DNA of 64,000 nucleotides from contig NZ_VLOG01000012.1 of the NCBI RefSeq assembly GCF_007655305.1, positions 27,075 to 91,074 on the forward strand. The letters are read 5' to 3'. The position numbers and the translations under genes are program-made. Below, in pieces: positions 1-64,000 of this stretch (positions are counted from its first letter, which is position 1; each line of letters opens with the position of its first letter). The notes under the pieces are model-generated. The model was not told where the DNA came from, made no database searches, and worked only from the letters and a program-made list of their open reading frames with translations. The DNA comes from Algoriphagus algorifonticola. Lineage in GTDB: Bacteria; Bacteroidota; Bacteroidia; Cytophagales; Cyclobacteriaceae.

Positions 1-240
1 CTCCTTTATCAAAGGGGGTAGGGGGATTTAAGTAGAAATACAATTGAAATAAATAGAAATATGCCTGTGACGAAATGGATAAAGAAATACTGTAGAAATA
101 GTTAGAAATACGCCTTCGGCAAAATATATATTCCCGACAAAGTTTTTGAGTTTCAATAGAGAAGATATTTTTCAAGATAAATTAAGAAATGCCTTCAGCG
201 AGATAAACCATTCAATCAAAAAGGTATTAAACCAAATTAT
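1..240. repeat. Left cluster of dispersed CGCCTTCGGCG-hairpin repeats (gene-free)
   Basis: This gene-free stretch holds degenerate copies of a repeat that recurs at 47.87-48.5 kb. The clearest unit is 78-126 (49 bp), which has the same length as the two tandem units at 47873-47921 and 47922-47970 and differs from the first of these at about 3 positions. Its core CGCCTTCGGC (111-120) can fold into a short GC hairpin. Degenerate cores lie at 61-78 and 191-200. The window opens inside a G-rich motif (about 11-30, AAAGGGGG then AGGGGGATTTA) that also recurs at 48078-48098. Frames are full of stops and I see no gene. Positions 241-296 show nothing recognisable. Confidence 0.8.
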
Positions 241-296
241 CTCTCAAAAAATGGATTAGGGGAAATGAAGTTCAGGATCAAAAATCAGTCAGAAAA

Positions 297-322
297 CAAA
301 AAAAGGCGTTGATACGCCTTTT

Positions 323-324
<2 letters not shown>
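297..324 (-). terminator. Rho-independent terminator of the ferredoxin gene
   Basis: An A-rich arm followed by AGGCGT, loop TGAT, then ACGCCT and a T-run forms a hairpin that overlaps the ferredoxin stop codon (323-325). Read on the minus strand it is a GC stem followed by a run of T, as expected for intrinsic termination. Confidence 0.75.
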
Positions 325-673
<349 letters not shown>

Positions 674-688
674 TCACTCTATTTGTTC

Positions 689-719
689 CAAAAGTAATAA
701 GCTTAACACAGACCCACAA
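689..719 (-). promoter_or_regulatory. Bacteroidota-type promoter for the ferredoxin gene
   Basis: On the minus strand there is TTG (717-719), 20 nt, then TACTTTTG (689-696), matching the TTG/TAnnTTTG consensus used by the Bacteroidota primary sigma factor. It would give a leader of roughly a dozen nucleotides before ATG 670. Confidence 0.55.
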
Positions 720-760
720 TAAAAAGTTGTCATACTAACTAATTTAAAATAATTCTTATT

Positions 761-787
761 TTGTTCTAAGGGTTTCTGGTAAATTTG
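761..787 (+). promoter_or_regulatory. Promoter of the acyl-CoA reductase gene, possibly leaderless
   Basis: TTG (761-763), 16 nt, then TAAATTTG (780-787). The -7 box ends only 5 nt before ATG 793, so the predicted transcription start lies at or next to the start codon. The mRNA may be leaderless, or the second ATG (796) may be used. Confidence 0.5.
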
Positions 788-792
788 CGGGC

Positions 793-1815
793 ATGATGGA
801 ATTGGAAAAAAGAATCAAGGCTTTTGCTTCTCTCGGAACATTACTTTCAAACCTAGCACCAAATCAAAAAGAAGATTTATTCAGAAGATCAGAAAATCGA
901 AACAACTGGTTTACTGCTGAAAGTTGCGAGCAGGCGCTGAATGGGTTGGCATTTATGCTACAAGAGTCCAAGTTACGAGCATGGGTTTCCAAGTACGAAT
1001 TCCCTCAATATTCGTCTCCAAAAGACGTGGGAGTCCTGATGGCTGGTAATATCCCGGCGGTAGGTTTTCATGATGCCATGGCGGTTCTTCTTTCCGGAAA
1101 TAAACTCAGTGCAAAATTAAGTTCTGCAGATGAAGTCCTTATGAAGTGGCTTTTGCAGCAATTGATCCAACTCGAACCTGAATTCGAAAATCTGATTGAA
1201 TTCAGTGATATGTTGAAGAACAAAGACGCCTACATCGCTACAGGTTCAGATAATTCCGCCAGATATTTCAACTACTATTTCGGAAAATATCCATCAGTTA
1301 TTCGGCAAAACAGAACTTCGGTAGCCATCTTGGAAGGGGATGAAAATCGGGATGACTTAGTCAACTTAGGCAAAGATATTTTTAGCTATTATGGTTTGGG
1401 ATGTAGAAATGTCTCGAAAATTTTCATCAGAAATGAAGAGCAATTGCAGCAATTATTGAAAGAACTTCAGATTTTCGCTGAAAAGGCAGAGCATCATAAA
1501 TACTTGAATAATTACGATTACAACAAGTCCATTTACCTCGTTAATCAAGATTCGCATTTGGATAATGGTTTTTTGATCCTGAAGGAAAGCCAAGATCTCG
1601 TTTCTCCAATAGCTGTTCTCTATTATGAATTGTATTCATCCAAGGAAGCTTTAACTGGAAAAATAGATAGCCTCAGTTCTAAAATCCAGTGCGTGGTGGG
1701 GAATATTGATCATGGAATTGCAAGCGTCCCTTTTGGCCAAGCTCAAATGCCAGAACTTTGGGATTATGCAGATGGAGTGGATACCTTAGAGTTTTTAACA
1801 AACTTGGAAGATTAA
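793..1815 (+). CDS. Acyl-CoA reductase (LuxC family)
   Basis: A 340-residue protein of the LuxC-like acyl-CoA reductase family, an aldehyde-dehydrogenase-fold group that reduces activated acyl groups to aldehydes using NADPH. The segment VGVLMAGNIPAVGFHDAMAVLLSGN (about residues 77-101) is the family's conserved nucleotide-binding region, and the C-terminus has the typical VVGNIDHGIASVPFGQAQMPELWDYADGVDT end. The physiological substrate in Bacteroidota is not known to me. The start is ATG 793 or 796 (MM). The 3' end overlaps the convergent kinase gene by 4 bp. The neighbouring ferredoxin is divergent. Confidence 0.85.
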   Translation: MMELEKRIKAFASLGTLLSNLAPNQKEDLFRRSENRNNWFTAESCEQALNGLAFMLQESKLRAWVSKYEFPQYSSPKDVGVLMAGNIPAVGFHDAMAVLLSGNKLSAKLSSADEVLMKWLLQQLIQLEPEFENLIEFSDMLKNKDAYIATGSDNSARYFNYYFGKYPSVIRQNRTSVAILEGDENRDDLVNLGKDIFSYYGLGCRNVSKIFIRNEEQLQQLLKELQIFAEKAEHHKYLNNYDYNKSIYLVNQDSHLDNGFLILKESQDLVSPIAVLYYELYSSKEALTGKIDSLSSKIQCVVGNIDHGIASVPFGQAQMPELWDYADGVDTLEFLTNLED

Positions 1816-3569
1816 TTGCTGAGAGGAAGATAAAGGCAGAAGGTAGTTCCTTCTCCTAAAATAGAATCTACCTCAAGTTTACCATTGTTCTTTTTAACAT
1901 ATTCTCTCACCAAAACCAAACCAAGGCCAGTTCCGCTTTCATTATTCAGACCTCTGGTCGTAAATGAAATTCCCTCTCTGATTTTTTTCAGGTTTTCATT
2001 TGAAATACCTACTCCAGAATCTTTTATACAGACTTTGACCTCTTTGGATAGTCTTTTTGCGGTCAGTTTTATTTTGCCACCGGCTGAGGAGAATTTTACG
2101 GCATTGTTGATCAAATTTCTCAACACCAAATCAATCATATTTCGGTCCGCCAAAATCTCGATGCTGTCTTCACTTTCAAGTATGATTTCAATTTTTTTCT
2201 CCTGAGCTATTCTATCCAATAATTTTTGCTGCTGTGTAAGTAAGGTGACTATATTAAAAGTTTGGATCTGAATATGTTCCCCTCTCAATTGGCTGCTTGC
2301 CCATGCCAATAAGTTTTCCAAAAGAATGGCTACTTGCTCCATGTTTTTGGAAACTTCAGGAAGCATAGTTAAAAATTCTTCCTTACTGATAATATTACTT
2401 TGGGTCATGTGGATTAACTCCTTCACACCGAAAATTGGGCCTTTCAAATCATGTGAAATAATACTGAAAAATTTGTCTTTTAGCTCATTCAGCTGAATCA
2501 AATCATTGGCCTGTTGCCTCAGCTGATTGTTTACTTTTATTTGCTCGGTCTGATCGTCTAAAAGTATGATGACTCCATAAAAGCCTGAAGTCTTATCAAG
2601 CATAGGAATGGATTTCACTCGAATGTTTACCTCTTTTCCATTCTTTTCGGTGTTGATCAATAGTATAGTTTCTTCTGCATCTTGAAGAATTTTATAAATT
2701 TCTTTTCTCTCATTAAATAATGTAGCAGCCGGAACTCCAATTTTTATTTGGTTTTCTTGGAAGCAAAACTGCTTAGCTGCAGGATTGAAATCGATCAGCT
2801 TTTCATTGCTGTCAAAAACCAAAACTCCTACTGTTAAGGACTCCATGATCCGATTTTGTGCCACAGGCTTAAGGCTGAAAAGCCTGTACCTGATGATGGC
2901 GAAACCTAAAATCAAATAAGTGAGCAGAAAGGCATAGGGTGTAAGGTCTATTTCCGAAAATGGCTTAATGATTCCAACTTGATAGAAGAGATTAAAAATC
3001 AAGGGAAAGAAACCTGAGGCAATCAGAAATATACTTTGAGTTTGATAGAGAGGATCTGCATTTTTGAACCTGCTCCACAAAATCAAAGTGCCTAATAGAA
3101 ATGCTATATAGGAATATATAGTATGGATATAATACCAAGGGCCAAACTCTATATCCAAAAGGGGAAATGGGCCTGAATTGGAAATGCCAACTGAGCTATA
3201 GTGGAGATGATGGTAATCATTGGTTAAAACCATCAAATATGTTGTAATGGGAATCAAAAAAACAGAAACTAGAACAGCGGGTTTCGACCATTTTTTGTAT
3301 CCCGTGTAAATCATGGAAAAAACTAACCAAGCTGCTGGGGTAAATGAAATTCCAATGTATTCCAGATAAATCAGCTTGATCATTTGATCTAAACTAGTGC
3401 TAGCTAACTCTAATCCATAAAAAAATCCCCAGATAGTCATCAAAAACATGGTCAGAGCCATCCATCTGGTTGAATCGCTCAATTTAAAAGCGATGTATAA
3501 TGACAGTCCACCCACCAGAAGACTGGATATAATCAGGGAAGTTGAAAATGCGTTGTGGATAAATTCCAT
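1812..3569 (-). CDS. 7TM sensor histidine kinase with PAS domain
   Basis: 585 residues. The N-terminal part (about 8-230) has seven or more hydrophobic segments in the arrangement of the 7TM histidine-kinase sensor family. A PAS domain follows (about 240-345), then HisKA with the phospho-acceptor H373 in SIISHDLKGP, and HATPase_c with N box (NLINNAVKF, 485-493), G1 (DSGVG, 517-521) and G2 (GTGLG, 546-550). It is an inner-membrane kinase whose ligand is unknown. No response regulator is adjacent, so it is an orphan at this locus. It overlaps the 3' end of the acyl-CoA reductase gene by 4 bp on the opposite strand. Confidence 0.9.
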   Translation of the reverse strand: MEFIHNAFSTSLIISSLLVGGLSLYIAFKLSDSTRWMALTMFLMTIWGFFYGLELASTSLDQMIKLIYLEYIGISFTPAAWLVFSMIYTGYKKWSKPAVLVSVFLIPITTYLMVLTNDYHHLHYSSVGISNSGPFPLLDIEFGPWYYIHTIYSYIAFLLGTLILWSRFKNADPLYQTQSIFLIASGFFPLIFNLFYQVGIIKPFSEIDLTPYAFLLTYLILGFAIIRYRLFSLKPVAQNRIMESLTVGVLVFDSNEKLIDFNPAAKQFCFQENQIKIGVPAATLFNERKEIYKILQDAEETILLINTEKNGKEVNIRVKSIPMLDKTSGFYGVIILLDDQTEQIKVNNQLRQQANDLIQLNELKDKFFSIISHDLKGPIFGVKELIHMTQSNIISKEEFLTMLPEVSKNMEQVAILLENLLAWASSQLRGEHIQIQTFNIVTLLTQQQKLLDRIAQEKKIEIILESEDSIEILADRNMIDLVLRNLINNAVKFSSAGGKIKLTAKRLSKEVKVCIKDSGVGISNENLKKIREGISFTTRGLNNESGTGLGLVLVREYVKKNNGKLEVDSILGEGTTFCLYLPLSN

Positions 3570-3670
3570 TTATTTTTGCATTCAGCGAATTGAGGTAGCA
3601 GTATTTTGAATTTTTGGGTGATTACTCAAAAGATGCTACTTTAAAGGTCTAACTAATAAACTCAAAATCT

Positions 3671-4978
3671 TTGAAATCAGAAAAAAATCAAGCCTCAATT
3701 CTTTCTCCGTTTAGCATTGTTTTGGCCTTAAGCCTTTTCTGCTTCTTAATGGCTGTTTTCAATTTGATGGGAGAGGGGCAATCTGTCGGTGAAAGCCTCA
3801 AGCAATCACTGAATTTCTGGAAAGATGGCTTTTTCAGTTTATTGGATTTTACCATGCAGATGATGATGATTTTAGTTTTTGGCTATGCCATAGCTATTTT
3901 TAAACCTATCCATGCTTATTTAAGAAAGATTTCGAAAATCCCTTCCAGCCCTCTATCTGCAATCTTGTTTACTGCCTCTATCACCATGGTGGCGGGACTT
4001 TTAAACTGGGGTTTTGGATTGATCATAGGGGCATTACTGGCAAGGTTTGTTTACTTGGCCATGGAGGAAAAAGGGGTTAAAATCAATCCTGCATTATTAG
4101 GAGCTTCCGGATATTTGGGAATGGCAGTTTGGCATGGAGGGCTTTCAGCTTCCGCACCCTTAAAAGTCGCTGAAGAGGGACATTTTTTAGCCAGTCAAAT
4201 TGGTACTGTTTCAGTATCAGAAACACTTTTTACCAGTTTCAATGTGACAATGACAGGTGGATTAATCTTGGTTTTCTTAGTAACCTTGATTTTTCTTTCC
4301 CGCAAAGATTATCCTTATCATAAACCCACTTATAGCCATCCACTCAGACCAATTCCTCAAGGTGAAATTGGGAATTTGGCTAGGTGGACAGGGCTGGTGA
4401 TTCTTCTTGTTTTCGGCTTACAATTTTTAAAATTGGATGCTTTGGGACTGGGTTTTCTTAATTTAAACTTGGTGAATTTTCTCCTTTTTGGGATTACACT
4501 ATTCCTGTATAAAAATCTTCAAAGCTTTACCGAAGCAACAACGGAGGGAATCAAGAGTTCGGTAGATATTTTCATTCAGTTTCCATTTTATGCGGGGATT
4601 TTGGGTTTGGTAACTTATTCTGGATTACTGGAATCAGTTTCACTTTTCTTTCTGGAAACGACCAGCCAGGCCTTTTTTCCAGTATTGACTTTATTCTCTG
4701 CTGCGATTGTTAATTTATTGGTGCCATCTGGAGGAGGTCAGTGGGCGGTTCAGGGACCTGTAATCATGGAGGTTGGTAAGTCCTTGGGATTAGATTCTGG
4801 AAAATTGATCATGGTTTTTTCTTACGGAGATCAAATCAGTAATCTCTTACAACCATTTTGGGCTTTACCGCTTTTGGCGATTACTGGTTTAAATGCCAGA
4901 GATTTACTCAGGTATACCTCTTGGCTGTTTTTGATGGGAACGCTCTTTTTGGCCTTTTCTGTCTACTTTTTCTTCTAA
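3671..4978 (+). CDS. atoE: Short-chain fatty acid transporter, AtoE family
   Basis: A 435-residue polytopic membrane protein with about 10-12 hydrophobic segments. It matches the AtoE/SCFA transporter family, including the signature GYLGMAVWHGGLSASAPL (about 147-164) and the C-terminal LVPSGGGQWAVQGP motif (about 350-363). It probably moves short-chain fatty acids such as acetate, butyrate or acetoacetate across the inner membrane. The start is a TTG at 3671; the next in-frame ATG (residue 27) would cut into the first membrane helix, so TTG is preferred. It is monocistronic by position. The family call is firm; the substrate is inferred from the family. Confidence 0.85.
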   Translation: MKSEKNQASILSPFSIVLALSLFCFLMAVFNLMGEGQSVGESLKQSLNFWKDGFFSLLDFTMQMMMILVFGYAIAIFKPIHAYLRKISKIPSSPLSAILFTASITMVAGLLNWGFGLIIGALLARFVYLAMEEKGVKINPALLGASGYLGMAVWHGGLSASAPLKVAEEGHFLASQIGTVSVSETLFTSFNVTMTGGLILVFLVTLIFLSRKDYPYHKPTYSHPLRPIPQGEIGNLARWTGLVILLVFGLQFLKLDALGLGFLNLNLVNFLLFGITLFLYKNLQSFTEATTEGIKSSVDIFIQFPFYAGILGLVTYSGLLESVSLFFLETTSQAFFPVLTLFSAAIVNLLVPSGGGQWAVQGPVIMEVGKSLGLDSGKLIMVFSYGDQISNLLQPFWALPLLAITGLNARDLLRYTSWLFLMGTLFLAFSVYFFF

Positions 4979-5067
4979 AGAAGCTGCTCTAGTCTAAAAT
5001 GGTTTTAAATAAGGATGAACCCCTGTTTTGAGGTTTTGTCTGGTTATCTTTTTCAGCTTGAAGTTCC

Positions 5068-5075
5068 TATATTTG
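5068..5075 (+). promoter_or_regulatory. Candidate -7 box of the aconitase promoter
   Basis: TATATTTG is a perfect match to TAnnTTTG, 42 bp before ATG 5118. No TTG lies at the usual spacing upstream, so only the -7 element supports this. Confidence 0.4.
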
Positions 5076-5117
5076 CACCGAAAATTTTGAACCTTTTACA
5101 CACCTAAATCCAATACA

Positions 5118-7379
5118 ATGGCTTTTGATATTGAAATGATCAAGGAAGTGTATGCCCGCTATCCTGAAAGAATAGCTGCTGCCCGTGAGGCAGTTGGTAG
5201 GCCACTTACCCTGACAGAGAAGATTTTGTATTCACACTTAAGTGAGGGTACTCCTTCACAGGCATACGAAAGAGGAAAATCCTACGTGGATTTTAAGCCG
5301 GATCGTGTTGCCATGCAAGATGCTACCGCTCAGATGGCACTTTTGCAATTCATGCAAGCCGGAAGAGATCAGGTGGCTGTTCCATCTACTGTTCACTGTG
5401 ATCACTTGATCCAGGCAGAAGTTGGTGCGGAAAAAGATTTGAATAAAGCAAAAGATAAAAACCGAGAGGTTTACGACTTTTTAGCGTCAGTTTCCAATAA
5501 GTACGGAATTGGATTCTGGAAACCGGGAGCTGGAATTATTCACCAAGTAGTATTGGAGAATTATGCTTTTCCTGGTGGAATGATGATTGGAACAGATTCT
5601 CATACTCCAAATGCAGGTGGTTTGGGAATGGTTGCCATCGGTGTAGGTGGAGCGGATGCTTGTGATGTAATGGCAGGCTTGCCTTGGGAACTAAAGTTTC
5701 CAAAGCTGATCGGTGTGAAGTTAACCGGGAAAATGTCTGGATGGACTTCAGCTAAAGATGTTATTTTGAAAGTTGCTGGTATTCTAACTGTAAAAGGTGG
5801 AACCGGAGCAATTGTAGAATATTTCGGTGAAGGTGCTAGATCTCTTTCTGCTACAGGTAAAGGAACGATCTGTAACATGGGAGCTGAGATTGGTGCTACC
5901 ACTTCTATTTTCGGTTATGACGAAAAGTCTGCTGCTTACCTTCAGGGAACTGGCAGAGCTGATATCGCTGAGTTGGCTAATGGCATTGCAGCTCACTTAA
6001 CAGGAGATGACGAGGTATATGCAAATCCTGAGCAGTACTTCGATCAGGTGATTGAAATCAACCTTTCTGAATTGGAGCCACATGTGAATGGACCATTCAC
6101 TCCGGACTTGGCTTGGCCTATTTCCAAATTTGCAGCTGCAGTTAAGGAAAACGGTTGGCCAGCAAAATTGGAGGTTGGCTTGATCGGTTCTTGTACCAAC
6201 TCTTCTTATGAAGATATTTCCCGTGCTGCTTCATTGGCACAGCAAGCTGTGGACAAGAAGTTGGTTGCCAAATCTGAATACACAATCACACCAGGCTCTG
6301 AGCAGGTAAGATACACCGTTGACAGAGATGGTTTCTTGGATACTTTTGGGAAAATGGGAGGAGTAGTTTTGGCAAATGCTTGTGGTCCGTGCATCGGACA
6401 GTGGGCAAGACACGGTGCTGAAAAGCAGGAGAAAAACTCCATTATCACTTCTTTCAACAGAAACTTTGCGAAGCGAGCTGACGGAAATCCAAATACTCAC
6501 GCATTTGTGGCTTCTCCTGAAATCGTTACAGCCTTGGCAATTGCCGGTGATTTGACTTTCAATCCACTGACTGACACTTTGGTTAATGAGGAAGGAAAAT
6601 CAGTGAAACTGGATGAGCCTAAAGGATTGGAATTGCCAACCAAAGGCTTTGCGGTAGAAGATGCAGGCTACCAAGCTCCTGCAGAAGATGGATCCAAAGT
6701 AGATGTAATTGTTTCCCCAACTTCAGAAAGATTGCAACTTTTGGAATCTTTCCCAGCTTGGGAAGGTACTGACCTGAAAGGCTTGAAGCTTTTGATCAAG
6801 GCAAAAGGAAAATGTACTACTGACCATATTTCCATGGCAGGTCCTTGGTTGAGATTCAGAGGCCACTTGGACAATATTTCCAATAACATGTTGATTGGTG
6901 CAGTAAATGCTTTCAATGATTCTACCAACAAGGTAAAAAATCAATTGACTGGGGAATATGGAGAAGTTCCTGCAACTCAAAGACATTATAAGCAGCATGG
7001 AATCGGAACTGTCGTAGTAGGAGACGAAAACTACGGAGAGGGTTCTTCAAGAGAGCATGCTGCAATGGAGCCAAGATTCTTGGGAGTGAGAGCTATTTTG
7101 GTAAAGTCCTTTGCCAGAATCCACGAAACCAACTTGAAAAAGCAAGGTATGTTGGCATTGACTTTTGCGAATGCTGCCGATTATGATAAAGTATTGGAGG
7201 ATGATTCTATTGATATTCTTGGATTGGAATCATTCGCTCCAGGAAAGTCTCTTCAGGTTGTTTTACACCATGCTGATGGTTCTTCTGACACAATTGAAGT
7301 AAATCATACCTATAATGAAGGACAGATTGAATGGTTCAAAGCAGGTTCTGCATTGAACTTAATCAAAGCAGGTTTATAA
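5118..7379 (+). CDS. acnA: Aconitate hydratase
   Basis: 753 residues. It interconverts citrate and isocitrate through cis-aconitate in the TCA cycle and carries a [4Fe-4S] cluster. The three cluster cysteines are C359 ([13 protein letters not shown]) and C422/C425 ([10 protein letters not shown]). The TDSHTPN motif near residue 159 and the C-terminal swivel domain with [17 protein letters not shown] are present. Its length and layout resemble mitochondrial-type aconitases (about 750 residues) more than the 890-residue AcnA, so the symbol is by function. A strong terminator follows directly. Confidence 0.95.
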
Positions 7380-7402
7380 TTTTACTTCAATCCTAATGAT
7401 AG

Positions 7403-7432
7403 AAACCGTGGTTTATAAGACCACGGTTTTTT
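7403..7432 (+). terminator. Rho-independent terminator of aconitase
   Basis: A perfect 10-bp stem AAACCGTGGT (7403-7412) / ACCACGGTTT (7420-7429) with a 7-nt loop, followed by a T-run. The T-run merges into the -7 box of the next gene. Confidence 0.9.
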
Positions 7433-7433
7433 T

Positions 7434-7441
7434 TATTTTTG
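7434..7441 (+). promoter_or_regulatory. Candidate -7 box (TATTTTTG) of the PepSY-like gene
   Basis: A perfect TAnnTTTG match inside the T-tract of the preceding terminator. Transcription would start near 7447, which excludes the TTG at 7439 and ATG 7445 and supports ATG 7454 as the start of the next gene. Confidence 0.4.
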
Positions 7442-7453
7442 GACATGCAATAT

Positions 7454-8026
7454 ATGAGAAAGCTAATTTTAGTCTTAGTTTGTTTGATTCCTGTTCTATG
7501 TTTTTCTCAGGAAAAAATAGAAAGGGAAAAAAGAGTTGACGAAAAAGAAGTGCCCAAAGCTGCAATTGAATGGCTATATGATGCATTCGAAGAAATAAAA
7601 AAGCCAAAATGGTATCAGGAATTTTTTGAGTCAGGATATTCCTTTGAAGCCAAATTCTTCAAGGATGGAAGGTATTTCAGTGTGGAATTTGATTCTTTGG
7701 GAATCATTCAGGATGTGGAAATTGAAATACCTTTGGACGAAATTCAACCAGAGGTTCAAAAAAATCTTACTGCTTATTGGGAAGAAACTTATAGTGATTT
7801 CAAATTGATAAAAATCCAAAGGCAGTATTCAGGTGAGCCAGATGATTTGGAGGATTTTTTTGATGAGAACGAAGTGGAGAATATTTTGGAGCAATATGAG
7901 ATAGAATATATAGGTAAGGAAAAAGATGGTGATGAAGAAATATGGGAAGCCACCTTTGACGCTCAGGGGAAATTTATATCCAAGCGGGTCGTAATAGTGA
8001 GAATAATGGATAACCTGATTTTTTGA
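7454..8026 (+). CDS. Secreted acidic PepSY-like protein
   Basis: 190 residues from ATG 7454. It has a clear signal peptide (MRKLILVLVCLIPVLCFSQ), then an acidic mature protein with two similar beta-rich units: one around SFEAKFFKDGRYFSVEFDSLG, the second around EIWEATFDAQGKFISKR. This resembles the tandem PepSY-like (beta-lactamase-inhibitor-like) fold of secreted Bacteroidota proteins. It probably acts in the periplasm; no function is known to me. Longer starts exist (TTG 7439, ATG 7445), but the promoter and signal peptide favour 7454. Its TGA overlaps the ATG of the following gene, suggesting translational coupling. Confidence 0.6.
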   Translation: MRKLILVLVCLIPVLCFSQEKIEREKRVDEKEVPKAAIEWLYDAFEEIKKPKWYQEFFESGYSFEAKFFKDGRYFSVEFDSLGIIQDVEIEIPLDEIQPEVQKNLTAYWEETYSDFKLIKIQRQYSGEPDDLEDFFDENEVENILEQYEIEYIGKEKDGDEEIWEATFDAQGKFISKRVVIVRIMDNLIF

Positions 8027-8838
8027 TGAAAGTGGAAAAAACTGAGACGAATTCTAAATCCTCCTTATCAAGAATAGAAAAAAAATGGACTTTTCTTTTG
8101 CAATTTTCTGAAAAGGAGAGAGCAAGACAAAGTTTGGGTTTGAATTCAAGTATCAAAAAGTATATCCTCGTTTTATTCTTGTTTTTTTCGTTTTTAGGAA
8201 AACTATTTGCTCAGGAGCAGGTTTTTTTCTTTGGATTCTTTCCGGAGGCTGCGGTTACTAAAAGTCTTTCGAATGGGAAGAAGGTCAATTTTAAGGTTGA
8301 GAATCAGGAAACCTTCTTTAGAAACACAGCTAGAGAAGGGGAGCAATGGGATGTAAGACATTACCGGACTGATTTGATGGTTTTTTATAGTTGGCAAGCA
8401 AGTCCTGTGATCAATTTGGCCATCGGTGCTTTTCATAGAATTCAGGACGGGGCCAACGCTAATAGGGTTATTCAGCAAATGGCTTTTCTCCAACGTTTAA
8501 GATCTTTGAGAATAGCTCACAGAATTCGGACGGATCAAACTGCTACACGAGGAGAGTCTTTAGAGTGGAGGTTGAGATATAGAGTGGCATTGGACATCCC
8601 TCTCGATGGAAAAACCCTAGATCCGGGCGAAAATTATTTGGTACTCTCCAATGAACCTATTTTTAGCTTGCAGGATGGGGAGTTTGAATTGGAAAACAGG
8701 CTTGTGTTTACCCTAGGGAAATTGATCAATGAAGAGCAAAAACTTGAATATAGTATCGATTATAGAACAGATGGATTTTTCCAAGAAGGCTTCAGAACCC
8801 GCTTATGGGCAAAAATTGGCTATTTCTATAATTTTTAA
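8026..8838 (+). CDS. DUF2490-type outer-membrane beta-barrel protein
   Basis: 270 residues from ATG 8026, which overlaps the preceding stop codon. The C-terminal part (QEQVFFFGFF..., SLRIAHRIRTDQ, LEWRLRYRVALDIPL, ending TRLWAKIGYFYNF with a terminal Phe) fits DUF2490 outer-membrane barrels. The signal-like segment KKYILVLFLFFSFLGKLFAQ lies about 44 residues in, so the first part is an unusual polar extension. Alternatively the true start is TTG 8134 or 8140, which would place the signal peptide at the N-terminus; an AGGAG-like stretch lies just upstream (about 8113). It is probably co-transcribed with the PepSY-like gene. Function unknown. Confidence 0.7.
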   Translation: MKVEKTETNSKSSLSRIEKKWTFLLQFSEKERARQSLGLNSSIKKYILVLFLFFSFLGKLFAQEQVFFFGFFPEAAVTKSLSNGKKVNFKVENQETFFRNTAREGEQWDVRHYRTDLMVFYSWQASPVINLAIGAFHRIQDGANANRVIQQMAFLQRLRSLRIAHRIRTDQTATRGESLEWRLRYRVALDIPLDGKTLDPGENYLVLSNEPIFSLQDGEFELENRLVFTLGKLINEEQKLEYSIDYRTDGFFQEGFRTRLWAKIGYFYNF

Positions 8839-8869
8839 AACATTTTTTTGGGTTTGAAAAGTAAAATAC

Positions 8870-8900
8870 TTGCTATGAAATACAAATTGCTGTATGTTTA
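8870..8900 (+). promoter_or_regulatory. Weak candidate promoter for the hybrid kinase
   Basis: TTG (8870-8872), 20 nt, then TATGTTTA (8893-8900), one mismatch from TAnnTTTG. The placement fits either candidate start of the next gene. Confidence 0.3.
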
Positions 8901-8972
8901 CCCTATGAATATGAATTGGATGATTCTAGGAATAAAAAAGTAGGACTTCAATTCAATCAAAAACCTAAACAA

Positions 8973-11870
8973 ATGCAGGAAAGGGGTATCAACAGTACTT
9001 TTAAAAAGATCATTTACGAGTCTTCGGAAATGGTGTTTTTGGCTGATGATACCTATCCGTACAATATCTTTTATGCCAATGAATCCTTCGAGGAATTTAT
9101 TGGAGAAAGTCTCAAAGAAAGAAATCTTGTAGGCTTAGGATTAGATATCAATGCATACATTTTTAAGGAGGAACTGATTCTTACCCATGGTGATAAGGAT
9201 TATTCTTTTCGCCTAGAGCTCCCGCAAGAAAGTTCTTCTAATTACTTTTTATTTTATAAGGGAAAAGAAGTTAAAACTCATGGGCTGCCGGGAAAGCGGG
9301 AAATTCAGCAGTTTTTTAAAAATGGTCTAGATCTAATCGCTATCGGGCAGCATGATTTCCTGACTTATCTTAATGCTGCAGTTAAACCAATTCTGGGATA
9401 TGATCCAGCCGAATTGATGAATACCAGTCTATGTCCCTATTTGCATGAAGAGGATTTAGAAAAAATCAGATCATTTTGGAAGAGTAAGCGAAAGCAGGAT
9501 GAACTTGGTTTCTTTGAATCACGGGTAAAATGTAAAGATGGTTCATATAAGTATTTAGAGTTTTCAGTCCAGTTTACGGCTGAATATTTTTATTTAATAG
9601 GGAGGGATAAAACTGAGTTTTACAGTGAATCTGTAAAAACAAAAAGACTCAATCAGCTTAGAAAAAAAGGTTCGGAATTAGCTAGAGTAGCTACATGGTC
9701 TTTTGATCCCGAGAGCTCTACATTTGAATACGATGCGGTTGCCAACCTAATTTTTGAAAAGCAGGAGGATCTAAAAGTCAATTTTGAAAATTCCTTTTCA
9801 GAGAAACTGACCGATAAAAGGAGCGAGAAAAAATTGGAATTCGAATTACTTGAATCTGAATTGGGGGTTGTGGCGGAATACCACGATGCCATTCAGGGAA
9901 CAGGATTTTGGTTGGGCGTATTATCTGATCTTTCTGAAAAGAAAAATATTGAGAGATCAGGAGAACTGCTCAAAAATATTCTTTTAAGCTCCCCAGACCC
10001 GATGCTTGTAGCTCGACCGGATGGGGAAATCTACCTCTGCAATGAAGAGGCGAAAAAACTTTTGGGAGTAGAAGAGAACCGAAAATTTGAGCATTTAAGT
10101 GAGCTCAATGTACTTTTTGAAGAGAGTGATGAGTGGAAAGACTGGATTGATACACCAGCAAACGAGGAAGGTTCCAGACGATTTTCCACATTACTGATCA
10201 GTAATCTGGGCAAGCAACTCACTTTAGAGGTAGCAGCTAAGTCTTTGCAAGAGAAAGAGGAAAGCTTTGTGGTGCTTTCTTTTAGAAATATTTCTGAGAA
10301 GGTGACACTGGAGAAGACTCTTGAGGAAAGCAGTGATTTCTTGATGAATTTGACTGAGCAAGTTCCAGGAGGCCTTTACCAATTAGTTTTGGATCAAAAC
10401 GGAAAAATGAGCTTCTCATTCCTTTCCAGAGGAATTGCTTCGGTTTTAGGACTTACTCAGACTGAAATTGAAAAGTTTGAGGATATTTCAGGAGCTATAT
10501 CCAGAGTGCATCCAAATGATTTACCACAAGTGATCATGACTTCGGTGGCCTCTGCCAGAAAAGGAGAGCCTTGGCAATGTCAGTTTAGAGTGAAAGACAA
10601 TTCCGATTCTGAAGGATATCGATGGGTATTAGGTGCTGCGAGACCCCAAGCACTGGAAAATGGAGATATGGTTTGGTATGGATATTTGACAGATATCAGC
10701 CAACAAAAAGAATTTGAATCCAAACTCGACGAAGCAAGAAGAACAGCGGAAAAAGCCAGTCAAATCAAGTCTGACTTCCTTTCTATGATTAGCCATGAGT
10801 TGAGAACTCCATTGAATGCGATTTCAGGATCTGTTTATTCCTTATTGCAGGAAAATCCGAATACCTCCCAAAAGAGTGCTTTAAACACGATAAATTTTGC
10901 TGTAGAGAATCTGATCATCATGATCAATGATTTGCTTGATTTCCAAAAAATCGAAGCAGGCAAACTGACTATAGAAAAGGCACCTTTCAATTTGAGGAAT
11001 TTAGTAGAGCAGGTGATGAAAGGTTTGTCTTTCCATGCGAGAGATAGTAAAAATGATTTGCAACTTCACCTAAGTGAAGGTTTGGACATGAGGGTAAATG
11101 GCGATAAAACCAGACTCTCTCAAATCATGAATAACTTGATAACCAATGCTCTCAAGTTTACTCATGAAGGAAATGTGGATGTCAGCATTAAACTTCAGGA
11201 TTTAAAGAATGGCAGAGCTAAGGTATATTTTGAAGTAAAAGATACGGGAATCGGAATCGCACCTGAAAATCAAACGAAGATTTTCAACGATTTCGATCAA
11301 GTAAAGCCAACTTTCAGCACCAAATACGGAGGAACCGGGCTTGGACTATCTATTACCAGGAAATTATTAAATCTGATGGGAAGTACCATTGCTTTGGAAT
11401 CTGAAGTTGGTAAGGGCTCCCGCTTTTTCTTCGAATTAGAGCTTGAAGTTTCTGATCAGGAAGTTCAAGTGGAGAAGCCTGTTACAGGTTCAACTCAGGA
11501 CTTTTCAAAGCTTCATTTGTTGATGGCAGAGGATAATGATGTCAATGCCTTGGTATTAGGGAAAATTATCAAAAAGTGGGGATATACTTTTGACAGAGTA
11601 GGAGATGGAGCCCAGGCAGTTGAGATTTTAAAAGATCATCAATACGATTGTATTTTGATGGATATCCAAATGCCAGTTATGGATGGCTTCGAGGCCACTC
11701 AAGAGATCAAGAAAAATATTGATACTCCGGTAATAGCTTTAACAGCTGCAGCCAAACTGGAAATCATGGAGAAAATAGAGGAATGTGGCTTCGACGGGTT
11801 TGTAGCAAAGCCAATCGACGCAGCTGAACTCCTAAAGAAAATCAAGGAAGTAATTTCTGAGAAAAATTAA
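8973..11870 (+). CDS. Cytosolic hybrid sensor histidine kinase with multiple PAS domains and a C-terminal receiver
   Basis: About 965 residues with no membrane segment. In order: a PAS-like domain (about 10-95), a PAS (about 115-215) with FLTYLNAAVKPILGYDPAELM, a further PAS-like region, PAS domains near 335-450 and 460-600, HisKA with phospho-acceptor H608 (SMISHELRTPLNA), HATPase_c (DTGIGIAPENQ, GGTGLGLSI) and a receiver with phospho-acceptor D897 (CILMDIQMPVMDG). This is ArcB-like intramolecular phosphorelay architecture lacking an HPt domain, so an external HPt would be needed; the receiver-HPt protein at 38.4-39.1 kb is a possible partner (inference). A TTG at 8916 would add 19 residues. 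It overlaps the convergent TPR gene by 4 bp. Confidence 0.9.
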   Translation: MQERGINSTFKKIIYESSEMVFLADDTYPYNIFYANESFEEFIGESLKERNLVGLGLDINAYIFKEELILTHGDKDYSFRLELPQESSSNYFLFYKGKEVKTHGLPGKREIQQFFKNGLDLIAIGQHDFLTYLNAAVKPILGYDPAELMNTSLCPYLHEEDLEKIRSFWKSKRKQDELGFFESRVKCKDGSYKYLEFSVQFTAEYFYLIGRDKTEFYSESVKTKRLNQLRKKGSELARVATWSFDPESSTFEYDAVANLIFEKQEDLKVNFENSFSEKLTDKRSEKKLEFELLESELGVVAEYHDAIQGTGFWLGVLSDLSEKKNIERSGELLKNILLSSPDPMLVARPDGEIYLCNEEAKKLLGVEENRKFEHLSELNVLFEESDEWKDWIDTPANEEGSRRFSTLLISNLGKQLTLEVAAKSLQEKEESFVVLSFRNISEKVTLEKTLEESSDFLMNLTEQVPGGLYQLVLDQNGKMSFSFLSRGIASVLGLTQTEIEKFEDISGAISRVHPNDLPQVIMTSVASARKGEPWQCQFRVKDNSDSEGYRWVLGAARPQALENGDMVWYGYLTDISQQKEFESKLDEARRTAEKASQIKSDFLSMISHELRTPLNAISGSVYSLLQENPNTSQKSALNTINFAVENLIIMINDLLDFQKIEAGKLTIEKAPFNLRNLVEQVMKGLSFHARDSKNDLQLHLSEGLDMRVNGDKTRLSQIMNNLITNALKFTHEGNVDVSIKLQDLKNGRAKVYFEVKDTGIGIAPENQTKIFNDFDQVKPTFSTKYGGTGLGLSITRKLLNLMGSTIALESEVGKGSRFFFELELEVSDQEVQVEKPVTGSTQDFSKLHLLMAEDNDVNALVLGKIIKKWGYTFDRVGDGAQAVEILKDHQYDCILMDIQMPVMDGFEATQEIKKNIDTPVIALTAAAKLEIMEKIEECGFDGFVAKPIDAAELLKKIKEVISEKN

Positions 11871-12799
11871 AGTTCTAGCGCTTTTTGATAGTATTCTTCT
11901 AGTAAATCCATCTCAGGATAATCTTCATACAATTCTTTCAAATACGACAAAGCAGATATTTTATCTCCTGTCATTACATAATAAATCCCCTTATTTCTCA
12001 AAGCAAAAGGATTATTAGAATTCATCTGAAGACTTTGATTGATTAGGTCCAAGGCTTCTTCTTTATTTCCTAAGAATAGAAGGTATAATCCTTTATTATT
12101 ATAATAATAGGCTTCTCTATTGTTGAGGCTTATCGCTTTTTCTACAGCATTTAAGGCCAGCTGATAATTTCCTTCATCAAAGGAAATCATAGACCTTAGA
12201 TTGTGAAGATTAGGTTCATTTGGATTTATCTGCTCCGCTTTATCCAATAATTCTGAAGCTTTAGCATACTCATCTTGGTAATAATAAATCGTAGCCTGGT
12301 TGACTAATAGATCTGAATTTTCAGGATTAAGCTCTAATGCTTGTTGAAAAGAATTGAGAGCAAGTTCATAATCCTCCAGTTTTTCTGCTACCAAGCCACT
12401 TAAAAAGAAGCCTTGCCAATTATCCGAGTTGTTTGTAGTCATCCATTCGGCATCGGTTCGGGCTTTGTAAAATTCTCCATTATCCAAATAACTCAGTCCT
12501 CTTTGGAAGTAAGCGTCCACATAATTGTTTTTGTATCTGATGGCTTGGGAAAAATCTGCAATAGCCTCTTCCAGCTGGTTTAATTGTAAATGAGCCACTG
12601 CCTTATTAAACCAGGCATCTGCATAAGTGGAATCAATATCCAATGCTTCCTGGTAAAATCCTAAAGCTGATTTAGGATCATTTTCTTCCAATTTTTCATT
12701 CCCTTTCAAAAGGAAGCGACCCTTTCTGTCTTCATCAGAATCACAACCAATTAGAAAAAGGATTAAAATTAATTTTAGTATGCTATTCTGAACTTTCAT
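11867..12799 (-). CDS. TPR-repeat lipoprotein
   Basis: 310 residues from ATG 12799. The N-terminus MKVQNSILKLILILFLIGC is a lipoprotein signal with the lipid-modified Cys at about residue 19, followed by an acidic DSDED stretch of the kind often seen on Bacteroidota surface lipoproteins. The rest is seven to eight tetratricopeptide repeats (for example ADAWFNKAVAHLQLNQLEEAIADFSQAI), a protein-interaction scaffold. A longer reading to 12862 would put the signal internally and is rejected. Its start overlaps the end of the AI-2E transporter gene by 17 bp, so the two are likely co-transcribed. Partner unknown. Confidence 0.8.
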   Translation of the reverse strand: MKVQNSILKLILILFLIGCDSDEDRKGRFLLKGNEKLEENDPKSALGFYQEALDIDSTYADAWFNKAVAHLQLNQLEEAIADFSQAIRYKNNYVDAYFQRGLSYLDNGEFYKARTDAEWMTTNNSDNWQGFFLSGLVAEKLEDYELALNSFQQALELNPENSDLLVNQATIYYYQDEYAKASELLDKAEQINPNEPNLHNLRSMISFDEGNYQLALNAVEKAISLNNREAYYYNNKGLYLLFLGNKEEALDLINQSLQMNSNNPFALRNKGIYYVMTGDKISALSYLKELYEDYPEMDLLEEYYQKALEL

Positions 12800-13889
12800 T
12801 GTCAGCTTCGGGCTTTTCATTTTTCTGTGTTTTTTCTTTTTCCTCACCCATGAGGTATGCAAAAGGCTTGGTAGTTTCGCTCAAATCAAATATTTCGCGC
12901 AAGATTGCCATTGCAGGAATAACCAATATCATACCAGCTACTCCCCAAATTGTTCCGCCAATTAATAATCCCAAAAAGGTGATGAAGGCATTGAGGTTAA
13001 CGTTGCCTCCTACAATTTTTGGAGTAAGAAAGTTGCCTTCCAGCATTTGAATAATTTGGTAACAAACAATCACGGCAACCGGATAAAACAAACTGTCCTT
13101 TGTCAAAAAGGAATAAATGACAGGCAGGAGGACTCCGAAAAAGGGGCCTACATAGGGTATAATATTCAATAATGCTCCTAAGACTCCGAAGAAAATTGCA
13201 TGTTTGATTCCTAATGCTGAATAGGCCGAAATATTCAGAATAGCCAAGATGATCATAACTTTTCCCACTCCGACGATATAGTGTAGAATGACCTTTCTTA
13301 GACTGGTGATACGCATTTTAACCAAGTTGGGGTCTCTATCTCGGTAGATCATGATCATCATTTGAGTCAAATGATGCCTATACAGCAGAAAAAAGAACAT
13401 GAAAACTGGTATAAGAACCAATCCCGAAAGAGATCCCACAGTTTTCATGGCGAAATCTGAAATGCTAGAGCTATTTTCTTTAAGTAATCCTTTGAGATAA
13501 TCCGTATTGGCTTTATTTCTTATCTCATAATCCATTTGAAAAGTGGATTGGGTCCACTCGTCTATTCGCTGAGCATAGGTATTGATTTTACTCGTGACAT
13601 CATCGAAGTCACTGGTAAATGAGGCCACATTCCCAACAATAAATGATAAAAGACCTCCAACAATTAAGGTCATGCATAATAGAGAGATGACCGAGGATAG
13701 AATTTTCGGTACTTTCTTACTCTCCATCCATTTGCTGAAAGGAGTAAAAAGGATTGCGAAGAACCCACCTAGAAAAAGAGGGATCAAAAGGCTTTTTCCG
13801 ACAATCAAAAAGAAGGTCAATACGATGATGAAGACCATCACGGATAAAGCACTCAGATAAGTCGGAATTTCAAGCTTTTTGATGCTCAT
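12783..13889 (-). CDS. AI-2E family transporter (PerM-like)
   Basis: 368 residues with seven to eight membrane helices, including the paired N-terminal helices and the conserved C-terminal block GALLNIIPYVGPFFGVLLPV...GNFLTPKIVGGNVNLNAFITFLGLLIGGTIWGVAGMILVIPAMAILREI. The family (TqsA/PerM/YhhQ-like permeases) includes autoinducer-2 exporters and Na+/H+ antiporters, so the substrate here cannot be read from sequence. The C-terminus is charged and cytoplasmic. It is followed by the overlapping TPR lipoprotein gene. Confidence 0.85.
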   Translation of the reverse strand: MSIKKLEIPTYLSALSVMVFIIVLTFFLIVGKSLLIPLFLGGFFAILFTPFSKWMESKKVPKILSSVISLLCMTLIVGGLLSFIVGNVASFTSDFDDVTSKINTYAQRIDEWTQSTFQMDYEIRNKANTDYLKGLLKENSSSISDFAMKTVGSLSGLVLIPVFMFFFLLYRHHLTQMMIMIYRDRDPNLVKMRITSLRKVILHYIVGVGKVMIILAILNISAYSALGIKHAIFFGVLGALLNIIPYVGPFFGVLLPVIYSFLTKDSLFYPVAVIVCYQIIQMLEGNFLTPKIVGGNVNLNAFITFLGLLIGGTIWGVAGMILVIPAMAILREIFDLSETTKPFAYLMGEEKEKTQKNEKPEADNESSE

Positions 13890-13924
13890 TTCAATCGTAT
13901 TTCTCCGTTTAATAAAATTAAGAA

Positions 13925-15964
13925 CTACTGCTTTTTTACTAACCCAGCTCTCCGCATCAAAGCATCCGGCTGTGGGTCTCTTCCTCTGAATCTTTTGTAT
14001 AAAATTGAAGGATGCTCGGTTCCTCCAGCTGCTAAAATATTCTTTTGGAATGATTTAGCCGTTTCCTCATCAAAAACTCCTTTTTCCTGAAATAGCTCAA
14101 ATGCATCGGCATCCAATACTTCTGCCCATTTATAACTGTAATAGCCAGATGAATAGCCTCCCTGAAATATGTGGGAAAATGCAGTGCTCATCAAGGTATT
14201 TGGAACAGATGGAAGTAACTCGGTTTTTTTCATTACCTCTTTCTCAAAATCAAAAATATCCTCGATCTGAGAAGGATTCTGACTATGATAGGCCATATCC
14301 AAGAGCCCGAAACTGATCTGTCTTACGGTTTGATAGCCTTGCAGGTAGTTTGAAGCTTTTTTGATTCTTTCGATCAAATCTTCAGGGATTTTTTCTCCAG
14401 TTTCATAATGCTTGGCAAACAAATCCAAACATTCTTTTTCATAGCACCAGTTTTCGAAAATCTGAGATGGAAGCTCTACAAAATCCCAAAACACACTGGT
14501 TCCAGATAAGGACTCATACTTACTATTTGCAAGCATTCCATGCAATGCATGTCCAAATTCATGGAAAAGGGTAGTGACCTCATTGAAAGTTAAAAGGCTG
14601 GGCTTACTCTTAGTAGGTTTGGTGAAATTGCAGACTATGGACACATGAGGTCTTTGGTCTTTCCCTTCTAACTTGAATTGACCTTTGTAGCTGGTCATCC
14701 ATGCTCCATTTCTCTTTCCAGGTCTTGGGAAGAAATCCGCATAAAAAACGGAAATATGATTGCCTTGAAGATCTTGAACCTCGTAGGCTGTGACGTCTTT
14801 ATGATAAACTGGGATTTCCTGATTGGCTTTGAATTTAAGACCGTATAGTTTTCCGGCAGTTTGAAAAACTCCATCAATGACATTTTCCAGCTGGAAATAG
14901 GGGCGAAGGAGTTCATCGTCCAATTCATATTTTTCCTTTTTCAAAAGTTCGGAATAATAGGCGAAGTCCCATTTTTCCAATCTTTCCAAACTATCCAGAT
15001 CATTTGCAAACTTGCTGAGCTCCTCTAGTTCCTCTTCAGCCTTTGGCTTCGCTTGAATCAGTAAGTTTTCCAAAAAATCCATCACTGCCTTTGGACTTTT
15101 TGCCATACGCTCCTCCAATACAAAATGAGAATGTGAAGAATAACCCAGCAAATGAGCTCTTTGATGACGGAGATTTAGGATTTTTTTGATCGTCTCCTGA
15201 TTATCAAGTTCATCGCCCTTAGAAGACTTGGTATTATATGCGATGAAAAGTTTTTTTCTCAACTCCCTGTTTTTCAGATAGGTCATGGCAGGGATGTAGG
15301 AAGGGTAGTCCAAAGTAAATGCCCATTGTCCAGCTTTCCCTTTTTCTTCAGCTGTCTGTGCTGCAGCCTCTTTGATACTTTCTGGAAGTCCCTCTACTTC
15401 AGATTCTTCAGATACAAAGTGTACAAACTTGTTGGTTTCTGCCAATACATTTTCTCCAAACTGCAGAGATAATTGGGCCAATTCCTGGTCAATTTTTCTC
15501 AGTTTATCTGCATCTTCATCAGATAGATTGGCACCGTTTCGTACAAATGCCTTATATGTTTTCTCCAGTAAAGTTTTTTGTTCAGGGCTAAGTTTGAGTT
15601 CATCCTGTTGTTTGAAAATTTGCTGTACTCTTAAAAATAAATCCTTGTCTAAAAGAATATCATTGCTGTGCTGAGTTAGGAGAGGAGATATTTCTCTTGC
15701 CAATTTTTGGATTTCATCCGAGGTCTCAGCTGAGTTGAGATTAAAGAAAATTCCCGAAATAATCCCCAATTTTTTTCCAGCTAGGTCGAGTGCCTCGATA
15801 GTATTTTCAAAAGTTGGCAAGGCTTGGGACTTAATGGACTCGATTTCCTCTTTAGCCAGACGGATTCCTTCTTGGATTGCCGGCATAAAGTGTTCAGTTT
15901 TAATTTTATCAAAGGGTGCTGTATCAAATGGAGTATTGAACTCTCTCAAAAGTGGGTTACTCAT
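13925..15964 (-). CDS. prlC: M3 family oligopeptidase (oligopeptidase A-like)
   Basis: 679 residues, almost the same length as E. coli oligopeptidase A (680), with similarity along its length from the SNPLLREFNTPFDTAPFDKI start to the FRGRDPQPDALMRRAGL end. The zinc site is H468-E-F-G-H472, with the third ligand downstream in the SGTSVFWDFVELPSQIFENW block. It is a cytoplasmic thimet-type metallopeptidase that degrades oligopeptides such as cleaved signal peptides. A Dcp-type peptidyl-dipeptidase is the main alternative within M3. It stands alone, followed 35 bp later by the AI-2E gene. Confidence 0.9.
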   Translation of the reverse strand: MSNPLLREFNTPFDTAPFDKIKTEHFMPAIQEGIRLAKEEIESIKSQALPTFENTIEALDLAGKKLGIISGIFFNLNSAETSDEIQKLAREISPLLTQHSNDILLDKDLFLRVQQIFKQQDELKLSPEQKTLLEKTYKAFVRNGANLSDEDADKLRKIDQELAQLSLQFGENVLAETNKFVHFVSEESEVEGLPESIKEAAAQTAEEKGKAGQWAFTLDYPSYIPAMTYLKNRELRKKLFIAYNTKSSKGDELDNQETIKKILNLRHQRAHLLGYSSHSHFVLEERMAKSPKAVMDFLENLLIQAKPKAEEELEELSKFANDLDSLERLEKWDFAYYSELLKKEKYELDDELLRPYFQLENVIDGVFQTAGKLYGLKFKANQEIPVYHKDVTAYEVQDLQGNHISVFYADFFPRPGKRNGAWMTSYKGQFKLEGKDQRPHVSIVCNFTKPTKSKPSLLTFNEVTTLFHEFGHALHGMLANSKYESLSGTSVFWDFVELPSQIFENWCYEKECLDLFAKHYETGEKIPEDLIERIKKASNYLQGYQTVRQISFGLLDMAYHSQNPSQIEDIFDFEKEVMKKTELLPSVPNTLMSTAFSHIFQGGYSSGYYSYKWAEVLDADAFELFQEKGVFDEETAKSFQKNILAAGGTEHPSILYKRFRGRDPQPDALMRRAGLVKKQ

Positions 15965-16100
15965 TTTTTCAGATTTTTATTCGGGTAAATAACAGTCTCC
16001 TGATTCTTTGGTTCCTCCAAACTCAGGTTTTTAAAAGCAAACTCTAAGTTACTTAATTGTGCCGGATCGATAAACGAAAGAAGAAAAAATGAAAAAGAAA

Positions 16101-16219
16101 AGGGGCTGTCTCATATTCGTTCTAATGTCAGTCTGATCAGAGTCGAAGGCCGTTTCTACCAAAATGGCCAACATTTCGACTTCGCTCAATGTGACATAAT
16201 CACTTTCGAGACAGCCCCT
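16101..16219. mobile_element. Small MITE-like element with 12-bp perfect terminal inverted repeats
   Basis: AGGGGCTGTCTC (16101-16112) and GAGACAGCCCCT (16208-16219) are perfect inverted repeats 95 bp apart. The GGGGCTGTCTC end resembles the termini of several IS families. Inside, ATGTCA (16125-16130) and TGACAT (16192-16197), plus GGCC-centred arms, make the whole element foldable. No ORF is present. It sits 9 bp downstream of the metalloprotease stop and could also act as its terminator. The core TCGACTTCGCTC-N4-TGACAT recurs at 44773-44794. Nothing else is visible in 15965-16100. Confidence 0.6.
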
Positions 16220-16228
16220 AGGGAAGAT

Positions 16229-18730
16229 TTAATAATCCATATCACAGCTCATGATATCTGAGCCGATTGGTGCTCCGTCTGGAACTTTAAGACTTTCCTG
16301 AATTGTGAGTTCTTCAGGCAATTCTAGAAATGCTGAAATTTTATCTTCCAGATATTTAGAGTGAGCTGCCAATAATGGACTGCCGCTTCTAGCAGTAAGC
16401 TTAGCATTCCCACTGGATAGCGTGCCTAATTTTGATCTCACTAATGCTCTTACTGTGTTGGAAACTTCTTTGTTTTTAGCCAAGGAGATAAGCTGATCTA
16501 CCAATTTTGATTCTGTCATCAGTTTGATTTCGCCTTTCAAACCTGCCGGTAAATTTGCTGTAAATACCTGACCTGAGATTTGATCCAAAACCTGTGAAAA
16601 CCCGGGAAGATTAGTGCTTTGTAAGCCCTGTAGGTAAATGCGGTTAGCTCTGCCGGATTCGAAAAGGAAGCTGAAAGTTAAATCTACAACGCTTTCAGCT
16701 GGAGCTATCGGATCGAAAACAGGTCCAGTTCTTGAAACAAATGTTTCTCTAGTTTTCCCATAACCATAGGGTCTTGGTGGAATTAGAGAAAGGATATCAC
16801 CTGGGATTTCCAACTGATCTGGGGAAATGGTATATAGCAATGCATTTAATGCTTCCATCTGAGCATCTTTTGTAATCCACTGATGTCTTTTTTGATTATC
16901 ACCTTTGACTTTATACGTGTAATCCAAACCTCCAATCAACTTGCTGGTGGCTTCGACTTGATATCTGTGCATGAGATAAAGAGGTACCAAAACTTCTTCA
17001 AGTAAAGCTTCTGGCGTACCATCAGGAATGGCATTTAAACCAAAGGTTTTGAGTTTATTGGAACGGATGCTTAGCATTCGCAACAATTCTTTGGGAGCAG
17101 ACTCGCCATTATCCCATAAATGCGACCGTGGATGGACTCCACTTGGGTCCCTAGAATCAGAGTCAGTAATAAATTCGTACCCCTCAGCATAAGTTTTTTC
17201 CAAGGTGTTTTTCAAAAATGTCTCTTCAGTCTGACCTTGAGAAGGATATCCATAGCCATAGGTTATTGCCCACTTGTCCCAAGCTCCGATTTTATCATCG
17301 TAAGCATTGCTTAGATCCAATTCACCCTGAGCGTTTTGAGTAATTAAAGGATAGGGGTAATCCATTACTGAAACCCTACCTACTGCGGAGGTCGCGTAGC
17401 TGTGAGCCAAACCAATAGTATGTCCAATTTCGTGGGCAGATAATTGTCTTAATCTTGCAAGTGCCATTTCCAGCATTTTTGGATCGGCTGGTTTTCCATC
17501 TTCAAAGGGCTGAAGTAAACCCTGAGCGATCAAATAGTCTTGTCTTACGCGAAGTGAACCCAAAGAAACATGACCTTTGATGATTTCGCCTGTTCTAGGA
17601 TCTCTGACGCTACTACCATATGACCAGCCACGCGTTGATCTATGCACCCACTGAATCACATTGTACCTTACATCCATCAAGTCCATTCCTTCAGGCGCCA
17701 ATTCTACTCTAAAGGCATTTTTAAATCCCGCTGCTTCAAAGGCTTGATTCCACCAATTTCCGCCTTCGATCAAGGCAGATGCCACAGGCTCAGGTGTACC
17801 ACGATCCAAATAATATACAATCGGCTCAACCGCTTCCGAAACAGCAGCTGTCGGGTCTTTCTTTTCTAATCTATGTCTGGATATAAAACGCTTAACGATA
17901 GGCTCTGAAATTGGAGTCGTGAAATCCATGTAGCTGATGGAAAAGAATCCGGCTCTTGGATCAAATTCTCTTGGCTCGTATTGATCATCAGGCAACTCAA
18001 TAAATGAGTGTCTTTGTCTAACGGTAACTGCATCTGGACTAGGAGTAACTGATCTTATCAAGGCTCCAGTAGCATTTCCAGTAAGGGTTATGAGGGCTTC
18101 AACTTCCGTGTTTTTCGGGAAGTTTTTGGTCATAGGAAAGTACAATGCAGATCGGGAAGCGTCTGCTTTATAGCTTCCCTGTCTTCTTTGGTTGAGCCTG
18201 TCTGCCACTCCATGGGTATCCTGCATGTAAAAGGAGGTAGCATCTACAATTAGCTTATCTCCATTTTTTTGGCTGATTTCAAATCCCCATAAAACGGATT
18301 CGGCAAATGCATCCTGAATGGATTTGACCTCATAAGGATTATCTGAATAAGCGCGGTAATCATAGTTTTTATGAACCAAGAGAACCTTATTTCCTGATCT
18401 TCTGAATTCTACGATTCTGGTGTCTCCCAACTGACCGCGATCCAATCCCAGGTCGTTTGATCCTACGCCTGCTGTAAGAGAACTTACATAAAGGAATTCA
18501 TGATCAAGTTTGTCTATTTCCAGGTAAATTTTGCCTTTTTCTTCATCTAGATAGAAGGTGACAAAACCGTCTTTTTTGGAGAGTTTTCCCAAATCAAGAT
18601 TTTGTGCCTGAATTTGAAAAACAAGGAGTAATAGAATTAGGGTGGTGGTCAGTAATCTTTTCACGTGATTAGAGTTTATTTTTTTCTTTGAATTATCTGC
18701 TGTGATAACCGATTCAATAGTGGATTCCAA
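16229..18730 (-). CDS. Secreted zinc-dependent metalloprotease (metzincin, DUF5117/DUF4953 type)
   Basis: 833 residues. The zinc site is HEIGHTIGLAH (H433, H437, H443), the metzincin HExxHxxGxxH motif, followed by VMDYPYP with a Met-turn-like Met. The N-terminal region with FVTFYLDEEKGKIYLEIDKLDHEFLYVSSL matches the DUF5118/DUF5117 part of large Bacteroidota metalloproteases. The signal segment VKRLLTTTLILLLLVFQIQAQ begins 23 residues in, so a GTG start at 18664 is a good alternative to ATG 18730. It is probably exported to the periplasm or beyond. Substrate unknown. Confidence 0.88.
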   Translation of the reverse strand: MESTIESVITADNSKKKINSNHVKRLLTTTLILLLLVFQIQAQNLDLGKLSKKDGFVTFYLDEEKGKIYLEIDKLDHEFLYVSSLTAGVGSNDLGLDRGQLGDTRIVEFRRSGNKVLLVHKNYDYRAYSDNPYEVKSIQDAFAESVLWGFEISQKNGDKLIVDATSFYMQDTHGVADRLNQRRQGSYKADASRSALYFPMTKNFPKNTEVEALITLTGNATGALIRSVTPSPDAVTVRQRHSFIELPDDQYEPREFDPRAGFFSISYMDFTTPISEPIVKRFISRHRLEKKDPTAAVSEAVEPIVYYLDRGTPEPVASALIEGGNWWNQAFEAAGFKNAFRVELAPEGMDLMDVRYNVIQWVHRSTRGWSYGSSVRDPRTGEIIKGHVSLGSLRVRQDYLIAQGLLQPFEDGKPADPKMLEMALARLRQLSAHEIGHTIGLAHSYATSAVGRVSVMDYPYPLITQNAQGELDLSNAYDDKIGAWDKWAITYGYGYPSQGQTEETFLKNTLEKTYAEGYEFITDSDSRDPSGVHPRSHLWDNGESAPKELLRMLSIRSNKLKTFGLNAIPDGTPEALLEEVLVPLYLMHRYQVEATSKLIGGLDYTYKVKGDNQKRHQWITKDAQMEALNALLYTISPDQLEIPGDILSLIPPRPYGYGKTRETFVSRTGPVFDPIAPAESVVDLTFSFLFESGRANRIYLQGLQSTNLPGFSQVLDQISGQVFTANLPAGLKGEIKLMTESKLVDQLISLAKNKEVSNTVRALVRSKLGTLSSGNAKLTARSGSPLLAAHSKYLEDKISAFLELPEELTIQESLKVPDGAPIGSDIMSCDMDY

Positions 18731-18790
18731 TTGTTAAAAACTTCCAAATGAAGTGGCTATAACAGATTCAAACTTAGCCCTCAAATTATC

Positions 18791-18818
18791 AAAAAAGGAT
18801 GGCTTCTTTCAGCCATTG
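18791..18818 (-). terminator. Terminator of the two-gene outer-membrane operon
   Basis: On the minus strand, ATGGCT (18811-18816) pairs with AGCCAT (18799-18804) across a 6-nt loop, followed by CC and six T. It lies 9 bp after the stop of the helix-hairpin-helix protein gene. Confidence 0.65.
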
Positions 18819-18826
18819 ATGGAAAA

Positions 18827-20929
18827 TTACCTGTGAAATAAATACCGGATCAAAAAACTACTTTCGGTAAGTGTGGATCCTTCAATAGTTTGGAGTCCAG
18901 AGCCTATTCTTTCACGGTCAGTATAGCTTGTTCGTGCTATCCTTAAATACAGTCTAATTTGAGAGTTTACGGTATACTCGCTTACTAAATAACTTCGCTG
19001 TCCTTGTCCAAAAAAAGCTGGAATTGAAAAAGTCCAAAGCACATTATTTTCAAATGCAAACAACCTGCTATCATAATCATCAGTGTCAAAAAGCGAATAG
19101 CGGGCAGTAAATTTCCATCTGTTTTTATCCCATTTAAAATCCTGAAGAATAAGAAAGCCCTTGCTTTTGAGACCGTCCATCTGTACTTGTGACCAAAGTA
19201 TGCGAGAACGAATAAAAACCTCCTTGCTCAGTTGATACTCCAAGCTTAGGATGCCATTCGATCTTTTGATAGGCAGCACAAGATAAGGGAGATTAGGCTC
19301 TCCGGAGTCAGATGCATTTCTATCTTTTTGTTCCTCCCTGAATTGAATAAAAGCCGTAAGTGTCCGAGTGGGTCTATAAGTAATTCTTGCAAGCCACTCA
19401 TGACCTGCTGAAGGTGCATACACCCTATATTTCAGCCAGGGAAATTTGAATAAATCATAATAAGCATTGATCTTCCACACTTTGTTGGGACGAAATTCCA
19501 AGCCTAAATAAGTTCCACGCTCATTGATAGGCCTGGTATTTTCGGAAAATGCATTGCCGTAAAAGCTGTGGAAGTTTCGATCGTAATTTCTCCATAAAAA
19601 AGAAAAGTCCAAACGATTGCTCAGGCTGCTGATAAACCCTAAGACCGTACCGTTTCCTCCTGAACTGGAATAGGCAGTCTCTCCAAAAAGGAAAAAATTT
19701 CTCCAATTGTAATTGAGATAGACGCTTCCAACTTGATTGCTTTTTCCGGCAAACTCAAATTGATTGTAGGGTTTTGGATCTCTTATCCATTCATTATCGA
19801 AGGAGGTATGTAAGAAGTTGACTCCGGAGTTCAGTCTTTTATTAGGAACTTTCAATTGGATATTTCCTCCTAAACTGAGCTCTTTAAATTGATTTTTTGT
19901 AGAAAGCTCGCTTGGGGTGCGATGTAGGCCACTTTGATTGAAAGAACTGATCCTGAATTCCTCCCGATTTAAACTGTCGAGTGATTCTGCCAATCTTCCG
20001 TCTTTGGGAGCAAAGGATCCAATGAAGCTGAATTCCCAGTTCTTATAAGTATAGGTAGATCCTATTCCCCTGAAAAATCCAAACTCAAGAGCTGCTGTAT
20101 AAGGGATTATGCCTACTGAACTTCTTCTTACTGTAGGCACAGTCTCTGCACCCTTCCCTAAGGAATATCCGGCACCAAATACTAATCCCTGTCCAAATGA
20201 AGCCTGAAAATCTCCCAGAGAAATGGTTTTCCATTTTCCCACTTGATATCTGGTTAAGTGAAAAGACAGAAAATTGAAGCCATATCGGGCGGTTTTGGGG
20301 TCCCAAGTGAATTTTTCGCCGGGGTCTTTATCCAATGTCATCCCCATGCTGAAATCTTTGGGATGCTGAATTCTCCATCGTAAATAAATATCATTAGGGT
20401 CTCCCAAATAGCGAGTGCTAATTCTTCCTGTTGAGCTGGTATCAGGGGCTGTAAATCCTCTCCTGGTCTCCCAAACTCTGCGAGTTCTGAAAATCAGATA
20501 GGCTTGCTCTTCTTCAGAGACCCTTTTCCAAAAGGATTTTTCCCGTTTGATAGAAGGATTCAAGGCCAGAAAAGGAAGCAATGATTCTATGGTTGCCTGA
20601 TCAAATCCCGGAATCGCTTGCAATTCATAAAGTGATAAAAATGGCCCCATTTCAGCTCTGTATTGGAGAAATTCATTGATTTGAAGAGGGTTAAGCAGAA
20701 ATGTGGACTGTAAGGTTTCCATATCTGCTTTGTTGATATCAATGGGGTTTTGGTAAAGCTGAAAAAGAACCTCGTAAATACTCTCATAATCTAAATCGTC
20801 ATCTTGGACCGGGAATAATCGTTCGATCAATTCATCTAAGTTGAAATTGGCTCGTGGAGGAGCCTGTCCATAAACTGGATTAGTCAAAATGAAAGACAAC
20901 AGCACGATAGAAAATCCAAATGCCCGCAT
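18827..20929 (-). CDS. Outer-membrane protein with N-terminal ComEA-like helix-hairpin-helix domain
   Basis: 700 residues. The signal peptide ends at about YGQ (22). Residues 60-121 (NPIDINKADMETLQ...LQYRAEMGPFLSLYELQAIPGFDQATIESL) follow the ComEA double helix-hairpin-helix pattern, normally a non-specific DNA-binding fold. The remaining roughly 570 residues are amphipathic beta-strands rich in aromatic residues, ending ESSFLIRYLFHR, consistent with a beta-barrel. Its ATG shares an A with the stop of the upstream PorV/PorQ-like gene (TAATG), so translation is probably coupled. Such proteins are widespread in Bacteroidota but their role is unknown to me; DNA uptake is only a hypothesis. Confidence 0.75.
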   Translation of the reverse strand: MRAFGFSIVLLSFILTNPVYGQAPPRANFNLDELIERLFPVQDDDLDYESIYEVLFQLYQNPIDINKADMETLQSTFLLNPLQINEFLQYRAEMGPFLSLYELQAIPGFDQATIESLLPFLALNPSIKREKSFWKRVSEEEQAYLIFRTRRVWETRRGFTAPDTSSTGRISTRYLGDPNDIYLRWRIQHPKDFSMGMTLDKDPGEKFTWDPKTARYGFNFLSFHLTRYQVGKWKTISLGDFQASFGQGLVFGAGYSLGKGAETVPTVRRSSVGIIPYTAALEFGFFRGIGSTYTYKNWEFSFIGSFAPKDGRLAESLDSLNREEFRISSFNQSGLHRTPSELSTKNQFKELSLGGNIQLKVPNKRLNSGVNFLHTSFDNEWIRDPKPYNQFEFAGKSNQVGSVYLNYNWRNFFLFGETAYSSSGGNGTVLGFISSLSNRLDFSFLWRNYDRNFHSFYGNAFSENTRPINERGTYLGLEFRPNKVWKINAYYDLFKFPWLKYRVYAPSAGHEWLARITYRPTRTLTAFIQFREEQKDRNASDSGEPNLPYLVLPIKRSNGILSLEYQLSKEVFIRSRILWSQVQMDGLKSKGFLILQDFKWDKNRWKFTARYSLFDTDDYDSRLFAFENNVLWTFSIPAFFGQGQRSYLVSEYTVNSQIRLYLRIARTSYTDRERIGSGLQTIEGSTLTESSFLIRYLFHR

Positions 20930-21750
20930 TAGTCTCTCAGTTGATACCCCAAACTAAGGTGATGCGTACTTCCTAAGGCAGAATTTTGCCCATAAGAATA
21001 ATCAAATTGAATTTTGCCGGGTAAAACTCCCAAACCAAAAAATAAGCGTGAGGGGTTTGTGTTTACTCCTGAACGTAAGACCAGGAATTCTTGAAGCGTA
21101 TAGGCAATTCCAACCTTAGTAATTGGCTGTATTTGAATATCCTTTTCCACTTCAAGAAATAAATTTAAGCTTTCCAAGGGTCTGTATTCCAATCCCATTT
21201 GAACCGCTGTCGGAAGGCGACTTTCGCTATCCTGGCTGATTTTTCCCCGATTGATATTGCTGATATGAGCTCCTAAAAATAGGTTGGGGGATAGTTCTGC
21301 CACTCCGCCCAAACTAATCAGTAAGCTACCTGCTGAGCCAAAATTCTCAATTTGTGTTTGAAACCATTCGGCTTTGATTCCAATACTGGCAATTCCCAAG
21401 GTATTGGAATACCCCAGGTTAAATGTTTGTTGATTGAATAATTTGGCCCCAAACCGGCTAATCCCAATCCCGAATGTGCCTTTTTGGGTCCGAAATGCTC
21501 CGGCGAGATTTAATGTCGTGAGTTCCTTTAAACCGTATCTGTGATCAAAGCCTACTCCAAGGATTTCTGAACTTGAAATTCTGTCCAGAGCGCCTACATT
21601 GTTGAAAATGGACCAAACGCTAATATGATGAACTCGAATGTTGCCCAAAGCTTGATTGCTCGCTCCATGCACCTGGGTCAAGGGATCCATTTGCGCAATA
21701 GTCAGTTGAATCGAACCGAAAAAGAAGAAGAAAAAAAATCCCTTTCTCAT
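20929..21750 (-). CDS. PorV/PorQ-like outer-membrane beta-barrel protein
   Basis: 273 residues with a signal peptide (MRKGFFFFFFFGSIQLTIAQ) and repeated amphipathic strands ending in LGYQLRD. The opening mature segment (GASNQALGNIRVHHISVWSIFNNVGALDRISS) resembles the PorV/PorQ group, where the pattern of a small exposed barrel start is typical; some members help attach cargo of the type IX secretion system. The match is by pattern only. It is the first gene of a coupled pair with the helix-hairpin-helix barrel protein. No function is assigned. Confidence 0.6.
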   Translation of the reverse strand: MRKGFFFFFFFGSIQLTIAQMDPLTQVHGASNQALGNIRVHHISVWSIFNNVGALDRISSSEILGVGFDHRYGLKELTTLNLAGAFRTQKGTFGIGISRFGAKLFNQQTFNLGYSNTLGIASIGIKAEWFQTQIENFGSAGSLLISLGGVAELSPNLFLGAHISNINRGKISQDSESRLPTAVQMGLEYRPLESLNLFLEVEKDIQIQPITKVGIAYTLQEFLVLRSGVNTNPSRLFFGLGVLPGKIQFDYSYGQNSALGSTHHLSLGYQLRD

Positions 21751-21953
21751 AGGATTGAATTTATTGTTTAAAAGTTCTGCCAGAATTCAGACAGCTATTT
21801 TCCTTTTCTAATAGCGTGAGCTAAACCCCTTTCTTTCAGGCCAGGATTCAAAAATGGTTTACCCAAAACGCTGTGATAGAGAAAGAAAAATCTAATGATA
21901 AGTTAGTTATAAAAATTCTAACTTTTACGTTTGAATCAGGAAATTCTTTTTTT
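21751..21953. other. Non-coding part of the gap upstream of the PorV/PorQ-like gene
   Basis: No ORF. A modest hairpin (AAGTTAG 21900-21906 / CTAACTT 21918-21924) is the only structure I see. No clear TAnnTTTG promoter for the leftward operon was found. Confidence 0.4.
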
Positions 21954-22109
21954 TAATCTGATTATCCGTAATCATGCCAGTTGCCTTATTTTCCTTGCTT
22001 GACAGATTGGAAGACCGATGACCGAAGACCGAAGCTTCCGGATTCTGTTCCTTTCAGCAGACAATAATCCGTATTTTTGTCAATACTGGTAAGAAAGCGG
22101 ATATCCATA
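21954..22109 (+). repeat. 156-bp dispersed repeat, copy A
   Basis: It aligns without gaps to 61775-61930 in the same orientation, with about 15 mismatches in 156 positions (about 90% identity by eye). It starts TAATCTGATTATCCG and ends GATATCCATA, and contains a GACCGAAGACCGAAGCTTCC core. It begins 204 bp upstream of the PorV/PorQ-like gene and ends 4 bp from the stop of the BamA/TamA-like gene. No ORF. Confidence 0.85.
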
Positions 22110-22113
22110 TTTT

Positions 22114-23568
22114 TTAAAAAGGAGCCTTAAAGTTTAAAAAGAAATTGGCACCTCCGTTGTTGTTAAATGAGTATTCAAACCTCAAAACTGCATCATAAAA
22201 TCCTACCATGTCTATACCTAAGCCGTAACCAAACAGGTAGCGATTGGTCAACAAGGCATTTTCAGGGATATTATTTCTATCCTTCACATATCCATGGTCA
22301 AAATTGGCACTGAGATAAAATGTAAAAGGAATAGTACTGAATTGTTCGAGAGGTACAACGCTTGAGATATCATATTCCCAATCGATAAACTTCCATCTAA
22401 AGCTATTCTTATGGACGTAGAGTTGCTGTCCCTCAATTACATTGAGTTCATATCCACGAATGAAGTTAGGGTTGTAACCGATACCCCTAACCAGAGTATA
22501 GGGCTGAGATTGACTGAGAAACCAGTTGGCCGTTAACCCACTCGCAAAATGAAATTTCTCATTTAGCTTCCAATATCGATTCATGGTCAAATTCACCTCA
22601 ATCTCGTCCAGATTTTCTGTTCTAAAAATCCCGTATTTGGTTGCCGAAACCTGCAATAATTCCCCATCCGTGGCGTAAGCTACATTATCCCTTTTATCAT
22701 GTCTAAAGGTGTACGTGGCGTATAAATACTTAAGAGAATTAGAGTTATGCTGGAAATAATTCGGGTTTTGTAAAAGAACCTCGGGATCTATTCTGGTATT
22801 ATTATAACCCAAATTGAAGAAGTGAAAATTGTAGAAAGTCCTTCTGTAGGTGTATCTAAGGGCTAATCCAAAGTTTTTTCTCAAAACATCTTCTTGCTCA
22901 TTGGAGAAGAAGACTTGTTTATTGTTGCTGGATCTGAGTGGAATAGTTTTCTGCTCAAAAAATGTTACCTGAGCTGCAATCCCGTGCTTTTGTTTTTTAT
23001 CAATATATGGTTTGCTGTAAAGCACATCCAATGCTCTGGTAAAACCCAGCTGGCCTGCAAATCGAAGCTTTTCATTTCTTCCTCCTACATTGGCATGAGA
23101 TAAACGTAGCCCAAAATTAACTCTTGAGAAGTCCCGGTTTTGGTTGGTCCACCATTCTGAGAAGTTTCTATCCGCCAACTCAAAAATCAAAGAGGGTAGG
23201 ATATACCACCTTTCTTTGACGGCTATGAGAACTTCCACTTCGTTATTCCCGCTCATTAAAGGCGTAATTTCAACAGAGGTAAAAAGTCTGAGATTGTAGA
23301 TTTTCTTTTGGTCAGCCTGAATAATTTCCAAAAAAGTATTCCAGTCATAATAATAGTCGGTAGTAAAGTCCAACTCCCTTAAAATGATATTCTTCTGAGT
23401 CTTTTCATTTCCAATAATGAAAATATTATTGACCTTCACTGAGTCGGGATAACCGTTGATATACTCTACCATTGGTGCCAAAGAGGTGTCCTGAGCAAAG
23501 GTTTTATCCGGCTTTAGCATTAGCCATGTAAGGCTAAGAAAAAGAATATGTGAAATTTTAAGTTTCAA
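22114..23568 (-). CDS. BamA/TamA-family outer-membrane protein
   Basis: 484 residues. A signal peptide ends near FAQ (26). One POTRA-like domain follows (about 45-115: VNNIFIIGNEKTQKNIILRELDF...IYNLRLFTSVEITPL...VLIAVKERW), then a 16-strand-type Omp85 barrel ending in Phe (FFLNFKAPF). The YxRGYE-like segment NFIRGYELNVIEG resembles the conserved lid-lock loop region of Omp85 proteins. With a single POTRA it is a small Omp85 relative, not the essential BamA (five POTRAs). Its role in outer-membrane assembly or lipid handling is uncertain. Confidence 0.8.
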   Translation of the reverse strand: MKLKISHILFLSLTWLMLKPDKTFAQDTSLAPMVEYINGYPDSVKVNNIFIIGNEKTQKNIILRELDFTTDYYYDWNTFLEIIQADQKKIYNLRLFTSVEITPLMSGNNEVEVLIAVKERWYILPSLIFELADRNFSEWWTNQNRDFSRVNFGLRLSHANVGGRNEKLRFAGQLGFTRALDVLYSKPYIDKKQKHGIAAQVTFFEQKTIPLRSSNNKQVFFSNEQEDVLRKNFGLALRYTYRRTFYNFHFFNLGYNNTRIDPEVLLQNPNYFQHNSNSLKYLYATYTFRHDKRDNVAYATDGELLQVSATKYGIFRTENLDEIEVNLTMNRYWKLNEKFHFASGLTANWFLSQSQPYTLVRGIGYNPNFIRGYELNVIEGQQLYVHKNSFRWKFIDWEYDISSVVPLEQFSTIPFTFYLSANFDHGYVKDRNNIPENALLTNRYLFGYGLGIDMVGFYDAVLRFEYSFNNNGGANFFLNFKAPF

Positions 23569-23585
23569 AAGGAATTCAGAATCAA

Positions 23586-23593
23586 TACTTTTG
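23586..23593 (+). promoter_or_regulatory. Candidate -7 box (TACTTTTG) of yidD
   Basis: A perfect TAnnTTTG match 34 bp before ATG 23628. No TTG lies at the right distance upstream, so support is partial. Confidence 0.35.
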
Positions 23594-23627
23594 GTTTAAA
23601 TAAGCGAGCTCTCCAAACGCTTGAACC

Positions 23628-23852
23628 ATGCTCAAAGACGCCATCAGAAAGATTGCCATTTTCCCTGTTTTGGTATATCAATACACCATTTCTCCTTTAT
23701 TTCCTACAAGCTGTAGATTTACCCCGACTTGCAGTCAATATACCAAAGAGGCCATTTTAAAACATGGTCCACTCAAAGGAGGATGGATGGGGATCAAGCG
23801 CATATCCAGATGCCATCCTTGGGGAGGACATGGACATGATCCCGTACCTTAA
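23628..23852 (+). CDS. yidD: Membrane protein insertion efficiency factor YidD
   Basis: A 74-residue protein with the family signature [31 protein letters not shown]...[24 protein letters not shown], including the three conserved cysteines. YidD is a small membrane-associated protein that supports YidC-dependent membrane insertion. Here it is not next to rnpA/yidC as in many bacteria. Its last 4 bp overlap the convergent lgt gene. Confidence 0.93.
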
Positions 23853-24952
23853 TTTTCTTTCGCAGGAATACCTTTTTTCAAGGCTCTCAAAACGAGGAGT
23901 ACTCCTGCAATCACCAGTGGAATACTCAAGATTTGCCCCATGTTGAATTTCATGGTCTCTTCAAATTCAACTTGGTTCTCTTTGAAAAACTCCCAGACGA
24001 ATCGCATTCCAAAAACAGAAATCAAGAATAAACCAAGAAGTAAACCTTCAGGAACCCGCTCTTTATATTTAATCCAAATGCTTAATAAAATTAAGAAAAT
24101 GATAAAATAAGAAATTGATTCATAAATCTGGGTTGGGTGCTTGGCTCGGCCAAATGTTTTGACTGTGGCCACATATTGGTTAGACTCCTCAGTCAAAGTC
24201 AGATTTAGTGGAGTTTCCACTTCTTCTGCCAAATACTTTTTGGAGGAATTAAACTGAGTCAATGCGTATTTGATATCGCTTCTTAAAGTAGACTCCAAGG
24301 TTTCCTTAGTGAAGTTTCCCTTGTTGATGACAATGTCAATATTCACAGGAACAATACCATTTCCATTTAGCTCATTTTGCCTATCCTCTGGTTTGTAGGC
24401 ATCAATAGACTCTACAGGAACCCGCAAGCTTTCCAAAACCTCCTCGGTATCTCTCATATACACAATACCGGTGTCCGTTCCTGTGTCTTTACCCCCGATT
24501 TCAGAGTTCATTAAATTTCCAAAGCGAATCAAAGCACCAGTCATAGCGGTTACAATGACAATTCGATCAACCACCCATAGGTAACTTTGTCCAGGAGTCT
24601 TTTTGGCATAAAGCCAAAGCGCAAAAAGGATTGCAATAGCGGCTCCATGGGAAGCAAGTCCACCTTCCCAGACTTTGAGGATGTCTATGGGATTGCTTAA
24701 ATATTTTTCGGGTTCATAAAACAAAACATGCCCCAATCGAGCGCCAATGATTGTTGCCAGCACCATGTAAATGGTCAATTTATCTACCAAAGCTTCATTA
24801 TGTCCTTCTTTTTTGAAGAAATAAACCATGAACTGTTGGGAGATAATAAAGCCCAAGGCAAACAAAAGGCTGTACCACCGAAGTCTTTCAAATCCTGCAA
24901 AAACAGCTGGATTAGGGTCCCACACTACATAATTTAAGATAAAAGAGAGCAT
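23849..24952 (-). CDS. lgt: Phosphatidylglycerol-prolipoprotein diacylglyceryl transferase
   Basis: 367 residues, inner-membrane enzyme that transfers diacylglycerol to the lipobox cysteine of prolipoproteins. The signature [16 protein letters not shown] (about 139-154, R143) and the HPTQIYES motif (about 272-279) are present. It is about 75 residues longer than E. coli Lgt: a hydrophilic insert (about 155-265) lies between the signature and the HPTQ motif, on the periplasmic side if topology is conserved. It is the last gene of the acpP-fabF-rnc-nadE-lgt run, 13 bp after nadE. Confidence 0.93.
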
Positions 24953-24965
24953 AAATTAGGTTTGG

Positions 24966-26804
24966 TCAAAGTTGATCTAATTGTTCTAATTCTTCTTTGT
25001 ATCCCCCTGATAAAATTGGAAATCTGTACCAGGTTTTGGGGTCTACATTGAATTGGTCCAAGTGAAAGGAGGGAGCCAATCGCTCTCTTTTCCATTGGTT
25101 TCTGGACCAAAGTTGAAAGAATTTTTTAATATATCCCTTCAAAATCTGATCTTCTATCTGTATCTCTTCTTTTAAAATCAGAAATACATCCATAGGTGAT
25201 CTTCGGTCTCTGATTGCGAGTTTTTCTATTTCTACAATCAGCGAATAAGGCATCAAATCTTTTTCATCAGTTTGAGTCCTTTCAGCCGGCCTTAATTCAG
25301 CTGAAGGCTGCAGGGAATTCACTAAAGCTAATCCTGGCCTGTCGAGATTTATTTCTGCCCAGCGCAACCAATGAAGTATAAAATATTTATCTACCGCTGC
25401 AATAGGGGAGATACTTCCGCTGGTATCACCGTCCATGGTAGTATAACCTACGTCTCCTTCACTTCTATTGGATGTAGCGAGCAGCAAAGCATTATTGATA
25501 TTTGCCAGCATCCAAATAATTGGAGATCGGGTTCTAGCCTGAATATTCTGCAAGGTGATATCATCCTCGGCCCAAGTCAATTTCCTGCCAATAGCATTTT
25601 CAATTTTCTGGGTATAAGTGCCGACCTCTTCATCAATGGTCCAATGATAAAAGGTTGCTCCTAGGCTTTCAGCCAATTCTTTAGCACTTTTAAACGTGTC
25701 AACCGATGAATTTTTAGTGCCCTGATAAGCGGTAGTGAGAAGTTGATTTACCAACTCTTTTTCTGCAGAAGCTGAATTTTGAGGGATTGGAAAAGAGATT
25801 TTTTTGCAGAAGTTTTCTAGTCCTAATTCTTGAATTCCTCTTCTGACCATTTCTGCGACCAAAATCGCAACGGTGGAGGAATCAGCGCCTCCGGATAGGG
25901 AAAGTACAAATCCTCTGCTTTTGCTTTTTCTCAAATAATCAAAGAGGCCTAAACTGGCGGCTTGAACAAACTCTTCCTCCTTGCTTAGGATTCTAGCAAT
26001 TTCTTGAACTTCTTCTTTGACTTCAAAAGTCAAAACCTGAAAATCTTGGTAGGATAGGAGTTGATTTCTATACAAAACCTTGCCGGATTTAGCCAGCATA
26101 GTCTCTCCGTCGAAGATCATTCGACCAGCTTCATTTCCAAGTAAGTTGACATAGCAGTAATAGCAGTCAAATTCCTTGGAGCTAAATTCAATCAATTCTT
26201 TCCGCTCTAGGGTTTTTCCCATGGCGAAATGACTAGCACTTGGATTGAATATTAAATCTACTTTTCGTTCGCAAAGTCTATAGCCAGGTCGAATAGGTCC
26301 TCTCCAGGCATCTTCACAAATTTCAAAACCATAGTGGATGTTTTTGTGATGAAAAGTAATATCTCCAAAAGGGATTTTTTCACCGAAGAAATCCAGGTCG
26401 ATAATCTCATGAGCTTTCCAAGGGGTAAACCAGCGAAATTCGTAATGAACTCCGTCTATGGCCATATACTGCTTTGCCACAAAACCTTTCAGTTTCCCGT
26501 CTTCCACAATAGCCATCGTATTGTAAACCTTATTTTCAATTCTCACAGGAAGCCCAATGGCAACAGTGATTCCCTTGCAATGGGGCAATAAGGTTTTGAG
26601 TTGATCCAGAGCTTTGATAGGAAACCAATAGCTTAAAAATAAATCCTCAGAGCCATAGCCTGTGATGGCCAGCTCAGGGAAACAAAGAAGTTCTACCTTC
26701 TTTTCTCTAGCTTCATTGATTGCAGAAACAATTCTTTGGAGGTTGCCAGACCAATCCAAAGGTGTTTGATTTAGGGGAGCTGCTCCGATTTTGATTGCAG
26801 ACAT
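24966..26804 (-). CDS. nadE: Glutamine-dependent NAD+ synthetase
   Basis: 612 residues with two domains. The N-terminal nitrilase-type glutaminase (about 1-265) has the triad E44 (FPELAITGYG), K111 and C163 (GFEICEDAW). The C-terminal NAD synthase domain (about 280-600) has the ATP pyrophosphatase loop SGGADS (304-309). It amidates nicotinic acid adenine dinucleotide to NAD+ using ammonia from glutamine. It lies between rnc and lgt with short gaps (16 and 13 bp), suggesting one transcript. Confidence 0.95.
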   Translation of the reverse strand: MSAIKIGAAPLNQTPLDWSGNLQRIVSAINEAREKKVELLCFPELAITGYGSEDLFLSYWFPIKALDQLKTLLPHCKGITVAIGLPVRIENKVYNTMAIVEDGKLKGFVAKQYMAIDGVHYEFRWFTPWKAHEIIDLDFFGEKIPFGDITFHHKNIHYGFEICEDAWRGPIRPGYRLCERKVDLIFNPSASHFAMGKTLERKELIEFSSKEFDCYYCYVNLLGNEAGRMIFDGETMLAKSGKVLYRNQLLSYQDFQVLTFEVKEEVQEIARILSKEEEFVQAASLGLFDYLRKSKSRGFVLSLSGGADSSTVAILVAEMVRRGIQELGLENFCKKISFPIPQNSASAEKELVNQLLTTAYQGTKNSSVDTFKSAKELAESLGATFYHWTIDEEVGTYTQKIENAIGRKLTWAEDDITLQNIQARTRSPIIWMLANINNALLLATSNRSEGDVGYTTMDGDTSGSISPIAAVDKYFILHWLRWAEINLDRPGLALVNSLQPSAELRPAERTQTDEKDLMPYSLIVEIEKLAIRDRRSPMDVFLILKEEIQIEDQILKGYIKKFFQLWSRNQWKRERLAPSFHLDQFNVDPKTWYRFPILSGGYKEELEQLDQL

Positions 26805-26820
26805 GTGTAATTGATTTGAA

Positions 26821-27561
26821 TCAGGTGGCGATATTCAGTTCTTCACAGGCATTTTTGGAGGCATCTTGTTCGGCTTTCTTTTTAGTGCTTCCTTTTCCTT
26901 GAGCTACACTTTTGCCTTCTACTTCCAGCCCCACAATAAACTCTTTGAATCGCTGATTGCCGTGTACTTGCAATACTTTAAACTCCAGCTGTTTGTTTTC
27001 TTTTTGGGACCACTCGATGATTTTACTCTTGTAATTGGTGGTCGTGGCGATCATTCCCTCCAAGTCAAAGTGGAGGAGAATTCTTTTAAGAATAAAGCGC
27101 TTGGTAAAATGATAGCCCCGATCCAAATAGGTGGCTCCAATGAAAGCTTCCAGCATATCTCCATAAAGAGATTTATTTCCTGTAAAGTTTCTTTCTCCTA
27201 TTTCCTGATCCAGGACATTTCTGAGCCCAATTTTAATTCCTGTTTCATTCAGACTTTCCCGGTTTACCAGTTTGGAACGGGTTTCCGTCAAAAAGCCCTC
27301 ATCTCTGTAGGGATATTTTTGAAAAAGATGCTCAGCGATGACAGCACCTAGCACTGCATCTCCCAAAAACTCCAGTCTTTCATTGGAAATCCTGAATCCT
27401 TTGGAAGTTTCCTCTCCTAATCCGGCAGGAGTTAATGCGAGTCGGTAGAGAGAAATATTAAAAGGCTTGCTCCCGGTCATTAATTTGACCGAGGCAGCAA
27501 GCCTTTTGTCTTTATTGTTGAGAAAGAGAAGATGTACTCCGAGTTTCTGAAAGAGTTTCAA
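26821..27561 (-). CDS. rnc: Ribonuclease III
   Basis: 246 residues from TTG 27561. The catalytic signature NERLEFLGDAVL, the downstream GDMLEAFIGATYLDRG motif and a C-terminal dsRNA-binding domain (GSTKKKAEQDASKNACEEL) are intact. It cleaves double-stranded RNA in rRNA processing and mRNA decay. A longer reading from ATG 27618 would overlap the conserved end of fabF by 50 bp, so I prefer the TTG, 7 nt after the fabF stop; the annotated start could differ. A strong hairpin lies 55-102 nt into the coding sequence, possibly a self-cleavage site. Confidence 0.93.
   Translation of the reverse strand: MKLFQKLGVHLLFLNNKDKRLAASVKLMTGSKPFNISLYRLALTPAGLGEETSKGFRISNERLEFLGDAVLGAVIAEHLFQKYPYRDEGFLTETRSKLVNRESLNETGIKIGLRNVLDQEIGERNFTGNKSLYGDMLEAFIGATYLDRGYHFTKRFILKRILLHFDLEGMIATTTNYKSKIIEWSQKENKQLEFKVLQVHGNQRFKEFIVGLEVEGKSVAQGKGSTKKKAEQDASKNACEELNIAT
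27460..27507 (-). promoter_or_regulatory. Strong RNA hairpin inside the 5' part of rnc
   Basis: In the rnc mRNA, AAAAGGCTTGCT (27507-27496) pairs perfectly with AGCAAGCCTTTT (27471-27460). Inside that, two GC pairs and CGGTCA/TGACCG continue the stem, giving about 20 bp with two single-base bulges and a 6-nt loop. It encodes the ordinary residues KRLAASVKLMTGSKPF, so the structure sits on coding sequence. A role in RNase III autoregulation or attenuation is inference. Confidence 0.6.
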
Positions 27562-27568
27562 ACCCTGA

Positions 27569-28819
27569 TCAGTTATATTTTTTGAAAATGACAGAACAGT
27601 TGTGTCCACCAAATCCAAATGTATTACTCAGCGCATAATTTACTTCTCTTTGCTGCGCCTTATTGAAAGTTAAATTCAATCCCGGGTCAAATGTTTCATC
27701 ATCCGTGAAATGGTTGATGGTAGGAGGGATCAAACTATGCTTGATAGCAAAGATAGATGCGATAGCTTCGATAGCACCAGCTGCACCTAAAAGGTGACCT
27801 GTCATGGACTTTGTACTACTGATATTGAGTTTGTAAGCATGCTCTCCAAAAACTTTTTGGATGGCTTTAGTCTCACTTACATCTCCCAACGGAGTAGATG
27901 TTCCATGTACATTGATGTAATCAATATCCTCAGGCTTTAAGTTGGCGTCATCTAAGGCTGATTCCATCACTGAACTAGCTCCCAAGCCTTCTGGATGTGG
28001 AGCGGTAATGTGATTAGCGTCTGCGGACATTCCTCCGCCTACGATTTCAGCATAGATTTTAGCACCTCTAGCTTTGGCATGTTCGTATTCTTCCAGAATC
28101 AATGCGCCAGCTCCTTCACCTAAAACAAAGCCATCTCTGTCTTTGTCAAAAGGTCTGGAGGCTGTTTCAGGAGAATCATTTCTCTGAGACAGGGCTTTCA
28201 TAGCATTGAATCCACCGATACCGGCTTCGGTAACTGCTGCTTCAGATCCACCAGAGATAAAGATATCTGCTTTTCCTAATCTGATGTAGTTAAATGCATC
28301 GATTAGGGCGTTGGTTGCAGAAGCACAAGCCGAAACAGTTACAAAGTTTGGTCCTCTAAATCCATATTTGATGGAAATAAAACCTGCACTTATATCAGCG
28401 ATCATTTTAGGGATAAAGAAAGGATTGAACCTTGGAGTTCCGTCACCTTTTGCAAAATCGGTCACTTCATCCTGGAAGGTTTTTAATCCACCTATTCCTG
28501 AGCCCCAAATGACTCCCGCTCTGGATTTGTCAATTTTTTCAAGATCTAATCCCGAATCTGCCATTGCCTCATCTGCAGTGATCATTGCATATTGAGTAAA
28601 GGGATCCATTTTTCTGGCTTCCTTTCTGTCAATGAATTGATCTAGATCGAGGTTTTTGATTTCGCAGGCAAACTGGGTTTTGAAAAGTGAAGCGTCAAAC
28701 TTGGTGATTGGTGCAGCACCACTTACGCCCGTAGACAAAGCCTTCCAAAATTCTTCGGAAGTATTGCCTATGGGTGTAAGGGCACCAATACCAGTTACAA
28801 CAACTCTTTTTAAATTCAT
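27569..28819 (-). CDS. fabF: Beta-ketoacyl-ACP synthase II
   Basis: 416 residues, elongating condensing enzyme of type II fatty acid synthesis. The Cys-His-His triad is C165 (VSACASATN), H305 (NVHGTSTPLGD) and H342 (MTGHLLGAAG). It has the usual length and start (MNLKRVVVTGIGALTPIGN). It lies 19 bp downstream of acpP, the standard pairing, with rnc following almost directly. Confidence 0.97.
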   Translation of the reverse strand: MNLKRVVVTGIGALTPIGNTSEEFWKALSTGVSGAAPITKFDASLFKTQFACEIKNLDLDQFIDRKEARKMDPFTQYAMITADEAMADSGLDLEKIDKSRAGVIWGSGIGGLKTFQDEVTDFAKGDGTPRFNPFFIPKMIADISAGFISIKYGFRGPNFVTVSACASATNALIDAFNYIRLGKADIFISGGSEAAVTEAGIGGFNAMKALSQRNDSPETASRPFDKDRDGFVLGEGAGALILEEYEHAKARGAKIYAEIVGGGMSADANHITAPHPEGLGASSVMESALDDANLKPEDIDYINVHGTSTPLGDVSETKAIQKVFGEHAYKLNISSTKSMTGHLLGAAGAIEAIASIFAIKHSLIPPTINHFTDDETFDPGLNLTFNKAQQREVNYALSNTFGFGGHNCSVIFKKYN

Positions 28820-28838
28820 GGACTGAATTTATTGGTTA

Positions 28839-29075
28839 TTATTTTACGTTAGCCTCAAGGTAGGAAACAGCCTGTCCCACCGTGCCGATTTGCTCAGCCT
28901 GATCATCTGGGATAGAGATGTTGAATTCTTTCTCGAATTCCATAATCAATTCTACAGTGTCTAGAGAGTCAGCTCCCAAGTCATTGGTAAAGCTTGCTTC
29001 CATAGTCACTTCAGACTCTTCTACGCCCAGTTTGTCAACGATGATGGCTTTTACTTTTTGTGCAATTTCAGACAT
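28839..29075 (-). CDS. acpP: Acyl carrier protein
   Basis: 78 residues, acidic. The 4'-phosphopantetheine attachment serine is S37 in [12 protein letters not shown]. It carries acyl intermediates in fatty acid and lipid synthesis. It is the first gene of the leftward acpP-fabF-rnc-nadE-lgt run and divergent from the IPExxxVDY gene; I did not find a clean consensus promoter on its side. Confidence 0.97.
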
Positions 29076-29177
29076 TTTGTGATCAGTTTAGTTAATAACA
29101 CTCCGCAAAGAAATATATTTAAAAGCTAATTGGCAAAGAAATGATTCAAGTAAATTTTTAAGCTTTGGGGCTTTTCG

Positions 29178-29205
29178 TTGAGTTGAATTTTTATTTCTAC
29201 CTTTG
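29178..29205 (+). promoter_or_regulatory. Strong Bacteroidota-type promoter for IPExxxVDY-pyk
   Basis: TTG (29178-29180), exactly 17 nt, then TACCTTTG (29198-29205). The predicted start gives a leader of about 15-17 nt before ATG 29228. This is the cleanest promoter match in the window. Confidence 0.65.
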
Positions 29206-29227
29206 TTTTGCTCCATTTTCTTCCCAA

Positions 29228-29656
29228 ATGAAGAAGGTAAAATTACAGATTGAACATACGTACGACTTTGAGGTTTTGGGCCTTGTATCCCCTGTAAAGG
29301 ACTACAAGATGGCCTGGCTTATCAATCGTCAACTGGATTTAGACCTCATCAAATGGGAGGATCTTGAGATTGAGTTTCTTTCAGATCCACAACTGAAAAT
29401 TAGTCAATATTTCCTTTCTTTACCCCATGGATTTGTTCAACTTTTGAAAAATAAAGCGATCAATTCACAAAATCAGGTCTCTTACCTGATACCTGAACTA
29501 AAAACCATGGACTATTTCCTTTTGGTCCAAGATCAGACCTTTCAAATAAGTATTAATACATTTGCGAATAAACTTGCTGAAATTCCCTTCATTCAAAACG
29601 TAATGAAACTGGATGTCACCAAGCTAAAATCTAGAGAAAACCTATTAACTTATTAA
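29228..29656 (+). CDS. IPExxxVDY family protein
   Basis: 142 residues from ATG 29228 (MKKVKLQIEHTYDFEVLGL). The motif LIPELKTMDYFLLVQ (about 90-104) is the IPExxxVDY-type signature, here with MDY. The family is confined to Bacteroidota and usually sits beside pyk and the acpP-fabF-rnc block, as here. It is cytosolic with no membrane segment. Function is unknown. An in-frame TTG at 29165 would add 21 hydrophobic residues but lies upstream of the promoter, so it is rejected. pyk follows after 6 bp. Confidence 0.85.
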   Translation: MKKVKLQIEHTYDFEVLGLVSPVKDYKMAWLINRQLDLDLIKWEDLEIEFLSDPQLKISQYFLSLPHGFVQLLKNKAINSQNQVSYLIPELKTMDYFLLVQDQTFQISINTFANKLAEIPFIQNVMKLDVTKLKSRENLLTY

Positions 29657-29662
29657 AAATCA

Positions 29663-31087
29663 ATGAGTCATATTAACAAAACCAAAATCCTCGCAACTAT
29701 AGGCCCAGCCTCCAATAATTATGAAACAATCAAAAGCTTGGCTGCTGCGGGGGCAAATGTGTTTCGATTAAATTTTTCTCATGGTACTCATGACATCCAC
29801 GAGGAAGTCATTCAAATCATCCGAAGGGTCAATGAAGAGCAAAATCTGAATTTGGGTATCCTTCAGGATCTTCAAGGTCCTAAAATCCGGGTAGGTGAAG
29901 TGGAAAACAATGGGGTTGAAATCAAACCTGGGGAGCCAATAACCATCACCAATGATCCAGTAGTCGGTACTAGTCGATTGGTTAGCACAGTTTATCAAAA
30001 CCTTCCTAATGATGTGGTTGCAGGTGACAGAATTCTAATCGATGACGGAAATCTGGAAGTTGTAGTAAACGATACAGACGGCAAAAATGTCAATTGTACC
30101 GTTATTCATGGAGGGATTTTGAAATCAAGAAAAGGGATCAACCTTCCAAATACTAAAGTTTCCGCTCCTTCTTTGACTGAAAAAGATATTGAGGATCTTG
30201 AATTCGGTCTTTCTCAGGATGTTGACTGGATTGCTTTATCTTTTGTCAGATCTCCGGAGGATATTTATGATTTGAGAGAAAGAATTCAAAAAGCTGGAAA
30301 GGTTTGCAAAATCGTTGCAAAGATTGAAAAGCCTGAAGCACTTGAAAATATAGATGCCATCATTGATGCTACTGATGCGATTATGGTTGCAAGAGGTGAC
30401 TTGGGTGTGGAAGTTCCAATGGAGATAGTTCCTCTTTGGCAGAAAAGAATGGTTGAGAAATGTAAATTGGCTTGTAAGCCTGTAATCATTGCAACCCAGA
30501 TGATGGAAAGCATGATTCAGAATCCGAGACCAACCCGGGCTGAAACCAATGATGTGGCCAATGCGGTTTTAGATGGTGCAGATGCAGTAATGCTTTCTGC
30601 TGAAACAGCTTCAGGAAAATATCCTGTAAACGCGGTAAAAGCGATGAGTAGTATTATCAGCTACTTGGAGCAAAATGCTGAGATCTATCATAATCTTTAC
30701 AAGATTCCTGAAGACGACACCACTTTCTTAAGTAATAATTTGCTGTTGATGGCTGCTAGGCTATCCAGAAACGTCAAGGCTAAAGCAATTGTAGGCATTA
30801 CCTCTTCAGGATTTACAGGATTTAGAATTGCTTCCCACAGACCTTTGGCCAATATTTTTATTTTCACCAGAAATAAGCAGTTGATTACTCAAATGTCTTT
30901 GGTATGGGGAGTGAGAGCATATTTATATCAAAACCAGGTTTCAACAGATGCTACTTTTGAGGATATTGAGAAAACCCTGAAAAGGGATGATCATGTCAGC
31001 GCAGGCGATATTATTATTAACACGGCAAGTATGCCTTTGAAAGCGAAAGGCAGAACAAACATGCTTAAGATTCATCAGGTAACCTGA
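29663..31087 (+). CDS. pyk: Pyruvate kinase
   Basis: 474 residues. It converts phosphoenolpyruvate and ADP to pyruvate and ATP. The N-terminal TKILATIGPAS, the active-site region IVAKIEKPEALENIDAII...VARGDLGVEVP and the MMESM...PTRAE motif are intact. The C-terminal allosteric domain is present. It is probably co-transcribed with the IPExxxVDY gene from the promoter at 29178-29205. A terminator follows. Confidence 0.97.
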   Translation: MSHINKTKILATIGPASNNYETIKSLAAAGANVFRLNFSHGTHDIHEEVIQIIRRVNEEQNLNLGILQDLQGPKIRVGEVENNGVEIKPGEPITITNDPVVGTSRLVSTVYQNLPNDVVAGDRILIDDGNLEVVVNDTDGKNVNCTVIHGGILKSRKGINLPNTKVSAPSLTEKDIEDLEFGLSQDVDWIALSFVRSPEDIYDLRERIQKAGKVCKIVAKIEKPEALENIDAIIDATDAIMVARGDLGVEVPMEIVPLWQKRMVEKCKLACKPVIIATQMMESMIQNPRPTRAETNDVANAVLDGADAVMLSAETASGKYPVNAVKAMSSIISYLEQNAEIYHNLYKIPEDDTTFLSNNLLLMAARLSRNVKAKAIVGITSSGFTGFRIASHRPLANIFIFTRNKQLITQMSLVWGVRAYLYQNQVSTDATFEDIEKTLKRDDHVSAGDIIINTASMPLKAKGRTNMLKIHQVT

Positions 31088-31108
31088 TCCTTCTAAAGTT
31101 TGAAACTT

Positions 31109-31150
31109 AAAAATCCTCAATAGTTATTCTGTTGGGGATTTTTTGTTTTT
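31109..31150 (+). terminator. Rho-independent terminator of pyk
   Basis: AAAAATCCTCAA (31109-31120) pairs with TTGGGGATTTTT (31132-31143) with one wobble, followed by a T-run. Confidence 0.8.
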
Positions 31151-31270
31151 AGGATCACAGTTCAAAGAAAAAATAAGACAGTTCAAGCTTCTTTTGATAC
31201 AGGTCAGAGTAAAACTCGTATCCTAATTTCTACTTAAAAGTTTTGATAGCAAACTAACCAATTTAATGCT

Positions 31271-33136
31271 ATGACAAAATTATTTAAGTACCTGTTCATC
31301 GGAACTGCGCTTTTTTCGATGTTTTCCTGTCAGGAAATTGTCGACGCTGATCCAATAGAAGGAAGAACTGTTGTTTCAGTTGCTCAAAATGAGGGTCTAA
31401 CAACGCTGGTTGCTGCTGTTCAGGCTGTTCCAGGCTTGGAGTCAACTTTACAAAGCCAGTCTTCTATTACTGTTTTTGCTCCGACCAACGAAGCTTTTGC
31501 AGCTGCTTTGGATGCCTTCGGCGCAAGTGATTTAAATGACTTGGTTGCTAAATTAGGAGGAGCTACAAATCTCCAGACTGTTTTAGGCTTCCATGTTGTA
31601 CCAACCAGAATTTTATCTTCTTCTCTTTCTGGGACAAGTACTGTGACCACTTTGGCAGGGCAGCAATTAACTGTCACCAGAAATATAGACGGAATAACTG
31701 TAGTGGATGCTCAAGGAAATACTGCGAATGTATTAGAAACTGACTTGCAATTTCAAAATGGTGTTATGCACATCATTGATAGGGTGTTGCTTCCATCCAT
31801 TGAATTGCCAAAGCCAAACTTGGTTGAGGTAGCTAATGAATTTGGTTTAAATACCCTTTTAAGCGCTGTAAATGCCGTGGATGGTTTAGGTAATACTTTA
31901 CTTTCAGCTGGAGAAATAACTGTTTTTGCGCCAACAAATGAGGCTTTTGCCGTAGCGTTGGAAGTTTTTGGTGCAGCAGATTTGAATGAACTAGTGATCA
32001 AACTAGGGGGAGTATCCAATCTTGAAAAAGTTTTAGGGTTCCATGTTGTCCCAGCAGTTGCTTTCTCAGGAGATTTGCAAGCAAGCAATACATTTACGAC
32101 AGTTGCTGGACAGGACTTATTGGTTGAAGTTTCTGGAGGTTCAGTTACTGTAACCGATAGATTGGGCAGAACAGTAAACGTGGTTGCTGCTGATATTGAA
32201 ATTGCAAATGGAGTAGTTCATGTTGTGGACGGAGTACTCCTACCAGATTTGATGCTTCCAAATGTAGTAGAGGCCGCAACTGCTGCAGGGTTGACAACTT
32301 TGATTGATGCAGTGACCGCCGCGGATCTAGGAGGAGCATTGCTTGGAGCTGATGCAATTACAGTATTTGCGCCTACCAATGATGCTTTTGGGACAGCTTT
32401 ACAAGCATTCGGCGCTGCTAATCTTTCTCAATTGGTGACCAAAATAGGAGGCGTAGAAAACCTTCAAACTGTCCTTGGTTTTCATGTTGTTCCTGCGGTG
32501 GCTTTTTCCACTGATTTGAACGCAAGTAATACTTTTACCACTCTAGCAGGGCAGGAGCTCACGGTTACCGCTGGAGGCTCTGGAGTGACTGTGACGGATG
32601 CATTAGGAAATACAGCTAATGTAGTGACTGCTGACGTCGCCATTTCTAATGGAGTGGTGCATGTCATTGACGGGGTCTTGTTGCCGGAATATAATCTTCC
32701 AAATGTTGTGGAAGCAGCAACAGCCGCTAACCTTTCTGTTTTGTTGGACGCTGTAACTGCCGCTAATTTGGGACAGACATTATTGGATGCGGATGAAATT
32801 ACAGTTTTTGCCCCTACCAATCAGGCCTTTGTGAATCTATTGAATGCTTTGGGTTTTTCTTCTCTTCAAGAAATGATCTCCAATCTAGGGCTTGAAGCTG
32901 TTCAAAAAGTATTAGGATTTCATGTGGTACCAACAACGGCTTTCTCATTTGATCTAACTGAGGGAACTCAAATGGTACCAACTCTAGCCGGAGAAAATCT
33001 AATGGTAACCCGATCTGGAAATCAAGTGACCGTCACTGATGCCAATGGACAAACTTACAATGTTGTAGCAGCTGATGTGGCAATAGAAAATGGTGTTGTT
33101 CACGTAATCGACGGGGTATTATTGCCAACCCTTTAA
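31271..33136 (+). CDS. Lipoprotein with four tandem fasciclin (FAS1) domains
   Basis: 621 residues. The N-terminal signal MTKLFKYLFIGTALFSMFSC suggests lipidation at C20. Four FAS1 domains follow (about 36-175, 183-325, 331-473 and 478-619), each with the ITVFAPTNxAF box and the VLGFHVVP...GVVHVIDGVLLP box. FAS1 domains mediate adhesion to surfaces or polysaccharides; the protein is probably exposed on the cell surface. Domains 2-4 are very alike, pointing to recent duplication. It stands alone between two terminators. Confidence 0.92.
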   Translation: MTKLFKYLFIGTALFSMFSCQEIVDADPIEGRTVVSVAQNEGLTTLVAAVQAVPGLESTLQSQSSITVFAPTNEAFAAALDAFGASDLNDLVAKLGGATNLQTVLGFHVVPTRILSSSLSGTSTVTTLAGQQLTVTRNIDGITVVDAQGNTANVLETDLQFQNGVMHIIDRVLLPSIELPKPNLVEVANEFGLNTLLSAVNAVDGLGNTLLSAGEITVFAPTNEAFAVALEVFGAADLNELVIKLGGVSNLEKVLGFHVVPAVAFSGDLQASNTFTTVAGQDLLVEVSGGSVTVTDRLGRTVNVVAADIEIANGVVHVVDGVLLPDLMLPNVVEAATAAGLTTLIDAVTAADLGGALLGADAITVFAPTNDAFGTALQAFGAANLSQLVTKIGGVENLQTVLGFHVVPAVAFSTDLNASNTFTTLAGQELTVTAGGSGVTVTDALGNTANVVTADVAISNGVVHVIDGVLLPEYNLPNVVEAATAANLSVLLDAVTAANLGQTLLDADEITVFAPTNQAFVNLLNALGFSSLQEMISNLGLEAVQKVLGFHVVPTTAFSFDLTEGTQMVPTLAGENLMVTRSGNQVTVTDANGQTYNVVAADVAIENGVVHVIDGVLLPTL

Positions 33137-33163
33137 TCTGGCAATCAACTAAATACCACAATT

Positions 33164-33192
33164 AAGGGGCAGGTACATCTGCCCCTTGTTTT
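33164..33192 (+). terminator. Rho-independent terminator of the FAS1 gene
   Basis: A perfect 9-bp stem AAGGGGCAG (33164-33172) / CTGCCCCTT (33179-33187), 6-nt loop, then GTTTTT. Confidence 0.88.
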
Positions 33193-33245
33193 TCCATCGT
33201 AGGTTTCTGTACATTTACCAACCGTGATGAAAGTCAAGCAGCGAT

Positions 33246-34310
33246 ATGTTCAGCCATCGATTTAAATTTATTTTTCCAGGATTATTAGGGGTTTATTCTT
33301 TCTTGAATATCCTTATTCTTGATGGTGATAGATTGTATCAGGCTGCATTGCCGGAGGCCCAATTATTTTCACTTATCCTGGTACTTTGTTACGCTGTTTG
33401 GTTGATTAATTGGAGTTTAGAGAGCTTTTTTTCTTATTCATTCAAAAATTTTCATCCGCTATTAGCTCAATTTTTGGGAAGTTTTGTTTTGGTAGCTGGA
33501 TTAGCGGCACTTTCAGTACAAACCACCTCTTTTTTATTTGGAGGACCTTTTGGTAACTCGCTACCGAATTTTCTGCTGACTCTCGGTTTTTTATTTAGAA
33601 TTAACCTCTTCCTAAATTGTATCAACGCGATTTATTTTTTCTTTAAAAAATTTACTGAGAAAAAACTAGAAGCAGACAAGTTAAGATTGCTGTCTACTGA
33701 AGCCAAATTAGAATCCCTCAATTCACAATTAAATCCTCATTTTTTCTTTAATAATCTCAGTGCCCTTTCAGTTTTGATCCATCAGGACGTGGGGAAAGCA
33801 GATCAATACCTTCAAAAATTGAGTGCTACCTATCGATACATTCTTCAAAACAAGGTATCAGAACTAGTTAATTTAAAAGATGAATTAGTCTTTCTGGAGG
33901 ACTATATAGAGCTTTTGCAAATTCGATTTCAGGATTCACTCAGCTTTAATTTTTCAATTTCTGAAAAAGCAAAAAACAAATTGATTCCACCAGCCGTACT
34001 CCAATTGCTGGTAGAAAATGTGGTTAAGCATAATTATTTCACGAAAAAGGAGCCATTGATTGTTCAGATTTCTGCGGATGATCAAAGTATCAGTGTTGGA
34101 AATGTGAAGCAATTGAAAGAAGCCGTGGAGGATTCTACGGGAATTGGCCTCAAAAACATTTCCGATAGATATAGGTTTTTAAATCAGTCCATTAGGATTA
34201 CCGATCAGAAAGACTGGTTTGAAGTAGTTTTACCATTGTTAGAGACCCATGAGGATACTTTTAGTCGAAGACGAGCCTTTAGCTCAAGACAGAATCAAAT
34301 CGATCCTTGA
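33246..34310 (+). CDS. LytS/YehU-type sensor histidine kinase
   Basis: 354 residues. About four N-terminal membrane helices (about 8-135) precede the His_kinase domain with H165 in LNSQLNPHFFFNNLSAL and an N box LLVENVVKHNYF, then the ATP-binding GIGLKNISDRY. It is an inner-membrane kinase paired with the next gene, a LytTR regulator. The coding sequence runs 62 bp into the regulator gene in another frame; its last roughly 22 residues (HEDTFSRRRAFSSRQNQIDP) go beyond the usual domain end. Stimulus unknown. Confidence 0.9.
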   Translation: MFSHRFKFIFPGLLGVYSFLNILILDGDRLYQAALPEAQLFSLILVLCYAVWLINWSLESFFSYSFKNFHPLLAQFLGSFVLVAGLAALSVQTTSFLFGGPFGNSLPNFLLTLGFLFRINLFLNCINAIYFFFKKFTEKKLEADKLRLLSTEAKLESLNSQLNPHFFFNNLSALSVLIHQDVGKADQYLQKLSATYRYILQNKVSELVNLKDELVFLEDYIELLQIRFQDSLSFNFSISEKAKNKLIPPAVLQLLVENVVKHNYFTKKEPLIVQISADDQSISVGNVKQLKEAVEDSTGIGLKNISDRYRFLNQSIRITDQKDWFEVVLPLLETHEDTFSRRRAFSSRQNQIDP

Positions 34311-35019
34311 GCATCATTTTCCATCTTGGACTATTCATTCTGCTGTACAAAGTATCAAGGAACTACGGGAAGAGTTAAAAAGTCCTGATGCTTTTGATAT
34401 CATTCTTTGTGATATCCATCTTGCTGATGGTTTGAGTTTTAAAGCTTTCGAAGGGAGGGAAATTGCTCATCCAGTCGTGTTTATCACAGCCTATGATCAA
34501 TATGCACTGCAGTCTTTTGACCATAATTGTATAGACTATGTACTTAAGCCTATTGACGAAAACAGGATGGTTCTGGCTTGTCAAAAAGCTGAAAAACTCT
34601 GTGTTTCAAATTCGGGTTTGAACTTAAACTCAAAATTGATAGATAGATTAATAAGGTACTATAATTCAAATTCTTATAAAAAAAGATTTTTGGTGAAAAT
34701 TGGAGATAAATTCAGTTTTATTTCCAGCGACAAAATAGCTTATTTCTATTCGGAAGAAGGGATTACCTATGTCGTAGAAATAGGCTCTTCTTCCCGATAT
34801 ATGATAGATCACAGCTTGCAAGAACTTCAGGATGTTTTATTGGATCCTCAGCAATTTTATAGAGTCAATCGATCCATTATTATAAATCTGGATGGCCTGA
34901 TGGAGATCAAACCGTATCTGAATGGTAGGCTTGTTTTATCTTTAAATGCCCGAAGCGAGGCTGCTATCGTTGTGGCAAGAGAAAGGGTGAGTGAGTTTAA
35001 AAATTGGATCAATCAATAA
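34249..35019 (+). CDS. LytTR family response regulator
   Basis: 256 residues. A receiver (about 1-125) has phospho-acceptor D55 in IILCDIHLADG and K104-type KPID. A LytTR DNA-binding domain (about 155-255) contains FLVKIGDKFSFISSDKIAYFYSEEG and FYRVNRSIIINLDGL. It is the cognate regulator of the overlapping LytS-type kinase. Start ATG 34249 is required for the first receiver strand (MRILLVEDEP), so the 62-bp overlap is real. LytTR regulators bind imperfect repeats in target promoters; targets here are unknown. Confidence 0.92.
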   Translation: MRILLVEDEPLAQDRIKSILEHHFPSWTIHSAVQSIKELREELKSPDAFDIILCDIHLADGLSFKAFEGREIAHPVVFITAYDQYALQSFDHNCIDYVLKPIDENRMVLACQKAEKLCVSNSGLNLNSKLIDRLIRYYNSNSYKKRFLVKIGDKFSFISSDKIAYFYSEEGITYVVEIGSSSRYMIDHSLQELQDVLLDPQQFYRVNRSIIINLDGLMEIKPYLNGRLVLSLNARSEAAIVVARERVSEFKNWINQ

Positions 35020-35020
35020 C

Positions 35021-35389
35021 ATGTTGACAAAAATATTTTTTCTTTTTATCGCTATTCTTTTGATTTCGAATCTAGCCCATAGTCAGGTAATAGAACGTCC
35101 AGCCTATGATTCTTTGAAAAGAACTATCCTTGCTCTGGATCAAGAAGTCTATGAAGTGAAACTGAATTTACATCAAGCTCAAAGCCAACTGAAAACCGGG
35201 ATTTTTGTAGCCACCATGGGATATACAATCACCATTATTGGTGGTCAATTATTAGGGTCTAATCCTGATTTGGGAAAGTCACTCCTATATGTGGGAGGAG
35301 CCACAGGTATCGCCGGAACTTTTGTTCTAGTCAAAGGATTTAAAAAGCTCTCTTTAAGAGCTCCTGATCCTCCTTTGGGTATTAGGTAG
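35021..35389 (+). CDS. Small exported protein, unknown function
   Basis: 122 residues from ATG 35021, one base after the regulator stop, so probably in the same transcript. A signal peptide (MLTKIFFLFIAILLISNLAHSQ) is followed by a heptad-like helix (about 28-55) and two hydrophobic glycine-rich segments (about 58-80 and 88-105), which may be membrane-embedded. I recognise no family. The in-frame ATG at 34991 would overlap the regulator gene and bury the signal. The 3' end overlaps the convergent NFACT gene by 8 bp. Confidence 0.55.
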   Translation: MLTKIFFLFIAILLISNLAHSQVIERPAYDSLKRTILALDQEVYEVKLNLHQAQSQLKTGIFVATMGYTITIIGGQLLGSNPDLGKSLLYVGGATGIAGTFVLVKGFKKLSLRAPDPPLGIR

Positions 35390-36956
35390 TGAGCTCCTCT
35401 GAAGGGCCTTCAGGTACTACCATTATCACCGATTCTCTATCTACCATGACTGCACCTGGAGCAAGACCTTTCACCTTTCTTACAAACTTTGCTTCAGTGT
35501 AAATCACTGGAGCCAAGCTTTCAGTTTTGTATTTTGAATAATAGGCTGCTAAAGAAGCCGCTTTTTCAAGCACTTGATTGGGGACTTTCTCCTTGCCCTT
35601 TGTTCTGATGACAACGTGTGATCCCGGAACCTGCCTTGCATGCAACCATAAGTCATCTTTGTGAATATAGTTTCTCAGCATTTCATCATTATCCTTGGCA
35701 GATTTACCCACCCAGATAGGGAAACCGGCATATTCGAATTGCCTAAAAGGAAGACTGACACTATCTTTTTGGAGGGACTTATCTTCTTTATTTGATTTTT
35801 TAAAATCCTTTAAATCTCTAAAACCATCCAGGTTTTCCAACTCAAAGAGCTTGGTTTCCAATTCCTCCTTTTTTACTTTTTTAGAAGCGATAGCCTGTTC
35901 AATCTGGTCTAATTCAAGCTGCCTATTTTTACTTTTTCTGTAAAGGTTTTCAGCATAATCTTGAAGTTTCTGATTGGGTTTTAGCTTTACTTCGACTTCT
36001 TCTCCTGAATAAAAATTGGTAAAGCGATAGGTTAATTGACCTGGCTTAAACTCATGAATATGAGCCATTATTACATCAGCTAATTGAGAAGGAGGGGCGG
36101 CTTGAATCAATGCCTCCAGCTTCTCTTGAGATTTTTTGATATAGCTTTCAGTTTTCTTGAGTTCATCCCCATATTTCTTCAGCAAAGCCCTCTTTTCTTT
36201 TTCAAAAGAGCCCACGACCATGGCTTTATAAAAAAGCTCATTCAATGCATCTACGGGGTTGGCGAAGGTTTTTTGGATATTGGAATCAGGGAGCAAGGTC
36301 AAATAGACCTCCTCCTCTTTTTGAACCAAGCAAAAAAGCGGGCTGTCGAGCATGTCCAACAACTCCTGCATGAGTGCCCACTTTTGATTTATCGTTGCCT
36401 GTATATATCCCCGCTCTTTCAACCATTCCCGAGGAATCTTCCCGAGAGTTGGCAAAAACTGAGAAGCATTGCCTTCAAGCCTGAAAAATTGTTCTTGACT
36501 TAAATCCAAAGTCTTTTCTAAATCGGGCCAGTATAGACTTTTATCTTCTACAAATTCATTTCTGAAAACTCGAATGGGTAGCTTATTCCCAGATTGATAA
36601 TGAAGCACATTACTTCGATTTCCATGCAGTTTAAACAACAAAGTTCCTCCAGACTCCAATTCCAATCTAAAAGCCCTTTCATAGCTTAATACTTTGCAGG
36701 AACTGATCTTTTCTCTTATTAACTCTGGAAAAAGGTCTACCGAATTCCTTTTAGCTCTTTTATAATCTTCAGGAAAAGCAAAATAAATCTGAGGAGGTAA
36801 AAAGTGCGCCCGGATGTACCGATGATTTTCTCCTGATTCAGCTTCTATAACCAATTCATCTTTGCTTTGAGAAAAGCAGGAGATAATGGTCATTCCTTTC
36901 AATTCCTGCTCAAGTTCAGGGCAGAGGTATTTAAGAAAATGATAATTGAGATGCAT
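35382..36956 (-). CDS. NFACT-domain protein, RqcH/FbpA-like
   Basis: 524 residues. NFACT-N region at the start (MHLNYHFLKYLCPELEQELKG), a central coiled-coil (about 245-375) and the C-terminal NFACT-R domain (about 390-520) with DDLWLHARQVPGSHVVIR and the KFVRKVKGLAPGAVMV end. In Bacillus, RqcH binds obstructed 50S-tRNA complexes and adds C-terminal alanine tails; this protein is likely the Bacteroidota counterpart in ribosome quality control, though that is inferred from the family. The next gene downstream on the transcript is convergent. It begins 1 bp overlapping the MBL hydrolase gene. Confidence 0.85.
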   Translation of the reverse strand: MHLNYHFLKYLCPELEQELKGMTIISCFSQSKDELVIEAESGENHRYIRAHFLPPQIYFAFPEDYKRAKRNSVDLFPELIREKISSCKVLSYERAFRLELESGGTLLFKLHGNRSNVLHYQSGNKLPIRVFRNEFVEDKSLYWPDLEKTLDLSQEQFFRLEGNASQFLPTLGKIPREWLKERGYIQATINQKWALMQELLDMLDSPLFCLVQKEEEVYLTLLPDSNIQKTFANPVDALNELFYKAMVVGSFEKEKRALLKKYGDELKKTESYIKKSQEKLEALIQAAPPSQLADVIMAHIHEFKPGQLTYRFTNFYSGEEVEVKLKPNQKLQDYAENLYRKSKNRQLELDQIEQAIASKKVKKEELETKLFELENLDGFRDLKDFKKSNKEDKSLQKDSVSLPFRQFEYAGFPIWVGKSAKDNDEMLRNYIHKDDLWLHARQVPGSHVVIRTKGKEKVPNQVLEKAASLAAYYSKYKTESLAPVIYTEAKFVRKVKGLAPGAVMVDRESVIMVVPEGPSEELTT

Positions 36957-37720
36957 TAGTCCAAAGTTAACTCTAATCCATCGTAGGCCAGATGAATTCC
37001 TTTAGGAAGCTCTTTCTCAACTTCAGCATGGAGTCCCAGTTTATGGGAAATATGGGTAAAATAAGTGTTTTTCGCTCCGAGACTTTCTGCCATTTCTATT
37101 GCTTCGTCCAAAGTAAAGTGGGAAATATGGGGCTTTTTTTGAAGGGCATTGAGGACGATGGTCTCAGAGCCTCGGATCAAATCAATAGATGAATCGGGAA
37201 TGTGATTGGCATCTGTTATATAGGTAAAATCGCCGATTCTAAACCCTAAAACTGGTAATTTATAATGTAAAACCGGAATAGGAGTGATGGTAATGCCTTC
37301 TATGGTAAAGCTTTGTTCATCAATTTCTATGGTTTCAACCTGAGGGACTCCCGGATATTTTTGACTGGAAAAGATATAAGAAAACTCCCTACGAATTTGA
37401 TCCAGCACTTGAGCTCTTGCAAACACTGGCATATCTTTTTGCTGGGCAAAATTAAATGGTCTAATATCATCCAGACCAGCGGTGTGATCCTTATGCTCAT
37501 GGGTAAATAGTACGGCATCTAAAGTGCTTATGCCACTTTGAAGGATCTGAGATCGAAAGTCTGGACCCGTGTCAATTACCAAACTCAGTTCGCCCACTTG
37601 TATGTGAATAGAGGACCTATATCTTTTATCCCTAAAGTCCAAAGATTTACAGACCGGACATGAGCAGCCAATGACTGGCACTCCCTGTGAGGTTCCTGTT
37701 CCTAAAAATCGTACTTTCAA
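36956..37720 (-). CDS. MBL-fold metallo-hydrolase (PhnP-like)
   Basis: 254 residues. The metal site H74-E-H76-K-D78-H79 (THEHKDHTAG) is intact, with further His ligands in ITDANHIPD and THISHKL. The N-terminal GTGTSQGVPVIGCSCPVCKS with three Cys resembles PhnP-type cyclic phosphodiesterases, which use such cysteines for a structural zinc. No phn genes are present, so a role in phosphonate breakdown is not supported. It is coupled to its neighbours by 4-bp and 1-bp overlaps. Confidence 0.82.
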   Translation of the reverse strand: MKVRFLGTGTSQGVPVIGCSCPVCKSLDFRDKRYRSSIHIQVGELSLVIDTGPDFRSQILQSGISTLDAVLFTHEHKDHTAGLDDIRPFNFAQQKDMPVFARAQVLDQIRREFSYIFSSQKYPGVPQVETIEIDEQSFTIEGITITPIPVLHYKLPVLGFRIGDFTYITDANHIPDSSIDLIRGSETIVLNALQKKPHISHFTLDEAIEMAESLGAKNTYFTHISHKLGLHAEVEKELPKGIHLAYDGLELTLD

Positions 37721-37995
37721 AATTTTAATTGGGTTTGTTGCAATTCTTTTAAGAAATCCTGAACGGACTTCTCTTTAAAATCCTGAGGATTGAATTGAAG
37801 TTCCCCTAAAATGTCGATCAATGCATTAATTTTCCCTTCTAGCGGGAAATATTTGTTGACAATGACGATTTTGGTGTCTTTTAATACACAATAGCCTGAT
37901 TTAAAGCTCCCTTTTTCGTAGCGCAAAACGTAGTCTGATGCTGCGAATAAGTTTTCGAGCTTATCTAAAAAATGCTTTGTGTATTTGACAGCCAT
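37717..37995 (-). CDS. Conserved small protein of unknown function
   Basis: 92 residues (MAVKYTKHFLDKLENLFAASDYVLRYEKGSFKSGYCVLKDTKIVIVNKYF...). No signal peptide or membrane segment; alpha/beta composition. The motif VLRYEKGSFKSGYCVL is the kind of block conserved in a Bacteroidota-only hypothetical family, but I assign no function. Its end overlaps the MBL hydrolase start by 4 bp, and its start abuts the receiver gene stop, so it belongs to the five-gene leftward run 39122-35382. Confidence 0.75.
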   Translation of the reverse strand: MAVKYTKHFLDKLENLFAASDYVLRYEKGSFKSGYCVLKDTKIVIVNKYFPLEGKINALIDILGELQFNPQDFKEKSVQDFLKELQQTQLKF

Positions 37996-38373
37996 TTAGC
38001 TTAGGAATTTTTTCACCGTAGCCAAAACCTGATCGTAATCAAGAGGTTTTTGAATAAAGTCATCAAAACCGGCCTTTCTGAAATCATCATGAGTCATGTT
38101 GTGGATATTTCCAGAGATGGCAATGATAGGCAGTTTGGATTTTTTCTCATCTGCCAATTCACGGATTGCTTTGGTGCAAGCGATTCCATCCAAGACCGGC
38201 ATGCTGATATCCATCAAAATAAGGTCGAAATCCTCCTTGGCTAAAAGATCCAAAACTTGCTGTCCATTTCGGGCTGCTGTCATTTGGTAATTTTCAAATG
38301 CCAATACATTTTTCGTCAGGTTGATAATGACTGAACTGTCTTCACCTACCAAAATTTTCTTGTCTGCATTCAT
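37996..38373 (-). CDS. Single-domain response regulator
   Basis: 125 residues, receiver only, with phospho-acceptor D55 (LILMDISMPVLDG) and the conserved Thr/Ser and Lys (ISGNIHN, QKPLD). There is no output domain, so it probably acts by protein contact or as a phosphate shuttle or sink. It overlaps the receiver-HPt gene by 4 bp, so the two proteins likely work together. The usual first-strand acidic pair is reduced to GED. Confidence 0.9.
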   Translation of the reverse strand: MNADKKILVGEDSSVIINLTKNVLAFENYQMTAARNGQQVLDLLAKEDFDLILMDISMPVLDGIACTKAIRELADEKKSKLPIIAISGNIHNMTHDDFRKAGFDDFIQKPLDYDQVLATVKKFLS

Positions 38374-39122
38374 AACTCAAAAATAGTTGCTTGATTTAAA
38401 TATTGTTTGAAAGATTGTATTTCTTCTTCTAATTGATTCAGTTGGTCGGGGATTTCTTCTAAAGATCCTTTTCTACCGGATAGTTCAAGAGTCTGTGCCG
38501 CAAGAAATATTCTATTGGCCCCAAGGGTGCCCGAGTTGCCTTTCAAAATATGAATAGAATTGCTCAAATCCTCTAAATTTTTGCTTTCATATGCAATCTT
38601 TGATTTTTTTATCAGTTGATCGCACTCCTGCAAAAAGTCAAGATATACCTGTTTGATCATTTCTGGGTTGTTGTATTTTGTCAATTGCTCAAAAACTTCT
38701 CGGTCCAGAATATTTTTTTGGAGTGTTTTTTCTGTGCTTTCTTCCTCCGGTAAAGTTTTTGAGTCCAGGGTGTTTTGAATCAAGTTTAGAAATTCTCTTG
38801 GCCTTATCGGCTTGACCATAAACTCATCAAAACCTTGAGAAAGGAAGGTTCCCCGATCTGATTCATCTGCATAGGCCGTGATTGCAATAATCGGACAATC
38901 AGCTAATTCGCGCGATCTGATTAGCTTCATGGCGGAAATGCCATCTAATTCCGGCATCTGAATATCCATTAAAATCAGGTCGAAACTCTGATATTTTAAT
39001 TTCTCCAATGCTTCCAGACCATTCCTTGCAGTTTCACAATACCAGGATTGACTGATGAGATTTTCGAAAAGCTTTCTATTGAGATCATTATCATCAACGA
39101 TCAGGATGCTTTTGCTTTTCAT
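38370..39122 (-). CDS. Response regulator with C-terminal HPt domain
   Basis: 250 residues. Receiver (about 1-120) with D53 (LILMDIQMPELDG), linker, then an HPt domain (about 145-245) with the phosphotransfer histidine H191 in SIHILKGNSGTLGA. It is a phosphorelay intermediate without kinase or DNA-binding domain. A hybrid kinase lacking its own HPt (8973-11870) is in the window but 27 kb away; a link is speculative. Start ATG 39122 is divergent from miaA. Confidence 0.9.
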   Translation of the reverse strand: MKSKSILIVDDNDLNRKLFENLISQSWYCETARNGLEALEKLKYQSFDLILMDIQMPELDGISAMKLIRSRELADCPIIAITAYADESDRGTFLSQGFDEFMVKPIRPREFLNLIQNTLDSKTLPEEESTEKTLQKNILDREVFEQLTKYNNPEMIKQVYLDFLQECDQLIKKSKIAYESKNLEDLSNSIHILKGNSGTLGANRIFLAAQTLELSGRKGSLEEIPDQLNQLEEEIQSFKQYLNQATIFEL

Positions 39123-39164
39123 TCCTTTACTTTAGAATTTTACATCAAATCAAATCCTCAGGAC

Positions 39165-40082
39165 TTGTCTGAAATACCTACATTAATTTTGGTTGTTGGC
39201 CCCACTGCAGTTGGGAAAACTAACCTTTGTTTAAAGCTAGCTAAATTTTTCAATACCGAAATCATTTCTTGCGATAGTAGGCAATTTTATAAAGAAATGA
39301 ACTTAGGTACTGCAAAACCTACCCCGGATGAACTGGCTCAGGTTAAGCATCACTTGATTGATTCGCTGTCTATTGAAGATGTATATGATGTGAAGAAATT
39401 CGAGCAGGATGCTATGAATATTTTAACTCAACTCTTCAAAGAAAAAAAAGTCGTCATTATGACCGGTGGTTCAGGCTTATTTGCCGACGCCATCACAGAA
39501 GGCTTGGATGAAATGCCGGAAGTTGAATCCGAAATCAGAACTCAAATTATCCAAGAGTATGAAGAAAGAGGTATAGAATTTTTGCAGGAAGAGGTCAAAA
39601 AAGCAGATCCTGAATATTTTGAAACTGTCGACAGGCAAAATCCCCAAAGACTTATGCGAGCCTTGGAAATCTGGAGGGGCACTGGCAAGAAGTTTTCTTC
39701 ATTCAGGGTAAAGCAAAAGGTGGAAAGACCCTTTCAAACCATTAAAATTGGACTGAATCGGGATAGGGAGGAATTATACCAAAGGATTGACCAACGCATG
39801 GAGGAGATGATCTGGGCAGGTTTATTTCAAGAGGCAGAAAGCCTTTTCAAAAAAAGACATTTGAATGCCTTACAGACCGTAGGTTACCAAGAAATATTCT
39901 CCTACATGGAAGGTGAATATGATAGGGAAGAAGCTATCCGCTTATTAAAAAGAAACTCCCGCCGATATGCCAAGCGTCAATTGACCTGGTTTCGACGGGA
40001 TTTAACTATTCACTGGTTTCATCCTGATCAAGAATCAGAAATCATCCAGTGGGTTCAAACTAGATTGTCTGAAAACCACTGA
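39165..40082 (+). CDS. miaA: tRNA dimethylallyltransferase
   Basis: 305 residues from TTG 39165. It adds a dimethylallyl group to A37 of tRNAs reading U-starting codons. The P-loop GPTAVGKTNL (about 12-21), the SCDSRQFYKEMNLGTAKP motif and the VTGGSG-like MTGGSGLFADAI segment are present. The only upstream in-frame ATG (39048) would overlap the divergent regulator gene by 75 bp and add 39 atypical residues, so TTG is preferred. The 3' end overlaps a small convergent gene by 23 bp. Confidence 0.92.
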   Translation: MSEIPTLILVVGPTAVGKTNLCLKLAKFFNTEIISCDSRQFYKEMNLGTAKPTPDELAQVKHHLIDSLSIEDVYDVKKFEQDAMNILTQLFKEKKVVIMTGGSGLFADAITEGLDEMPEVESEIRTQIIQEYEERGIEFLQEEVKKADPEYFETVDRQNPQRLMRALEIWRGTGKKFSSFRVKQKVERPFQTIKIGLNRDREELYQRIDQRMEEMIWAGLFQEAESLFKKRHLNALQTVGYQEIFSYMEGEYDREEAIRLLKRNSRRYAKRQLTWFRRDLTIHWFHPDQESEIIQWVQTRLSENH

Positions 40083-40395
40083 TTTTTGCCACCCAATTGT
40101 AAGGTGCTTTTTTGATCAGTTGATTGTATTGAATCCGATTATACTTTAGCTCTCTGACTACCTTTAAGGCATCTTTTATTTTGGATTTTTTTTCGTCTGA
40201 TTCTTTCAGTTTTTCCAAAATCACATCTGGATCTACTAAACTACCTGCAGTTAGTTGAAACTCAGGAAAGGCCAAGCTTAATTGAGTAAGCAACTCTTTT
40301 TGAAGGTTGAGTTTCCTTTGTAAGGAAGTTTTAACGGTTAAGAAAAAAAGGAGACAAGCGCCTCCTACAGTCAGAAATAAAGGGATATAGCCCAT
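40060..40395 (-). CDS. Small membrane-anchored protein, unknown function
   Basis: 111 residues: one N-terminal membrane helix (MGYIPLFLTVGGACLLFFLTV), then a basic and charged helical region (about 22-105) that may form a coiled coil. I recognise no family. It follows pfkA by 1 bp and may share its transcript. It overlaps the miaA 3' end by 23 bp on the other strand. Confidence 0.55.
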   Translation of the reverse strand: MGYIPLFLTVGGACLLFFLTVKTSLQRKLNLQKELLTQLSLAFPEFQLTAGSLVDPDVILEKLKESDEKKSKIKDALKVVRELKYNRIQYNQLIKKAPYNWVAKISGFQTI

Positions 40396-40396
40396 T

Positions 40397-41371
40397 TTAG
40401 ATACTTAAGATTTCTATCAGTTTCAAATGATCTTCAATCAGTGGTTTGGTTTTACCAATGCAGTCTCCAAATGGAGTGTAAACAACCTGCTGATTCATCA
40501 CTCCGGCCATGCAGTTCACTTCTCCTTTCAACAGACCTTCTACAGCTGCCATTCCACATCTACTTGCTAAAACTCTATCTCGGGCCGTAGGGTTTCCACC
40601 TCTTTGAATATGTCCTAAAGTGGTCACCTTAAATTCCTTGGTAGTGTCCTTGATTTTACTTTTAACTTTCTGCATAATCTCCTCGGCATTCCCTGCATCA
40701 TCTCCTTCTGCTACTACGATAATGCTGGAAGATTTAGTCTTCCTGAGGTTTTTCAAGGACTTTACCACTCCTTCTATATCAGTAGCAGTCTCCGGAACCA
40801 TCACGAATTCCGCTCCGCCTCCGATACCCGATTCCACAGCAATAAAGCCTGCATCCCGTCCCATCACTTCTATGAAAAAGATTCTATCATGAGCAGCAGC
40901 AGTATCCCGAATCTTGTCGATTGCTTCCAAAGCGGTATTAACCGCAGTATCAAATCCTATGGTGTAATCTGTTCCATAGAGATCGTTGTCTATAGTTCCT
41001 GGACAGCCGATAGTTGGTATCCCAAATTCTTCGAAGAAAATTTTTGCACCTGTAAATGTTCCGTCTCCTCCGATTGCGACAATTCCTTCAATTCCATGTT
41101 TCATCAGGTTGTCATAGGCTTTTTTTCTGCCTTCCGGAGTTCTAAATTCCTTTGATCTGGCAGATTTAAGAATGGTTCCCCCACGCTGAACAATATTACT
41201 TACAGAGTAGGAATGCATGCGTTTGATATCACCCTCAATCATTCCTTCATATCCGCGATAAACTCCGTAAACTTCCAGTCCTTTAAAAATAGCTGTTCTG
41301 ACAACAGCTCTCACACAGGCATTCATTCCTGGACTATCACCTCCTGAAGTAAAAACGGCAATTTTTTTCAT
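40397..41371 (-). CDS. pfkA: ATP-dependent 6-phosphofructokinase
   Basis: 324 residues. It phosphorylates fructose 6-phosphate in glycolysis. TSGGDSPGMN (about 9-18), GGDGTFTGA (about 100-108), the catalytic GTIDNDLYGTDYTIGFDTA (about 125-143) and the IEVMGRDAGF motif identify a bacterial ATP-PFK. The Gly at the position after GGDG (GGDGT) favours ATP over pyrophosphate as donor. A TATTTTTG element on the minus strand (41479-41486) is a possible promoter with a long leader. Confidence 0.96.
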   Translation of the reverse strand: MKKIAVFTSGGDSPGMNACVRAVVRTAIFKGLEVYGVYRGYEGMIEGDIKRMHSYSVSNIVQRGGTILKSARSKEFRTPEGRKKAYDNLMKHGIEGIVAIGGDGTFTGAKIFFEEFGIPTIGCPGTIDNDLYGTDYTIGFDTAVNTALEAIDKIRDTAAAHDRIFFIEVMGRDAGFIAVESGIGGGAEFVMVPETATDIEGVVKSLKNLRKTKSSSIIVVAEGDDAGNAEEIMQKVKSKIKDTTKEFKVTTLGHIQRGGNPTARDRVLASRCGMAAVEGLLKGEVNCMAGVMNQQVVYTPFGDCIGKTKPLIEDHLKLIEILSI

Positions 41372-41478
41372 GTTTTCTGTATTATCTAAAAGGTCAATAA
41401 AACCAATCTTTCGATAGAATTCCCATGGGGGAAAATCTTAGATCGTCTAGTTTTAATAAAATAGGTTTTTAAGCCCCG

Positions 41479-41486
41479 CAAAAATA
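41479..41486 (-). promoter_or_regulatory. Possible -7 box of pfkA
   Basis: A minus-strand TATTTTTG match about 108 bp before ATG 41371. No TTG at standard spacing was seen. The same GCAAAAATAGGG context precedes the methyltransferase gene at 51315. Confidence 0.25.
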
Positions 41487-41557
41487 GGGATTAAAGGAGG
41501 AAAGCCGTAGTTTCTGGGATGAATTAAGTGGAAAATTTTATCTATGGAATGAAATCA

Positions 41558-41565
41558 TATTTTTG
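41558..41565 (+). promoter_or_regulatory. Candidate -7 box of the aldo/keto reductase gene
   Basis: TATTTTTG is a perfect TAnnTTTG match 20 bp before ATG 41586; no clear TTG lies upstream. Confidence 0.4.
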
Positions 41566-41585
41566 AATTGTAAACCCAAAATCAA

Positions 41586-42476
41586 ATGAATAGACGAACT
41601 CTTCCCCTTGCGGATTTCCAAATACCTGAAATTTCTTTAGGCTGTATGTCTCTTCCTGAAAAGAAGAATGAAGGCATAAAAATCATTCAGGCTGCGATTT
41701 CTTCAGGAATCAATTTATTGGATACGGCTGATTTGTATCAAAGAGGCTTTAATGAGGAAATGGTGGGAGAGGCCATTCAAGACCGCAGAGATCAGGTGCT
41801 TTTGGCAAGCAAAGTCGGCAACGAATGGAGAAAGGATGGCTCTGGGTGGGATTGGAACCCCAAAAAAGAATATATTCTTAAAGCCGTAGATGCCAGTTTG
41901 GCTCGTTTGAAAACGGACTACATAGACTTATGTCAGCTTCATGGAGGCACGATTGAGGATCCTTGGGATGAGACCTTAGAGGCCTTTGAAATTTTAAAGA
42001 AGGAAGGAAAAATCCGGGCTTTTGGGATTTCCTCCATTCGGCCCAATGTTATCCGAAAAGTGATGGAGTTAAATCCTCCTGCCAGCATTATGATGCAATA
42101 TAGCCCTTTGGATAGGAGACCTGAGGAGGTGGTTTTTCCTGTTTTGGAACAAAGTGAAATCCGGGTTCTGGTAAGAGGGGCATTCGCAAAAGGCTTATTG
42201 ATAGATAAGGAATCCTCTGATTTCTTGAGTTATCATGCTGAAAAAGTAAAGGCTATGAAGGACTTTTTAAATTCATTCGTCTATTCAACCGAGTCCTTGT
42301 TGATTCGCTTTGGCTTAAGCCAAAAGGCAGTTGCATCTTTGGTCATTGGGGCTAGTTCAGTAGGCCAGGTTGAAAAAATGTTGAGAGCCTACGAAGAAGG
42401 GATGCAGATAGAGGAAGACTTTATCCAGGCAATTCGAAGGAAATTACCCGCTAATCATTATCAAGATCACCGCTGA
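41586..42476 (+). CDS. Aldo/keto reductase
   Basis: 296 residues, NADPH-dependent oxidoreductase with a TIM-barrel fold. The catalytic tetrad is visible as D46, Y51, K76 and H119 (LLDTADLYQRG, LLASKVG, CQLHGG). The C-terminal VIGASSVGQVEKML is the cofactor-binding end. The YghZ/Tas-like layout does not reveal the substrate. Monocistronic by position; an acylase-family gene follows after 71 bp. Confidence 0.9.
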   Translation: MNRRTLPLADFQIPEISLGCMSLPEKKNEGIKIIQAAISSGINLLDTADLYQRGFNEEMVGEAIQDRRDQVLLASKVGNEWRKDGSGWDWNPKKEYILKAVDASLARLKTDYIDLCQLHGGTIEDPWDETLEAFEILKKEGKIRAFGISSIRPNVIRKVMELNPPASIMMQYSPLDRRPEEVVFPVLEQSEIRVLVRGAFAKGLLIDKESSDFLSYHAEKVKAMKDFLNSFVYSTESLLIRFGLSQKAVASLVIGASSVGQVEKMLRAYEEGMQIEEDFIQAIRRKLPANHYQDHR

Positions 42477-42547
42477 TCAATTTCTTCTATACAGGATTTT
42501 TATTTCCCTTAATTTCAAGATTGAAAATCAACCACCCATAGATACCT

Positions 42548-44722
42548 ATGATTAAAAATATTTGCTTGCTACTTCTGATAGCTTTTATCGCTTGCAGTCC
42601 CAAAGTTGAAACAGAATTGGATCGCTGGGAAGCCCGAGCTGCCCAAGTGGAAATAATTCGGGATGACTTTGGAGTTCCTCATATTTACGGAGAAACCGAT
42701 GCTGATGCGGTGTTTGGACTGCTTTACGCTCAATGCGAAGATGATTTTAGAAGGGTTGAGCGAAATTATGTATGGGCAACAGGAAGATTAGCTGAACTGG
42801 AAGGAGAAGAGGCAATTTTCTCTGATTTGAGAGCCAATTTGTACATGACAGAAGAGGAAGCTAAGGCTGCTTATGAAACAGCTCCGGATTGGTTGAAGGA
42901 ATTATGTGTGGCTTTCGCAGATGGCATAAATTACTACCTACATACACATCCAGAAGTTGAGGCTCAGGTAATTACTCATTATGAACCATGGATGCATTTA
43001 TTCTTTTTTGAAGGTTCCATAGGTGGAGACATCGAGCAGATACCTCTAAAAGGAATTCGGGAATTCTACGGAAAAGAAATCAGTGTACCTGTTTTGGAGG
43101 CAGTTGCTGAATGGAAAAGCCCTGAGGCTTTGGAAGAACCTGCGGGATCGAATGGAATTGCAGTTGCCGGGGAACTGACAGAGTCAGGAAATGCTATGCT
43201 GCTTATCAATCCCCATACCTCATTTTATTTCAGACCAGAGGTGCATGTTGTATCTAAAGAGGGTTTGAACGCCTATGGAGCTGTGACCTGGGGTCAGCTT
43301 TTTGTTTATCAGGGATTTAATGAAAAAACCGGTTGGATTCATACTTCCACCCGAGTTGACTTTATCGATGAATTTGTAGAAGAAGTACTCCAAAAAGAGG
43401 ATGGTTCACTGGTTTATCAATATGGAAATGAAGAAAGACCGGTGGAAGTAAAGCAAGCGACAATTAAGTATAAAACAGCCGAGGGGATTAAAGAGAAAAC
43501 CTTTGACTTCTATAGAACCCATCATGGCCCGATCACTCACGAAATGGATGGAAAATGGGTGGCAACCAAAATCAATTGGGATCCTGTTCAGGCCTTGATT
43601 CAAAGTTTTACCCGAACCAAGTTGAATAATTTTGCAGAGTTTAAGGATATGATGAATATCCGTACCAACTCATCCAATAACACTGTTTTTGCTGATGCAG
43701 AAGGGAATATCGGCTATTTCCACGGGAATTTTATTCCCAAAAGAAATCCTGAATTTGACTTTTCTGAACCCGTAGATGGATCTAATCCAGCTACAGACTG
43801 GCAAGGCTTACACACGGTGGATGAAAGCATTGTGATCCTCAATCCTGAAACGGGCTGGATTCAAAACTGTAATTCCACACCTTACACAGCAGCAGGTGAA
43901 TATTCTCCGAAAAGGGAAAATTATCCTATTTACATGGCTCCTGATCAGGAAAATTTCCGAGGCATTCATGCAGTTAAAGTTTTGAAAGAGGCTAAAAATT
44001 TGACATTGGATTCATTTATAGAATTGGCACATGATCCTTATTTACCTGCCTTTGAGGCTTTGATTCCTGAATTGGTTGCGGCCTATGAAAAAGTAGGTTC
44101 TAAGAATAAAGAGGCGATTCAAGTGCTTAAAGCATGGGATTTCCGTACGAGTAAGGAATCAGTGGCTATGTCTCTGGCTCATTTTTATGGGATGAATTAT
44201 GCGCGAAATGTAGGTTCATTGAATCGCTTCATCGACGATCCATCAATTAGTGGGGAATATTCTAAGCCTAGCGACAATCAAGTCGTGGAGGCTTTTGATC
44301 AAACTATTGAGGAAATGAATGCAGATTTCGGATCTTGGAATACCCCTTGGGGCGAGATCAATAGATTTCAAAGACTTTCAGGCGCTATTGATTTGAAGTT
44401 TGATGATGATAAACCATACATTCCTGTAGGAATGGCTTCAGGAACCTGGGGAGCTTTGGCAGCTTATGGAGCAAGAAGTACAGAAGATACAAAGCGATTA
44501 TATGGATATAGAGGGAATAGCTTTGTAGCTGTAGTTGAATTTGGTAAAAAGGTAAAAGCTAAAAGTATTTTAGCAGGAGGTCAAAGTGGGGATCCTAATT
44601 CGCCTCATTTTACCGATCAGGCGCAGCGTTATGCTGATGCAAATTGGAAAGATGTGGCGTATTACCAAGAAGATGTTGAAGCTAGAGCAGAAGAGCGGTA
44701 TAATCCAGGGAAAAGGAAATAA
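42548..44722 (+). CDS. Penicillin-acylase-family lipoprotein (Ntn hydrolase)
   Basis: 724 residues. Lipoprotein signal MIKNICLLLLIAFIAC (C16). The family opening VEIIRDDFGVPHIYGETDADAVFGLLYAQCEDDFRR is clear. The predicted autoprocessing site and N-terminal nucleophile is S201 in AGSNGIAVAGE, giving alpha and beta chains. The family hydrolyses amide bonds of acylated compounds (beta-lactams, acyl-homoserine lactones, lipopeptides); the substrate here is unknown. A second family member lies at 45428-47812. Confidence 0.88.
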   Translation: MIKNICLLLLIAFIACSPKVETELDRWEARAAQVEIIRDDFGVPHIYGETDADAVFGLLYAQCEDDFRRVERNYVWATGRLAELEGEEAIFSDLRANLYMTEEEAKAAYETAPDWLKELCVAFADGINYYLHTHPEVEAQVITHYEPWMHLFFFEGSIGGDIEQIPLKGIREFYGKEISVPVLEAVAEWKSPEALEEPAGSNGIAVAGELTESGNAMLLINPHTSFYFRPEVHVVSKEGLNAYGAVTWGQLFVYQGFNEKTGWIHTSTRVDFIDEFVEEVLQKEDGSLVYQYGNEERPVEVKQATIKYKTAEGIKEKTFDFYRTHHGPITHEMDGKWVATKINWDPVQALIQSFTRTKLNNFAEFKDMMNIRTNSSNNTVFADAEGNIGYFHGNFIPKRNPEFDFSEPVDGSNPATDWQGLHTVDESIVILNPETGWIQNCNSTPYTAAGEYSPKRENYPIYMAPDQENFRGIHAVKVLKEAKNLTLDSFIELAHDPYLPAFEALIPELVAAYEKVGSKNKEAIQVLKAWDFRTSKESVAMSLAHFYGMNYARNVGSLNRFIDDPSISGEYSKPSDNQVVEAFDQTIEEMNADFGSWNTPWGEINRFQRLSGAIDLKFDDDKPYIPVGMASGTWGALAAYGARSTEDTKRLYGYRGNSFVAVVEFGKKVKAKSILAGGQSGDPNSPHFTDQAQRYADANWKDVAYYQEDVEARAEERYNPGKRK

Positions 44723-44742
44723 TTGTATTGACGAAAAAAGCT

Positions 44743-44794
44743 CATGTCAATTCGGGCAAGGTCGATGGGTTCTCGACTTCGCTCGAACTGACAT
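44743..44794. repeat. Palindromic repeat related to the 16.1-kb element
   Basis: Nested inverted repeats: TGTCAATTCG (44745-44754) / CGAACTGACA (44784-44793) with one mismatch, and GTCGA (44761-44765) / TCGAC (44773-44777). The segment TCGACTTCGCTC-N4-TGACAT matches the core of 16101-16219. It lies 21 bp after the acylase stop and may act as a transcription end structure. Confidence 0.6.
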
Positions 44795-44872
44795 TTTATT
44801 GAAAAATATATCCGATTTTCTGTCTGTAAGAAAACTGAGGTGCATAAAAGAAGCACAGCAGATCAATTCAAC

Positions 44873-44905
44873 CAAGCTTCGGTCAACTGTCTTCGGTCTC
44901 CATAA
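44873..44905 (-). repeat. Short degenerate relative of the 156-bp repeat core
   Basis: On the minus strand, GACCGAAGACAGTTGACCGAAGC resembles the GACCGAAGACCGAAGC core of the repeats at 21954 and 61775, interrupted by a few bases. Only this core is shared. Confidence 0.4.
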
Positions 44906-44964
44906 TCGATGAGCAAAGGAGATTTGGCTACTAGCAAGATTCTGGATATTGATATAACCCGGTT

Positions 44965-45384
44965 TTACTCTCCTTTCTTGAAATCCATACTGACCGAATT
45001 GATACAATAGCGAATTCCTCCTTGATCTTTTGGGCCATCCGGGAAACGGTGACCTAAATGTGATCCACAATTTCCACAGAGAATTTCTTCTCGAATCATA
45101 AAATGTGAATAGTCCATCTGAACATCTATTGCCTCTGGGCGGATAGGTTCTGTGAAGCTAGGCCAACCACAGCCGCTGTCATACTTTTTCGAAGAGTGAA
45201 AAATCTCATTATTGCAGACCTTACACTCGTAAATGCCAGTGTCCTTGTTTAGGTAATATTGTCCCGTAAATGGCCTTTCTGTTCCCTTTTCTCTAAGCAC
45301 ATGATAGGACTCAGGATCTAGTTTATTTTTAAGTTCCTCTTCAGAGAATTGAACCGGATATTCTTTTTTATTTTTCTTGCTCAT
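44965..45384 (-). CDS. msrB: Peptide methionine-(R)-S-oxide reductase MsrB
   Basis: 139 residues. It repairs R-methionine sulfoxide. The zinc ligands C54, C57, C103 and C106 (ECKVC, CGNC) and the catalytic C127 in GIRYCINS are present, with KYDSGCGWPSF and HLGHRFPDGP motifs. The signal-free N-terminus points to the cytosol. It sits between two penicillin-acylase-family genes and is followed upstream of its start by the second of them (43 bp), so the two may be co-transcribed. Confidence 0.96.
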   Translation of the reverse strand: MSKKNKKEYPVQFSEEELKNKLDPESYHVLREKGTERPFTGQYYLNKDTGIYECKVCNNEIFHSSKKYDSGCGWPSFTEPIRPEAIDVQMDYSHFMIREEILCGNCGSHLGHRFPDGPKDQGGIRYCINSVSMDFKKGE

Positions 45385-45427
45385 AGATTTCTATTTAGAA
45401 TTCTAACCCATCTAATACCAAAGAAGT

Positions 45428-47812
45428 TTATCTGGGCTTTAATATGAGAGGCTCCTCTGTGCTTTTGATGATGTCCTTTTTATCCATCAACTGATATCGG
45501 TATTTCCCTTTGGCGTAAAGATTCGCCTGATCTTTATAGTGTTTGCTAAAACGATTCCCACTTTGACCTGTGGGAAGTACAGAAAGCGATTTTTGAATAT
45601 TTTGAAAATCTATCAAAATCCGCATAGCCGGTCCAGAGGTAACCCTGTAAATTCCTTCTCCATTTAATTTGAAGGCCAGTTTATTGACTGCTTCATCATT
45701 GGCTGGAATCGGATCAGTTTTAACATTGAATATCTTGTCCAGCGGTTTTTTACTTCCTAAAGGGTGGGGATGCTCTGCGATTATTACCTTCTTCCAGTCC
45801 CAGTCATCTATATCTTTTCCTAATTGATCGCTAAGCTCATCCAGCGTAATCTGCAAGCTATTGGCAAATATGTCTTTTGCATTTTCTTTTTCGGGGGTTT
45901 GTATATCATCCCACCAAGGGCTTCCTATGTTTTTGATAAAGGGAAGGTTGGATCGAATCATCATAAATGTGCCCAGATAATTTTCAAAGCCAACTTTCCC
46001 CAGCTCATCTTCCATTGAAAGGCGAAGTGTATGGTATAACCATTTGTAATAAATAGTTGGAGTCGGGGAGTTTAACTCATGATTTCCGTCCCATTGGTTT
46101 AGAAGCTCTCGAGCTTTTTCTCTTCCTTGAAAATCAAAGTCCGGGATTTGATCCAGCATGAATTGGGCGATTTGAGAGTGGTCTGTATTGATCACTTCAA
46201 GCTGGACCGCTTTTACATCATCCAAGGTCCAATCATTTTTGGATTGAATAGCCTCAGCGATTCTTAGCCATCTTTCACCGGGATAATAATAGCCAGGAAA
46301 AAATACGCCATTTCTTAGGGTGTCAGGTTGATTATTAGCTGAGGCAACAAATCCCGAAGGAGGATTGATACTCATTGGGTTCATGCTGAAAGGGTACCAG
46401 CCCTGAGGCATGATTTCGGGATCTGAGCCATTTGCAAAAATCTTGGAATCTACTTTTTCAGATCGGATAGGCAATTTGGCAGCAGCCCACCAAGCGATAT
46501 TGCCCAAACTGTCACCATACATGATATTCAAACCAGGCGCATGAATGAGCTCTGCGGCATGAGCTACATCCTGCATAGATTTGGCATGATTTATCTTGTA
46601 AAGTGACTCTAATGCTCTTGTGGGTTCTGAAGTATATACCCACCAAGAACTAACAGGATTTTGTGTCAAAGAGGCGATTTCAGAAACTACCCCATTCATG
46701 ATGGGACCATGAATTGTTTGACGTATTTCAAAATCTACCGGGTCTTGCCCTTTTACCGGGATTTGATCTTTGAGTATAGTAAAGGGAAGAAATTCATCTC
46801 CATATCTGTATTCATTGGGATTATTGGGATTCAATTCTACTTCAAAAAAGTCCTGATCATCGTTTTCAAACATGGTCAAGCCCACGCTGTGAAACAAGGA
46901 ATGTCCAACCAGACCAAAAGGAACACCGGCCAGGTGATTTCCATAAAAATTAAAACCAGGATATTCCAAATGCGCTTCATACCAAACAGATGGAGATGAG
47001 AAGCCAATATGGGTGTCATTAGCAAAAATGACTTTTCCGCTTTTCGTTTTAGATCCAGAAATGACCCAACCATTGGAACCTTCCAAAAGAGGAACAGGAA
47101 GTTTTTCTAGCATGGATATAAGCCCGCTGCCCGAAGTAGACTTAAGAGAATCAGGATAATGATTTGGGATTACATGGTGTTCCGGAAGTGTATGAACGGA
47201 TAATGCTTGAAGGTAATTTTCACCGAGTTTTCTGCTCATTTCAGTAATCAATGGATCAGTCTTGACTGCCATGGCAAAAGTAAATGACATATAACCTAAA
47301 ATAGAGTGAACATCATTGATAGTGAATTCCCGGGGCTTTTCTCCCAAAAGGGTATATTCTACAGGTAAAGTACCTTCCTGAATAAATTGATTTATTCCAG
47401 CTATATAGGCTTCAGTGGCTTTTTTCCAAGGAGAATCAGGTTGAGAGTTCCAAAAGTCAGTGGAGCTTTGAGCATGCTCAGGAATTCCCAGCGTTCTGAA
47501 AAACTGGTCTATTTCCAATAAATCCGGTCCTAAAAATTCGGCTAAGGTTCCAGTTCCGACTCTTCTCATCATCTCTAACTGAAATAGCCGATCTTGAGCA
47601 TGGAGGTATCCAAGAGCCGTGTATGCATCAGCTTGGTTTGAGGCATAAATATGAGGGATTCCGTATTGGTCGAAGTAAACAGTGGTTTCTTCATTTAACC
47701 CTTGGATTGTAATCTCCCCTTCATATTGAGGAGTATGCAATGCTGTAAAAACCAATGCACCAATTGCTAAAATAAGAAGCAAAATGCCTAATACGATTCC
47801 TGTTTTTCTCAT
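45428..47812 (-). CDS. Membrane-anchored penicillin acylase family protein
   Basis: 794 residues. A single N-terminal membrane helix (about 5-25) anchors it with the bulk in the periplasm. TTVYFDQYGIPHIYASNQADAYTALGYLHAQDRLFQLEMMRR is the classic family start, and S246 in LEGSNGWVISGSKTKSGK is the predicted nucleophile after autocleavage. The motif VSSWWVYTSEPTRALESLYKINHAKSM is also typical. Likely an amide hydrolase for acylated substrates; the specific one is unknown. It is only distantly related to the 42548-44722 protein. Confidence 0.9.
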   Translation of the reverse strand: MRKTGIVLGILLLILAIGALVFTALHTPQYEGEITIQGLNEETTVYFDQYGIPHIYASNQADAYTALGYLHAQDRLFQLEMMRRVGTGTLAEFLGPDLLEIDQFFRTLGIPEHAQSSTDFWNSQPDSPWKKATEAYIAGINQFIQEGTLPVEYTLLGEKPREFTINDVHSILGYMSFTFAMAVKTDPLITEMSRKLGENYLQALSVHTLPEHHVIPNHYPDSLKSTSGSGLISMLEKLPVPLLEGSNGWVISGSKTKSGKVIFANDTHIGFSSPSVWYEAHLEYPGFNFYGNHLAGVPFGLVGHSLFHSVGLTMFENDDQDFFEVELNPNNPNEYRYGDEFLPFTILKDQIPVKGQDPVDFEIRQTIHGPIMNGVVSEIASLTQNPVSSWWVYTSEPTRALESLYKINHAKSMQDVAHAAELIHAPGLNIMYGDSLGNIAWWAAAKLPIRSEKVDSKIFANGSDPEIMPQGWYPFSMNPMSINPPSGFVASANNQPDTLRNGVFFPGYYYPGERWLRIAEAIQSKNDWTLDDVKAVQLEVINTDHSQIAQFMLDQIPDFDFQGREKARELLNQWDGNHELNSPTPTIYYKWLYHTLRLSMEDELGKVGFENYLGTFMMIRSNLPFIKNIGSPWWDDIQTPEKENAKDIFANSLQITLDELSDQLGKDIDDWDWKKVIIAEHPHPLGSKKPLDKIFNVKTDPIPANDEAVNKLAFKLNGEGIYRVTSGPAMRILIDFQNIQKSLSVLPTGQSGNRFSKHYKDQANLYAKGKYRYQLMDKKDIIKSTEEPLILKPR

Positions 47813-47872
47813 GTGTCAAAATTTTAGAAAAGATAATTGAAATAAAAATTGAAATCTGCCTCAGGTAAAAGA

Positions 47873-47970
47873 GATAAAGAAATACAGTAGAAATAATTAG
47901 AAATACGCCTTCGGCGAAATAGATAAAGAAATACAATGGAAATAATTAGAAATACGCCTTCGGCGAAATA
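47873..47970 (+). repeat. Two tandem 49-bp repeats with CGCCTTCGGCG hairpin
   Basis: Units 47873-47921 and 47922-47970 are nearly identical and share length and orientation with the copy at 78-126. Each ends in ACGCCTTCGGCGAAATA, whose CGCC-TTC-GGCG can fold into a 4-bp hairpin. Confidence 0.85.
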
Positions 47971-48029
47971 ATAGAAAAGATACCTTTTAAGATAATTTTA
48001 AGATATGCCTTCGGCGAAATACGGATCAA

Positions 48030-48087
48030 TTCCCCCTTTGGAAGTGTAAATTCAATTCAGGATGATAGCTATATGTAAAGGGGGAAA
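48030..48087. repeat. Inverted repeat TTCCCCCTTT / AAAGGGGGAA
   Basis: 10-bp perfect arms 38 bp apart. The right side, continuing AAAGGGGGAAAGGGGGATTTAG, resembles the opening of the window (11-30), so the same element may be present there in truncated form. Confidence 0.55.
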
Positions 48088-48202
48088 GGGGGATTTAGAA
48101 GTAAAGCTTTATTCAAGGAAAATACCGTAGAAATAATTTGAAATATGCCTTCGGCGAAATATTTAGAAGATATTTTTCAAGATATGCCTTCGGCGAGAAA
48201 AA

Positions 48203-48273
48203 CCTCCGATCGTACTCGGATCGTAAGCTCCATAGGAGCGTACTATGTAGTAGCCAGGGGTTTTAACCCCTGG
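48203..48273. repeat. Cluster of short palindromes including CCAGGGGTT/AACCCCTGG
   Basis: CCAGGGGTT (48254-48262) and AACCCCTGG (48265-48273) form a perfect 9-bp stem with a 2-nt loop. Smaller palindromes (CTCCATAGGAG near 48229-48239, and TCCGATCGTACTCGGA near 48207-48222) lie just upstream. I believe similar GGAGC...CCAGGGGTTTTAACCCCTGG blocks are common dispersed repeats in Bacteroidota genomes, from memory. Confidence 0.55.
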
Positions 48274-48524
48274 TTTCATTATGCAACGCCTTTACCCAGC
48301 GCTGGCCCTATTTCTTCTTTTGGAAATGGGGCTTTGTGCCAGCAAGACAGAACGAGATTTTATTTTTATCGGATAGAAAATCCAACGATAAAGCCTCGGA
48401 ATTACTCCCGATTCTTGTCGTTGATCTGAGGGGCACTCTTCAAGAAATTATCAAAATATGCCTTCGGCAAATAGCCAAAAAAAGCATCGAAATATATCCA
48501 CGGCTAAAAAATTAAACTTTTGAC

Positions 48525-48902
48525 CTAATTAAAGACCTTCTGGCTTTTGGTATGGTTGATAAATTTATAAAAATAGATACTCCCTAATCCATAGCAGAGG
48601 ATATCCCAATAATCAGAGGTATAGGTAGATGAATATCTTGGTAACAAAAACTCAAATACTATGGAGACATACACAAATGCAACCAAAACCTGAGGCTTAG
48701 AAAAGCTGAAAAGCTCCTTTTTAGGATGAATCCACTGATATATTTGAAGGGTTATTCCGAGTATAACAGGCATTGCTAACAAATCATCAGCATAAGAGGA
48801 AAGGAAACCGCTTGAATGCCAACCCATGACTCTTTCAAAAAACTGGTTAGTCCAAAATAATATCACAGGAATAAAAAAGAATGGATTTTTGATCACTTTC
48901 AT
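48525..48902 (-). CDS. Small four-helix membrane protein
   Basis: 125 residues from ATG 48902 with about four membrane helices (FFFIPVILFWTNQFFE, DDLLAMPVILGITLQIYQW, PQVLVAFVYVSIVFEFLL, YWDILCYGLGSIYFYKFI). The conserved-looking YADDLLAMPVILG and YTSDYWDILCYGLG motifs have a VanZ-like feel, and similar proteins are sometimes labelled magnesium citrate transporter without evidence. Function unknown. Its ATG overlaps the stop of the zinc-ribbon gene (TAATG), so translation is likely coupled. A longer start at 48929 would overlap that gene. Confidence 0.7.
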   Translation of the reverse strand: MKVIKNPFFFIPVILFWTNQFFERVMGWHSSGFLSSYADDLLAMPVILGITLQIYQWIHPKKELFSFSKPQVLVAFVYVSIVFEFLLPRYSSTYTSDYWDILCYGLGSIYFYKFINHTKSQKVFN

Positions 48903-49186
48903 TATCCGGGGAGCGCTGCAATTAACCAAAGGATGAAGGTAATGATAGCCATATATATGGTATAAAAGAAGTTTCCGATCTTTTTGAAAGTTTTGACCAA
49001 ATCAGAATCATCTTCCTTGATGTGAAACATCCAGTTTTCTTCATTGGATTTCTTATCAGCCTCTCGTTTTTGTTGATTTTCGAGGTCTTTGCCTCCCAAT
49101 GGTTTGCCGCAATGCTGGCAAGTATCTGTAAGATTCTGATTCCAATCCGACCATTGCCCACAATGGGGGCATTTCTTCTGTCCCAT
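48902..49186 (-). CDS. Zinc-ribbon protein with C-terminal membrane helix
   Basis: 94 residues. An N-terminal zinc ribbon (KCPHCGQWSDWNQNLTDTCQHCGKPLGG, about 5-32) with two CxxC pairs, a charged linker, and one C-terminal hydrophobic helix (about 72-92: FFYTIYMAIITFILWLIAAL). The ribbon would face the cytosol in a tail-anchored protein. Coupled to the four-helix membrane protein gene downstream. Function unknown. It lies 18 bp downstream of the aminotransferase gene, so it may share its transcript. Confidence 0.75.
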   Translation of the reverse strand: MGQKKCPHCGQWSDWNQNLTDTCQHCGKPLGGKDLENQQKREADKKSNEENWMFHIKEDDSDLVKTFKKIGNFFYTIYMAIITFILWLIAALPG

Positions 49187-49204
49187 AAAAAATAAAGTTT
49201 AAAA

Positions 49205-50389
49205 TTAAGCTACATCTTCAATCGCCTGCAAAATGATGCTACAGGCACCTTTTATTTCTTCTTTAGTTATTACCAATGGTGGGGCGATTCTCATAGAATC
49301 ATCACAAAACAGAAACCAATCTGTAATCACACCCAATTCGATTGCTCGATCAATAATTGGTTTTAGAACTTCAAAAGATTCAAACTCAACGGCCATCATC
49401 AAGCCTTTGTTTCGGATACCTTTGATTTTGGGGTGAATGAGTAGTTTTTTGAAAAGCGCTGCTTTATCCTCTACCTGAGCGATCAAATTTTCTTTTTGTA
49501 AAATCTGAATAGTGGCTAAGGATGCAGCTGCGCTTACTGGGTGCCCACCAAAAGTAGTGATATGACCCAGCAAAGGATTATTCTTAAAAACTCCCATCAC
49601 CTCTTTGTTGGCTATAAATGCTCCGATCGGCATTCCACCTCCCATACCTTTGGCACAAACAACTATATCTGGGACTATATCAAAATGCTCAAAAGCCCAG
49701 AATTTGCCGGTTCTGCCAAAGCCAGCCTGAATCTCATCCAAGATCAATAATGCTCCTACTTCATCACACTTTTTCCGTAAAGCCTGAAAATAATTTGTAC
49801 AGGCTACTCGAATTCCGGCTTCTCCTTGGATGGTTTCTACGACTACTGCAGCAGTATCCGAATCAATTTTCTCCAGATCTGCATAGCCACCATACACTAT
49901 ATTGGTAACTCCAGGTAAAAGAGGTCTATACGCTCTTTTGAAAATTTCATTTCCTCCTATACTCAGCGAACCATGAGAACTCCCATGATAGGCATTGATG
50001 CAGGAGAAAAGCTTTTTTTTGCCAGTGTATCTCTTGGCTAACTTGAGGGCTCCTTCAATTGCCTCCGATCCACTGTTTACAAAATAGACATTGTCAAGCT
50101 GATCCGGTAAAGTGTCACAAAGTGCCTTGGCAAGTAGGGTTTGGGGAGTTTGAACATATTCTCCATAAACCATCAGGTGGAGGTATTTGTCCAGTTGATT
50201 TTGGATGGCTTCCAACACTTTGGGGTGCCTATGCCCCACATTACTGACTCCGATTCCTGAAATCAGATCAATGTATTTTTCTTGGTTGGGGCCATATAGG
50301 TATACTCCCTCCGCCTTTTCCACTTCTATCATCAGTGGGAAATCTGTGGTTTGGGCGAGATGGGATAAAAATAATTGTCGGTTATTCAT
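49205..50389 (-). CDS. Class III PLP-dependent aminotransferase (ArgD/GabT-like)
   Basis: 394 residues. The PLP-binding lysine is K247 in DIVVCAKGMGGGMPIGAF, with NSGSEAIEGALKLAKRYTG, ILDEIQAGFGRTGKFWAFEH and the HITTFGGHPVSAAA segment. It is most like acetylornithine/succinylornithine or 4-aminobutyrate aminotransferases. No arginine or lysine biosynthesis genes are adjacent, so the substrate is open. It is 10 bp downstream of the methyltransferase gene. Confidence 0.88.
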   Translation of the reverse strand: MNNRQLFLSHLAQTTDFPLMIEVEKAEGVYLYGPNQEKYIDLISGIGVSNVGHRHPKVLEAIQNQLDKYLHLMVYGEYVQTPQTLLAKALCDTLPDQLDNVYFVNSGSEAIEGALKLAKRYTGKKKLFSCINAYHGSSHGSLSIGGNEIFKRAYRPLLPGVTNIVYGGYADLEKIDSDTAAVVVETIQGEAGIRVACTNYFQALRKKCDEVGALLILDEIQAGFGRTGKFWAFEHFDIVPDIVVCAKGMGGGMPIGAFIANKEVMGVFKNNPLLGHITTFGGHPVSAAASLATIQILQKENLIAQVEDKAALFKKLLIHPKIKGIRNKGLMMAVEFESFEVLKPIIDRAIELGVITDWFLFCDDSMRIAPPLVITKEEIKGACSIILQAIEDVA

Positions 50390-50399
50390 GATTTACTTA

Positions 50400-51296
50400 T
50401 CAGAAACTCGAGAATCTGAAGAAAATTCCCAAAGGAAGCTTTTTCTCAAATTTATCCTGCAGATATAATTCTCCGTGCTCTGGGTTTTTCACTTCTCCGA
50501 AATTGGATTTGATCAGGTTGACAGCGATCAAAGAAGAAAAACTGAGTGAATACATATTTAAGAGCAAGAAATGATCTTTGGGATCTAAGATTTCTGCGCA
50601 GGTTTTCAGCATTTCGTTGATTTGCTCTTCCAATACCCATTTTTCTCCTTCTGGTCCTCTGCCATAGGCTGGAGGATCCAAAATAATTCCCTGGTATTTG
50701 TTTCCTCTTCGGGCTTCCCGTTTGATAAACTTCATCGCATCATCCACAATCCAGCGGATTCCATCCAGCTTAGAAGCCTCCATATTGTGTCTAGACCAGG
50801 TCACTACTTGCTTGACTGAGTCTAAATGGGTGACATCTGCTCCCGCAGCTTTGGCTGCCACAGAAGCAGCTCCGGTGTAGGCAAAAAGATTGAGAACTTT
50901 TGGGTTTTTTACAGGAGAGCGTTTGATAGTGGAGAAAATATAATCCCAATTGACAGCTTGCTCTGGGAACAGGCCAATGTGTTTAAAGGAAGTTTGGGCA
51001 AGATTTAGCTTGATATCCAAACCTTCCTCATTTTGATAGCCGATTTGCCAATTGTGAGGCATTCTTTTTAATTGCTCCCAATGGCCTTTTTCAGGGTTGT
51101 TTTTTTCTTTTGCAAAGTGGGCATGTGCTAATTTCTTCCATTCGGAATCCTCCATGCTTTTATCCCAAATAGCCTGCGGTTCGGGTCTGCTGACAATAAA
51201 CTCTCCGAAGCGTTCCAATTTCTCAAAGCCTCCTGTATCAATCAGCTCGTAATCTTTCCAAACTCCGGGACTAAGGGATAAAATTCTGTCTTGCAT
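50400..51296 (-). CDS. Class I SAM-dependent methyltransferase (RlmI-like)
   Basis: 298 residues. The Rossmann SAM-binding motif KVLNLFAYTGAASVAAKAAGA (about 134-154), the acidic end of strand two (VTHLDSVKQVV) and the catalytic-type GIILDPPAYGRGPEGEKW (about 206-223) match the RlmI/RlmK-like group, which methylates 23S rRNA. A PUA domain typical of RlmI is not evident; the N-terminal half (about 1-125) is a separate beta-rich region. rRNA as substrate is inferred from the family. Confidence 0.82.
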   Translation of the reverse strand: MQDRILSLSPGVWKDYELIDTGGFEKLERFGEFIVSRPEPQAIWDKSMEDSEWKKLAHAHFAKEKNNPEKGHWEQLKRMPHNWQIGYQNEEGLDIKLNLAQTSFKHIGLFPEQAVNWDYIFSTIKRSPVKNPKVLNLFAYTGAASVAAKAAGADVTHLDSVKQVVTWSRHNMEASKLDGIRWIVDDAMKFIKREARRGNKYQGIILDPPAYGRGPEGEKWVLEEQINEMLKTCAEILDPKDHFLLLNMYSLSFSSLIAVNLIKSNFGEVKNPEHGELYLQDKFEKKLPLGIFFRFSSF

Positions 51297-51315
51297 AGCT
51301 AGTTATTTGAGCGAG

Positions 51316-51344
51316 CAAAAATAGGGAAATTATAGCAGACCCAA
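51316..51344 (-). promoter_or_regulatory. Candidate promoter of the methyltransferase-aminotransferase run
   Basis: On the minus strand, TTG (51342-51344), 18 nt, then TATTTTTG (51316-51323), a full consensus match with a leader of about 15 nt to ATG 51296. Its -33 element lies in the 3' end of the SDR gene. Confidence 0.5.
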
Positions 51345-52157
51345 ATTCGCCAGGGATTCCTCACTATATTCCCAAAGAGCTCGGGCATTTTCAGCATTTA
51401 AGGAAGCGGAATTAGATGATTTAGGCTTCTTTCTGACGTAATAAGCTCCGTTTTTGAGTTCTTCTGAAGGTATTTTTGCTAAAAAAATACTGGTTTGGGC
51501 TCCTTTCTTGGCTGAAATAAAAAATAATTGAGTTGCCCGAATGATCATCTTGCTGATTGGGTCCGTTTCGGATCCGAATGCTGTTTTGACTGCTCCAGGA
51601 TGCAATGAGAAAGAAGAGATGCCTTGCTCACTAAATCTTTTTTTTAATTCTTTAGTGAATAGAATATTATAAAGTTTTGCCTGACAATAGGCTGAGAAGA
51701 TATTTCCGGATTTTTTGAGACTTGGGTCTTCAGTATTAAAACTTGCGATTCTATGAGCCTCTGAACTCACATTGATAATTTTCGCTTTGCCTTTGACCAG
51801 GGCATTTTCTACTAATTTAAAGAGGAAAAAATGTCCCAGATGGTTGACAGCAAAAGTCATATCGAAGCCATCCTCTGTCTTTTTTCCAGCAGGAAACATG
51901 CCGCCTGCATTATTGATCACAACATGGATTTCAGAGTAATTTTCCTGAATATAAGATCCGGCATTTTGAACGGATTTCATGGAAGAAAGATCCATTTCTA
52001 CCCAGTCTAGCTTTTCGGTTTTTGGGAATTGACTGGCTAACCTTTGGGCTTTTTCCATATTTCTTACCGGTAAAATAAATCGGTCAAAATGGGGATAAAG
52101 TACTTTTAGAGTTTCTAGTCCAATTCCGGATGTGCTGCCTGTTAAAAGTAAATTCAT
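51330..52157 (-). CDS. Short-chain dehydrogenase/reductase (retinol-dehydrogenase-like)
   Basis: 275 residues. NAD(P)-binding TGSTSGIG (6-13), NNAG (82-85) and the catalytic Y157-xxx-K161 (AYCQAKLYN) with the upstream Ser in NVSSEAH are intact. The long ESEAHRIASF region and KRFSEQGISSFSLHPGAVKTAF follow the pattern of retinol-dehydrogenase/WWOX-like SDRs. Retinal chemistry cannot be inferred from this alone, though a retinal-making cluster lies 3 kb away. It is divergent from the acyltransferase pair. Confidence 0.85.
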   Translation of the reverse strand: MNLLLTGSTSGIGLETLKVLYPHFDRFILPVRNMEKAQRLASQFPKTEKLDWVEMDLSSMKSVQNAGSYIQENYSEIHVVINNAGGMFPAGKKTEDGFDMTFAVNHLGHFFLFKLVENALVKGKAKIINVSSEAHRIASFNTEDPSLKKSGNIFSAYCQAKLYNILFTKELKKRFSEQGISSFSLHPGAVKTAFGSETDPISKMIIRATQLFFISAKKGAQTSIFLAKIPSEELKNGAYYVRKKPKSSNSASLNAENARALWEYSEESLANLGLL

Positions 52158-52216
52158 ATAGTATTTTTCTAAGACTACTCAAAAAGTACTCTCTTGGTTT
52201 TCAGTTTACTGTAGAG

Positions 52217-52256
52217 TTGACAATATACAAAAATGTTATGCATGCAGAATTTTTGT
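52217..52256. promoter_or_regulatory. Symmetrical divergent promoter/operator candidate
   Basis: ACAAAAAT (52227-52234) and ATTTTTGT (52249-52256) are perfect inverted repeats around a centre containing ATGCAT. Each arm is one mismatch from a -7 box in outward orientation, between the SDR gene (leftward) and the GlsA-like gene (rightward). It could be a shared operator or paired promoters. Confidence 0.3.
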
Positions 52257-52320
52257 AATTTTAGCCTTATTTTCCCAATCTAAGCGAATTAATCCTAACC
52301 CTATTGAATAGCATTTGGCT

Positions 52321-53142
52321 ATGTCGAAGAAATTTATTGATATAGAAAAGGCAATTGCCTCCAAAAACCCATCTTTATTGAAATGGATGCCTGGTTTTGT
52401 GCTCTCCTACATCAAACGTGTCACGCATGAGTCTTGGATGAATGGGATCATGGACCGCATTGGGCACTTGAAAGGACTTGATTTTGTCAATGCATTGATA
52501 GAGGAGTTTGAGATGGAAGTAGAATTAATAGGAGAGGAAAAAGTACCCAGAGAAGGAGGCGTGATCATCGCTGCGAATCATCCTTTGGGTGGAATGGATG
52601 GAATTGCACTGATGTATGCCTTGGGTAGAATCCGAACTGATATCCGCTTTTTGGTGAATGATCTATTAATGACCTTCGATAATTTCAATCCAATTTTTGT
52701 CCCTGTCAATAAGCATGGAAGGAATTCTCAAGAAACTTTGGATAAAATTGAAGAGGTATATTCCAAAGATTTTGCTGTGCTAATATTTCCGGCAGGATTG
52801 GTTTCCAGAAAAATAGACGGAGAAATAAAGGACTTGCAATGGAAAAAGAGTTTCATCGCCAAGTCAAAAAAATATAAAAAAGATATACTTCTAAGCTTTA
52901 TTGAGGGGGGAAATTCAAAATTCTTTTACAATTTAGCTAACTGGCGAAAGAAACTTGGGATAAAGGCAAATCTGGAGATGTTTTATCTTGCAGATGAAAT
53001 GTATAAGCAAAGGGGTCAAAAAGTTAAGATTCGAATTGGTGAAAGAATCAAATATCAAACCTTTACCGATGAGAAATCTGATGCTCAATGGGCTGATCAA
53101 ATGAAAGAAAAAGTGTATGAACTCGGATCGAAAAATGCATAA
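52321..53142 (+). CDS. PlsC-type O-acyltransferase, GlsA-like
   Basis: 273 residues from ATG 52321. The acyltransferase motif NHPLGGMD (H-x4-D type, about 87-94), FVPVNKHGRNSQET and IFPAGLVSR are the PlsC-family blocks. Together with the overlapping GNAT-like gene it resembles the GlsA/GlsB pair of Bacteroides thetaiotaomicron, where GlsA O-acylates N-acyl glycine to form glycine lipids. The specific amino acid is not readable here. A TTG at 52315 would add two residues. Confidence 0.75.
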   Translation: MSKKFIDIEKAIASKNPSLLKWMPGFVLSYIKRVTHESWMNGIMDRIGHLKGLDFVNALIEEFEMEVELIGEEKVPREGGVIIAANHPLGGMDGIALMYALGRIRTDIRFLVNDLLMTFDNFNPIFVPVNKHGRNSQETLDKIEEVYSKDFAVLIFPAGLVSRKIDGEIKDLQWKKSFIAKSKKYKKDILLSFIEGGNSKFFYNLANWRKKLGIKANLEMFYLADEMYKQRGQKVKIRIGERIKYQTFTDEKSDAQWADQMKEKVYELGSKNA

Positions 53143-54106
53143 AGAGGCTGAAATTATTCCTGCAGTGAGCACGGAGTTGATTAAGGCTGAATTAAGGCCT
53201 GAAAGATTCATTCGTTACGCAAACAATGGAAACAATCTGGTTTATTTGGTTAATTACCACAATGCACCTAATGTGGTCCGAGAAATCGGCCGTTTGAGAG
53301 AATTGACCTTTAGAGCAGCAGGAGGAGGGACAGGCCTAGCATTGGATCTGGATGAAAATGACACTTGTGAAAACTGCTATGATCAACTAATTACCTGGAG
53401 CCCCGAAGATGAAGAAATTGTGGCTGGATATCGTTTAATCCATTGTAAAAAAGCCATTAATTCATCTGGGAAAATCAATTTGTCCACCACTCACTTATTC
53501 GATTTTTCTGAGAAATTTATTTCTGATTATTTGCCTTACACTATTGAGTTGGGACGCTCTTTTGTTCAGCCTAAATATCAGCCAAGCATTGATAATAGAA
53601 AAGGAATTTTCAGCTTGGATAATCTATGGGATGGGCTTGGAGCTGTGGTTTTATTGAATCCTGACGTAAAATATCTATTTGGCAAAGTGACCATGTATCC
53701 GCATTACAATAGAGAAGGAAGAGATCTTTTGCTGAGATTTATGAATCATTATTTCCCAGATAAAGAAAATCTAGTCAGTCCCAAACCTGAGTTAAGACTT
53801 ACTTATGAAACCGAATTAGGAACAGGTCCAAATATTTTTGAAGGCCTAGACTATAAAGAGGGCTACAAACTTCTCAATTCCAGGATTAGAAATTACGGAG
53901 AAAATATTCCTCCTTTGATCAATACTTACATGAATTTGTCTCCTACCATGATGACTTTTGGTACGGCTCTGAATGATGAGTTTGGAGAGGTAGAGGAAAC
54001 AGGAATTCTAATCACATTAAAAGATATCTATGATACCAAAAAACATAGACACATGGATACCTTTGAAAGAGACAGAGTTTTAGGAAGTAGAAATGGGCAA
54101 AGCTAA
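53135..54106 (+). CDS. GNAT/OlsB-like N-acyltransferase, GlsB-like
   Basis: 323 residues from ATG 53135; an ATG at 53117 would add six residues. VREIGRLRELTFRAAGGGTGLALDLDENDTCENCYDQLITWSPEDEEIVAGYRL is the ornithine-lipid/hemolysin-type acyltransferase block, and LGRSFVQPKYQ...LDNLWDGLGAVVLLNPDVKYLFG follows. The family transfers a 3-hydroxyacyl group from ACP to the amino group of ornithine or glycine; in Bacteroides GlsB makes N-acyl glycine. It overlaps the GlsA-like gene by 8 bp and the CoA-binding gene by 14 bp, so the three are one transcript. Confidence 0.78.
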   Translation: MHKEAEIIPAVSTELIKAELRPERFIRYANNGNNLVYLVNYHNAPNVVREIGRLRELTFRAAGGGTGLALDLDENDTCENCYDQLITWSPEDEEIVAGYRLIHCKKAINSSGKINLSTTHLFDFSEKFISDYLPYTIELGRSFVQPKYQPSIDNRKGIFSLDNLWDGLGAVVLLNPDVKYLFGKVTMYPHYNREGRDLLLRFMNHYFPDKENLVSPKPELRLTYETELGTGPNIFEGLDYKEGYKLLNSRIRNYGENIPPLINTYMNLSPTMMTFGTALNDEFGEVEETGILITLKDIYDTKKHRHMDTFERDRVLGSRNGQS

Positions 54107-54467
54107 AAAAACATTAATCGTAGGTGCTACTCCGAATCCTTCCCGATATGCATTTGTAGCGGCAGGAATGTTTGATGACAGAGATATGGAATTTATCCCC
54201 ATTGGAATCAAAAAAGGAGAACTTTTTGGAAAGGAAATTCTGGATTTGAGACAAAAGCCAGCTTTAGAAGATATTGATACGATCACTTTATATATTGGAC
54301 CGGATCATCAAGAAGAGTGGATTGATTATTTGCTTTCACTCAATCCTAAGAGAATCATTTTTAATCCAGGAACCGAAAACCCTGAGTTTTTTCAGGCAGC
54401 AAAAAAGCAAGGTGTGGAGGTGACCCCAGCATGTACTTTAGTTATGCTTAGTACTGGTCAGTATTAG
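54093..54467 (+). CDS. CoA-binding domain protein (YccU-like)
   Basis: 124 residues, Rossmann fold of the CoA_binding_2 family: KTLIVGATPNPSRYAFVAAGMF at the start, DTITLYIGPDHQEEWIDYLLSLNPKRIIFNPGTENPEF and the terminal ACTLVMLSTGQY. Such single-domain proteins are thought to bind CoA or acyl-CoA; no activity is known to me. It follows the GlsB-like gene with a 14-bp overlap, which ties it to lipid metabolism by context only. It overlaps the end of blh by 20 bp. Confidence 0.85.
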   Translation: MGKAKKTLIVGATPNPSRYAFVAAGMFDDRDMEFIPIGIKKGELFGKEILDLRQKPALEDIDTITLYIGPDHQEEWIDYLLSLNPKRIIFNPGTENPEFFQAAKKQGVEVTPACTLVMLSTGQY

Positions 54468-55341
54468 AGATTTTTTTGAAGAAATTATCCATATACAAAA
54501 TATGTGGAAAGGAAATTAGGGAGATTAATACGAAAAATAAAAGCAGTAATTCCTGAGATTCTAAAAACCTAAGACCCAAAAATAGGATAAGGCCAATTCC
54601 TATGAAACTCAAAATTGAGAAGGGGAGGAGTTGAATTAGAAATTTTTTAAAGCCCCGAAATTTGGGGAATTTTTCCAGAAATCGGTATTCGACCATCATA
54701 CTTGGAACAGCATGCCAGAACCCAAAATAAATAATAAATGAAACAAGCAATGGGCTAAAGTATAAAAGTAGGGGCAGTACAGTTAAATCGATCAAATCAG
54801 CTTTACTGAACCCAATTTTCAGATATAATTGAATTGATAAACTACTGACCAAAAATACGCTTATAATGAGAATTTGATAATCATAGAATCCCTCAACAAC
54901 TAAAATAGGAGCTAAGATTGATTGGGTCATTTCAAAATCTCCAAAGAGAATCACAGACAGCATTAACAATCCCCTGCTGCAGTATAACAAGGAGTTTAAA
55001 AGTCTATTATTAGCAAATTCTCGCTTGATAAAGTGAGTTTGTCCAAAGTGATAGGCGGACATAAGTAGAAATGCAGCTAGGGCGATTTTGGGTACTATAT
55101 ACCAAATCAAAAGATAAGCTGCAATCAATGATAAGTAGTTGATTAAAAACCTAATAAGGCTTTTTTGGTTGGTATGAGGATTGGATGTCAAATGGTCTAT
55201 TGCTCCGTGAGGGATTCCGGCTGTAAGGAGTATTAGTAGAAAAATCCCATAATCCAAGATAGGAAGGTCAAATGAGAAAAGTGCATATACACAGCCTATG
55301 CCCAAGCCCAATATTTTGAAAATGTCTTCAATGCTTCTCAT
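54448..55341 (-). CDS. blh: Beta-carotene 15,15'-dioxygenase, Brp/Blh family
   Basis: 297 residues, inner-membrane enzyme with about eight helices that cleaves beta-carotene to two retinal molecules. The conserved histidine motifs are GIPHGAIDH (about 43-51), SAYHFGQTHF (about 95-104), FGFWHAVPS (about 206-214) and SFPHILYMD near the end, which would hold the iron. It supplies retinal to the rhodopsin encoded two genes upstream. It overlaps crtY by 14 bp and the convergent CoA-binding gene by 20 bp. Confidence 0.93.
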   Translation of the reverse strand: MRSIEDIFKILGLGIGCVYALFSFDLPILDYGIFLLILLTAGIPHGAIDHLTSNPHTNQKSLIRFLINYLSLIAAYLLIWYIVPKIALAAFLLMSAYHFGQTHFIKREFANNRLLNSLLYCSRGLLMLSVILFGDFEMTQSILAPILVVEGFYDYQILIISVFLVSSLSIQLYLKIGFSKADLIDLTVLPLLLYFSPLLVSFIIYFGFWHAVPSMMVEYRFLEKFPKFRGFKKFLIQLLPFSILSFIGIGLILFLGLRFLESQELLLLFFVLISLISFPHILYMDNFFKKISNTDQY

Positions 55342-56470
55342 AATTCATGAGGCTTTTGATGAAAATTGGAAACCGTAGTCGGCTAAGCAATTTAATTTCT
55401 TGAAAAAGACTAGTTTCTTCTCCCAAGAATTTCATGACCAAATCAGTTTCATTCCTTTTAAACAAATCCTCGAAAATTCCTTTGAGTTCATGGGGCCATC
55501 TATGGGCGATATTGAGTAGGATATTATCATAAAAGCGAAATCTGGCAGGAGACTTTTCGGTTTTAATGTTGTTTTCACCATTCACTAGCTGATTGACAAG
55601 TGATTGAGCTCTCTTTTGAATGGTGTGGAATGTATAACCTGTAGATGCCTTAGTCCATCCCGCTTTGGTACCGATAGGAATGATCCGTTTTGAAAAATCG
55701 GGGGCTTTTATTTGAGTTGTCATTGGAATAACTCCTTTTTCCTGAAAAGTGATTTCATAAGCTATTCCACTAAATTTTTCCTCCAGATATTCTTTGATTT
55801 TTGCGTTTAAGTTTTCTTGACTTATATCCTGTCGACTGTAGGCGGTATACTCTATCAAGGCTGATTTGGAATGATAGGGTAGAATGTAAAAGAAATCAAA
55901 TAGACCCTTTTCACTGTGGGTCCACTCCATCATCGTGAAGGTTGATTTATCAAAAATGTTTTGATCAGTTTCGATTTTCCATCCAGCAAAGATCTGTTTT
56001 AGAGCTTTGGAACCTAGGTGATCCGAATCTGTAAGTCTGGAATCGAAAATATAATTTCCTTGATAGATAGTATCATTTGAGGTGAATACTTCTACTGAAT
56101 TTTCTTTTTCAATGATTTGATTGACAGTATTTTGTTCATGAGTCACGTTGGGGTGAGATTTTAAAAAAGTATAAATGTGTTCAAAAAAATCTCTAGAATT
56201 TAAATGGAAATACTGTAGGTTTTCCATTTGATGAGTTGCCTTATCATAATTGGAACTCAAGCTAAGTTGGTTCCAGGAATGAATTGCGTTTCTTGGGTGA
56301 ATTGGTAAAGGCTTTTCAGCCCAATAGCACCAAGTTTTATCCGGTATCTGACCCATATTTGGGTCTAGAAGTAATATTTTTGAATTTTTCAACGGACTGT
56401 TGAGTAGGTGATACACCATACTAAGTCCGGCACAACCCGCACCTGCAAATATGAAATCGTAGTGCTTCAT
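55328..56470 (-). CDS. crtY: Lycopene beta-cyclase
   Basis: 380 residues. The FAD-binding FAGAGCAGLSMVYHLLNS (about 7-24), the MGQIPDKTWCYWAE region and the LPYHSKSALIEYTAYS motif are typical of bacterial CrtY. It converts lycopene to beta-carotene, the substrate of the next enzyme, Blh. It starts 11 nt after a terminator-like hairpin that separates it from the rhodopsin gene. The earlier carotenoid genes are outside the window. Confidence 0.93.
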   Translation of the reverse strand: MKHYDFIFAGAGCAGLSMVYHLLNSPLKNSKILLLDPNMGQIPDKTWCYWAEKPLPIHPRNAIHSWNQLSLSSNYDKATHQMENLQYFHLNSRDFFEHIYTFLKSHPNVTHEQNTVNQIIEKENSVEVFTSNDTIYQGNYIFDSRLTDSDHLGSKALKQIFAGWKIETDQNIFDKSTFTMMEWTHSEKGLFDFFYILPYHSKSALIEYTAYSRQDISQENLNAKIKEYLEEKFSGIAYEITFQEKGVIPMTTQIKAPDFSKRIIPIGTKAGWTKASTGYTFHTIQKRAQSLVNQLVNGENNIKTEKSPARFRFYDNILLNIAHRWPHELKGIFEDLFKRNETDLVMKFLGEETSLFQEIKLLSRLRFPIFIKSLMNYEKH

Positions 56471-56502
56471 GAGAAGAAAAGAGCCGCCCGAAAGGGCGAC
56501 TC
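56471..56502 (-). terminator. Hairpin terminator/attenuator between proteorhodopsin and crtY
   Basis: On the minus strand, GAGTCGCCC (56502-56494), loop TTTC, GGGCGGCTC (56489-56481) with one wobble pair, followed by TTTTCTTCTC and directly by the crtY ATG (56470). The 42-bp gap is almost filled by it. Confidence 0.65.
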
Positions 56503-56512
56503 TTAATTAGGT

Positions 56513-57262
56513 TTATGCTGCTGCAGTTTTGTTTTTGGATGATTCGGAAATTGCTACAGAGTAGATTACCAAACCGAAACCGATTTTGTTGATAGCATCA
56601 GCCAAGTTGTAGAACAAGTCGATTGAGCTTACCTCAAATGCACCTGACAACAAGTTTCCTGGCAATACCATGTAACCGATTGGATAGATTGACCATCCTA
56701 GGGTGATGAAGATTTTCAATAGGAACATAGCTCTTCCTAAAGCAGGGCTGTTGGAGTCTTTAGCCAATTTCGCTACATCTCCTGCGAATACTTCGTATAC
56801 GATATACAAATAACCCAGGGTAGATAGGATACCCCACATGACGTTGCTATCGATACCTGAAGTTTCACCGATGTAACCGGTAATTAGCATGAAAAGAGAT
56901 GCTACGATCAATTTGAAAAGAGTGGAACCTTTTGCACCAAATGGTTTGGTCAACAAATAGAACTCCACACACATCAAAGGTACTGTCAAAGTCCAGTCAA
57001 CATAACGGAAAGCTGTTGGGCTGGAACCAGTTTGTAAATAGAAATCTCTCATGTAATAATAGTGAACTGCGGCAATACCTGTGATCAGTCCAGATACTAA
57101 AAGAGAGGTTTTCCATTTTCCATCTACAGATCCTCTTTCTACGAAAAAGAAGACTGCAGAAGCGAACATAGCCATATACCCAATGAAGAAGGTAATGGCT
57201 ACCGGGTCTGAGTTAATGATTCGATCTAGTCCTACTAGATCGGCTGCTAAGGTTAGGTTCAT
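56513..57262 (-). CDS. Proteorhodopsin (DTE light-driven proton pump)
   Basis: 249 residues, seven membrane helices. The pump residues are D89 (proton acceptor), T93 and E100 (donor) in FRYVDWTLTVPLMCVEF, H67 in AAVHYYYMRD (partner of the acceptor) and the retinal-binding K226 in NLADAINKIGFG. The spectral-tuning position is M97, which in flavobacterial rhodopsins goes with green absorption. G144 in VMWGILST aligns with the Gly that leaves a lateral opening in carotenoid-binding rhodopsins. It is the first gene of a leftward rhodopsin-crtY-blh run. The start ATG is clear; no consensus -7 box was found upstream. Confidence 0.96.
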   Translation of the reverse strand: MNLTLAADLVGLDRIINSDPVAITFFIGYMAMFASAVFFFVERGSVDGKWKTSLLVSGLITGIAAVHYYYMRDFYLQTGSSPTAFRYVDWTLTVPLMCVEFYLLTKPFGAKGSTLFKLIVASLFMLITGYIGETSGIDSNVMWGILSTLGYLYIVYEVFAGDVAKLAKDSNSPALGRAMFLLKIFITLGWSIYPIGYMVLPGNLLSGAFEVSSIDLFYNLADAINKIGFGLVIYSVAISESSKNKTAAA

Positions 57263-59568
<2,306 letters not shown>

Positions 59569-59576
59569 TACTTCCC

Positions 59577-59603
59577 AAAGGGGCTTTCGAGCCCCTTTTT
59601 TTG
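59577..59603 (+). terminator. Terminator of gyrB with UUCG loop
   Basis: AAAGGGGCT (59577-59585), loop TTCG, AGCCCCTTT (59590-59598) and a T-run: a 9-bp perfect stem closed by a TTCG tetraloop. Confidence 0.93.
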
Positions 59604-59646
59604 GCCAATAAATAAGATAAGCTATTCAGGAACAAAATTATCAGGT

Positions 59647-61770
59647 ATGAAACTGGCAGTTGGAGATAAATTCGAGTCAATCATCCAAAAAAGTGATTTA
59701 GTCAGTAGGGATTTAAGCTGGCTGAAATTTAATGAACGCGTGCTGGATCAGTCCAAAAAGGAGCACCGTTCAATTTTTGAAAAACTGAAATTTCTGGCAA
59801 TCACTGCATCTAATCTGGATGAGTTTTTTATGATCCGTGTAGGTTCATTGTACAATTACCTGGATTATGATAAAGAGCGGATAGATTATTCTGGCCTGAG
59901 AGAAGAGCCTTTCAAGGCTAAATTGATGAAAGATTGCCAGCAATTTCATGCAGAGCAGCATCAGCATTTTATTGAAAATGTACTTCCTAGACTGGGCGAA
60001 GAGGGGATTTCTTTGGTCAATACTTCCAGACTGACAGCCGATGAGCAGGAAAAGGTCCGTCAGTATTTTCAGAAGGCTATTTATCCAATGCTCACGCCCA
60101 TGGTGTATGACGGGTACAGAACTTTCCCGATTTTGATGAATAAGCTTCTGATCTTCGGTGTGGTGACAACTAGCCCGGGAGAGAAGAAGGATATGCGCAA
60201 ACTCAGCTTTGTACAGATTCCGGCAAATATTCCTCGTTTTTTTGAAATCGAGCGGGATAACATGTTGCTTTTGATTCCAATTGAAGAGGTAATTCGTGAA
60301 AACATCGTTTCGCTTTTCAGAAATGTAGAAATAGAAGCAGTCAGTCTCTTCAGAATTACCAGAAATGGTGATTTTACTTTGGAAGAAAGTGAAGATATGG
60401 ACGCGAACTTTCTGGAGGAAGTGAAGCGGAAGCTGATGGAAAGAAAAACAGGTAGGGTAGTTAGAATTGAAATTGAAGAAGGGTATAGCAAATGGATGCT
60501 GAATTCATTATTAGAGAGATGGAATCTGAAAAGTGATTCGGTCTTTTTGGTGAAGCGATCCAGCATGATTGATTTTACCGGTTTCTGGCAAATCGTAGGA
60601 AATAAAAAATTCAGGGATAGATTGCCACAAATTCCTGAGCCAGTCAAACCACTTTCTCTGAGGGATGAAGGGACTGCTGATATTTTTGAGATTTTGAAAG
60701 AAAAGGATATCCTGCTTCATCACCCTTATAACAATATCGATTCTATTCTAGACCTAATTGAGAAAGCGGCCGATGATCCGGATGTAATGGCCATCAAAAT
60801 GACCATTTACAGGCTAGCTAAGGAAAGTAGAATTACCAAAGCTTTGTTGAAGGCAGCGGAGAATGGAAAACACGTTTCTGTTCTTTTTGAGGTCAAAGCG
60901 AGATTTGATGAGGAAAATAATATCAGGGAAGCCAAAAAACTTCAAAAGGCGGGATGCTTTGTGATTTATGGAATCACTCATTTGAAAACGCATACCAAAC
61001 TTCTTTTGATTGTAAGAAAAGACAGAAATGAAATAACGCGTTTTGTTCACTTAGGCTCAGGTAATTACAATGAGGATACAGCAAGACTATATACAGATAT
61101 TGGCCTTCTGACTACTAATGAGGTTTTGGCAAATGATGTATCAGAATTCTTTAATGTAATTACAGGACACAGTATGCCTTCTCAATATCAAAATTTGATT
61201 ACTGCTCCTCGGGATATGAGAAATCAGCTAATTGAATACATTGAGCAGGAAGCAGAAAATGCAAGAAATGGTCTTCCAAGTGGGATTTTTATCAAAGTCA
61301 ATTCTTTGGAGGATTCCGAAATTATTTATGCCTTGTACCGTGCTTCTCAGGCGGGTGTGATTATCAAATTAGTGATTAGGGGAATTTGTTGCCTAAGACC
61401 TGGAAGACCTGGCCTGAGTGAAAATATAGAAGTGATTTCTATTGTTGGAGACTTCTTGGAGCATTCCAGGATTTATCATTTCCATAATAATGGTCAAACA
61501 CGAACTTATGCAGGTAGTGCTGATATGATGGTGAGAAGTTTTGATAAAAGACTGGAGTCTTTGTTCAAGGTTGAATCTCCATTATTGGAAAAGCAGTTGA
61601 TGAATATCTTAGCTTTTAATCTTCGGGATAATTTCAATTCATACGTGATGCAAGAGGATGGGACCTATCTGGCTAAGGAGCCGAAAAATGGGGAAGAAGT
61701 ATTCAATGTTCACAAAGAATTTTTCAATCTGGACCCTGATAAGGTAATGCAGGTCAGATTAATAGGTTAA
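59647..61770 (+). CDS. ppk: Polyphosphate kinase 1
   Basis: 707 residues. It makes inorganic polyphosphate from ATP. The N-domain start (SRDLSWLKFNERVLDQ), AITASNLDEFFMIRVGSLYNY, the phospho-histidine region ITHLKTHTKLLLIVR and the second His block FLEHSRIYHFHNNG are present, with HLGSGNYNEDTARLYTDIG. It follows gyrB after a terminator and is followed directly by a 156-bp dispersed repeat. Confidence 0.96.
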   Translation: MKLAVGDKFESIIQKSDLVSRDLSWLKFNERVLDQSKKEHRSIFEKLKFLAITASNLDEFFMIRVGSLYNYLDYDKERIDYSGLREEPFKAKLMKDCQQFHAEQHQHFIENVLPRLGEEGISLVNTSRLTADEQEKVRQYFQKAIYPMLTPMVYDGYRTFPILMNKLLIFGVVTTSPGEKKDMRKLSFVQIPANIPRFFEIERDNMLLLIPIEEVIRENIVSLFRNVEIEAVSLFRITRNGDFTLEESEDMDANFLEEVKRKLMERKTGRVVRIEIEEGYSKWMLNSLLERWNLKSDSVFLVKRSSMIDFTGFWQIVGNKKFRDRLPQIPEPVKPLSLRDEGTADIFEILKEKDILLHHPYNNIDSILDLIEKAADDPDVMAIKMTIYRLAKESRITKALLKAAENGKHVSVLFEVKARFDEENNIREAKKLQKAGCFVIYGITHLKTHTKLLLIVRKDRNEITRFVHLGSGNYNEDTARLYTDIGLLTTNEVLANDVSEFFNVITGHSMPSQYQNLITAPRDMRNQLIEYIEQEAENARNGLPSGIFIKVNSLEDSEIIYALYRASQAGVIIKLVIRGICCLRPGRPGLSENIEVISIVGDFLEHSRIYHFHNNGQTRTYAGSADMMVRSFDKRLESLFKVESPLLEKQLMNILAFNLRDNFNSYVMQEDGTYLAKEPKNGEEVFNVHKEFFNLDPDKVMQVRLIG

Positions 61771-61774
61771 TAGA

Positions 61775-61930
61775 TAATCTGATTATCCGCAATTATGCCA
61801 GTTGCCTTATTTTCTTTGCTTGACTGGATGGAAGATCGATGACCGAAGACCGAAGCTTCCGGATTCTGATCCCTTTAGCAGACAATAAGCCGTATTTTTG
61901 TCAAAATGGGTAAGAAAGTGGATATCCATA
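61775..61930 (+). repeat. 156-bp dispersed repeat, copy B
   Basis: The same length and orientation as 21954-22109, about 90% identical with no gaps. It begins 4 bp after the ppk stop codon. Both copies lie close to the 3' end of a gene (4 bp each). Confidence 0.85.
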
Positions 61931-61940
61931 ATAGATTAAA

Positions 61941-61967
61941 AAAAAAGCGCCGAGAGGCGCTTTTTTT
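61941..61967. terminator. Bidirectional terminator
   Basis: A-run, AGCGCC (61946-61951), loop GAGA, GGCGCT (61956-61961), T-run. It can stop ppk-side transcripts rightward and the small membrane protein gene leftward, whose stop codon overlaps it. Confidence 0.85.
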
Positions 61968-62178
61968 ATTTCTTTTTACTTGCAACAGCCAATAGAACAA
62001 TTCCTGCTGCCACCACAATTCCTCCGGCATATTGAGGCCAATCCAGCTTATTTTCTTTGTCAGCTGTGACTTCTAATGGCCCCGCATCTATGACTTTTTC
62101 TTTGGTAGTGAAACTGATACTGCCGCTGAAAAGCATAAAAATGCCTGCAATAATTAAAATAATTCCGAAGATTTTCAT
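61966..62178 (-). CDS. Small two-helix membrane protein
   Basis: 70 residues from ATG 62178: one helix (MKIFGIILIIAGIFMLFSGSI), a short polar stretch (TTKEKVIDAGPLEVTADKENKLDWPQ) and a second helix (YAGGIVVAAGIVLLAVA) with a basic tail. The KEKVIDAGPLEV motif recurs in small bacterial membrane proteins of unknown role, from memory. An ATG at 62202 would add eight residues. It follows the SLC13-type gene by 67 bp. Confidence 0.65.
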   Translation of the reverse strand: MKIFGIILIIAGIFMLFSGSISFTTKEKVIDAGPLEVTADKENKLDWPQYAGGIVVAAGIVLLAVASKKK

Positions 62179-62245
62179 TGAAAAAGGGTTTGAATGGAAC
62201 AAAAACGAGTATAAAGGTTGATTTTATTGATGATTAATCCAATAA

Positions 62246-64000
62246 TTAAAATGGATAAAAATATGGAATTAACCATGTTGCTAATATCCACATGATCAGG
62301 TTTAGTGGAATTCCCACCACCAAATAATCCCTGAACTTATAATTTCCTGGATTATAAATCATCGTATTAGTCTGGTAACCCATAGGAGACATAAAACTTA
62401 AGCTTGCCGCAAATGTAACAGCCATCAAAAAAGGTCTGCTATCCACTCCAATTGATGCAGCTACAGTGATGGCAATAGGAGCTAAGAGAGCAGCGGTAGC
62501 ATTATTGGACATAATATTGGTCAATAAGAAAGTTAGTCCAAAAATTCCTCCCAAGACGGCCCTTGGTCCAAATTCACCTAGGTTTTCTGTGATAACATCC
62601 CCTAAGAGCTGTGCTCCTCCGGTTTTCTCAAGAGCGGCACCCATAGAAAGCACGCCGGCCAGCATCATAATTACTTTCCAATCAATAGCTTTATAAGCTT
62701 CCAAAGGGTTGATGGATTTAAGTAAGACAAGTACTACCACACCACCTATTGCGCTAACTGCAATTGGAAAAATTTTGAAAGCCGAAAGTAATATTACAGC
62801 TGCTAAGGTAGCTACAGTAAGAATACTTTGAGTCTTATTGATATTTCTGCTCTTATTTTCAGCCAGTAAAAGGAGATCATTTCCTTCACTTAGCCTTTGA
62901 ATTGCTTCTTCTGTACCTCTGAGGAGTAAAATGTCCCCTGCACGTAGCTTAGTCTGTTTGAGTAAGCCTTCCAAAAGCCCAGCTCTGTGTCGGATACCCA
63001 CTACAGTAATCTGATCAAAAATATGCCGGAAGTTAAGGGCTAATAGCTTTTTATTGACTAAGTCTGAGTTTGGAGTGACTAATGCTTCATACAGTCTAAC
63101 TTCATCATCTGTCACATTCTCCGTGCTCCATTCCAATTCTGATTTTATCGATAGACCTGCGATTTTCTTGAGTTTTTGTATGGTTTCTTTTTCACAAGTG
63201 ATTCTTATCAGGTCATCTTTTTCAATGGGAGTATTGGGATATACTTTCACTTTTCTTCCATCTGCTCTTAGAATTTGGAGGGCCTCAATTGGATAAGCTT
63301 TGAATAATTTCTGTTTGTGAAAAGGTTCACCGATTTGCTCAAACTCCTTGGTAATGACAATCTCAATGAGGTAATTTCCAAGATGGGAGCTTTCTTTTAC
63401 GCTGAAATGAGCCTTTCGCTTTGGGATAAGCCAAGTGCCTATAGAAATCATATATATAATTCCAGCGATAAAAAATATAACTCCGGCTTTAGTCATTTCA
63501 AATACACCAAACTCTTCCAAGCCTTCTCTTGCAGCGATTCCACTTACGAGAATGTTGGTACTGGTGCCCAGTAGAGTACATATCCCACCCATTAAAGCTC
63601 CAAAAGATAAGGGCATTAAAACTCTGGATGGTGAAATGCCATTTTTTTTGGCGAGTTGAATAACGGTTGGCATTAATAAGGCGACAACTGCAGTATCGTT
63701 GATAAATGCGGATAAAATACCTGCGGAGAGCATCAAACTTAATATCAGACCAACCTCACTTTTTTGGGCTTGAAGGGTCAGTAAACGACCGAATGAGTCT
63801 AAAAGTCCTGTATTAAAGATTGCGGCAGAGATAACAAACATAGCTGCTACAGTGACTGTAGCAGGATTGGAAAAGCCGGCAAAGCCCTCTTCTAGGTCTA
63901 AAATCCCTGTAAAGATGAAAAGCCCCATGATGCCAATGCTAACGGTATCTATGCTCAGCCTTTCTGTAAAAAATAAAATCATCGCCAAACCAATGATGGC
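62246..64000 (-). CDS. SLC13-family permease with TrkA-C domains (5' end beyond window)
   Basis: At least 584 residues are encoded; the frame stays open to the window edge (AIIGLAMILFFTERLSIDTVS), so the start lies outside. Two membrane halves of the DASS/SLC13 type (SAFINDTAVVALLMPTVIQLA and NIMSNNATAALLAPIAITVA carry the paired NDT/NNA motifs) flank two cytoplasmic TrkA-C domains (about 215-290 and 300-380 of the visible part). It probably moves sulfate, dicarboxylates or another anion, with the TrkA-C domains as ligand sensors. Confidence 0.9.
   Translation of the reverse strand, partial: AIIGLAMILFFTERLSIDTVSIGIMGLFIFTGILDLEEGFAGFSNPATVTVAAMFVISAAIFNTGLLDSFGRLLTLQAQKSEVGLILSLMLSAGILSAFINDTAVVALLMPTVIQLAKKNGISPSRVLMPLSFGALMGGICTLLGTSTNILVSGIAAREGLEEFGVFEMTKAGVIFFIAGIIYMISIGTWLIPKRKAHFSVKESSHLGNYLIEIVITKEFEQIGEPFHKQKLFKAYPIEALQILRADGRKVKVYPNTPIEKDDLIRITCEKETIQKLKKIAGLSIKSELEWSTENVTDDEVRLYEALVTPNSDLVNKKLLALNFRHIFDQITVVGIRHRAGLLEGLLKQTKLRAGDILLLRGTEEAIQRLSEGNDLLLLAENKSRNINKTQSILTVATLAAVILLSAFKIFPIAVSAIGGVVVLVLLKSINPLEAYKAIDWKVIMMLAGVLSMGAALEKTGGAQLLGDVITENLGEFGPRAVLGGIFGLTFLLTNIMSNNATAALLAPIAITVAASIGVDSRPFLMAVTFAASLSFMSPMGYQTNTMIYNPGNYKFRDYLVVGIPLNLIMWILATWLIPYFYPF

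Follow-up and report, generated by a model that had tools for sequence, protein, structure and literature searches.

In E. coli, the rncO element of the RNase III gene, rnc, is situated in the leader. It has been described as a 5′-terminal stem-loop of the message (Matsunaga et al., 1996, as cited in Lioliou et al., 2012, PMC3386247). In S. aureus the rnc coding sequence itself contains a stem-loop that is conserved among staphylococci; RNase III cuts it and thereby restrains its own production, and catalytic mutants of the protein accumulate two- to three-fold (Lioliou et al., 2012). In S. coelicolor, RNase III cuts its own transcript both within the rnc cistron and upstream of it, and the cuts fall in loops and not in the duplex, according to a review (PMC10126417).

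As in S. aureus, a stem-loop lies inside the coding sequence of rnc in Algoriphagus algorifonticola, in the 64,000-nt stretch of DNA analysed here (the window). Here, rnc is the third gene of a tightly spaced minus-strand unit with fabF and an ORF that we take, from its sequence, to be acpP-like (Table 1); the spacing suggests that the three genes are co-transcribed. The nearest named rnc locus is that of A. ornithinivorans (99% protein identity). The longest rnc ORF has an N-terminal extension (27561-27618) that overlaps the end of fabF, and because several relatives carry stop codons there, the true start is probably the TTG at 27561 (GTG in some relatives), just past the fabF stop. The initial annotation preferred this start, and the upstream stops in relatives back it; counted from it, the hairpin occupies +55 to +102, as annotated. 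The distance from the fabF stop to the hairpin is 61 nt, and it is near-constant, at 50-63 nt, in the hairpin-bearing loci scanned.

Table 1. Window positions of the hairpin, its parts and the surrounding genes.
Feature	Position	Strand	Basis
Hairpin in rnc mRNA, codons KRLAASVKLMTGSKPF	27460..27507	(-)	Fold, conservation, covariation
Outer stem, 5′ arm AAAAGGCUUGCU	27496..27507	(-)	Fold; mostly near-invariant among relatives
Outer stem, 3′ arm AGCAAGCCUUUU	27460..27471	(-)	Fold; mostly near-invariant among relatives
Inner 6-bp stem, 5′ arm	27486..27491	(-)	Fold; inner pairs covary in relatives
Inner 6-bp stem, 3′ arm	27474..27479	(-)	Fold; inner pairs covary in relatives
Loop, 6 nt	27480..27485	(-)	Fold
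rnc (RNase III), longest ORF	26821..27618	(-)	Pfam Ribonucleas_3_3, Ribonuclease_3, dsrm
fabF, directly upstream of rnc	27569..28819	(-)	Pfam ketoacyl-synt, Ketoacyl-synt_C
acpP-like ORF (acyl carrier protein, presumed), start of likely acpP-fabF-rnc unit	28839..29075	(-)	ORF list

A 20-bp hairpin made of sixteen rnc codons

The hairpin comprises exactly sixteen codons, KRLAASVKLMTGSKPF, which are codons 38-53 of the longest rnc ORF. Read from 27507 to 27460, it consists of a 12-bp outer stem, a 1-nt bulge, two GC pairs, a 1-nt bulge, a 6-bp inner stem and a 6-nt loop, and it folds just as had been annotated. At 20 bp in total and −31.1 kcal/mol for a 61-nt fragment (z −7.9; none of 200 dinucleotide shuffles was as stable), the rnc transcript contains a stable hairpin of about two helical turns. 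The 12 outer pairs form with probabilities of 0.79-1.0 in mRNA contexts of 341, 501 and 1001 nt. In a scan of 127,904 48-nt windows on both strands, the site was the most stable of all (−31.2 and −30.3 on its two strands), the next distinct site reaching −25.3. The opposite strand folds as well (−32.8, z −9.6), because any inverted repeat does. A comparison with synonymous recodings, proposed with the annotation, also favoured the native sequence: none of 500 recodings of the same sixteen codons was as stable (z −6.1). The annotation had further described the hairpin as ending in a run of U. Four U residues are indeed present, but they are paired within the 3′ strand of the stem and leave no free U tail; the stretch that follows them reads AAUAUU.

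The hairpin occurs once in its own genome, which rules out a dispersed palindromic repeat of the REP or RPE type. Rfam covariance models gave no match at the site (26800-29700, E ≤ 1). Besides the hairpin itself, a model search of the own genome at E ≤ 10 returned weak sites at E 1.1e-4, 0.5 and 2.4. The first of these (L210, 1541-1598; C42:13040-13097 in the genome) lies within the beginning of a small ORF (MRSILRYMNKRLAAS...), which likewise reads KRLAAS, and its likeness to the hairpin is probably a coincidence. Elsewhere in the window, positions 48227-48340 hold two strong adjoining hairpins (for example around CCAGGGGTTTTAACCCCTGG), next in stability after 44745-44793 and spanned only by a mechanically called 94-aa ORF.

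Distribution and compensatory change among relatives

The homologous sixteen codons were located in relatives through protein alignment, independently of the hairpin itself. A search of the genus gave an rnc match in 69 of 72 genomes, and the hairpin was present in all 41 of these 69 that were read, namely the 30 best rnc matches and 11 genomes fetched because the covariance model matched them. Where the hairpin occurs it lies at the same codons, and in most cases its stability greatly exceeds that of synonymous recodings (z −3.5 to −8.5), one genus being weaker. Among 89 distinct rnc loci, 52 had a synonymous z below −3 (−3.5 to −7.1), including all 46 with at least 58% protein identity (Algoriphagus, Echinicola, Cecembia, Mongoliibacter, Indibacter, Pleomorphovibrio and further Cyclobacteriaceae) and, below that identity, three Marivirga-type and three Fulvivirga loci. 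The hairpin is absent from the remaining 37, which had z of −2.1 or higher (Reichenbachiella, Marinoscillum, Ekhidna and many MAGs).

We scanned 341 genomes of the order with a covariance model (R1), counting as carriers only full-length matches at E ≤ 1.6e-7 and leaving many weaker matches out of the count. Carriers numbered 54, with 46 in the own family (f1), 7 in f22 and 1 in f15, and every one of the 54 sites was placed in rnc at the homologous codons. Matches in the own family came from the own genus and 12 of the 19 other genera sampled; among the own-genus genomes listed, 19 of 19 matched and none stood among the unmatched genomes listed, beyond which lie a further 213 unmatched genomes. 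Reading rnc across whole families placed the hairpin in 7/8 f22, 5/15 f15 and 1/8 f5 genomes, with one more partial case in f5, and left it absent from 1/8, 10/15 and at least 6/8, respectively. Beyond the own family, the hairpin is thus present in some members of three further families, and it is retained in carriers down to 41% identity in the RNase III protein. Two of the five f15 carriers (L221 and L222, of one genus) are weak (−13.1 kcal/mol, z −2.7 to −2.9), the outer ten pairs and a short inner stem being all that they retain. In the rnc of 30 genomes picked mostly as non-hits there was no full hairpin and one partial f5 stem (L175, z −3.5). A second model (R2) was run on 395 genomes of the class, the order included, under strict filters that lose weak matches. 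Outside the order it matched 12 genomes at E ≤ 0.001, all over spans of 26-39 nt, and none of these matches was placed in rnc: six loci that were read hold no rnc, five genomes have rnc on another contig, and one incomplete genome (G724) has no rnc match at all.

On a quick rnc tree with many weak forks, made without duplicate rows and without rows shorter than 150 aa, the carrier label requires 11 changes by simple Fitch parsimony. For this count carrier status was assigned by eye to L159, L160, L221, L222 and L223, while L161, L212 and L175 were treated as partial. With so many changes and so little resolution in the tree, a single origin followed by losses and multiple origins both fit. Lineages without the hairpin had no consistent replacement in the rnc stretch scanned (106 loci; 51-nt windows from the segment onward, about 50 per locus with 60 recodings each), where the group lacking the hairpin was defined mechanically by z above −3 and so includes the weak f15 carriers L159 and L222. 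The best windows ranged from z −1.4 to −5.5 per locus at scattered positions, with single-locus outliers in L233 (−5.5), L190 (−5.2), L181 (−4.9), L104 (−4.8) and L080 (−4.7). Strong folds elsewhere in L179, L194 and L198 were likewise confined to single loci and showed nothing systematic. The hairpin-less L080, Reichenbachiella agariperforans, has another fairly stable fold just inside and beyond the homologous segment, with a 60-nt window from +10 at −22.7 kcal/mol and a 51-nt window from codon 8 at −15.5 (synonymous z −4.7).

Pairing was high in the relatives that carry the hairpin. Over 47 loci the outer 15 pairs comprise 705 cells, of which 95.3% were paired, against 32-61% with slid partners, and in 80 distinct 48-mers 92.8% of 1520 cells were paired over 19 pairs, percentages that are biased because the sets were chosen for having the hairpin (admission to alignments A1 and A2 required a synonymous z ≤ −3, a choice that favours pairing, and A2 omits L175 and L178). 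More informative are the double changes. The 80 48-mers held 95 doubly changed cells at 8 pairs, compared with 26.3 in shuffles and 15-48 in slid controls, and the covariation score was 0.233 versus 0.121. On a tree of rnc from which the segment itself had been excluded, and with L223 and non-carriers removed before branch changes were counted, 24 of the 34 branches with double changes keep the pair, while partners slid by 1-3 positions gave 0, 1, 1, 1, 1 and 6 such branches. Paired codon substitutions in related genera, which the initial annotation had recommended looking for, are thus found, and the lack of stem conservation in close relatives that it named as a refuting sign is not seen, as the stem is kept with compensatory changes.

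The inner stem takes part in this covariation (pairs 18-30 and 21-27; 14 double-change branches, 10 of which keep the pair), as expected if the length of the duplex matters. In f15 an outer pair has gone from A-U to C-G (AAACGG/CCGUUU), and in one genome of that family (L223) the stem is retained but displaced three bases; in f22 the closing pair is C-G. Further compensatory examples come from f22 (CUUAGUGCC/GGCGCUAAG), Marivirga (GUAGCU/GGCUAC), Fulvivirga (AUUACC/GGUAGU) and an f1 genome, L274 (AAGCGGCUU/AAGCCGCUU). In 45 distinct hairpins G-U cells outnumbered A-C cells by 47 to 6, which argues for selection on the sense RNA and not on DNA or antisense RNA; from these sequences, the pairing appears to be selected in the sense mRNA.

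Both ends of the stem coincide with codon borders, so that pairing runs codon by codon, 1 with 16, 2 with 15, and so on. Full pairing of Arg with Pro is possible only as AGG-CCU or CGG-CCG; of 81 hairpins, 78 use the former and 1 the latter, and L274 adds another, independent CGG-CCG. Leu and Lys can pair only as CUU-AAG, the choice in 61 of 61 Leu-Lys hairpins; a further 19 combine Leu with Arg as CUU-AGG, which includes a G-U pair, and one is an exception. Changes at codons 4 and 13 go together (Ala-Ser, Ala-Arg, Ile-Ser, Val-Tyr, Ser-Ala). Coding and pairing together leave few other codons, so that a near-invariant outer stem needs no sequence-specific reader, and we set such a reader aside as unnecessary. 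The expectation that the hairpin must be compatible with conserved residues is true in a weak sense, but its codons precede the Pfam domain matches of the product, which begin at residues 58 and 80, and the residues they encode vary, largely following the pairing. Lineages without the hairpin have other residues here, often GFTPS. By alignment, the encoded segment corresponds to the N-terminal portion of an RNase III of known structure (1o0w).

Possible functions of the hairpin

We lean toward the view that the hairpin is a duplex in the acpP-fabF-rnc message that is bound or cut by RNase III to limit its own synthesis. RNase III prefers duplexes of about 20 bp, or roughly two helical turns. 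Across 81 distinct hairpins the median duplex length is 20 bp, and 79 have 18-22 bp. Self-cleavage is favoured by the stability, conservation and covariation of the duplex, by its size, which suits the enzyme, and by the precedents in S. aureus and S. coelicolor. The sequences show the fold, its retention at the same codons, compensatory change, selection on the sense strand and a near-constant place past fabF; binding, cleavage and an effect on the level of the enzyme are inferred. The duplex forms some 61 nt past the fabF stop, in early rnc codons. Once enough RNase III is present, the enzyme would bind and cut it, giving a 5′-truncated rnc mRNA that would make no enzyme and an acpP-fabF mRNA whose 3′ end is created by the cut. 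The outcome would be that a scarce nuclease is able to share a message with abundant fatty-acid enzymes, and the locus suggests how this can be done. Some results count against this view. The hairpin is absent from many Cytophagales, no match outside the order was placed in rnc, and in lineages without it, where no consistent substitute was found in the rnc stretch scanned, autoregulation by a coding hairpin would have to be dispensable. We also compared the hairpin with the pre-16S and pre-23S rRNA stalks of one relative (L246), which by analogy are likely RNase III substrates. No obvious shared sequence was seen, so that no sequence signature links the hairpin to them, and an RNase III signature common to both was rejected on this comparison.

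A more far-reaching proposal, which we put forward tentatively, is that the hairpin is an ancient RNase III RNA operator found in several families of one Bacteroidota order. Its sixteen codons would be self-complementary codon by codon, pairing rather than protein function would have dictated part of the N-terminal helix, and the site would split the enzyme off the acpP-fabF message. The restricted codon pairs of the stem are in themselves a rarely clear example of an RNA structure that steers the sequence of a protein.

A further point against self-cleavage is the succession of an A-rich arm, a G+C stem and a U-rich arm, which is reminiscent of an intrinsic terminator. Termination or attenuation is the main rival, though the weaker of the two readings: transcription of acpP-fabF would partly stop at the hairpin, and ribosomes translating rnc would unfold the stem, permit read-through and keep rnc low. 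We regard this as unlikely, if far from fanciful. The stem in the transcript is G+C-rich, A4-GGCUUGC...GCAAGCC-U4 has the layout of an intrinsic terminator, and both the position just past fabF and the sense-strand preference fit one. In addition, the six out-of-order model matches that were read (L204-L209) are hairpins with the same core lying outside rnc, five of them in no ORF and the sixth only in ORFs of at most 45 aa, and L204-L206 have long U tails. These hairpins of other Bacteroidota share the A-tract, the GGCUUGC stem and the U-rich arm with the rnc hairpin, but they span less (32-36 nt), and three of the six have longer free U tails, whereas the rnc hairpin is intragenic and has a long inner stem. 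The other three (L207, L208 and L209, family f61 of the same class) have the core AAAAGGCTTGCTAA...TTAGCAAGCCTTTT, lie in no ORF, have no long U tail and recur in three genomes of one genus, as terminators or as something else. An intrinsic terminator has an unpaired run of about 6-8 U in 8 nt right after the stem. At the rnc site the run comprises just 3-4 U and is part of the paired stem, and no U-rich unpaired run is kept in relatives: the 8 nt after GCC hold 3-6 U (3 in 1, 4 in 15, 5 in 38 and 6 in 34 of 88 loci, hence at most 5 in 54), in a count that starts after the last G-C pair and thus includes partly paired bases. By comparison, the only two clear terminators in a survey of gene ends in the window have 7 U in 8 nt. 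Moreover, several relatives have broken the U run and kept the stem, namely L159 and L160 of f15 (GCCGUUU, with a compensating C-G pair), L274 of f1 (GCCGCUU, z −7.1, with two compensating pairs) and L161 of f5 (tail CCUGCU), while in L223 the displaced stem has the tail CCUCCUAAA. L274 speaks further against a terminator. Covariation of the inner stem is likewise not needed for termination. A terminator pattern scan did not list the sense hairpin, a result that is not decisive because the pattern makes no provision for bulges.

Three other explanations seem less probable still. The hairpin could protect or process the 3′ end of the acpP-fabF mRNA through another nuclease or an RNA-binding protein, with any effect on rnc secondary. 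Its near-constant distance from the fabF stop in the carriers scanned would suit such a role, but the fabF-rnc spacing is as tight in many hairpin-less relatives, the hairpin keeps to the codon frame of rnc, and we know of no protein partner for an element of this kind, so that we consider it improbable. Alternatively, with no nuclease involved, the stem might slow ribosomes or tune the folding of the N-terminal helix of RNase III, as its place in early codons and in frame would allow; a speed bump would hardly need compensatory changes that cost amino acids, and the segment precedes the Pfam domain matches, which makes this very doubtful. That the site has no RNA function at all, being a chance or DNA-level palindrome (a repeat element, a template-switch mutation or a cruciform), is scarcely credible. 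An inverted repeat does fold on both strands, as this one does, but the site is single-copy in its genome and covaries in many genera, and a DNA palindrome would not be expected to favour G-U over A-C; covariation and strand bias together contradict one.

Comparison with known RNase III sites

The functional kind of the proposed element is already known, and within the literature searched its place, its lineage and its codon-by-codon self-complementary design are new. No report of this rnc hairpin was found in that search, which left most subscription journals aside. The sites inside rnc of S. aureus and S. coelicolor are unrelated to the Algoriphagus hairpin. In S. coelicolor, the polycistronic absB/rnc transcript is cut in stem-loops, one of them inside rnc (Xu et al., 2008, as reviewed in PMC10126417); the review also reports a second site upstream of rnc and cuts in loop regions, which we count against cutting in the duplex here. 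The E. coli element is 5′-terminal, whereas the Algoriphagus hairpin is fully coding. The S. aureus site is cut at U+296 in a long irregular helix, while that of Algoriphagus lies at about +55 to +102, next to fabF; judged by distance along the gene, the two do not occupy homologous positions, and cutting has been demonstrated in S. aureus and is inferred in Algoriphagus. If RNase III does cut the Algoriphagus hairpin, self-control of this enzyme through a hairpin in its own coding region would extend to a third, distant phylum, at a new place in the gene.
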